32,518 nucleotides of DNA from Oligoflexia bacterium (GTDB taxonomy: Bacteria; Bdellovibrionota; UBA1018): contig JACMQW010000028.1 in the NCBI GenBank assembly GCA_014376785.1, forward strand, positions 1-32,518. Direction: 5' to 3'. Position numbers and translations under genes: made by a program. The notes beneath the pieces were generated by a model that had not been told where the DNA came from, ran no database searches, and was given only the letters and a program-made list of their open reading frames with translations. Below, in pieces: positions 1 to 32,518 of this stretch. Within the stretch, counting starts at the first letter, position 1. The number at the start of each line of letters is the position of its first letter.

Positions 1-1245
1 AAACTCCGGAGCCGACATTCCGGCATTCGATCCGCGTTCGGTCATCAGCGCTGCCACTCGCTCCTTTGCCATTCCCCAAACATCTTCCAGAGTGACGAAA
101 TTTCCTTTGCGCGTGGACATCTTCGAATCTTTGAAACGGTAAAGGCCGGTGGGAACGTGTTCGCACTTCGACACCCAATCTTTTCCCATCTGTCTCAGCA
201 CAGAGAAAAGTTGCTGGAAATGGAGTTTTTGTTCTCCACCCACTACGTAGGTCATCCGGTCGAAGTCGTATTTCTCATGCCGGTAAATGGCAGCCGCAAG
301 GTCTCGAGTCGCGTAAATGGTTGAGCCGTCGCTTTTTTCGAAAATGGCCGGTGGAAGTTCGCGGCCCTTTTCATCCGTGACATTCGCAATCCAAGCACCT
401 TCGCTTTGGACTAAAATGTCAGCTGTTTTTAAGGCCGCGAGGAGGGGGCGAAGTTTGTCCTCGTAAAAACTTTCTCCCCAGACGTGATCGAATTTCACAT
501 CTAGTTTCGCATAAAGTGCGTTGAATTCTTTCATGGAGATTTCGATGCATTTTTCCCAGTTCGCGACGACGATGGGGTCTCGCTGTTCAAGGCGCTTGAA
601 TGCCGCCCGAGCGCGGTCCTCTAATGTCGGATCGTCCTTCACGGCCTCATGGAACTTCACGTATATTTTTACGAGGTCCACAATCTTCGGATCCGCGGGA
701 AGGTCTGCGCCGTACATTTCAGTCGCGACGTACAGTTTCCCAAACTGAGTGCCCCAGTCTCCGACGTGGTTGATCGAAACCATTTTGAAACCGCGGTAGC
801 GTCCCACCCGGTCGAGGCACGCGCCTAAGCCCGTTCCTCGGAAGTGGTAGATCATGAAGGGCTTAGCGACGTTTGGGCTCGAAAACTCCATGATCCAAGT
901 TCCACGATGGGTTGGTTTTCGACCGTAGTCTCCAATCCCCGGGCCAGCGAGGATGTCGGTGAGGAGAGAAGTCATCGCTGCTTTTTTAGTCGCCGTAAAA
1001 TTGACGTAGGGTCCAACCGCCGCTGCTGTGAGGCTGTCGGGAAGCCGGCCTGGCTCGTTTAGTTTTCCAGCGAGTTCTTTTGCGAGGTCAGCAGGGGATT
1101 TACGCGCTTCTTTTGCCATCCGGAAACAAGGAAAGGCGAAGTCGCCAAGACGCGTGTCGGGGGGAACATCGAGTGCGGACGCAGAGACGGGTGAGGGGAG
1201 GACTTGACTTAAAGCGTCAGCGGCTTGGCGTGCGAAACGTTCCAT
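1..1245 (-). CDS. argS: Arginyl-tRNA synthetase, 3' end cut by window edge
   Basis: Class I arginyl-tRNA synthetase, which charges tRNA-Arg in the cytoplasm. Only the first 415 codons are present; the anticodon-binding C-terminus lies beyond base 1. Visible family features are the N-terminal tRNA D-loop-recognition domain (about residues 1-110), the SSPNVAKPF block (122-130), the highly conserved NHVGDWGTQFGK block (about 159-170) and a KMSTRKG version of the KMSKS loop near the left edge. The ATG at 1245-1243 follows a GAGG Shine-Dalgarno. The HIGH signature position reads MIYH (residues 131-134), so the first His and the Gly are replaced, which is unusual for a class I synthetase. All other conserved blocks are intact, so I still call it a functional ArgS. 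It diverges from the gene at 1375 across 129 bp. Confidence 0.95.
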   Translation of the reverse strand, partial: MERFARQAADALSQVLPSPVSASALDVPPDTRLGDFAFPCFRMAKEARKSPADLAKELAGKLNEPGRLPDSLTAAAVGPYVNFTATKKAAMTSLLTDILAGPGIGDYGRKPTHRGTWIMEFSSPNVAKPFMIYHFRGTGLGACLDRVGRYRGFKMVSINHVGDWGTQFGKLYVATEMYGADLPADPKIVDLVKIYVKFHEAVKDDPTLEDRARAAFKRLEQRDPIVVANWEKCIEISMKEFNALYAKLDVKFDHVWGESFYEDKLRPLLAALKTADILVQSEGAWIANVTDEKGRELPPAIFEKSDGSTIYATRDLAAAIYRHEKYDFDRMTYVVGGEQKLHFQQLFSVLRQMGKDWVSKCEHVPTGLYRFKDSKMSTRKGNFVTLEDVWGMAKERVAALMTERGSNAGMSAPEF

Positions 1246-1374
1246 GTCCTCGTTCTATAACGAAGCTCTCACTCGATCTAGATGGAATGGATCGGTTTTT
1301 TATCGAAATGACCGAATGTCCTACAGATTCTGAAACCTCGGTCCGAAGAGACACCTGGAGAGGTTTAAGCCTTC

Positions 1375-2469
1375 ATGAAATTACCAGCTGGTCTCTTAAA
1401 AATCGAAAAGAAGCACGTCATTGCGGGAGCGCTGATTGCCTCCGTTGCGGCGGGAGCTTTTTTCATGGGGACCCGCCGGAGCGATTCGAAATCCGAATCG
1501 CCTGAGCACGCGGTGACGGGCACGAAGTCAGACAGCTCCTCCGACCGCAAAACTGGAAGTGCCACGTCGGGTGAGCACCGCTCGCCGGCAGCTGCCCCGG
1601 CTGATGACCATGATTCTCGCGACGAAGAAAGTTCCTTTGATGAAGAAGTGGACGTCCAGATCGCGCACGCTGAAATCGCAAAATCGGATACCCGCGGAGT
1701 CTTTACCCGCGTCGTGGACACTTATGCCGACGCCGTTCAGACGGTGAATGAAAAAGTTCGAAACCTCAGCCGGGCTGAGGAAGAAAATCGTAAATTGAAA
1801 ATGGAAAATGCTTACCTCCGGGTGATGGTCGAGACTCGCAAATTTTCATGTGAGTCGGACGCCGCGAAAGCAAAGACCGAAACCGTGGGTAAAAAACTAG
1901 TCACCGCCCATGGCTCGAAAGCAGCTCGCTCGCTTGCATCCATTCGTTATCAGTTTCCGGAAAACCTTCTTCCCGAGCAATTGCTCGCGCTCGGAGTTGG
2001 TTACTTCAAAGTGAAAGATGATGAGAAGGCTGCAGTCATTCTGCATTTTTTAACCGAGATGGAAGAAGGTTCGCACTTCAAGACCGCCTCGAATTACCTG
2101 ATGGCGGGAATCTCTTTCTATCGTTTGGAAAATTATAAAGGCGCAGACCAGTACTTTGAAAAAGTGGTTTCATCACAAGAAAAAGATGACGAGACCTTGA
2201 AAGCGAAACGTCAGGCGAATTATTGGAAAGCATTGGTTGCGGAGCAGATGAAAAATCCGCAAGCGGCCCAAAAATTACTGCTTGAGAGTATGGAAGATGC
2301 CCCGCACGCAAAAGAGGCTCTCTGGGTGAATCCAAAAGGAATCATTCCAACGAAGACCGCCCGAACGGGAAGTTCAGGCGAAAAATCACGTTTACCGGCT
2401 TCGGAAAAAAATTCCGCGCCTGAACACGGAGAAAAGGAACACCATGATGGTCATTCCGAACACCACTAA
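1375..2469 (+). CDS. Membrane-anchored coiled-coil/TPR-like protein
   Basis: Hypothetical protein of 364 residues. A single N-terminal hydrophobic segment (about residues 15-32, signal-anchor type) is followed by a Ser/Asp/Glu-rich linker (35-90), a short coiled coil (about 118-150) and a helical region (about 190-300). That last region has TPR-like A/L/Y spacing, for example blocks around YLMAGISFYRLENYKGADQYFEKV. The C-terminus is His-rich (HGEKEHHDGHSEHH), which could bind metal. A periplasmic scaffold role is inference; no enzymatic motif is visible. A GGAGAGG sequence 11 nt before the ATG supports the start. Its last 26 bases overlap the next gene, so the two are almost certainly co-transcribed and translationally coupled. 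Confidence 0.8.
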   Translation: MKLPAGLLKIEKKHVIAGALIASVAAGAFFMGTRRSDSKSESPEHAVTGTKSDSSSDRKTGSATSGEHRSPAAAPADDHDSRDEESSFDEEVDVQIAHAEIAKSDTRGVFTRVVDTYADAVQTVNEKVRNLSRAEEENRKLKMENAYLRVMVETRKFSCESDAAKAKTETVGKKLVTAHGSKAARSLASIRYQFPENLLPEQLLALGVGYFKVKDDEKAAVILHFLTEMEEGSHFKTASNYLMAGISFYRLENYKGADQYFEKVVSSQEKDDETLKAKRQANYWKALVAEQMKNPQAAQKLLLESMEDAPHAKEALWVNPKGIIPTKTARTGSSGEKSRLPASEKNSAPEHGEKEHHDGHSEHH

Positions 2470-3436
2470 AAAAATTCGTTCAATATTAGCGGCCCTCGTT
2501 TTATCGAGCTGCGTTGGGCTTTCGATTTCAGCGGCCGACGCATCAGAACCCGTAGAGTCCGGTGCTGGAATGAAATGCGGAGTTCTTCGGTCATTTGTCG
2601 GTGAAGTCCAGGTTTTCGATGCGACGCGTACCCATCTCGGAGACGCCGCATTCGGAACGAAATTAAACTGCGGAGACTGGATCAGCGTCGATCAAGGAAA
2701 GGCCGTGATCGAAAATCTCTCGGGCGCGACTTTACTCGTGTCCGGAGGAACTTTCATCCAAATCCTCGATCCGAGCTCAGGCGAAAACCCAGATCACGCA
2801 CACTTTGCCCTCTACCGCGGCGAACTTTTTCTCCAAACTGAAAAGTCAGTCCAACTGCTCACTCCGAATGGTCTGGCGAGGATTGCAAAAGGGGGAGCAT
2901 TTGTTCTCTACTCGCCGACCCGCGAAGCCACCCAAGTCGTCGGTCTGGGGGCGAAAGCCTCGCTTGCGAACCGTTTCTTCGCCGAGCGATCGGTGCCGAC
3001 TGAATTTGCGAAAGTGGTGGAGTTTTCGAATCCGGTCGAAAGGCTGTCCCCCGACGCCGCACGAATCGTGAACGCAAAAGATCTCAATGAGCGCCTGACG
3101 AAACTGGGTGCGAAGCCGGAGCTGCTCGCCTCGATTGAGAAGGCAGCAAAAGCCGGAGCGAAAATACGGATGCCGGTCACGCTCGCATCGAGCCATTTGG
3201 AACTCAGAAACGGCGGCGAACTGAATGCACCGTCTTCGAACCGAATTTCGAGTCGTCCTGCGCGTGCTCCCGCATCCCTTGGAAAGGTGGCTGCGCAGCC
3301 CGTCCCTAAGAAGCTGGCATTCCGAACGCCTGTCCGGTCAGGTCCTGATTTCAGTTTGAAGAGACCAGCGAATGAAGCGCTGGAAAAAAAGAAGCTCTTA
3401 GAGTCACTCGCGACGCTGAGGCCCGACGAAGAATAA
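2444..3436 (+). CDS. Secreted FecR-domain protein
   Basis: A protein of 330 residues with an N-terminal signal peptide (hydrophobic core about residues 14-30). A FecR-like domain spans about residues 45-150: a 'VGEVQVF...' strand, then GDWISVDQGKAVIENLSGAT and later TPNGLARIAKGGAFVL, the usual succession of short beta repeats. The C-terminal third is Lys/Pro/Arg-rich and looks disordered. FecR domains occur in sigma-regulator proteins and in many envelope proteins of unknown role. No sigma factor or TonB receptor lies nearby, so an iron-signalling function is not supported here. The ATG at 2444 has AAGGA five bases upstream and sits inside the 3' end of the preceding gene. ATG codons 1 and 2 are adjacent, so either could be used. 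Confidence 0.75.
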   Translation: MMVIPNTTKKIRSILAALVLSSCVGLSISAADASEPVESGAGMKCGVLRSFVGEVQVFDATRTHLGDAAFGTKLNCGDWISVDQGKAVIENLSGATLLVSGGTFIQILDPSSGENPDHAHFALYRGELFLQTEKSVQLLTPNGLARIAKGGAFVLYSPTREATQVVGLGAKASLANRFFAERSVPTEFAKVVEFSNPVERLSPDAARIVNAKDLNERLTKLGAKPELLASIEKAAKAGAKIRMPVTLASSHLELRNGGELNAPSSNRISSRPARAPASLGKVAAQPVPKKLAFRTPVRSGPDFSLKRPANEALEKKKLLESLATLRPDEE

Positions 3437-3471
3437 GCGTTCGATTTCAACGGACGCGCGCTTTAAAGAAT

Positions 3472-3496
3472 TTCCTCGCATGGAAACCGCGAGGAA
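3472..3496. promoter_or_regulatory. 8-bp perfect inverted repeat in the leader of the barrel gene
   Basis: TTCCTCGC (3472-3479) and GCGAGGAA (3489-3496) are perfect inverted copies separated by 9 nt. The hairpin ends 21 bp before the ATG at 3518 and has no following T-run, so it does not look like an intrinsic terminator. It could be an mRNA leader hairpin or a protein-binding site. Confidence 0.4.
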
Positions 3497-3517
3497 GGAA
3501 TCGACAAGGAGAGAGTC

Positions 3518-4099
3518 ATGTTAAAGAAGTTTTTATCAGATATTTTAAATAACCCTCTATTTCTATTATCGCTCTGCGCTTTTATGCTGCTTCCGAACGT
3601 CTCTTACGGAGGCTTTTGGGAAGTCTCGGCCGGCCTGAATTATAATCGTTCGACTTATTCCGGCGGAAGCTATGCATGGACGAGACGCCTCGGCGGCTCG
3701 ATCGGCTATAACTTCAGTGATTCCTCGACCGTCGAGCTTTCCTATCAGAAAAGTCGCGACCGAAATCATTACGAGTCTTTCGAAGATTCGACTTATGACG
3801 ACCAGGTAAAGAGCGTGAACATGGTTTGGAATCTGCTCGGGAAGCAGGAGATGTTCCAGCCCTACTTGAAAGTCGGAGTGGGCCAGCTGAATCGTCGGGC
3901 AAGCATCTTGAATGCGGCCGGACAAGCCCGCATCGATTCAATCGACCAACTCACCGGTGTGATCGGCGGAGGAATGCGCATTTTTTTGACGAAGCAGTTT
4001 GCGATTCGCTTCGAAGCGACGAGTTATCTCTCCGGCGCTAAGCTAAAAAGTTGGAAAGATAACTTTGGTTCTACTTTAGGCGGCTCGCTCTACTTTTAA
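3518..4099 (+). CDS. Outer-membrane beta-barrel protein
   Basis: A protein of 193 residues with a signal peptide (hydrophobic stretch about residues 10-28, likely cleavage after VSYG). It has alternating amphipathic strands such as FWEVSAGLNYNRSTY, RLGGSIGYNFS, STVELSYQKSR and FQPYLKVGVGQL, and ends in an aromatic strand, GGSLYF, with a terminal Phe recognised by the BAM machinery. Length and strand spacing suit an 8-stranded OmpX/OmpW-like 'OMP_b-brl' barrel; exact family membership is inferred. An AAGGAGAG Shine-Dalgarno precedes the ATG. It lies 81 bp after the FecR-domain gene, behind a leader hairpin, so it may have its own control while sharing the operon. Confidence 0.8.
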   Translation: MLKKFLSDILNNPLFLLSLCAFMLLPNVSYGGFWEVSAGLNYNRSTYSGGSYAWTRRLGGSIGYNFSDSSTVELSYQKSRDRNHYESFEDSTYDDQVKSVNMVWNLLGKQEMFQPYLKVGVGQLNRRASILNAAGQARIDSIDQLTGVIGGGMRIFLTKQFAIRFEATSYLSGAKLKSWKDNFGSTLGGSLYF

Positions 4100-4115
4100 T
4101 GCTATTCTGAGTGGG

Positions 4116-5168
4116 ATGCGCTTATTTAAAACCTGGGTCCTTGTTCTTTTCTTACCGATTCTCCTGAGCGGCTGCTCGACCGTTCAATACCTTTGGCAGG
4201 CCGGGCGAGGGCAGTTCGCAATCCTCAACCATGCGCGCCCCATTCCCGAAGTGGTGAAAGATGAGCGAACTCCGCCGCGCATTCGCGCGTTGCTCGCCGA
4301 AGTCGCCGCGATTAAAATCTTCGGTGAAAAAGCGGGTCTCAAGCCGACCAAAAACTATCAAGAATATGTGAATTTAGACCGCGATGCGGTCGTCACGGTG
4401 GTGAGTGCTTGCCAGCCGCTTAAATTTCAACCGAAGGAATGGAAGTTTCCGATTGTGGGCGGATTTCCTTACCTCGGGTTCTACGACCCAAGCGATGCGG
4501 TGAAGTACGCAACCGAACTGAGATCGCAGGGCTTTGATGTCGATGTCCGTGGTGCGCCCGCATACTCGACTCTTGGATGGTTTCGGGATCCGATCCTCTC
4601 AACCATGATTCCGGAGGGAGAAGGCGCGATCGGAGAACTCGTCGAAGTCATCCTTCATGAGTCACTCCACGCGACTGCGTATGTGAATCACCAAGCATTT
4701 TTTAATGAGTCGGCAGCAAGTTTCGTGTCTGAAAAACTCACTCCTCTCTATTTCCGAGAAACTCGGGGCATCGATTCGAAAGAAGAAAAAGCTTACGCGA
4801 AGGGTTTAGAGTGGCAGTCACGCGCGATGAATCGCATGCATGAAGGCTATGTCGAGCTCGACCAGGTTTATTCGTCCGTTGATCCTGATCAGGAGAAACT
4901 GAAAAAGAAGGCGGATGTTTTTGCGAAGTTGCGTACGGATTTGAAGTGGCGGGGGAGTCGCGATTTAAATAATGCCACCCTGATCGGTCACCGCGAATAT
5001 TCTGGAAACCGGGAAGTCTTCTCCGAAATGCTGAAAAAATGCGGACAAGACTTCGGCGCTTTTTTGCAAGGCTTGAGCGCGCTAAAAGAGAGTGATTTCT
5101 CAGGTGCCCAAACGAAAGAGTTAGACGGTCTCTTGGCCGTGTTTCCCTGCGGCGGGAGACGATCGTAA
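4116..5168 (+). CDS. Lipoprotein zinc aminopeptidase (Aminopep family, COG4324-like)
   Basis: A putative M1/M61-like zinc aminopeptidase of the PF10023 family, 350 residues. A lipobox LLSGC puts the acylated Cys at residue 20. Family landmarks include FPIVGGFPYLGFYD (about 111-124), the zinc motif HESLH (181-185) and the downstream Glu in NESAASF (E198) as likely third ligand. It is predicted to be anchored in the inner or outer membrane facing the periplasm; the physiological substrate is unknown. It starts 16 bp after the barrel gene stop, closing this envelope operon. It converges with tamB at 5213; no convincing terminator is visible between them. Confidence 0.88.
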   Translation: MRLFKTWVLVLFLPILLSGCSTVQYLWQAGRGQFAILNHARPIPEVVKDERTPPRIRALLAEVAAIKIFGEKAGLKPTKNYQEYVNLDRDAVVTVVSACQPLKFQPKEWKFPIVGGFPYLGFYDPSDAVKYATELRSQGFDVDVRGAPAYSTLGWFRDPILSTMIPEGEGAIGELVEVILHESLHATAYVNHQAFFNESAASFVSEKLTPLYFRETRGIDSKEEKAYAKGLEWQSRAMNRMHEGYVELDQVYSSVDPDQEKLKKKADVFAKLRTDLKWRGSRDLNNATLIGHREYSGNREVFSEMLKKCGQDFGAFLQGLSALKESDFSGAQTKELDGLLAVFPCGGRRS

Positions 5169-5212
5169 GGGTGTTACGAAGAGGTGATCAGCTCGTGCGG
5201 AAAACCATTCCG

Positions 5213-7585
5213 TTAATAGCTCTTCCGCCAGCGAAGCAGCGTCCCGCCGCGTCCGACTCCATCAGAGTCTTTAATGATTTCGGTGGAAACGGCCCAGTTT
5301 TTCCCCAGTGATTTCGAAATCGAAACCTGTCGATCATTATCCCAGCTGCTTCCGATCGAAGCGACCAGTCCTCCGGGAAGGCTCACCACCGCAGAATAAG
5401 TCTGGGTGGCGGAATCATAACGAACAGACTCGATCGGAGTGGATGCAAAAGCGAAGAAGGAGAAAACACCCAGGGCATCAGAACTCATGGCAGTTTCAGC
5501 ATTTCCGGCAGATTGTTGCTGTTCGGAAGAAATCGAATTCATCGGCATCCCGTAAATGAGGAGAGACACGATTTCATTATTTTCTAGAGCTGGAACGCTT
5601 CCCAGTTTGATTCGCGTCTTTCCAAGTTCCTGGATCACTTCGGCAGTGATTTTATAACCGGATCTTTTCATCGAGACGAAGCAAGAAAACGTTACTAGAG
5701 GATTAAGCGCAAGCCTGAGACGCTCCACAGTCACTTCACGGTTTAAGTAATGGATGTCGAAAGGCTCAGACAAAACCACGTCTCCCGTCGGGCTGGAATT
5801 CGTCGCATCGACCACCATTTTAAAGTTCACGGCGGAAGAAAAAGCGGGTTCAAAATAACGATTTAAGAGGGTGAGTGATCCTGGTGCGCCAGTGATATTC
5901 ACGGAGATGGGCATCGGAGGTGCTTCTCCGTTTTCTTTTGCGACGCGAATTTTCTCTGCTTTCTTAGCCGCTTTGACTTGTTTCTTTTTTACCTCTTCAT
6001 AACGAATGATGCGAGGATCGCTTGCGTAAGCGGGTACCGGCGCAAGGGGATCGTAATCGGGAAGCCGTAATTTTATTTTTTCGAGGACGACGTCGATCGA
6101 CGTTTTCACCGGCGCGAGGGTTTTGTTAGACAGGGTAACCACCGCTTTAGTTTCTAATTTCACCGCCTGTTCACGCGAACGCAGGTCGGAGTTTAAAACG
6201 AGCGGTATCTCGACCGAGTCTTTGTGTTGCTGGAATGGACTGGTCTTCAGCACAATCGGACCACGCAGGACCGCAAAGGGCGCGGGAATGGCCCATGAGG
6301 TGCGCTCGAGGGCTTTAATCGTATCATGAAACTCTCGAACTTCGATTCGCAGTTCGCCGCGTTTCAGTTCCAGATCCGTTTTTTCACCTCGGGGCGTGAT
6401 TCGCACTTCCAAATCCGACTTCGCGTGAATGCCGGCGAAGGTGTAAGAATTTAAATCGAGTTTTAAATCTACCACGGGCGGGTTTCCACTCGTCGCATTT
6501 TTCATCTCTGCGGCCAGGGCCACATTCAGCACGGGGAGAGTGCCCGCGGGAGTTTTCCCTTTCAGAGTGACCGCAAGGTTCGTTTTACCCGCCATTCCGT
6601 GTGGGTCCATCTTGAAGGTGCTTTTGTCAGCTTTAAGATCCGAAATCAGTTTGTTTGGATTTTTCCATCGGGCAGAGAAGTTTGCTTTAATCTCAGATTT
6701 TTTAAGATCGTAAGTGGCGTCGTAATCTGCGCTGATTTTCATCGGCTGCGTATGGATTCCTTTTTCAGGAACCGAGGTGTAGATCGCAGTGGCCGACGGA
6801 ACTCGGATGAGGTTTCCATCTTCTTCAATTTTCCCTTCGGACGTCACCCGGTATCCCTTTGCCTCGACGCCGATATTAAAATCAAGAGTGGGGGAATTCA
6901 GTTCTCCATTCACGACTGGATTTTCGCTTCCACCCTCAAGGTTCGTGAATTTTGCTCGGATGATCATTCCGTCTGCACCGATGCGGAATTCTTTCGCCTC
7001 TAAGTGAACCGGGCCCCAGCGGAAATTTTCCGCAACAAATTTCATCCAGGTCGGAGAGGAGGGTTCTACGGTAGGCTTCTTTTCTTTTTGATCGGGCTGG
7101 GGTTTCATCTCCAGCGTCGACAAAACAATGTTCAAATTATTCAGAGCGACGAGTTTTACGGTCGGAAGAATTCCTGTCGTTTTGAAAAGTTCGATCGTGA
7201 GTGCGACCTGTGCCTCTTCCACACAGAAGGAAATACCCGGCACGAGCGAATCTTTCATTGCGTAGCAAGTCGCGCCTAAGCCCAGGTGAAAAGTCCGCTG
7301 CTTCAAATTCGGACGATCGATGTGAAGCGTCACCGGGAGGAGTGCGGGATCTCCGGGTGGTAATAGGAGGTTTTCCCTCCGGGAGTGTTTCGGATCTTTC
7401 ACTTCGACGAGCGCGAACGCAGCCAGCTTCGAAACGCGCGCGGGAGTTAAGATCCATTCTGGCCGGAACCAGATGATGAGTACGGCGGCAGCCACCAGCG
7501 AAACCACCAGGGCGAGAAGCGCACTGATCGTAAGGATGATTTTTCGGATGAATGACTTCTTCGGCCGAGCTGCAGGTGACGACAT
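5213..7585 (-). CDS. tamB: TamB-like translocation and assembly module protein
   Basis: A protein of 790 residues of the AsmA/TamB (DUF490) superfamily, thought to form a periplasm-spanning lipid- or protein-transfer bridge between the inner membrane and a TamA partner. The N-terminus has a basic stretch, then one transmembrane helix (about residues 16-40). The body is long and beta-rich, with a short Lys/Ala-rich helical insertion (about residues 565-590). The C-terminal 150 residues carry the TamB signature region, with ENNEIVSLLIYGMP and a final beta segment GRGGTLLRWRKSY. It is shorter than E. coli TamB (about 1260 residues). Its ATG overlaps the tamA stop by one base (TAATG), so the two are translationally coupled. 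Confidence 0.88.
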   Translation of the reverse strand: MSSPAARPKKSFIRKIILTISALLALVVSLVAAAVLIIWFRPEWILTPARVSKLAAFALVEVKDPKHSRRENLLLPPGDPALLPVTLHIDRPNLKQRTFHLGLGATCYAMKDSLVPGISFCVEEAQVALTIELFKTTGILPTVKLVALNNLNIVLSTLEMKPQPDQKEKKPTVEPSSPTWMKFVAENFRWGPVHLEAKEFRIGADGMIIRAKFTNLEGGSENPVVNGELNSPTLDFNIGVEAKGYRVTSEGKIEEDGNLIRVPSATAIYTSVPEKGIHTQPMKISADYDATYDLKKSEIKANFSARWKNPNKLISDLKADKSTFKMDPHGMAGKTNLAVTLKGKTPAGTLPVLNVALAAEMKNATSGNPPVVDLKLDLNSYTFAGIHAKSDLEVRITPRGEKTDLELKRGELRIEVREFHDTIKALERTSWAIPAPFAVLRGPIVLKTSPFQQHKDSVEIPLVLNSDLRSREQAVKLETKAVVTLSNKTLAPVKTSIDVVLEKIKLRLPDYDPLAPVPAYASDPRIIRYEEVKKKQVKAAKKAEKIRVAKENGEAPPMPISVNITGAPGSLTLLNRYFEPAFSSAVNFKMVVDATNSSPTGDVVLSEPFDIHYLNREVTVERLRLALNPLVTFSCFVSMKRSGYKITAEVIQELGKTRIKLGSVPALENNEIVSLLIYGMPMNSISSEQQQSAGNAETAMSSDALGVFSFFAFASTPIESVRYDSATQTYSAVVSLPGGLVASIGSSWDNDRQVSISKSLGKNWAVSTEIIKDSDGVGRGGTLLRWRKSY

Positions 7586-9381
7586 TAAAATTCTGCTCCG
7601 AAGCTGACGAAGTATTGGTTTTTATGGTGGCCCTTCAGAGGGTTATAACCGTTAGCATAAGTAGCGCGAATCGTGCCAAGCGGAGTGGCCGCTCGTGCCC
7701 CTAAACCAGGCGAATAAAAGAGGCCAGGATCAAACGTCATGTTGCCGTGGCCAAGCCAACCATAGTCAGTGAAGAGCAGCGGTTCCAAAGGCATGGGAAA
7801 GAGGTTCGGCCACCGAGATTCGATTCCCAGCGTGGCGGCGCTCCCTGCCCCTTTTTTCACTTCGGGTAAACTATTCCGTCCGAATCCGCGCAAGTCGCGG
7901 TCACCCCCGATGAGAAAGAACCAATCGACGGGAACTCGGTCCACATTAGGAATCGATCCATCTCCGGTGACCAGCATGCCCAGAGAGTATCGTGCGCCTA
8001 GCACCCAGCGCGGTTCCACGTAGTCCCGGAAGTTCCAGAGCGCCGTCCCTGAGATGAGTGTTCTATGGACGGAATTTGTTTTTGCCTGACTTCCCGGAAG
8101 GAAATCGTAAGCGAAGTTAAAATCGACACCGGTTCGGGGGCTGCCTCGGTAGCGTTCGAAATCGTGCGAGTGTGCGTTCAAAAGAATTCCCGGGGTGAAG
8201 AAGTAATTCGCCACACTGGGACGCGCCGTCAGATCGCGAAAGCGCCTGAAGTTAAAACCCGCTTGGGGATCGAGCGTCCAATTACCGATGTCGAACGTTC
8301 GCCCGAGAAAGCTGGTGATTTTGGTTTCGATCGATTCGAACTTCGGTTCTTTTCGGTGTTCGAACTGAGCACCGGGCTTGAGATACATCCTTCGGTCGTC
8401 TTTGAAGGCGTACCATTTCAAATCGCCGGAAATTTTTTGTCGGATATTGGAACCGATGAATTCCGCGCGGAAAGTCGAAGCCGAACTCCAGAGTCGACTG
8501 TTATTCCAACGCACAAATCCGAGGGGGTATTCCTCGGTACTCGCACCGACGCCGATTTCCCAAGCGCGCCGCGAGCCGAAGCTTGCCGAGCGGTCGAGTT
8601 GCGTGAGTTTTCCATTCTCACAACGAGGAGTGTATTGGGCGCTGGAAACCACGTTATCGGATTCCATGCGCCAGCCAGCGAGAATGGTTTTACTGATGTT
8701 GAAACGATTACCTTCGTGGAAGGGCTCGTAGCGACGCAAAATCTCGTTATCGACTTCGGGAGGATTCACATCGACGGTCTGCGGAAAAATCTGGCGCTCC
8801 CCGGACTGAATTTTTAGAATGACCCGACCGTCGGGGTGGGCGACAAGGTCTATTTTACCGCAGGCATACCCGATCGTTTTCAGTTGCTCGATTGAGTAAC
8901 TGGAAATCGTATCGAGGGTGGTTTTTTCAAGCGGATGACCGAGATAGATATTCAGTGGCGGAGTTTTCCACTCCGGCGGTTCCCCTTCGGTCAGAATCGC
9001 GGTGACGACCGATCTCTTTCCCGCATCGACCACCACTTTCCCCGCATCGTAATCGACCGTAATTTTCGGATCGAGGTAAGCCTGGGACTCGAGGTAGGAA
9101 CGAAGAAATTTCGCGGATTGGCCGGGAGGAATTTTTTTCCAAGCGTAGTGCGCCGGATCTCCGCAGATCAGAATTTTATCGTTCTTGGAAATTTCTACCT
9201 GAGGCGTGCCGGGACTCCAGGTGATTTCTTTTTCACAGATTTCGGGGGTCGAGCATCCGGTGAGCGCTAGCGTGGTCATGATTGTCGCCACAGTGAGCAA
9301 CTCGGCAGCAGTGGGTAAGCCTGCAAGCGTGGAGAAGAATCGGACGGTGGCGGACTTCTGGACGGGGTTCGGCTTATTCAA
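7585..9381 (-). CDS. tamA: TamA/BamA-family barrel with a lipobox
   Basis: An Omp85-family outer-membrane protein of 598 residues. The C-terminal half is a 16-strand-type barrel with the conserved loop-6 motif, here GGDRDLRGFGRNSL. It ends in KNQYFVSFGAEF with a terminal Phe. The N-terminal part carries POTRA-like segments (about residues 95-210). Unusually, the signal region ends in a lipobox, LALTGC, putting an acylated Cys at residue 43, as in the TamL lipoproteins of Bacteroidetes. The only start codon consistent with an export signal is TTG at 9381; an in-frame TGA lies just upstream near 9430, and internal ATG codons would leave too short a signal. Its pairing with tamB supports a TAM role rather than BamA. 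Confidence 0.88.
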   Translation of the reverse strand: MNKPNPVQKSATVRFFSTLAGLPTAAELLTVATIMTTLALTGCSTPEICEKEITWSPGTPQVEISKNDKILICGDPAHYAWKKIPPGQSAKFLRSYLESQAYLDPKITVDYDAGKVVVDAGKRSVVTAILTEGEPPEWKTPPLNIYLGHPLEKTTLDTISSYSIEQLKTIGYACGKIDLVAHPDGRVILKIQSGERQIFPQTVDVNPPEVDNEILRRYEPFHEGNRFNISKTILAGWRMESDNVVSSAQYTPRCENGKLTQLDRSASFGSRRAWEIGVGASTEEYPLGFVRWNNSRLWSSASTFRAEFIGSNIRQKISGDLKWYAFKDDRRMYLKPGAQFEHRKEPKFESIETKITSFLGRTFDIGNWTLDPQAGFNFRRFRDLTARPSVANYFFTPGILLNAHSHDFERYRGSPRTGVDFNFAYDFLPGSQAKTNSVHRTLISGTALWNFRDYVEPRWVLGARYSLGMLVTGDGSIPNVDRVPVDWFFLIGGDRDLRGFGRNSLPEVKKGAGSAATLGIESRWPNLFPMPLEPLLFTDYGWLGHGNMTFDPGLFYSPGLGARAATPLGTIRATYANGYNPLKGHHKNQYFVSFGAEF

Positions 9382-9443
9382 TGCCGAGGAAGTTATCGGA
9401 TGCTTTCCCGCTCGGAAATGTTTTTTTCAGGAAAACGCAGAAA

Positions 9444-9474
9444 CCCCCGGCACTCATCAATGAGTAGCGGGGGG
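9444..9474 (-). terminator. Probable intrinsic terminator of the lipoprotein gene
   Basis: Read on the minus strand, a GC-rich hairpin (CCCCC ... GGGGG with an ACTCAT/ATGAGT inner stem) follows the stop at 9516. It runs into TTTCTGCGTTTT. A T-run is also present on the plus side (9482-9487), so it may act in both directions. It separates this gene from tamA. Confidence 0.6.
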
Positions 9475-9515
9475 CTCATTCTTTTTTAGAGGAATCGTTG
9501 AGGAAGGGCGTCGGA

Positions 9516-10199
9516 TTAGATCCGGGTGCCGTTCGTCTGGACTTGGATGTTACCGTTCACGACATGGTACTGATAGATCGAGCGCATCGGGTTCGTGCGG
9601 CAAGTCGCGAGGATCTGGGAGTAAGGATTTGGGTAGTAAGGGTAGCTCAGAGCGCGGTCACAGTCGAAATCAGAGGTGAGGGCTTGGACCTTCACTTTGA
9701 TGTTTCCATGACCAGAGCTCATGTAGCTTGAGAAGTCGATGGTCTGGCTGGCTTGGGAACCTGCACAACCGGCCGTTCCATTTGCAGTCAGGCGGTTTGT
9801 GTAAACGGTGGGGAGGTCAGAAAACACACCGTTTTGCTCGACCGACACGGTGACGGCAACCGTCACGCAGTTATAGTTAGCGGTAAAGTTTGCGTAAGTT
9901 CCGTTGGTGTATTCGTTGCGGGTAGCGGGGCTGGCCGTCACCACGACTACCAGTTTCGAATCGGTGAAGAGAGCCGGGGAGGTGGTGACCGAAGCGGCTC
10001 CACCTGCGGGGTCAAATCCGACGGATTTGAAGGACAAAGGATAAGAACCGGTGGTCGGGTTAAAAACTCCAGCGGTCATGTCTGCGGTAGCGACGTTCTG
10101 AGCGTTGGAGCCCGAACCGGTGACTCCGGTAGAGCCGCAGGCAGAAAGAAGGCAAGTGGTGAGACTCATTAAGATCAGGGACTGAGTGGATGCTTTCAT
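9516..10199 (-). CDS. Small secreted lipoprotein of unknown function
   Basis: A protein of 227 residues with a signal peptide ending in the lipobox LLSAC (Cys about residue 21). A Gly/Ser/Asn/Thr-rich low-complexity stretch follows, then a predicted beta-rich domain that contains several Cys residues (NYNC, AGC, DFDC, ATC) which could form disulphides. I do not recognise the family. The ATG at 10199 has a strong AGGAG seven bases upstream. The gene is monocistronic: it has its own strong sigma-54-type promoter and its own terminator, which suggests condition-dependent high expression. Confidence 0.8.
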   Translation of the reverse strand: MKASTQSLILMSLTTCLLSACGSTGVTGSGSNAQNVATADMTAGVFNPTTGSYPLSFKSVGFDPAGGAASVTTSPALFTDSKLVVVVTASPATRNEYTNGTYANFTANYNCVTVAVTVSVEQNGVFSDLPTVYTNRLTANGTAGCAGSQASQTIDFSSYMSSGHGNIKVKVQALTSDFDCDRALSYPYYPNPYSQILATCRTNPMRSIYQYHVVNGNIQVQTNGTRI

Positions 10200-10271
10200 G
10201 GGGGACTCCTCTTTATTCAGCTCGGGTTCTTGGCCGTCTTGGTTACGAATGCCTGCTGATACCTTAGTTAA

Positions 10272-10288
10272 AGCAATCAGGATGCCAA
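10272..10288 (-). promoter_or_regulatory. Sigma-54 (RpoN) -24/-12 promoter
   Basis: On the minus strand the sequence reads TTGGCATCCTGATTGCT. It has the diagnostic GG-N10-GC spacing and matches the consensus YTGGCACG-N4-TTGCW at all but two positions. Transcription would start near 10262, about 60 bases before the ATG of the lipoprotein gene at 10199. A bacterial enhancer-binding protein would be required; none is encoded in this window. Confidence 0.7.
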
Positions 10289-10301
10289 GCGTTAAATATC
10301 A

Positions 10302-10314
10302 TAAAATATTGAAA
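10302..10314 (-). promoter_or_regulatory. IHF-like site upstream of the sigma-54 promoter
   Basis: The minus strand reads TTTCAATATTTTA, matching the IHF consensus WATCAANNNNTTR at 12 of 13 positions. It sits 13 bp upstream of the -24 element in an AT-rich tract, the usual place for a DNA bend between activator site and sigma-54 promoter. IHF consensus matches are common in AT-rich DNA, so this is supportive only. Confidence 0.45.
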
Positions 10315-10604
10315 TTATTGGTTATTTCAGGGGCCAGGTTGAGGGGTGACTGCCTAGTTTTTAGACGGGTGTTGGTTTGGTGGCAGGCGGCGGCGCTCTT
10401 TTCCCTTTGAGTCGAACTGTGGGTCCCACCCAGGAGGCTCAGTGGAGCTGAGAACGTTCAGAGAACTTCCTTATGAATCTTCATTCCTGCGACGGAGGCT
10501 ACTAAATCGGGATGCTTTGCTCTGCGAACACCTGACTTAAGTTTAGACAGATTTGCTCGCGCAACTCTTCCTCCGGTTCGTCCAGCTGGTACACCTCGTG
10601 CTCC

Positions 10605-11564
10605 ATGGCTCTCATGTTTAAAGGCGTTGTCCTGCTACTCACTCTCTTTTGTCTAAAACCTGCTACGGGGGTCTCCGCGCTGTTGCCCGTGAACTCTCCG
10701 CTCCCTCCGAGTCACGCTTTCGATGATCCTGGAAAGCAGGCCGCTGTTCAGAAGGCAGGTAAAAGGCTCGCTTTGGAATTCAAAGCCAAGGGATTCATTT
10801 TTGGCGCTCCCATTCTCTTTCGTTCTTTCAAAAGTATGGAGGTTCCGAAAATCCTCACCCGTCCTGGGATGAGCGCAGAAAAGATCAAAGACGAGTGGAA
10901 GCATGCTTCGGGCGAGGGAAAACTCGAATTGTGGGTCCAGGATGATGACGGTCACTTCCGCAAATTCCGAACCTATTCGGTCTGTGGAATGGAAGGGCTA
11001 CCCGGTCCGAAGAGAAATGAAAATGATTACATGTCTCCAGAGGGTTTTTACGAAATTTCCCCCGGCACGTTAGATCCTAATAGTTGGATGCGTCTGTCGA
11101 TCGATGTCGGCTATCCGAATGCCTATGATATTGGCAACCGCGCCAAAGGGAGAAGCGGAGCAGGGAACGCAATTAAGATTCATGGTGCTTGCGTGACGGA
11201 AGGATGTCTCGCAATGAACGATGATCAAATCGATGAAATTTACGCGGTCGTATCGAAAAGCTTAAATCGGAATGTCTGGAGCAACGGCTCGGTTTATAAA
11301 ATTCCATTTTATAGTTTTCCGTTTCCACTGAGTCCGGAAAATCTCAAAAAGCTAGACACCGACACCCTTCGCAACCTTTCGAGCGTGATAAACCGGGATC
11401 ACTCGACTGAATTCGACGTGCTGAAGTTTTGGACTCATATCCAAATCGGCTATGAGTATTTCGAATTGGAGCGAAGTGCGCCGGATGTCTCCGTACAGAA
11501 GACTTTGGGCGGAGTGGAGTATCAATTTGGACGTCCATCGAGTGAGCTTGTTCAAAAGAAATGA
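10605..11564 (+). CDS. YafK-type L,D-transpeptidase (YkuD domain)
   Basis: A periplasmic cell-wall enzyme of 319 residues. YkuD-domain proteins form or cleave meso-DAP crosslinks or detach Braun-type lipoproteins. The catalytic signature is HGACVTEGCLAM, with His193 and nucleophile Cys201, very like the YafK/DpaA branch. A signal peptide covers about residues 1-25. Upstream, TPEGFYEISPGTLDPNSWM-like sequence (about 143-162) is also typical of the YafK group. The first ATG (10605) and a second three codons later are both possible; neither has a clear Shine-Dalgarno. It converges with the next gene with only 21 bp between stops. The exact reaction (crosslinking or hydrolysis) cannot be read from sequence. 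Confidence 0.87.
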   Translation: MALMFKGVVLLLTLFCLKPATGVSALLPVNSPLPPSHAFDDPGKQAAVQKAGKRLALEFKAKGFIFGAPILFRSFKSMEVPKILTRPGMSAEKIKDEWKHASGEGKLELWVQDDDGHFRKFRTYSVCGMEGLPGPKRNENDYMSPEGFYEISPGTLDPNSWMRLSIDVGYPNAYDIGNRAKGRSGAGNAIKIHGACVTEGCLAMNDDQIDEIYAVVSKSLNRNVWSNGSVYKIPFYSFPFPLSPENLKKLDTDTLRNLSSVINRDHSTEFDVLKFWTHIQIGYEYFELERSAPDVSVQKTLGGVEYQFGRPSSELVQKK

Positions 11565-11585
11565 CGAACTGGGCCTTCAGCACAC

Positions 11586-12833
11586 TTACCAAAATGTCGA
11601 TTCTAGAGCCCGAAAACGAGCGCAGCTCAGTGCGGGCGCGCTGGGACTCGGCTTGGTTGCATACAAAGCCACCGCATCAGTGATTGATTGGCAGTAATGA
11701 GCTTTGCTGACGCCTCCTACCCGAAAGTCTGCGCCCGCTTCACGTTGCATGGGACAGTCCGCTCGGGGAATTTGGGCCGGAACCCTAGACTTATTTTCAG
11801 CGCTATTAGCGGACCCATGAATGGTCGAAATGGGATTGCTTTTACATATGGCGAGCTTTTTCGCGTTCAACTGCGGAATCGGCCAACTGGATCGTTGTTG
11901 GGTCACGAAGTCGAGATGCTCACTGAGAAAGAGTGGGTTTACTGCGCCGTTATTAGAATATTCCGTTTGAAGTTGGTCTAAGTAAGAGGCGACTTGGCTC
12001 CCGGCAGTGCTACCGAGCGCCGCTACGCAGTCCACGCCATAAATGTTGAAAGTCTTCCTAAAAGTTTGAATGAATCGCTCTCTCGCGGCAGCACGCGCGA
12101 TGGTGCGGCCGGTAGCCGGTCCCCACCCTCCCGAACTACCTGGGTCTGTCGGTTCTTCCCACGGAGCGGGCGGAATCTTCCGCATCGTATTGCACGCAAA
12201 AAGATAAAGCTCCTTCAGGTTTCCCATCAAGTGGGTGGTGTCTGCAGGGGGTTTCGGGCAACTCGCTAAACCTCCGGTAGAAAGCGACAAGTTGCAGGAC
12301 TCCGTCGAACGAGTCAGGCGGGAGATTGGAAGGTCATTCACCTGCAGGCTCGCATTCGCTGCGAAACTATCTCCGTAAAATGTGCCGTCTTGTAAAGCAT
12401 GGTGAGACGAAACCAGCAGCACATCGCAGCCAGTGGGTAGAGCCAGAGACCTTGCGACAACACGATCTCCACCATCTGTGATGCTTTGAGCGTCCGCGAT
12501 GGAGCTTGGTGCTATAAGCTCAGTAAAAGTGATGTTCGGATCGCAGTTTGCGGGGTCACAAGTCGTGGGATTGCAGAGCGAGTTAAAAAGCGCGTAGTTG
12601 AAAGGAACATTATTTTTGTGATCCATCCCACCTGGGTCAGGGTCCGGCATGTTTTTGATATGCCCCGTGATCGCAGAGGTGCCCTTCACTTTTCGGCAAA
12701 AAGATTCCAACTCGTTGGTCGATCCATAGGTGATTGAACAAAAATTAAATGAGGTAGCGAACGAGGGGCGAGTCGCTAAAATGACTGTGACGAGCGATAA
12801 CAGCCCCGCGGTAAATAACTTTCTTCCCATCAT
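11586..12833 (-). CDS. Secreted Cys-rich protein with caspase/CHAT-like His-Cys motifs
   Basis: A protein of 415 residues starting at the MM pair (12833). The reading frame is open further upstream to 12983, but that extension precedes a textbook signal peptide (MMGRKLFTAGLLSLV...ATRPSFA), so the internal start is preferred. A core segment reads CDVLLVSSHHALQDGTFYG (His144/145), then about 70 residues later LKELYLFACNT (Cys214). A hydrophobic strand ending in a His, followed by a strand ending in xACNT, is the layout of caspase-fold and CHAT proteases. The family-level match is weak and the usual His-Gly is absent. The protein is Cys-rich (more than ten Cys), consistent with a disulphide-bonded secreted protein. 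Function unproven. Confidence 0.65.
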   Translation of the reverse strand: MMGRKLFTAGLLSLVTVILATRPSFATSFNFCSITYGSTNELESFCRKVKGTSAITGHIKNMPDPDPGGMDHKNNVPFNYALFNSLCNPTTCDPANCDPNITFTELIAPSSIADAQSITDGGDRVVARSLALPTGCDVLLVSSHHALQDGTFYGDSFAANASLQVNDLPISRLTRSTESCNLSLSTGGLASCPKPPADTTHLMGNLKELYLFACNTMRKIPPAPWEEPTDPGSSGGWGPATGRTIARAAARERFIQTFRKTFNIYGVDCVAALGSTAGSQVASYLDQLQTEYSNNGAVNPLFLSEHLDFVTQQRSSWPIPQLNAKKLAICKSNPISTIHGSANSAENKSRVPAQIPRADCPMQREAGADFRVGGVSKAHYCQSITDAVALYATKPSPSAPALSCARFRALESTFW

Positions 12834-12966
12834 TTTTAGTCCAAATCTCTCAGGTTGGTTTCGGAGCCCGATTGCGCTTTTCTCATTGTAGCGGTGTCTA
12901 AGAACCGTGAACAGATGTTGAAAAACTAACACCCGCGCTAAGGTGCAGGGAAAGGGTGGGTAATTC

Positions 12967-12995
12967 TTGACGCACCTAGTCATATGGGTTAAATT
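12967..12995 (+). promoter_or_regulatory. Sigma-70-like promoter for the gene at 13014
   Basis: TTGACG (12967-12972), a 17-bp spacer and TAAATT (12990-12995) lie 18 bases before the ATG at 13014. The -35 is a five-of-six match and the -10 a four-of-six match. Spacing is ideal. Experimental support is absent. Confidence 0.5.
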
Positions 12996-13013
12996 GCTGC
13001 CTAGGACACGATT

Positions 13014-13451
13014 ATGATGAAAACCCTTCTGTCGCTACTCTTGCTCTCCATGCCCATTTTTTGCGCGCACGCGAATTCAGGAATCGAAAGAATAGTCGTT
13101 TGGAGTTGCGCAGATTCTTACGGGGGTGGCGATGGAACTCACTACGCGAATTTATACGTAGACGCGGTTTCATCGAATCCATCGAGCGATGAAAGTTGGT
13201 CACTCCGTTATACCGTTCGTATCGGAAAAATCGGAAGCAATGGTCAGAGCATTCGAGAAGAAAGCCATCCTTCATTCTCGCCGATGCTTTCATTTAGGAC
13301 TCCGAGTGATGCGCGCGAATGGCTGCAGACTCACGAGTTGAAAATCCCAATCGCGGGAGGTTTCGCTGTCCTAACTCCAACCACTGATTCGTTGCGAGTT
13401 ACCGATCCAGTAGCCGCCGATCCGTCCGAATATCAATGCATGCGGAACTAA
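13014..13451 (+). CDS. Small secreted protein of unknown function
   Basis: A protein of 145 residues with a clear signal peptide (MMKTLLSLLLLSMPIFCAHANS, likely cleavage after AHA). The mature part of about 124 residues has two Cys, near each end (VVWSC and YQCM), which could form one disulphide. Alternating hydrophobic residues suggest a beta-rich fold. No known family is recognised. Two consecutive ATG codons begin the frame. A sigma-70-like promoter directly precedes it. It diverges from the caspase-like gene and is followed by another small secreted protein, so this small cluster appears devoted to exported proteins. Confidence 0.7.
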   Translation: MMKTLLSLLLLSMPIFCAHANSGIERIVVWSCADSYGGGDGTHYANLYVDAVSSNPSSDESWSLRYTVRIGKIGSNGQSIREESHPSFSPMLSFRTPSDAREWLQTHELKIPIAGGFAVLTPTTDSLRVTDPVAADPSEYQCMRN

Positions 13452-13565
13452 GCATTGGGTCCAGGCGATGGTTGTCTTCAAGGCGGTAAGCATATTCTCC
13501 TGCCCATTTTCCATTCCATTCGGACCTTTGCACTGTGTTCTTGCCTTATTGGTTGCGGTGCATTA

Positions 13566-14045
13566 ATGGGCCGCATGTTTTACTTAAATGCCGTAAAATC
13601 TTCGTTGTTCCTGTCGATCGTCCTCACTTCCGTTGCAAGCGCTTCAGCCTCGAATCTCGTCCCGGGCACTTACTCCTGCGGGTATCCAGACGATGCGAAC
13701 CGCGGAATTTCCGTCGCTCGCTCAACTCTGAGAATTGAGGAAACGGGGCGTGGATTCGTGGCCTGTCTCGATTTTCTTGGGAACTCCTCGGGCGGACGGG
13801 CCGTGGTCGGAACCTCTTGCGGAAATTACAGTGAATCCTACGGGGTTCGGGAAAATACCTACGGCATTCCTTCGGCCTGGTTTCACGGCTTCGAAGATTT
13901 CACCGAAGAGTCCCACATTTCGCTCCCTCCAGCAGAGGACCGCTTCGCAGTGATCGAATTTGAAGGGGAATCACCGTGTGTTTTCATCCGCGGAGACCAT
14001 CGTTCAAACCCAGACCTCACTTACGAGTGCGTGAGCGAAGAGTAA
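13566..14045 (+). CDS. Small secreted Cys-containing protein of unknown function
   Basis: A protein of about 159 residues when started at ATG 13566 (MGRMFYLNAVKSSLFLSIVLTSVASASA), which gives a normal signal peptide. The frame is open back to 13455, but that extension adds residues before the signal and is not preferred. The ATG at 13575 is also possible. No strong Shine-Dalgarno is present at any of them. The mature protein has five Cys (YSC, VAC, TSC, SPC, YEC) and a beta-rich pattern. No family is recognised. It follows the gene at 13014 by about 110 bp on the same strand and could share its promoter. Confidence 0.65.
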   Translation: MGRMFYLNAVKSSLFLSIVLTSVASASASNLVPGTYSCGYPDDANRGISVARSTLRIEETGRGFVACLDFLGNSSGGRAVVGTSCGNYSESYGVRENTYGIPSAWFHGFEDFTEESHISLPPAEDRFAVIEFEGESPCVFIRGDHRSNPDLTYECVSEE

Positions 14046-14093
14046 AATAAAAATAGAACTGCGATTGAACTGGAAGAAGCGATTCCTTAAGAA

Positions 14094-14459
14094 CTAAACT
14101 TCCCGCGCGTAAATCGGAACAATCTTCAAAAGCGTTTCGAGATCGATGGGTTTTCGTAAGAATCCGTCTGCTCTCTGACTCGAGACTTCGTCTGCCGTTG
14201 CAGAGACCATGAGTACGGGAAGTTCCGCATGTTTAGGGTTCTCGCGGAGGTGACTCAGGAACTCGAGACCCCCCATGATCGGCATGACGAGATCAAGAAG
14301 AACGAGCGAGAACCCGCCCTCTGTTTCGATTTTGTCCAACCCATCCCGTCCATTCACCGCCGTCACCACTTCATAACCTTCCGATTCCAAAGCCATGTGA
14401 ATGGTTTCTCGGATGCTGAAGTCGTCCTCGACTACGAGGATGCGTCTTGGGTTACTCAT
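14094..14459 (-). CDS. Single-domain response regulator (CheY-like)
   Basis: A 121-residue receiver domain with no output domain. The acidic pocket E11/D12, phospho-acceptor Asp56 (in LVLLDLVMP), Ser87 and Lys103 (FLRKP) are all in place, so phosphorylation should work. The ATG lies inside the 3' end of the histidine kinase gene (8-base overlap), marking the kinase as its probable partner. Lacking a DNA-binding or enzymatic domain, it would act by protein contact or as a phosphate shuttle to an unlinked target. Confidence 0.93.
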   Translation of the reverse strand: MSNPRRILVVEDDFSIRETIHMALESEGYEVVTAVNGRDGLDKIETEGGFSLVLLDLVMPIMGGLEFLSHLRENPKHAELPVLMVSATADEVSSQRADGFLRKPIDLETLLKIVPIYAREV

Positions 14460-16101
14460 GTTCGGCCGTGTTCGCCGGGGCTAAATGAGGCAAGGTGACG
14501 CTGCTTGGGAGATCGACCATAAAGGTCGTCCCATGAATGGCATCGCTCTCGACGCTGACCGATCCCCCATGGGCCTGCACAATCCCTTGCACCAACGTCA
14601 GCCCCACGCCCCAACCCTTCTGTCCGCCACTGATGGCGAAAGAAAGGCGTCGATAAGGTGTAAAGAGCGTCGAGAGGTCGGATTCTGATATGGGATTTCC
14701 AAAATTGTGCACAGAGATTTTAGACCTTTCTTCTTGATGAGTCAGGGTCACGGTCACGGGGGAACCTGAAGTTCCATACTTTACCGCGTTCCCGGCAAGG
14801 TTCTCGATTACTCTCTGAATTAAACTGCAATCCCAGTGCCCTTCCATAATGCCCGATTTGGCGTGGATTTCGAAATGCGGGCCATGCAAATCCTGGAGAG
14901 CGGACACGGCCGCTTCTGTGATTTTTATTAAGTCACAACGTTGGAATAGGACAGGGATGCTTTCCCCGGCCTTCAGGCGGTTTGCGTCGAGTAAATCGCG
15001 AATCATTCCATCCGCTCGGTCCATATTCGAAACGATGCGTTGGGAGAGGGTATTCACCCTTTTTGCGTCGGGCACTTTCCGCATGAGGAGTTGCCCGGCC
15101 ATTTTTGCGGCGGTGAGGGGGGTGCGCAAGTCATGGGTGAGCGCTTCGACAAACCTTTCCCGGGCCTCTCGCTCTTTCCTCAGGTCTTCAACGGTATTTT
15201 CTAAGGCAGATTGGCTCTCTTCTAACTGTAGCCTTGCTCGAACTCGGTCAGTCACTTCGAATGCATGGTCATAGACGCCATAGGGCTTCCCCTCGGCATC
15301 GGGAATCGGAATGTAGGAGAAATCGAAGTATCTTTTTTCTAATGGCCCTCCCGGAGTGACCGCAATTTCTGCCATCACTTCCGTTCCGACAAAGGGAATT
15401 CCGGAGTTCATGACCGAGCGGAGTAACTCCGGAAAGTCCTGTCCGATGAATTCAGGACAGGCGTCTATTAATTTTCGCCCAATCAATTCTCGACCTGGAA
15501 AGACGGATTGGTAGGAAGGATTTACGAGCTCGAACACCAGATCTTGCCCATGCCAAAGCGCCATCGCCGCAGGAGTGTCCCGAAAAATAGCTTCAAACTT
15601 ATGGCGTTGAAAAATCAGTTCGGCTGCGGAAATTTTCTGATTCAATTTATAGAGAATTTCTCGGTCGTTTTCGATGGCCGAGTAGCGTGCTGAGGCTTTT
15701 CGAACGCCGAAGTCGATGTAGTCGTTGATGAGGTCAGAAGTGCTTTCGCTCATCACCGCTTCCGCCCTTAACGATTGGATGGTGACTCGCCGGAGGATTT
15801 GGTATTCATGAATGACTTGATCGAGCGTGTAGCCCGGTTGTTCGGCCCGGTCATCGCCATGCTCCTTTGCGATTTCTGCGCTCGAAATGTCCGATACCTT
15901 TTCATCCGGCCCTCGCAGGGTTTCGGCGAGGTGGTCGATGAAGGGCGGGAGCGAATCGCGCAAAGCCCGTTTCGACTGCGCATCCGCTGCAGGAACTTCT
16001 GCTCTGGCTTGCGACTCCCAGCGTTCGAGAATTGTTTCCTTCAGGCGCGAAACCAGGTTGCCCGCTTCAATGTTCGTGATGAGCTTCGACGCGTGATTCA
16101 A
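14452..16101 (-). CDS. Histidine kinase with RsbRD-like and PAS input domains
   Basis: A soluble sensor kinase of 549 residues without transmembrane segments. Domains in order: an all-helical RsbRD/RsbT-coantagonist-like N-domain (about 10-150), a PAS domain (about 168-285), a short coiled-coil linker (290-315), HisKA with the phospho-accepting His323 in ALTHDLRTPLT, and HATPase_c with the N box (N434, N438), a GGQKGWGVGL G box and a terminal GTTFMVDLP. The start is TTG at 16101, supported by a strong GGGAGGA Shine-Dalgarno six bases upstream; no ATG fits. It follows the msrBA gene by 58 bp and overlaps the response regulator. The PAS ligand is unknown; redox or oxygen sensing would fit the neighbours but is speculative. 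Confidence 0.92.
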   Translation of the reverse strand: MNHASKLITNIEAGNLVSRLKETILERWESQARAEVPAADAQSKRALRDSLPPFIDHLAETLRGPDEKVSDISSAEIAKEHGDDRAEQPGYTLDQVIHEYQILRRVTIQSLRAEAVMSESTSDLINDYIDFGVRKASARYSAIENDREILYKLNQKISAAELIFQRHKFEAIFRDTPAAMALWHGQDLVFELVNPSYQSVFPGRELIGRKLIDACPEFIGQDFPELLRSVMNSGIPFVGTEVMAEIAVTPGGPLEKRYFDFSYIPIPDAEGKPYGVYDHAFEVTDRVRARLQLEESQSALENTVEDLRKEREARERFVEALTHDLRTPLTAAKMAGQLLMRKVPDAKRVNTLSQRIVSNMDRADGMIRDLLDANRLKAGESIPVLFQRCDLIKITEAAVSALQDLHGPHFEIHAKSGIMEGHWDCSLIQRVIENLAGNAVKYGTSGSPVTVTLTHQEERSKISVHNFGNPISESDLSTLFTPYRRLSFAISGGQKGWGVGLTLVQGIVQAHGGSVSVESDAIHGTTFMVDLPSSVTLPHLAPANTAEHE

Positions 16102-16159
16102 GGCAATCCTCCCGGTGGGATACCCATAACAAATCCTGGCCCCTGCATCAAAAAAATCA

Positions 16160-17221
16160 TCAGAGCTTGCGCACGTAGTGGCAGGAGTATCCTTTTGGAT
16201 GTTTTACTAAATAGTCCTGATGGTCCTCCGACGCTTTGGAGTAAGAACCCAGATCAGTGATTTCGGTTGTGACTGGTTTTTGCCACAGAGTTGCAGCTTC
16301 GATTTTTGCTTTCTCGGCGGCGGTTTTTTGTGCGCCGTCTTCGGTGAAAATCGCTGAACGGTACTGGTCTCCGACGTCATTTCCCTGCTGATTCAGATGA
16401 GTCGGATCATGCAGTTTGAAAAAGATCGCGAGCATGCGGGCGTAGTCCGTGCGCTCGGGGTCGAACGTGATTTTTACGGCCTCCGCCTTTTCCTGGTTTC
16501 CGGTTTTGCCCGTCGCGTAGCCGACTTCCGTCGTGATCACTCCTGGAACTTTTCGGATGATTTGCTGAACGCCCCAAAAACAACCTCCGGCAAAAACCGC
16601 TTCTCCAGTTTTCACAGGTGCCACCGAGGGAAGTACCTTATTCGAGTTTTGAAAAAGGACGGCAAAGCGGTCCAGCTTTTCTTTTTTTAAATCTTTCACC
16701 GGCACAAATCGGAGCGATGCTGAATTCATGCAAAAGCGTTTACCCGTGGGTTTAGGTCCGTCGTTAAACACATGTCCCAAATGGGAGGATGATCCTCTAG
16801 TCCTGACTTCCGTCCTTTTTTCGCCGAGTTCAAGATCCGTAACGTAAACGACTGCGTTTTCATCTAATGGTTTCGTAAAACTCGGCCATCCCGTACCAGA
16901 ATCGTATTTATCTTTAGACGAAAAGAGGGGGGTGCCCGAAATGACATCGACGTAGATGCCATCCTCTTTATTTTTCCAATACTCATTTTTATAGGGGGGC
17001 TCGGTGTCTGAAAGCTGGGTCACTCGGTATTGGACATCGGTGAGGCGCTCTTTCAATTCAGGGCTGATTTCTTGAGAAACGCGGGCAGCGGTTTCAGGCG
17101 TTCCCGACGGGCGGCTTGCTGCAATTCCGGAGGGTTCACAGCCGAGGAGCGCGAGGGTGATCGCCGAATAAGAAAAAGTTAATGGATGATGCCTTAGAAA
17201 TTTTCGAAGTGGAGTCATCAT
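16160..17221 (-). CDS. msrBA: Lipoprotein methionine sulfoxide reductase MsrB-MsrA fusion
   Basis: A two-domain repair enzyme of 353 residues that reduces both diastereomers of methionine sulfoxide. The lipobox LALLGC (Cys28) places it at the membrane facing the periplasm. The MsrB domain comes first (about 52-190) with catalytic Cys164 in [11 protein letters not shown] and the SHLGHVF block. The zinc-binding CxxC pairs of many MsrB proteins are not visible. The MsrA domain follows (about 205-353) with catalytic Cys214 in GGCFWG. The B-A order is the reverse of the common A-B fusion but is known in some bacteria. The two adjacent ATG codons (17221, 17218) have only a weak upstream AGGA. It follows HMG-CoA reductase by 85 bp on the same strand. 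Electrons probably come from a DsbD/thioredoxin-like donor encoded elsewhere. Confidence 0.95.
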
Positions 17222-17306
17222 GAGAGTAATACGTCCTAACCGAAAATAAGTTACCGAGGGATGGGTTCTCGAAGGGCTCTAATATCTCGCGGGCACTATC
17301 CTTTCG

Positions 17307-18602
17307 TCAACGCCCCCCTCGCATCAGACTTAGGATGTTCCGTGCGTCGAGTGCCGAGATGCGTTTTTGGTCTTGAAAAAGGTTCTCTAACCGAGTTTTT
17401 AATAGGGGGAGTTCCGTCTCACTGGCTTCGCTGCCGAGTGCGATATTAGAAACGTGCAGACGCATGTGACCCGCGACGATTCCGTCCCCACAAAGCGCGC
17501 GGAGTGCAGCGAGGTTTTGGACTAAGCCGACTGCGCCGACAATTCGCGCCAGTTCTCGAGCACTTTTCACATCGAGCAACTTTAAACAGAGTGCAGCGGA
17601 GGGGTGGGTCCGCGTGACCCCACCCACGGTGCCGAGTGACATCGGAATATCCAGATTTCCTTCGAGCGTCCCTTCGCCGTCCGTTCTCCAGATCGACAAA
17701 GGCTGGTAAGAACCCGAGCGAGCGGCGTACGCGTGGGCTCCCGCTTCAACCGCACGCCAGTCGTTTCCGGTAGCGATGAGTATTCCATCGATCCCGTTCA
17801 TGATTCCTTTGTTGTGGGTGGTTGCTCGGTAGGGATCGAGCTCTGCGAAGCGACTGGCTTCCTCGATTCGAATCGCAAGCGCAGGATCGATGTTTCGAAG
17901 AGTAATGCGCGCAGTCACCCGGCATTCGTCTGCCAAATTCGAAACAATCCGCAGGCCCACTTCTTCACCGATGAGGTGAGCGATCGAAGCGGAGACGATT
18001 TCGCACGCTTGGTTGATGAGATTTGCGCCCATGGCGTCTTTTGTGTCGCAGAAGAGGTGGACGACGAGCATTGACGTTTGGAACGGGAAACCTCGCTCTA
18101 AAATGCGGACTTCTAATCGGTTGAATCCTCCTCCTCGCGAAACGAGACCGGGAACTGTTTCATTCGCAAAAGAGAGGATATCATCCGAGCGAAGTTGAAT
18201 TTTTTCTTGGGCCGCCCGGGCGTCGCTTACGGAAGGAAATTGGATCTGCCCGATGTTTTCACCCAATTGGGCGGAGGTGGTGATTTCCCCGAACTGCTGT
18301 ATCCATTTTGCCGCCGCCGAAGCGGCTGCGATGATCGAGGTTTCCTCCACCGCAAGCGGTATCCTCCGCCTGATCCCATCGATCACGAAGTGATCGGCAA
18401 ACCCAAGCGGAATACTAAAATATCCGACAGCATTTTCGATCCACTGATTTGCTCGCTCAACAGGCGGATGCTGCGATTCAAACCATTTTCCTTCACTTAA
18501 GGGCACTCCGATTTCCTCAAGTAAAGTCGTCACTCTTTCATGAGGAGACATTTTTCGAAACGATAGGGATTCGGGGGGAGCCGCGTTTTTTTTCATATTC
18601 AT
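17307..18602 (-). CDS. mvaA: Class II hydroxymethylglutaryl-CoA reductase
   Basis: A class II HMG-CoA reductase of 431 residues. It makes mevalonate from HMG-CoA, or in degraders runs the reverse reaction. All four catalytic residues of the Pseudomonas mevalonii enzyme have equivalents: Glu86/87 in VEETS, Lys266 in HNKG, Asp282 in TGND and His380 in GHMRLH. Other landmarks are ENAVG (57-61), DAMGAN (190-195) and GTVGG (325-329). The ATG at 18602 overlaps the menA-like stop (ATGA), so it is translationally coupled to menA and the polyprenyl synthase. This context favours a biosynthetic role, supplying isoprenoid precursors for the quinone side chain. Confidence 0.95.
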   Translation of the reverse strand: MNMKKNAAPPESLSFRKMSPHERVTTLLEEIGVPLSEGKWFESQHPPVERANQWIENAVGYFSIPLGFADHFVIDGIRRRIPLAVEETSIIAAASAAAKWIQQFGEITTSAQLGENIGQIQFPSVSDARAAQEKIQLRSDDILSFANETVPGLVSRGGGFNRLEVRILERGFPFQTSMLVVHLFCDTKDAMGANLINQACEIVSASIAHLIGEEVGLRIVSNLADECRVTARITLRNIDPALAIRIEEASRFAELDPYRATTHNKGIMNGIDGILIATGNDWRAVEAGAHAYAARSGSYQPLSIWRTDGEGTLEGNLDIPMSLGTVGGVTRTHPSAALCLKLLDVKSARELARIVGAVGLVQNLAALRALCGDGIVAGHMRLHVSNIALGSEASETELPLLKTRLENLFQDQKRISALDARNILSLMRGGR

Positions 18603-19711
18603 CCAAACCAGACTGCGACGAAGAGTGAAAAGCCGAGAAGGACGCCTCCGATAAGGTGAACTTTCGCCGCCGCTACTTTTACTCCCATCAGTGAGGGACA
18701 GTCGGGCCCCAGTGCCGCTTTAAATCGGAAGGTGATCTGAGTAGCCGGAATGAGAATCAGTGCAGCAAGCAATGCGGCTACGGGCAGGCGATCCGTGAAA
18801 ACGGCATAAAATAGAGCCAGCGCGGCTCCGAGATAGATTCCTCCGAGGAGATGAATCGATTTTCGGTACCCCAGGGTGTTTGCTAAGGTAAGCGCTCCTT
18901 GCTTTCGATCGAGGTGCATGTCTTGGAGGTTATTCGCATGCAGAAGTCCGCATGCGAGGAGGCCAACAAAAATCCCAATCGGAAAGAGTCCGGGACTGAA
19001 CATCCCAAACACGGTGTAGGAATATCCCGCCACCAACGCGGGCCCGCAAAGAATGAATACCGCGAGGTCGCCCAGTGCATGGTATTTTAACCCGAACGTT
19101 TCATGCGAATAAAGGAGGGTTCCCGCGAGCCCCACTCCTCCGATGATGATCACTTCCAGCGGATGGGAAATGAGAGTCGGGATGCCGAAGACCACTGCCG
19201 CCACGAACGCGAACCTTGCTGAATTTAGGATTTGGTTTGGACGGTACCACCCTTTTTCAAAAACCCCACTCCCGCCGGAGGTTCCCGGCAGATCGATCAA
19301 TTTCACGTAATCGGAGTAATCGTTGTAAAGATTCGTCGCAATTTGCAGGAGAACCACGGCAAGCGCGACGGTAATCGCAGTGAATGCTTGAAACGGATAG
19401 CCCCGCCGCCAACCATCGATCAGCACCACGGCGCAGGGAACCGCGGTGGCAGTCAGGCTAAAGGCGCGAATCGCCGTCAACCCTCTCTTTAAATGTTCGA
19501 CGAGATCCTTAGCAGGCGAGGATTCTACTTTTCGGAAGATGACTTCTTCGGGCCCTTCCGAGCGCTTTAAAGTATCAAAAACGCGCACGCGCGTGAGTTT
19601 TCCATCTTGCTTTATAAAACCCGTTCGAAGGGCTGCGAGCGTCTCTGCCTGTCCCTGTTTTAGAAAAACGGGGGAATCATTTTTGTCCGTTGAAAGAGTT
19701 TTCATTTTCAT
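18599..19711 (-). CDS. menA: MenA-like prenyltransferase (UbiA family)
   Basis: An integral membrane UbiA-family enzyme of 370 residues. It probably transfers the polyprenyl chain to 1,4-dihydroxy-2-naphthoate in menaquinone synthesis. About eight or nine transmembrane helices run from residue 85 on. The first Asp-rich motif is NLYNDYSDY (about 127-135) and the second is NNLQDMHLDRKQG, both typical of MenA. The frame is open upstream to 19942, but the ATG at 19711 has GAGGAGAGG before it and overlaps the preceding stop (ATGA), which decides the start. Residues 1-75 are a soluble extension not usual for MenA. A UbiA-type enzyme of another quinone or haem pathway is less likely given the NN-QD---D-R motif. 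Confidence 0.88.
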   Translation of the reverse strand: MKMKTLSTDKNDSPVFLKQGQAETLAALRTGFIKQDGKLTRVRVFDTLKRSEGPEEVIFRKVESSPAKDLVEHLKRGLTAIRAFSLTATAVPCAVVLIDGWRRGYPFQAFTAITVALAVVLLQIATNLYNDYSDYVKLIDLPGTSGGSGVFEKGWYRPNQILNSARFAFVAAVVFGIPTLISHPLEVIIIGGVGLAGTLLYSHETFGLKYHALGDLAVFILCGPALVAGYSYTVFGMFSPGLFPIGIFVGLLACGLLHANNLQDMHLDRKQGALTLANTLGYRKSIHLLGGIYLGAALALFYAVFTDRLPVAALLAALILIPATQITFRFKAALGPDCPSLMGVKVAAAKVHLIGGVLLGFSLFVAVWFG

Positions 19712-20685
19712 AAGAGCCTCTCCTCGAGGCGTTGAAGGATGCGTTCGATCCGCTGACTCGATTCCTGACTGGGGGCTTGTCCCGCATGAGTCATTGCGGA
19801 GATCAGGTCTGATAGGTTGCGCCGAGCCGCTCCCATCTGTGCACGTCCGGCAGACCGCGTGTCCTCGACCGCCGACTGAATTTCTTCGGGTGTCCAAGGA
19901 AGAGATTCCGAAGAATTCGAGGATAGGCTTCTCTGCACCCAAGCCTGGGTATGCGGAGCGATTTCCAGAAGGCGGAAAGTCACTCGGTTCACTAAACCTT
20001 CCCGTAAATCAGCTGCGTAGGGTTTACCCGAGCTCAGCGAAAAGTCGACTGCATCGTCGATCCATTGAAATGCCACACCGATGCGGGTTGCGAATTCTCG
20101 AGTGAGCGCGATCACGGGTTCCGGTGCATTTGATAAATGAGCAGGGACTAAGCAACACCAACGAAAAAGACTCGCAGTTTTCAGATCGGCCACTCGGGAA
20201 AGGTGTGAGGACGAAACATCGGAAATGCCCCTGGCTTCATTCTGAAGCAGTTCGCCGGTCACCAGTTCGCGAAGGGTGGCGGCGAGACCTTCCACGATGG
20301 CGGCATTTTTTAGCTTCGATACGGCGTAAATTCCTTCGGCAAGGAGGTAATCGCCTGCAAGAATCGCTTTCCGGTTCTCGATTCGCGCATTTAAAGTCAA
20401 CGATCCGCGGCGAGTAGAGGACTCATCAATGACGTCATCGTGCGCGAGCGTCGCGGAATGGACTTGTTCTGCCGCGCGAGCGTAAGGAATGACAGCATCG
20501 AAGGGAAGTCCGAAAAATCGCGCGAATTCTCCCATGAGCAAGGGCCTCAGTCGTTTTCCCCCGCGCAGAACCGAGGCGTCGATCACACCTTCCAATCCGG
20601 TCAGAGCCCCTTTCCCGCCTAGGGTGTAAAGGCTCGAATCAAACCAGGGAAGGGCCCAGTCGTCCCGAAAATCTTTGTCGACCAT
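19708..20685 (-). CDS. Long-chain polyprenyl diphosphate synthase
   Basis: A trans-prenyltransferase of about 325 residues of the IspA/IspB/HepT family that extends FPP or GGPP with IPP units. It has GGKRLRPLL near residue 40, the first Asp-rich motif in LAHDDVIDESSTRRG and the second in WIDDAVDF. The residues before the first motif cannot fix the chain length; context (menA) suggests the menaquinone side chain. An upstream TTG at 20694 is possible, but the ATG at 20685 lies a better distance (9 nt) from the AGAGG Shine-Dalgarno. The first gene of the isoprenoid operon, it lies directly behind a palindromic operator at 20704-20725. Confidence 0.93.
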   Translation of the reverse strand: MVDKDFRDDWALPWFDSSLYTLGGKGALTGLEGVIDASVLRGGKRLRPLLMGEFARFFGLPFDAVIPYARAAEQVHSATLAHDDVIDESSTRRGSLTLNARIENRKAILAGDYLLAEGIYAVSKLKNAAIVEGLAATLRELVTGELLQNEARGISDVSSSHLSRVADLKTASLFRWCCLVPAHLSNAPEPVIALTREFATRIGVAFQWIDDAVDFSLSSGKPYAADLREGLVNRVTFRLLEIAPHTQAWVQRSLSSNSSESLPWTPEEIQSAVEDTRSAGRAQMGAARRNLSDLISAMTHAGQAPSQESSQRIERILQRLEERLL

Positions 20686-20703
20686 CCTATGCAACCTCTA
20701 TAG

Positions 20704-20725
20704 TAGTTTACCATCTATTAAACTA
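20704..20725. promoter_or_regulatory. Palindromic operator upstream of the isoprenoid operon
   Basis: TAGTTTA (20704-20710) and TAAACTA (20719-20725) form a perfect 7-bp inverted repeat with an 8-bp spacer. The site lies 19-40 bases before the start of the polyprenyl synthase and overlaps a possible -10 element (TAAACT on the minus strand, with TTTAAC about 17 bp upstream). An identical palindrome with the same spacer lies at 21408-21429 beside the GbsR-type regulator gene, the natural candidate to bind both. Confidence 0.75.
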
Positions 20726-20795
20726 AAAGTTAAACCCCATCTTTCGGGCGATAAACCTACTCTTTAGAGACCGTGTTAGAATATGAAAGAGAGGT

Positions 20796-21344
20796 CTATT
20801 TTTCACTCCCCCCGCTCATCCGGCTCAGGAGGTCCAGCAGGCCTCCTCCCGCGGATCCTGCGATGAGAGAAAGGTTCGAAAGAGTTCTGAGACTTCGCTC
20901 CGCACTATTCACGAGTTTTCCGAGTTCTTTAATCCGCTTAGGGCTCAAATTATTTTCCCTCACTTCGGACTCTGGCAAGGTCGCCACTCCTGTGTGCGCG
21001 ACTTTGATTTTTCCGAGTAATGGACGTTCGCGGATTCTGAGGACATTTTGGATGACCGACTGTAGATCGGGATTTGCCTGGTAAAAGACCGTTCCGTGTC
21101 GCCCCATGCCCGTTTCGATGATGACGGCATACTCTTTCAGCTCTTTCATACAAAAGCTGAGGAGGGTTTTCGAAACCTTCAGTCGTCGCATGAGTTCCGA
21201 AACATCCAAGGGAGTGTCCGAGAGGTAAAGGTGGAGCCAGACTCGACCGTGGATCCGTTTAAATCCCCAATATTCCATGAAGTGGCCGATTTCTTCATCG
21301 AGTGCGAGGATTTCGGGAGGAAAGCGGCCTAAAGGAGTGCTCAT
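20796..21344 (-). CDS. GbsR/MarR-type winged-helix transcriptional regulator
   Basis: A regulator of 182 residues with the GbsR-family layout. An N-terminal helix with GHFMEYWGFKRIHGRVWLHLYL leads into a winged helix-turn-helix (recognition region about 46-72, PLDVSELMRRLKVSKTLLSFCMKEL). The wing is around GMGRHGTVFY, and a C-terminal helical dimerisation part follows. No Cys-based redox switch is obvious: only one Cys, at about 65 in the HTH region. It diverges from the haem-oxygenase-fold/azoR operon with an operator palindrome between them, and lies just upstream of the isoprenoid operon, which has a second copy of that palindrome. Autoregulation and control of both operons are inferred. 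The ligand is unknown. Confidence 0.9.
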   Translation of the reverse strand: MSTPLGRFPPEILALDEEIGHFMEYWGFKRIHGRVWLHLYLSDTPLDVSELMRRLKVSKTLLSFCMKELKEYAVIIETGMGRHGTVFYQANPDLQSVIQNVLRIRERPLLGKIKVAHTGVATLPESEVRENNLSPKRIKELGKLVNSAERSLRTLSNLSLIAGSAGGGLLDLLSRMSGGSEK

Positions 21345-21407
21345 GGCTAACGTTGTCTCACATCGAAGTGAGCAGCGAAAGAGTCTGCTTCATTCGATTT
21401 TAGAATG

Positions 21408-21429
21408 TAGTTTAACAAAGAGTAAACTA
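21408..21429. promoter_or_regulatory. Palindromic operator in the divergent promoter region
   Basis: TAGTTTA (21408-21414) and TAAACTA (21423-21429) form the same 7-8-7 palindrome seen at 20704-20725. In one orientation the identity to that site extends to AGTAGTTTAC. It lies between the divergent starts at 21344 (-) and 21446 (+). On the minus strand it covers a possible -35 (TTTACT) for a TAAAAT -10. On the plus strand it lies just after a TAGAAT -10-like element. Both positions fit repression. Confidence 0.75.
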
Positions 21430-21445
21430 CTGGTAAAACGTTGTC

Positions 21446-22162
21446 ATGATGACGACCACACCCCGTGTAGATTTCCGAGACCTCCCGACCTGGCTTCGCG
21501 ACGCGCATGAAAAGATGATGGTGCCGAGGAAGAAGGCAATCGAGAATCATCCGTTCACCCTCGCGATGCAAAACGGGTCAGCCGAACCCAGACACGCCGA
21601 GCGCTATTTTTCGGGCCTGATGTGGCACCTTTTATCGTTTGGGCAGCACGTTGCCTTTTTGGAGAAGAAGCGGCCTGCGGCAGTGGGTGAATTTTTGAAG
21701 GGTCGGAGTGAAGATAAAGATGGAGACACCGACATCCTCGGCCGAATTGTGACCGCGTTCGGGGGGCCCATGCGAAAGATCGTAGAAAAGCCATGGACCT
21801 ATGAACCGCCCCCGGTGTGGTCTCGGCACGACGCGTTTCTTCGGAGTGCGATTTATAGCACGGATCTAGCTTGGCAAGTGGGGGCGGCGGCATTGAACGT
21901 GGGGATTGAATCACTGGTTCCGACGATGGTGGAGCCCCTTTTTCAAGCGTCGATCAAAAACTACGGCGTGACTTCTCACGCGGCTGAGTGGCTTGCTTCC
22001 CGGTCTGGTGAAGCAGAGAAGCAACACGGAGAAAATGGTTACGCGCTTCTGAGAGAATTCGTTCCCGAAGGGGACCGACTTCTGCAGGAGCAATGTGTTT
22101 TTTACATCGATCTTTTGTCGGATTCGATGGCTTACGGTCTTTTAGAAAGCGGGATAAAATGA
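21446..22162 (+). CDS. Haem-oxygenase-fold putative diiron enzyme (TenA/PqqC-like)
   Basis: An all-helical protein of 238 residues resembling the 'iron-containing redox enzyme' (HDO/HO-like diiron) and TenA/PqqC groups. Candidate metal ligands are spaced as in that fold: His35 (ENHPF), His61/His68 (WHLLSFGQH), Glu155 (NVGIESLVP), His178, Glu189/191 and His194 (AEKQHGENG). Known members oxidise fatty acids, amino acids or small ligands with O2; the substrate here is unknown, and a plain non-metal TenA-like protein cannot be excluded. It starts at paired ATG codons 17 bp after the operator and overlaps azoR by the ATGA quadruplet, making a two-gene operon divergent from the regulator. Confidence 0.75.
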   Translation: MMTTTPRVDFRDLPTWLRDAHEKMMVPRKKAIENHPFTLAMQNGSAEPRHAERYFSGLMWHLLSFGQHVAFLEKKRPAAVGEFLKGRSEDKDGDTDILGRIVTAFGGPMRKIVEKPWTYEPPPVWSRHDAFLRSAIYSTDLAWQVGAAALNVGIESLVPTMVEPLFQASIKNYGVTSHAAEWLASRSGEAEKQHGENGYALLREFVPEGDRLLQEQCVFYIDLLSDSMAYGLLESGIK

Positions 22163-22794
22163 AAGTTTTAATCGTTCATTCGAGTCTGGGTGGAAGTGAA
22201 TCCGTGACGCGTGATCTCTGTGAAACTGCGATTTGGCGCTTGAAAGAAATTTCCCCAGGCCTGGTCCTCACTGAGCGAGACCTCGGCTTAAGTCCTCATC
22301 CTCATCTGGACGAGGCGTGGTGGCGCGCGGCTGCAAAACCGGCAGCGGAGCGATCCGCGGACGAACAGGCGTGTTTACGCTTGTCAGATGACATCTGCCG
22401 CGAAGTAATCGAAGCGGATGTGGTGATGGTCGGCGTTCCGATGTGGAATTTTTCTATTCCTTCGGCTTTGAAGGCGTGGATCGACCACCTTGTTCGAAGC
22501 GGAGTGACGTTTCGCTACGGTCCGAAGGGTCCGGAGGGTCTTCTTTCTCCTGATAAAACAGTTTTTGTTTTCGAAGCGACAGGGGGAGATTACGTGAATC
22601 CAGAGCTTGCGCGACTGAATCACGCGGGTCCCTACATTCGCCAAATTTTCGGATTTTTAGGCGTGAAGAACGCAGAAGTGATTACGGCAAGCGGCACGGC
22701 CTACCGTAAAACCGGAGCCTTGGAAGAGGCGCGAGCTGAGATCTTCAAGCGGTTTCAAACTTTTGGAAAAGTGGTGGGGACCGCTCGTCCCTGA
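22159..22794 (+). CDS. azoR: FMN-dependent NADH azo/quinone reductase
   Basis: A flavodoxin-fold AzoR-type oxidoreductase of 211 residues. These use NAD(P)H to reduce quinones and azo compounds by two electrons, lowering thiol and quinone stress. Visible features are the N-terminal FMN phosphate loop region MKVLIVHSSLGGSESVT (AzoR usually has SPR.S.S), PMWNFSIPSALKAWIDHLVRSGVTF (about 95-119), nearly diagnostic for AzoR, and the EATGGDY block. The start ATG at 22159 overlaps the upstream stop (ATGA). Its last 40 bases overlap the convergent ferredoxin gene. Co-transcription with the haem-oxygenase-fold enzyme and proximity to menA suggest a quinone substrate, which is inference. Confidence 0.92.
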   Translation: MKVLIVHSSLGGSESVTRDLCETAIWRLKEISPGLVLTERDLGLSPHPHLDEAWWRAAAKPAAERSADEQACLRLSDDICREVIEADVVMVGVPMWNFSIPSALKAWIDHLVRSGVTFRYGPKGPEGLLSPDKTVFVFEATGGDYVNPELARLNHAGPYIRQIFGFLGVKNAEVITASGTAYRKTGALEEARAEIFKRFQTFGKVVGTARP

Positions 22795-24326
22795 CTCGTG
22801 GTGGTCATCGCCGGTTGACCAAAAACGATTTGGTTGCAGGAATTCTCGCAGGCTCCGCATCCGACGCAGGCGTCGTAATTCACATGCACCGGACGAGTGG
22901 GATTTAATCCCGTTGGCGCGATTTCTTCAGATCCGGAGGCGGAGACTCCCCAGCGGTGCTGCGGGCCCGTAGGGTTCGGCTCCCAGCCTTTTTTAATCGT
23001 GATGGCGTTGGTGGGGCAAACTCGCACGCACTCTGAACAAAACTTTCCTTCGGTGAAGGAAATGCAGTTCGATGGATTGAAGACGGCGGTGCCCGCTTTA
23101 AACTTATATTTGTCAGTGACTGCGTACTTCGTAATGGCATCCGTCGGACAGGCGACTGAGCAAGCGTTGCATCCTTCTTTGCAAGGTGCCTCGAGTGGAG
23201 TCATTACCGGAGTCCAAAGAGAGCGAATTCCGTGCTCGAGTCCGGCGGGCTTCAGGGTGCCGGTCGGGCATGCCTTCATGCACTCTCCGCATCGGATGCA
23301 GGAAGAAAGAAAATCGCTTTCCTCGCGCGACATGGGTGGACGGAGGAGTTTTTTCTGAGAACCCGGGGTTCCGGCTTCGATTCGCGCGAAGGGAACGGCG
23401 ATGGCGGTCGTAACGAGGGTGCCGACAAACGACCTTCGATCGAGCTCTACCACTCCGCCGTGGCTATCGTTCGCTTTCAGGGGAGAGCGAAGCGTGAAAA
23501 AGTTTGCGTCGACCGGACATTCTTCGGAACAGATGAAGCACTTGATGCATTCTGACTCGTTATAGATTTCCGCGTTGTTAAAGTCGATGGCACCCGTCGG
23601 ACAAGCGGCTGAACAGATGTTGCAGTGAACGCATTGGTCGGTTTGACGTCGCAGAACAGAATAACGGGAAAGGGTCGCGAGGTAAGCGCCGAGTGGACAC
23701 ACGGCGCGGCACCAGATGCGGGACACTTTCGTCGTGTAGGCCATGATTGCGAAAAAGAGAATGAGCGTGGAGAAGTCGATGAAATTCCCCATGTAATGCG
23801 GGCGATCCCCGATGCTCCATCCGAGCCCACCCTCGACACGACCAAAGGGTTGGAGGACGGCTGCCGCGACTCGGGTGAGCAGAACGACCGGGTCGAGCCC
23901 GATGAGTGGACTCACCGAACCAAAGAGCGCGAATAAAAGAATCGCGCCGAAGAGGTAATACTTCAGCCGAAACCAAGAAGGACTCGGCCCGTAATGACGG
24001 ACTCCGAGTTTCTTTACTATCCAGGAATAGAAATCAAATGTCGCGCCGAGCGGGCAGACCCACCCGCAGAAAATCCGACCGAGGAGCAAGCTCACTCCGA
24101 GCGTGACCAAACCTAAAAGCAGAATCGTGATGCCGACACGCATCCCGCCCATGACCACGGTCGCAACTAAGGGATCGATGCGAAGAAAGATCGATACCGG
24201 AATGTGATCCGAGACGAAGTTCTGCATCGGGTAGTGGGTTGCATAAATGAGGTAAGCCCACAGCAAGTAAAGCGAAGTCTGAACGACGATTCGAACTCTT
24301 CGAGTAGGGACGCCAAGTAGGGACAT
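22755..24326 (-). CDS. NapH/NapG-like polyferredoxin membrane protein
   Basis: A 523-residue fusion of a NapH-type membrane part and a multi-cluster ferredoxin part. About five transmembrane helices (residues 12-220) carry the CGWVCP (87-92) and CRAVCP (206-211) motifs. Two 4Fe-4S blocks follow (CVHCNICSAACP 232-243, CIKCFICSEECP 260-271). Next is a twin-arginine-like LDRRSF segment with a hydrophobic stretch (295-315), then four more clusters (near 343, 382, 430 and 487). It probably takes electrons from quinol and passes them to an unidentified periplasmic or cytoplasmic acceptor, as in nitrate, TMAO or NosR systems. No terminal reductase is next door. Its ATG shares one base with the stop of the upstream small membrane gene (TAATG). 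Confidence 0.9.
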   Translation of the reverse strand: MSLLGVPTRRVRIVVQTSLYLLWAYLIYATHYPMQNFVSDHIPVSIFLRIDPLVATVVMGGMRVGITILLLGLVTLGVSLLLGRIFCGWVCPLGATFDFYSWIVKKLGVRHYGPSPSWFRLKYYLFGAILLFALFGSVSPLIGLDPVVLLTRVAAAVLQPFGRVEGGLGWSIGDRPHYMGNFIDFSTLILFFAIMAYTTKVSRIWCRAVCPLGAYLATLSRYSVLRRQTDQCVHCNICSAACPTGAIDFNNAEIYNESECIKCFICSEECPVDANFFTLRSPLKANDSHGGVVELDRRSFVGTLVTTAIAVPFARIEAGTPGSQKKLLRPPMSREESDFLSSCIRCGECMKACPTGTLKPAGLEHGIRSLWTPVMTPLEAPCKEGCNACSVACPTDAITKYAVTDKYKFKAGTAVFNPSNCISFTEGKFCSECVRVCPTNAITIKKGWEPNPTGPQHRWGVSASGSEEIAPTGLNPTRPVHVNYDACVGCGACENSCNQIVFGQPAMTTTSQGRAVPTTFPKV

Positions 24327-24901
24327 TAATCATCTTCTCCATGACGGACAAACCTACTAACGTCCGTCGATAACGCAATTCTGGTTTTCTCTTCCTCGGC
24401 AGGCGGGACTTTCAAGGGAGCGATCAGAATGCTGGTAGAAGTCGCTTCTCCCATTCCGCCTCGGAAAAACCGCTGAGCTTGATCGATTTTTCGCACCGTC
24501 GTCCGTTTCGGAATCGGGAGCAAATGGAGGCCGAGAAGGATGAGTGCACCGAGGGGAAGCAGCATCCAAAGTGGATTCCGAGAAAAGAGATAAGGACTCG
24601 GTGCGCTTTCTGTTTCGCCCGCCCCTAGGTCGAGTGCGACTTCGACGCCGCCGCTCGCAGCTGTTCCGTCGAGCGAGTCGAGCGCAGCGGTAGGCGAAGC
24701 GGTCTTAGGGGGAGCAGCTGTGGTTACCGTCGATGGCATCGCGGCCGGCGTGGGTTCTCCGACTTTCACCGGAGCCGCGCTTGCGGTTGGCGTTGGATCG
24801 TCGAGCGAAACCAGCTCGTCTGCGCCCGCAGAAAAACTAATCGCCGAGATAAAAATCACGAGCGAATAAAGAAGCCATCGATTCAAACAATGCATTTTCA
24901 T
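24326..24901 (-). CDS. Pro/Ala/Thr-rich membrane protein
   Basis: A protein of 191 residues: an N-terminal signal or anchor (about 8-26), a low-complexity Pro/Ala/Thr-rich spacer (about 30-90), one transmembrane helix (about 108-126, LWMLLPLGALILLGLHLLPI) and a basic cytoplasmic tail. The frame is open further upstream to 25048, but the ATG at 24901 (followed by a second ATG two codons on) starts the signal sequence and avoids overlap with the divergent gene at 24963. Translational coupling (TAATG) to the polyferredoxin gene suggests it is an accessory or assembly subunit. No family is recognised. Confidence 0.75.
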   Translation of the reverse strand: MKMHCLNRWLLYSLVIFISAISFSAGADELVSLDDPTPTASAAPVKVGEPTPAAMPSTVTTAAPPKTASPTAALDSLDGTAASGGVEVALDLGAGETESAPSPYLFSRNPLWMLLPLGALILLGLHLLPIPKRTTVRKIDQAQRFFRGGMGEATSTSILIAPLKVPPAEEEKTRIALSTDVSRFVRHGEDD

Positions 24902-24962
24902 TTTGGTTTTCCGTAGATCTCCCACCATTATAGGGGAAAGATCCACAATCGGAAGGTGACAA

Positions 24963-25541
24963 ATGTCTGGCGCTAATCGACCGAAACGAATGGGTGAGTT
25001 TATGATGGAAAAAGGTCTGCTCCACGCAGACTGGATCGATCCCATCATGGAACACGCTCGAGAGAACGGACTCCGTTTTGGAGATTCCGCCGTAAAACTC
25101 GGTTATGTGACAGAAGCGCAACTTCGCGAAGTGGTCGCTGAGCCCTATCACCAGCAAGAGATTTTCCACCTCGATCCGCAGTTTTTTCCTAAATCGACTG
25201 AAAATTTGATCCCGCTTGAGATCGTGCTCAGGTTGGGTGTGCTTCCTCTTGGGATGAAGAAAGAGTGGACCTGGTTTCGCACGGTCGCTCGTTTAAACCT
25301 CGGTCTCTTGAATGTTAAGGACTCGGAGGCGAAGGGCTGGGTGGAGCACGCCATTCCGAATGTTAAGGCGATCAAGACCTTCCAGCTGCTCCCCGAAGAG
25401 TTCTTGCAGACTGTTGAGCTCTGCTATGGGGTTGAGCGTTCGACGCTTCTTGAAAAGAAGCCCGAACAACTCGACTTAAACCTCTCGCTCTACTTGCAGC
25501 TCGAGAGGCGGAAGTCGGCCCCGCCGGTAATCGCGACTTAG
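24963..25541 (+). CDS. Stand-alone MshEN/GspE-N-like domain protein
   Basis: A protein of 192 residues with two tandem halves of the type II secretion ATPase N-domain: RMGEFMMEKGLLHADWIDPIM and GLRFGDSAVKLGYVTEAQLREVV. These are followed by LIPLEIVLRLGVLPLGM, the characteristic 'P...A...VLPL' segment. In MshE-type proteins this region binds c-di-GMP through LG-x3-GL-type motifs; here the residues are only partly kept, so c-di-GMP binding is uncertain. There is no ATPase domain. The ATG has AAGG six bases upstream. It is followed after 19 bp by an FAD/NAD(P) reductase gene on the same strand. Confidence 0.75.
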   Translation: MSGANRPKRMGEFMMEKGLLHADWIDPIMEHARENGLRFGDSAVKLGYVTEAQLREVVAEPYHQQEIFHLDPQFFPKSTENLIPLEIVLRLGVLPLGMKKEWTWFRTVARLNLGLLNVKDSEAKGWVEHAIPNVKAIKTFQLLPEEFLQTVELCYGVERSTLLEKKPEQLDLNLSLYLQLERRKSAPPVIAT

Positions 25542-25560
25542 TTTCGCACACGAGGGGTTT

Positions 25561-26316
25561 ATGAGTCGTCGTCGGGTGCATCACGCTAAAATTAAAAGCA
25601 TTCAGTGGTTGCCTGGAGACATTTGCCTGCTGCGGTTTCAGCCTGATTCGGTGATTCATTTTGAACCGGGGCAGTTTCTCAGTCTGCGGGTCCCTGACCG
25701 AGATGATCCTGAAAACCTCCTGTGGCGCGCTTATTCGCTCTCCGTGCCGCCGGAAATGGCAAAAGCCGAAGGCTATGAATTCTGCATCAAAAAAATGCCG
25801 GGAGGACATGCGGCCGCCTACCTAGAAAAATTAGCGGTCGGTGACACGCTCACTCTGCGTGCAGCTTACGGCGATTTCACACTCCGAACGAAGGCGGGTC
25901 GCGGCGTTTGTATGATCGGAACCGGCACCGGGATTGCGCCTCTCCGTTCGATCGCGCTTTCGCGGGAGTTTGCCAAAGCGGACCTTCTCTTCGGAATCGC
26001 CATCGTCGGATTTCGTTCGTACGCGGAGGTTCCCTTTGCGGGAGATTTCGAGCGAGTGGGCTTAGCCACCACTTATGCGATCTCTGCTCATGCAACGAAA
26101 CTCAGCTTTCCTTTTTACAACGGCCGAGTCATGGATGTTTTGAAACGCCTCAAGCCTGATTTCCCTTGGCTAGAAACCGACTATTACCTCTGTGGCAGCG
26201 GAGCGATGATCAACGATGTGATTCGTTACCTGAAGTCCGCGCATGGAGTGAAGGACTCGGCAATCTTTGCCGAAGCGTTCGAGCCCGCGTCGTCGAATCC
26301 GTCGAAAGCAGCCTAA
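25561..26316 (+). CDS. FAD/NAD(P)-binding ferredoxin-reductase-like oxidoreductase
   Basis: A flavoprotein reductase of 251 residues in the ferredoxin-NADP+ reductase superfamily. It has an FAD-binding barrel with PGQFLSLRVP and the RAYSLS motif (RxYS, about residue 60), a GHAAAYLEKL phosphate segment, a nucleotide-binding GTGTGIAPLRS motif (about 120-130) and a C-terminal YYLCGSGAMINDV. There is no ferredoxin domain, so it works with a separate electron carrier, possibly the nearby polyferredoxin (inference). GAGG lies five bases before the ATG. The last codons and stop (GCA GCC TAA) form the first unit of a 22-bp tandem repeat that continues past the gene. Confidence 0.9.
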   Translation: MSRRRVHHAKIKSIQWLPGDICLLRFQPDSVIHFEPGQFLSLRVPDRDDPENLLWRAYSLSVPPEMAKAEGYEFCIKKMPGGHAAAYLEKLAVGDTLTLRAAYGDFTLRTKAGRGVCMIGTGTGIAPLRSIALSREFAKADLLFGIAIVGFRSYAEVPFAGDFERVGLATTYAISAHATKLSFPFYNGRVMDVLKRLKPDFPWLETDYYLCGSGAMINDVIRYLKSAHGVKDSAIFAEAFEPASSNPSKAA

Positions 26317-26384
26317 GGCTTACAAGTCAGCAGCCTAGGGCTCACAAGTCAGCAGCCTAGGGCTCACAAGTTAGCAGCCCAGGG
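26308..26384 (+). repeat. 22-bp tandem repeat, 3.5 copies, spanning a stop codon
   Basis: Three full units begin at 26308, 26330 and 26352, and a partial one at 26374. The unit starts GCAGCCTAGGGCTCACAAG. Units 2 and 3 differ at one base, and unit 1 differs from unit 2 at two. Unit 1 contains the end of the reductase gene, so each unit repeats Ala-Ala-stop. No spacer structure or cas genes are present. Confidence 0.85.
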
Positions 26385-26556
26385 ATCGCCGTTCCTCTTT
26401 TTTCGGCTAGGCAAAACTACCCCGTATAGTCCTTCGCCCGCGCGCCGATCTGTGGATTGAAGGCAATGAGTCCCTCGGATCTACAACCACACGTGTATCC
26501 CCCGAGAAACGATTCATTCCATAGGCCCACGAGAGAAAAAGAGAAAGGCTCCGCAA

Positions 26557-26784
26557 ATGGACGACAGAAATGACCTCAATGCAGCAAACGAAACCGACGC
26601 AGGCACGACTGCTTTTTTCGGAACTGCAAAAGAAGCAGTGGCGAGATATACGCACTGCGTCCTCTGCGGAGCCAATCTTCATTTTTCCCACCAAACAGAT
26701 TTCAGTCGCAACCTAACGCAGGAGACTGCGAAGTGCCCGGAATGCGGCATTCGGGTTCGGAGCGCGCTGCATCGACTTCAGTGA
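26557..26784 (+). CDS. Zinc-ribbon miniprotein
   Basis: A protein of 75 residues with two Cys pairs, CVLCG (about 34-38) and CPECG (about 60-64), the knuckle spacing of a zinc ribbon. There is an acidic Asn/Asp/Thr-rich N-terminus and a short basic C-terminus. AAGG lies eight bases before the ATG. Such proteins often bind nucleic acid or a protein partner; the role is unknown. It is preceded by about 170 bp of apparently non-coding sequence after the tandem repeat, and followed after 44 bp by the HolD/UDG-like gene. Confidence 0.7.
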   Translation: MDDRNDLNAANETDAGTTAFFGTAKEAVARYTHCVLCGANLHFSHQTDFSRNLTQETAKCPECGIRVRSALHRLQ

Positions 26785-26816
26785 TTCGCCCTTGTAAGGC
26801 AGCCATCAATTAAGAG

Positions 26817-26846
26817 AAGAGGATCATCATGACCGATGATCCTCTT
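26817..26846 (+). promoter_or_regulatory. Start-codon hairpin sequestering the ribosome-binding site
   Basis: AAGAGGATCATC (26817-26828) and GATGATCCTCTT (26835-26846) are perfect 12-bp inverted copies around a 6-nt loop, ATGACC. The loop begins with the ATG of the gene at 26829, and the Shine-Dalgarno (AGAGGA) is wholly in the 5' arm. In the mRNA this would hide the ribosome-binding site. A GU pair can extend it by one. It could also weakly terminate transcription from the zinc-ribbon gene, as TTT follows the 3' arm. Confidence 0.7.
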
Positions 26847-27320
26847 TCCATTTCCGGTTCCCGGCCGAACGTCGCGAGTTGGAACGATTTTCTTCCCGCC
26901 GGAGCCGTGCTCATGGGGCGCTTGGAAACCGAGGCTTCGCTTGCGGAGCTCAGCGGTCATCCCGAGCCGATTGCGGCAGCGACGGGGGGCGCGAGGCTTC
27001 GCTTCCAATTCGAAATACCCGGAATCGAAGATCCTGCTGCGAACGCACTTTTTGAAAAGATCTTAAGCGCGCTCGAACTCAGTCCGAGCGACTATGAAAT
27101 TTCAGAACGAGTAGCGACAGGCGCAAGTGCATTGGCGACCGTTCGCTTCAGCGCAAGCGAGGGCGACTTCGGCGAGGTGGGTGGATTTAGTCCAGGAGAA
27201 GAATCCGACTTTATTTTAACGACCTATTCACTCGCGGCGATGCTCGCGAATGCGGCTTTGAAAAAGGCCGTTTGGTCCCATTTGAAAGAAGCCCTCAGTC
27301 GAGTCCGGGCGCTCGGATGA
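26829..27320 (+). CDS. HolD (DNA polymerase III psi)/UDG-fold-like protein
   Basis: A protein of 163 residues. The central segment, IEDPAANALFEKILSALELSPSDY, and the C-terminal segment, LTTYSLAAMLANAALKKAVWSHLKEAL, resemble the equivalents in HolD psi and, at the C-terminus, the 'TYHPAALLRNPALKRxxW' end of family-4 uracil-DNA glycosylases. In this copy the catalytic HPS-type His is replaced (TYSLAAML), so glycosylase activity is unlikely; a HolD-like structural role is inferred from pattern memory only. The N-terminus is compatible with psi (a WNDFLPAGAVLMG region). It starts in the loop of a strong hairpin and overlaps nfeD by ATGA, so this gene may also couple translation of nfeD. Confidence 0.55.
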   Translation: MTDDPLSISGSRPNVASWNDFLPAGAVLMGRLETEASLAELSGHPEPIAAATGGARLRFQFEIPGIEDPAANALFEKILSALELSPSDYEISERVATGASALATVRFSASEGDFGEVGGFSPGEESDFILTTYSLAAMLANAALKKAVWSHLKEALSRVRALG

Positions 27321-28702
27321 CCGAAGTTTCGAATCGCCTGAAAGTCTTGCTCGCGGCATTCCTTCTTTTCGCCGCTATTTTTTCCTATGGCTCAGGACTC
27401 TGTGCGGAATCTCCGCGAGTGCTTCACGCAGAAATTCGCGGCACGATTAATCCCGCCAGCGCAGAATATTTTTCGAACGCGATTTCTCGCGCGGATGCCG
27501 AGCACGCCGCGGCGTTGGTAGTCTCGCTCGATACGCCGGGGGGGCTGATTTCGAGTGTGGAAAAAATGGCCCAAGCGATCGACCGAGCGAAAACTCCGGT
27601 GATCGTTTATGTCGAGCCCGCAGGTGCAAGTGCGACTTCAGCCGGTGCGCTCCTTTTACTCGCGTCACACGTGAGTGCGATGACGCCTGGGTCTCACATG
27701 GGATCGGCGCATCCGGTCGATTCGAGTGGAAAAGACATCGCAGGGGCGATGGGGGAAAAAGTACTCAACGACACGAGCGCCTTTGCGGAGGGCATGGCGG
27801 AGATTCATGGTCGCGATAAAAAACTCGCCGCCGATATCGTGCGAAAGAGCCGGAGTTTTACTGCGAAGGAAGCGTTCGATTCTCATTTAGCCGACGTTCT
27901 CGCGGATTCTTTACCCGACCTTCTTCGCCGAATCGATGGACGTAAAGTCACTTTCCGTCCGGATGGTTCGCATCCCGCAGAAAGCGCCGTGCTCCAAACC
28001 GCGAATGCACAGGTCTCTGAATTCGAAATGACCATCGGCCAAAAGATTCTGAACGCGCTTTCAAATCCGAATATTGCGGCCATTCTCGCAACCTTAGGAC
28101 TCGTTCTTCTCTATTTCGAACTGAATCATCCGGGTATTCAGGTCGCCGGAATCTTCGGAGTCGTTTCTCTCGTCGTGAGTTTCATGGCATTCCAAAGTCT
28201 GCCGATCCGCGCGGGTGGCGTGATTTTGCTTGTGGTCGGAGGCATCGGATTAGTCGCCGAAGTTTTCGCGGCCACTCACGGAGTGCTTGGTGCCGCAGGA
28301 GTCGTGAGCTTTATGCTCGGGCTCGTCTGGGTGATCGACCCCGAACAAACGCGCCAAGCAGTGAGTCCCGCAGTTTACATCCCGGCAGCGCTTTTTCTGG
28401 GAGCGATGGCGCTGCTGGTCGGGTGGTTTGCGGCGAGGGTGAAACGCGAAAACGCCGTGGAACTTTTGCGCTTGAAAGGTGGCAGTTCAGGCGGGCTTTC
28501 GGGTTACGTGGGCGTCGTCGATTCACTCATTCATGAGACCTCTGGAAAAATCATCATTCGGGGTGAACTTTGGGATTTTACCTCCATCGTTCCGGTCTGC
28601 AGGGGCGATACGGTTGAAGTCGTCACCGTCGAAGGTTTAAGAGTTCACGTTCAACCAAATAGAAAGAGCGCTCCCGGACTAAATCCGGAGCAGGGAGAAT
28701 AA
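27317..28702 (+). CDS. nfeD: NfeD-family membrane serine protease
   Basis: A long-form NfeD of 461 residues. It has a signal sequence (about 8-29) and a ClpP-class protease domain with DTPGG (72-76), catalytic Ser about 105 in [10 protein letters not shown] and general-base Lys148 in GEKVLND. This is the Ser-Lys dyad known from archaeal homologues that cut the C-terminus of the partner stomatin. Four or five transmembrane helices follow (about 245-380), then the OB-fold NfeD C-domain (about 395-455, [10 protein letters not shown]...[16 protein letters not shown]). The start is ATG 27317, overlapping the upstream stop. The stomatin-like gene follows one base after its stop, the standard nfeD-slipin pair. 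Confidence 0.94.
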
Positions 28703-28703
28703 A

Positions 28704-29468
28704 ATGTTGGAACTTTTTTCAGGTGGGTTTGGATTTCTCGTTCTCTTGGTCGGTATTTTTCTTTTCATGAGTCTGAAGATCTTAAACGAGTACGAGCGGG
28801 GAGTGGTCTTTCGGCTTGGACGCGTGATCGGCGCAAAAGGGCCCGGGCTGATCGTGCTGATTCCGATTATCGATAAAATGCAACGAGTCGACCTGCGGAC
28901 GATCACGCTCGATGTTCCGCCGCAGGATGTGATTTGTAAGGATAACGTCACGATCAAAGTGAACGCCGTGGTTTACTTCCGAGTGGTCGATCCGAACCGT
29001 TCTGTGATCGAAGTCGAAAATTACTTACTCGCGACCTCGAAACTTGCGCAGACTACGCTTCGTTCGGTGCTCGGTCAGGTCGAACTCGACGAACTGCTCT
29101 CTGAGCGCGACGTGATCAACCGTAAACTCCAAGAGATCCTCGATCACCAGACCGAGTCTTGGGGCGTGAAAGTGATTAATGTCGAAGTGAAGCAAATCGA
29201 CTTACCTGTAGAAATGCAACGGGCGATGGCTCGTCAAGCCGAGGCCGAGCGAGAACGCCGTGCGAAGATCATCGCAGCGGAAGGAGAACTTCAAGCCTCC
29301 CAGAAGCTTGCTGAGGCAGCACTCGTGATGGAGAAAAGTCCGGTCACCATGCAGCTTCGTTACCTCCAGACGATTCGTGAAATGTCGGCAGAGAAGACCA
29401 CGCACACGATCATCCCACTCCCGATGGATTTCCTGGGCGGTCTGATGAAGCATTTTAATAAAACTTAG
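28704..29468 (+). CDS. Slipin (stomatin/prohibitin SPFH protein)
   Basis: A bacterial slipin of 254 residues. One N-terminal membrane helix (about 6-24) is followed by an SPFH domain (about 27-190) with [38 protein letters not shown] and [25 protein letters not shown]. It ends in a charged coiled-coil helix ([22 protein letters not shown]) and IPLPMDFL. Slipins form oligomeric membrane microdomains and are the substrate or partner of NfeD. The ATG is two bases after the nfeD stop, so translation is coupled. A short 6-bp hairpin with three Ts follows near 29509 and could end the operon. Confidence 0.95.
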
Positions 29469-29478
29469 TCGTCGCGTC

Positions 29479-29523
29479 GGCGGCGGAGTCATCTCACGGG
29501 CGGCGGCGGAGTCATCGACTCCT
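29479..29523. repeat. 16-bp direct repeat and short hairpin after the slipin gene
   Basis: CGGCGGCGGAGTCATC occurs at 29479-29494 and again at 29502-29517. The second copy is part of a GGAGTC-ATC-GACTCC hairpin (29509-29523) followed by TTT. It may be a weak terminator of the nfeD-slipin operon, but the stem is only 6 bp. It lies just beyond the convergent small gene at 29535. Confidence 0.4.
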
Positions 29524-29534
29524 TTACGGCGCGA

Positions 29535-29783
29535 TTATTCGCGATCGCAGGGAATTCGCGATTCCGGTGAGGAATCGACGGAGGCGGGGACTCGATTTCC
29601 ACGCGGGTCTTTTATGCAGCGGCGATTCGACTCCGGGCTCGAAACCGCCACTTCTTCGGGAGAAACCGTGCGGTTTTGGAGGACTAAGAATCCAAACACC
29701 AGCGCGGTCAAGAAAACGGAGAGGCGGATCGCGTTTGCGAGTTCTTTTCTAAATTCTTTTGAAAGGTTTTTCATAAACTTCAT
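29535..29783 (-). CDS. Small single-pass membrane protein (tentative)
   Basis: A frame of 82 codons. It has a Lys/Arg-rich N-terminus, then one clear hydrophobic helix (about 20-37, AIRLSVFLTALVFGFLVL) and a polar C-terminal tail in which SSPES occurs twice. The ATG at 29783 has GGAG eight bases upstream; a second ATG three codons on is also possible. The ordered positive-inside topology argues for a real gene, but it is short and matches no family I know. It converges with the slipin gene and diverges from the SpoIID-like gene. Confidence 0.45.
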   Translation of the reverse strand: MKFMKNLSKEFRKELANAIRLSVFLTALVFGFLVLQNRTVSPEEVAVSSPESNRRCIKDPRGNRVPASVDSSPESRIPCDRE

Positions 29784-29949
29784 GTTTTCTCCGTGCTCAT
29801 CCTGAGCGACTGGAAAATCATAGCTGATTACTTGCGACGGGGGCGAGAGGAATTCTGGCTGTCAAAATCATTTCGAGTGAGGCTTTCCATTGCTCCGTCA
29901 AAAACTCTCCGCATGTACGCGCTCTCGAATCGGTTAGTATTGAGAGGTG

Positions 29950-31308
29950 ATGTTTCTTAAGAATCGCATGGAAGCGATTCGCGGATTTTCGCCGCATTTT
30001 ATTTTCGCTTTGCTTGGCTTTTCCATTCTCGGATCGTTCGCGGCCGCATCTGCGATCGCACGCGAAGCCCCGAAAGTCCGTGTGCGAATCTTAGACTCGT
30101 CCTCCTCTTTTCGAGTGAGGGGATTTGATCTTCGGCTGCGCTCGATGGATCGCACCGAACTCAGGCTTTCCCAAGCGTCGTCTAGCCGAGTTCCCCGAGG
30201 CGCGCAGGCTCAAGTCGATCGTTTAGCGGAGTGGGAGCTGAAATGTCCGAATGGAGCGGTGGTCGAGGCACGCCAGATGGGATCAGGAAAGTTTCCGCTT
30301 CGAACCGTTTATTTTGCGGCCCCAATGGAAATCGATGGGCCTTCGGGATTCGTTACGGTGAGAGGAAAGCCTTACCGGGAAAAAATTTCGGTTCATCCGG
30401 TGCTGAGTCACGGGGCTTGGAAATGTGAAGCCGTGAACCACGTCGATGTGGAGAATTACCTCGACGGTTTGGTGAACGCAGAATTTTCTGCGGCGTGGAG
30501 TCGCGAGGCGATCGATGCCCAGGTGATCGCGGCTCGGACCTACGCTTATTACCAAATGAAACTGATGGCCGGGAAAAAAGGCGGTAGTCATTTCGACCTC
30601 GACTCGACGATTAAGGACCAGGTCTATGATGGATCGACCCGGGAAGACTACCGATCGCGCATGAGTGCGCTCCGAACGAGGGGGGTGGTGCTCAAAGCAT
30701 CCCGCAGCGATGATTGGCCGATCAAAGCCTACTACCATTCGACCTGCGGTGGGCGCACGGAGTTGCCGGAAGTCGTTTGGGGGGCGCCATCAAAAGGGTT
30801 TAAATCACGAGTCGTCTGTCCATACTGTCGGTCGTCGCCCAGTTTCGTTTGGGATGTTCCGGTGAGTTCGAGCGAGATCGCACTCGAAATTTGGAAGGGT
30901 GCGCGCGAATTAGGGCCGGCTGAGCGAGATCAAATCCGAAATTGGCCGGTGAGTTGGGAGAGAGAGCTTCGCGAAAGCCGCTTGCTGGATTTGCGCGTTA
31001 GCAGCGTGAACGCTTCGGGTCGTGCGGAGACCGTCACCTCGGCGTGGAGGAATCCCGCGGGCCGTGAGTTTTCTCTCGCGATGTCGGGAACGCAATTTCG
31101 CTCCTGGATCGGACCAAGCCGGCTAAAAAGCACCGTATTTCAAGTCCTCGCTGCGGGGAGCGACCAATGGGTCCTGCGCGGCCGAGGTTTCGGACACGGC
31201 GTGGGCCTCTGCCAGTGGGGCGCAAAAACGATGGGGGAAAGCGGTAAGCGGTCCCAAGAAATTCTAAAACTTTATTATCCAGATGCGGTGCTTGCTCGGG
31301 CCTGGTGA
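29950..31308 (+). CDS. SpoIID/LytB-domain protein
   Basis: An exported peptidoglycan-active protein of about 452 residues. In sporulators SpoIID is a lytic transglycosylase acting on denuded glycan; LytB-type homologues enhance amidases. A signal peptide is at about 14-38. The domain shows VENYLDGLVNAEFSAAWSREAIDAQ with the likely catalytic Glu in NAEFS, then VIAARTYA, YYHSTCGGRTE, a CPYC pair and a terminal GRGFGHGVGLCQWGAKTMG. GTG at 29947 is in frame one codon before this ATG and could also be used; GAGAGG precedes both. Non-sporulating Gram-negatives use such proteins in division or cell-wall remodelling, so that role is inferred. Confidence 0.92.
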   Translation: MFLKNRMEAIRGFSPHFIFALLGFSILGSFAAASAIAREAPKVRVRILDSSSSFRVRGFDLRLRSMDRTELRLSQASSSRVPRGAQAQVDRLAEWELKCPNGAVVEARQMGSGKFPLRTVYFAAPMEIDGPSGFVTVRGKPYREKISVHPVLSHGAWKCEAVNHVDVENYLDGLVNAEFSAAWSREAIDAQVIAARTYAYYQMKLMAGKKGGSHFDLDSTIKDQVYDGSTREDYRSRMSALRTRGVVLKASRSDDWPIKAYYHSTCGGRTELPEVVWGAPSKGFKSRVVCPYCRSSPSFVWDVPVSSSEIALEIWKGARELGPAERDQIRNWPVSWERELRESRLLDLRVSSVNASGRAETVTSAWRNPAGREFSLAMSGTQFRSWIGPSRLKSTVFQVLAAGSDQWVLRGRGFGHGVGLCQWGAKTMGESGKRSQEILKLYYPDAVLARAW

Positions 31309-32518
31309 TTTCGAACTGGTACAATTTTTTCTTTTCAACCGGGATTCCCAGTTCCGTGAGAATCTGGTCTTTTCGGGAATCTACGTCGCTCGAGGGAAGG
31401 TTCACTCGTTGGATGGGATCAGCGGACCGGATGAGGTAACCGAGGTGGGCTGAGATCTGCTCGCAATTAGCGAGCCATTCGACGATGCCGCCTTCCATCG
31501 CGCTTGATTCGGCTTTCAATGCTTCTAACCTTTGAGAAAGTGAGGTGAGTTCTCTACGTCTGGATTTGTCAGAAGTCGCGGAATCACCGACTGTCGGGAT
31601 CTCGGCAATCAATCGGTCACTCGCCACCTCTGCGCTATGGTTCGCTTCGAGGACCCCATCGAGCTGATTCTTTAAGCTCAGAACGTAATTCTCAGTCTGG
31701 AGCTGGTAGCGATTCAGAAACTTTACAAATTCCGAGCGACCGAATTTTTCAACGTTCGGATTTTTGGCGATAAACTCCTGAAATCTCGTCCAGATTTTTC
31801 GATTTGTGAATACCTCGTGATCGGCCAGCCCGAGTACCGCGGACTCGTGAAGGTTTCTCCGTAGCTCCTGATCGAACGTTGCGATTTCGGATGATTCGGT
31901 CGGGAGCGAAGTTCTTAATGAATGGCTAAGCGATTCGCGAAGTGTTTGGAACTGTTCCGCATTTCGATGCAGCGAGACTGAGTTGAGCCCCATGACTTCG
32001 GTGTGGCTTCGTTTGAGGTCATAATCTTCTGTTTGTGAGGGCTCGTCGCCGGACTTTGCGGTCGCATTCCGATAAGCGATTTTTTCGATACCGGTTTGGG
32101 TGGCCCCAATCTTGATACAATTCCCAATGTAACAGTAAGTCCGCGGACGCAGCATCGTGATGGTTGCTATAAAAGGGGAGTCGATGATTTTCATCGGAAT
32201 AGACCCATCATCGAATTCTTTTAATGTATCATTTCCTCTCGTCTGATCGAAATTCTTCAATAGTGGAACCGAATGATAAAAAATTTCGTTAATCAAAGTG
32301 ATCGCAGCAGATTTTAGTTCTGGTTCTCGATTAATTGTTTTGATCATCGCTTGGACAGCGGGCAAGTCCTTGTTTTCGATTCTAAAAATTCCGGTGTACT
32401 TCGAAGCGTCTGCGGAGAGCAGAACTTTAGTCATCTCTTCCCAACTCTCGGCGCTCACCATCTTCATGTCAGATTGAATTCCCTGAACCACCGGAGTTGG
32501 AATCATCAAAAGACTATA
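31034..32518 (-). CDS. Unidentified protein, 5' end beyond window, suspect 3' end
   Basis: The frame is open to the right edge, so the start may lie outside; the nearest in-frame ATG is at 32506. About 400 residues outside the neighbouring gene have normal protein-like composition. They include several acidic helical or coiled-coil-like stretches (for example SRRRELTSLSQRLEALKAESSAMEGGIVEWL), a YCYIGNC segment and a C-proximal KKKLYQFEITRPEQAP. No family is recognised. The last roughly 90 codons (31034-31308) run antisense through the well-conserved end of the SpoIID-like gene and turn Arg/Pro/Ser-rich, unlike the rest. The real stop is therefore probably near 31260-31280, with a frameshift (possibly at the A-runs around 31325-31335) in the sequence or the gene. 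Confidence 0.55.
   Translation of the reverse strand, partial: YSLLMIPTPVVQGIQSDMKMVSAESWEEMTKVLLSADASKYTGIFRIENKDLPAVQAMIKTINREPELKSAAITLINEIFYHSVPLLKNFDQTRGNDTLKEFDDGSIPMKIIDSPFIATITMLRPRTYCYIGNCIKIGATQTGIEKIAYRNATAKSGDEPSQTEDYDLKRSHTEVMGLNSVSLHRNAEQFQTLRESLSHSLRTSLPTESSEIATFDQELRRNLHESAVLGLADHEVFTNRKIWTRFQEFIAKNPNVEKFGRSEFVKFLNRYQLQTENYVLSLKNQLDGVLEANHSAEVASDRLIAEIPTVGDSATSDKSRRRELTSLSQRLEALKAESSAMEGGIVEWLANCEQISAHLGYLIRSADPIQRVNLPSSDVDSRKDQILTELGIPVEKKKLYQFEITRPEQAPHLDNKVLEFLGTAYRFPPSFLRPTGRGPRRVRNLGRAGPIGRSPQRGLEIRCFLAGLVRSRSEIAFPTSREKTHGPRDSSTPR

Follow-up and report, generated by a model that had tools for sequence, protein, structure and literature searches.

Two identical palindromes in a 32,518-nucleotide contig of an Oligoflexia bacterium (JACMQW010000028.1; this whole stretch is the window) bracket the gene of a GbsR-type regulator. 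One precedes an operon for a polyprenyl synthase, a prenyltransferase and an HMG-CoA reductase, and the other lies between the regulator gene and a divergent operon. This arrangement raises the question of whether the palindromes are operators of the intervening regulator and, if so, which genes the regulator controls. A preliminary description had proposed that it coordinates mevalonate-fed menaquinone synthesis with quinone reduction.

The palindromes and the neighbouring genes

Operator O1 (predicted), 20704–20725: perfect TAGTTTA-N8-TAAACTA, TAGTTTACCATCTATTAAACTA; edge ~19 bp before the pps start codon
Operator O2 (predicted), 21408–21429: perfect TAGTTTA-N8-TAAACTA, TAGTTTAACAAAGAGTAAACTA; between the divergent regulator and HO-azoR genes
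hmgr, 17307–18602, minus strand: HMG-CoA reductase (PF00368, 4e-90; TIGR00532); overlaps the menA-like gene
menA-like, 18599–19705, minus strand: UbiA-family prenyltransferase (PF01040, 4e-19); sister clade to the DHNA prenyltransferase MenA
pps, 19708–20685, minus strand: long-chain-type polyprenyl diphosphate synthase (PF00348)
regulator, 20796–21344, minus strand: Mj223/GbsR-type winged helix, 182 aa, putative autoregulated repressor
HO, 21446–22162, plus strand: enzyme of haem-oxygenase-like fold (CADD/TenA/UndA/PqqC-type)
azoR, 22159–22794, plus strand: flavodoxin-fold FMN-dependent NAD(P)H:quinone/azo reductase (PF02525, 1.9e-38)

Both palindromes are exact matches with an equal 8-bp spacer, as first described, and the 10-base extended identity AGTAGTTTAC was found at 20702–20711 on the plus strand and on the minus strand at O2. 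O1 is followed by pps and then by the overlapping menA-like and hmgr genes, whose starts were refined to the ATG at 20685 for pps (not the TTG at 20694), the ATG at 19705 or 19711 for the menA-like gene and the ATG at 18602 for hmgr. O2 lies 63 bp from the regulator start and ~17 bp from the HO start, and azoR begins with an ATG at 22159 that overlaps the HO stop codon (ATGA). Downstream of hmgr, on the same strand, are an msrA/B fusion (16160–17221) and an RsbRD-N/PAS histidine kinase gene (14452–16101).

The earlier reading that the window holds no third full copy was borne out: at up to three mismatches, the sole extra match is 7852–7873, which contains the lone TAAACTA half-site noted in tamA (7867–7873) and, with its three mismatches, looks like chance. 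The shuffled window gave a mean of 0.27 matches at this tolerance, and the base composition of the window predicts 7e-5 exact copies per window and 0.007 per genome. In the genome as a whole there are nevertheless three perfect copies, the third at C61:3551, and a further site in which the 12-base core AGTTTA-N8-TAAACT is intact (C7:5617). Matches to the 14-base pattern with two mismatches showed no excess, with 9 in this genome against 18 for the reversed-pattern control, and loose matches are therefore uninformative by themselves. Sites near nuoA (C69), DUF393 (C59) and others, found by such matching, were left uncounted. One-mismatch-core sites do lie right before a DUF393-type gene (L207, C59:43977) and nuoA (L208, C69:14211; both names by eye), and their membership in the regulon is plausible and indistinguishable from chance.

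By sequence and predicted fold, the regulator belongs to the GbsR/Mj223 subfamily of MarR regulators. It matches Mj223 (1KU9) over residues 22–158 (phmmer, 9.1e-8), and its AF2 model (pLDDT 87.6), which has the Mj223 fold of a winged helix and C-terminal dimerisation helices, finds 1KU9 as its best Foldseek match (1.8e-7).

The palindrome as the predicted operator of the regulator family

Regulator homologues were detected in 37 of 97 relatives. A scan of named genomes yielded 80 regulator loci from Bdellovibrionota groups, KSB1, Caldithrix, Myxococcota and unclassified bacteria; near-identical copies were dropped, leaving 76 non-redundant regulator genes, in whose flanks we searched de novo for every 6-mer inverted repeat with spacers of 2–14. 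Among all half-site and spacer combinations, the top repeat was AGTTTA-N8-TAAACT, at 11 of the 76 loci. The next independent repeats, with overlapping registers of the same repeat excluded, were TGTTTA-N8-TAAACA (7 loci) and TGTTCA-N8-TGAACA (5 loci); unrelated inverted repeats, the background, mostly occurred at 2 loci. The three variants were merged into the degenerate operator WGTTYA-N8-TRAACW, which is found near 31 of the 76 regulators, compared with a mean of 0.28 loci for 3,960 permuted versions of motif and spacer, whose high scorers are overlapping relatives of the operator itself. The remaining 45 regulator homologues have no site within 700 bp, and some of them carry one at the head of the operon instead.

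The motif is 20-fold denser near the regulator than elsewhere in the same loci and 63-fold denser in intergenic than in intragenic DNA. Could the palindromes nevertheless be chance or structural repeats? One measure leans that way: over 97 genomes, the global count of the exact 12-base core was not enriched relative to a reversed control, so that the signal is a positional one, and the exact core co-occurs only modestly with strong regulator homologues (15/29 vs 14/68 genomes, Fisher p = 0.0035). However, the positional enrichment, the first rank in the de novo search and the finding that unlinked sites accompany the same families of genes from one genus to another all speak against chance, a reading that the de novo search and the permutation control for the degenerate motif had already refuted and to which we give next to no weight. 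Absence or random placement of the palindrome in genomes with an orthologous regulator was looked for, and the proposal passed this test. Both palindromes in the window are thus almost certainly binding sites of the adjacent regulator, as predicted from the motif comparison.

The edge of the site lies 0–40 bp from most start codons. Because an upstream TTGA (−35-like) box was present at only 8 of 32 regulator-proximal sites, promoter overlap is argued from the start-codon distance and not from promoter motifs. The segment corresponding to the recognition helix reads VSKxLxS at loci with AGTTTA, VTKGLxS at those with TGTTTA in KSB1 and Calditrichota, and VSRASVC or VSRxLxS at Myxococcota-type loci with TGTTTA or TGTTCA. 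This would suggest that the recognition helix varies with the half-site variant, a pattern seen in few, related sequences and suggestive only.

The genome also encodes a second GbsR-type paralogue (C25:20424–20855, L035; ~40% identical), which has no nearby operator and groups with paralogues from the relatives G001 and G002. In G002 (assembly 87% complete), sites are present and the window-type regulator was not detected; in G001, a site precedes an SDR gene and the paralogue is the only such regulator. The paralogue may therefore read the same operator too.

The predicted regulon in this genome and its relatives

WGTTYA-N8-TRAACW occurs at eight sites in this genome, compared with two for a control pattern. 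Six of the eight lie close upstream of pps-menA-like-hmgr, regulator/HO-azoR, fadL (a FadL/TodX porin gene, PF03349), a SnoaL-like gene plus an SDR gene, a gene for an ABC1/UbiB-like kinase followed by OsmC, and SDR-DUF1731. The ABC1 protein is 46% identical to the ABC1 of the cluster in the relative G025. The two other degenerate sites (C38, C50) have no cluster gene downstream and were taken as chance. At the ABC1 site of this genome (L230:4284), the gene divergent to ABC1 is a radical-SAM gene, putatively of DNA-repair type as judged by eye, and one of the same kind lies beside a site in G031 (L079).

The relatives arrange the same genes differently. G025 has pps, menA-like, SnoaL, ABC1 and fadL in a single cluster next to regulator-HO-azoR, and in G022, from a different genus, separate and unlinked sites precede pps-menA-like/regulator, fadL, SnoaL and HO. 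The operator is found upstream of all four known HO genes. In G070, from another family, sites stand before idi2-hmgr (idi2 by eye) and an ABC1 gene, and in the Bacteriovoracaceae locus L124, menF-D-A-C-E, pps, the regulator, operators and OsmC lie together. The proposal of a quinone- and isoprenoid-centred regulon is hence strongly supported, both by the six of eight genomic sites that precede such clusters and by the men operons of KSB1, Calditrichota and Myxococcota considered below.

A MerR-type gene (family f6) adjoins the regulator in ~15 loci, and a site in G022 abuts the merR start, as would be expected if the operator belonged to another factor such as this MerR-type regulator. The site, however, tracks the GbsR-type gene where no MerR gene is found, namely in this window, in G025, in KSB1 and in Myxococcota, and we consider ownership by another factor very unlikely. 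In Bacteriovoracia-like genomes the MerR-type gene recurs beside the GbsR-type gene (L106–L113, L120, L135, L158–L165); joint light or redox control by the pair is possible.

Menaquinone operons and stress genes beside the regulator

In KSB1 and Calditrichota, the gene order is operator-regulator-menF-menD-menB-menA-menC-menE, and the men genes of L163 were confirmed with NCBIfam models (MenD 3e-118, MenB, MenA). In Myxococcota-type loci, the regulator and menF-D-A-C-E are transcribed divergently, and the DNA separating them contains one or two operators. Outside Bdellovibrionota there are 17 loci, in 15 of which the regulator adjoins a men or pps gene and lies no more than ~200 bp from an operator. 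The gene-context labels of the 76 loci rest on reference proteins other than the menA-like sequence of the window. As part of the explanation of the palindromes given below, and with the same high confidence, we predict that a family of GbsR-type regulators controls classical menaquinone operons through WGTTYA-N8-TRAACW in KSB1, Calditrichota and Myxococcota.

Many Bdellovibrionota carry the regulator gene among stress genes (photolyase, SDR, lipocalin, OsmC). Since photolyase or DPRP genes occur within 6 kb of 24 of the 76 regulators, mainly in Bdellovibrionota, the main competing explanation is a regulon for photo-oxidative or redox stress: the regulator would respond primarily to light/singlet oxygen or peroxide, and the prenyl-quinone genes would join photolyase, lipocalin, OsmC and GPx as one of its protective outputs. 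SDR-DUF1731, OsmC, ABC1, lipocalin and MerR genes also recur near regulators in the 76 loci, photolyase or DPRP genes of G095 and G048 have a site in front of them, and OsmC follows ABC1 at the site in this genome. In contrast, men genes stand without photolyase in the KSB1, Calditrichota and Myxococcota loci, both kinds of gene occur together in only 3 of the 76 loci, and the regulon described here has no photolyase site. We regard a stress regulon of this kind as conceivable and rather doubtful. In L046, L048, L138 and L139, the operator and regulator lie within a photolyase/SOUL/lipocalin/DUF1295/ABC1 cluster (several names by eye), which in L048 and L138 adjoins carotenoid-type genes.

Which quinone the regulon may serve

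The preliminary description spoke of menaquinone, a designation that did not survive for this organism. Neither MenD nor MqnA/MqnD was found in the genome, and no convincing UbiE/MenG was found (best UbiE-family match 3e-7); the assembly is 96.6% complete, and the absence of MenD and Mqn is common to G001, G002, G022 and G025. The menA-like protein falls under every NCBIfam MenA cut-off, and a UbiA tree separates proteins of its kind, as a clade of their own, from the MenA of men operons (support 92/99), so that identity as MenA is not borne out. Both UbiA clades are present in G028 and L155. Going by sequence inspection, the other UbiA-family proteins here are a CyoE-type protein encoded beside cox genes and another whose gene lies in a lipid-type cluster. 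The gene content thus does not support menaquinone, made by any of the known routes, as the quinone of this genome. For the phylum there is one report of ubiquinone, with no convincing pathway to it (PMC13386864).

Two observations in the relatives touch on this subject. G028 has, besides a men cluster, a separate pps-menA-like pair (L210, G028:C9) near maleylacetoacetate isomerase- and fumarylacetoacetase-like genes, named by eye. Neither MenD nor MqnA/D was found in G001 or G038, each of which has a single UbiA-family protein (CyoE-type in G038 and probably also in G001), and quinone auxotrophy or scavenging in this phylum is possible.

The description of the pathway as mevalonate-fed holds in principle, because DXR was not found in this genome and isoprenoids therefore depend on mevalonate. 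It does not carry over simply to the hmgr gene of the window, whose product is a divergent second HMG-CoA reductase with 47% identity to the housekeeping enzyme (C21:13254–14354); this genome has two copies and each of seven other genomes searched has one. Similarly, the haem-oxygenase-like fold of the HO protein was upheld and a haem oxygenase identity was not. The HO gene is present in only 4 of 340 genomes of the phylum, and its model, built on only four sequences (pLDDT 75), matches CtCADD in Foldseek (3.2e-5) as well as UndA, PqqC and TenA, so that the protein probably uses a metal or oxygen and is not a haem oxygenase. Residues H61, H68, E155, E191 and H194 are invariant in the sequences and may include metal ligands such as those of haem-oxygenase-like diiron oxidases.

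One reading of these data, which we put forward only tentatively, is that quinone biosynthesis has a dedicated regulator with an operator conserved in at least three phyla, and that in the bdellovibrionotal lineage studied here, where neither of the known head-group pathways for naphthoquinones was found, this regulator drives a distinct prenylquinone route. Prey quinones might be re-prenylated, with uptake by FadL, reduction by AzoR, prenylation by the MenA-like protein and PPS, and participation of the UbiB-like ABC1; or a new head-group pathway might run via the CADD-like HO enzyme.

Known systems and a proposed mechanism

GbsR, OpcR and OpuAR of Bacillus resemble the window regulator in their Mj223-type winged helix and in being, as is presumed for it, repressors encoded near their targets (PMC6207618). 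Unlike it, they control osmoprotectant genes, and choline and related solutes serve as signals for GbsR and OpuAR; a survey of the GbsR family nowhere uses the word "menaquinone". The window regulator falls outside this osmolyte class (GbsR, OpcR, OpuAR, CudC): the NCBIfam CudC model matches it weakly (1.4e-4, 21.7 bits vs a cut-off of 218), and its cluster contains no osmolyte genes. The earlier statement that GbsR is otherwise known for choline control proved too narrow, since CydE (Alishewanella) and CioR (Chromobacterium) are GbsR-type, autoregulated repressors of cytochrome bd quinol oxidases (PMC6096048, PMC11837568). These share with the proposed regulator the protein type, an autoregulation that is predicted for it, and a tie to respiration, in their case quinol-oxidising, whereas their target is an oxidase and not quinone synthesis. 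The regulator does not belong to their class either: no cydAB/cioAB is annotated in the window cluster, and WGTTYA-N8-TRAACW does not fit the sites footprinted for CydE, TATTTCAGAAATTTCTGAAAGTTCA and GGGATGCGCATATGCAAAT.

A functional parallel may be CrtR of Corynebacterium, a MarR-type repressor that is divergent to an isoprenoid operon headed by a prenyl diphosphate synthase and for which isoprenoid diphosphates, GGPP among them, are releasing signals (PMC5401885). It differs in being actinobacterial and concerned with carotenoids, and GbsR is unmentioned in the CrtR paper. Because isoprenoid diphosphates release CrtR at a comparable operon, prenyl diphosphates and quinones are, by analogy, the first candidates for the releasing signal.

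The presence of azoR in the regulon also invites comparison with quinone detoxification, in which electrophilic quinones would release the repressor and AzoR would reduce them. Quinone-sensing MarR-like repressors of azoreductases are known: MhqR, YodB and QsrR, of the MarR superfamily or DUF24 type, control azoreductases in response to quinones. Theirs are detoxification regulons and not regulons of quinone biosynthesis; in contrast, most of the conserved targets here are biosynthetic (pps, menA-like, hmgr, idi2 and entire men operons), and azoR is confined to the HO-bearing subset. We consider a detoxification regulon improbable.

Computation shows the operator, the association of its sites with genes and the conservation across phyla. 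The explanation that we favour, and hold to be very probable, is that the palindromes are operators of the intervening Mj223/GbsR-type regulator, which would regulate its own gene and a dispersed quinone/isoprenoid regulon. A regulator dimer would bind WGTTYA-N8-TRAACW beside or over the promoter/start region and, as a presumed repressor, would shut down its own gene and the regulon, here pps-menA-like-hmgr, HO-azoR, fadL, SnoaL-SDR, ABC1(UbiB-like)-OsmC and SDR-DUF1731, until released by a signal that may be related to quinones, prenyl diphosphates or redox state. Within the first operon, pps would supply the prenyl chain, the menA-like protein would attach it and hmgr would provide extra mevalonate.

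In the open-access literature searched, we found no description of such a regulator, one dedicated to the transcriptional control of respiratory quinone synthesis. The fold family is known, while a quinone-biosynthesis branch with a defined cross-phylum operator is, within that literature, previously undescribed. With a candidate regulator and a defined 20-bp operator predicted in several phyla, the binding, the regulon and the ligand become directly testable. In Bdellovibrionota, the regulon also suggests a quinone route that uses none of the known head-group pathways, and thereby bears on respiration in this phylum.
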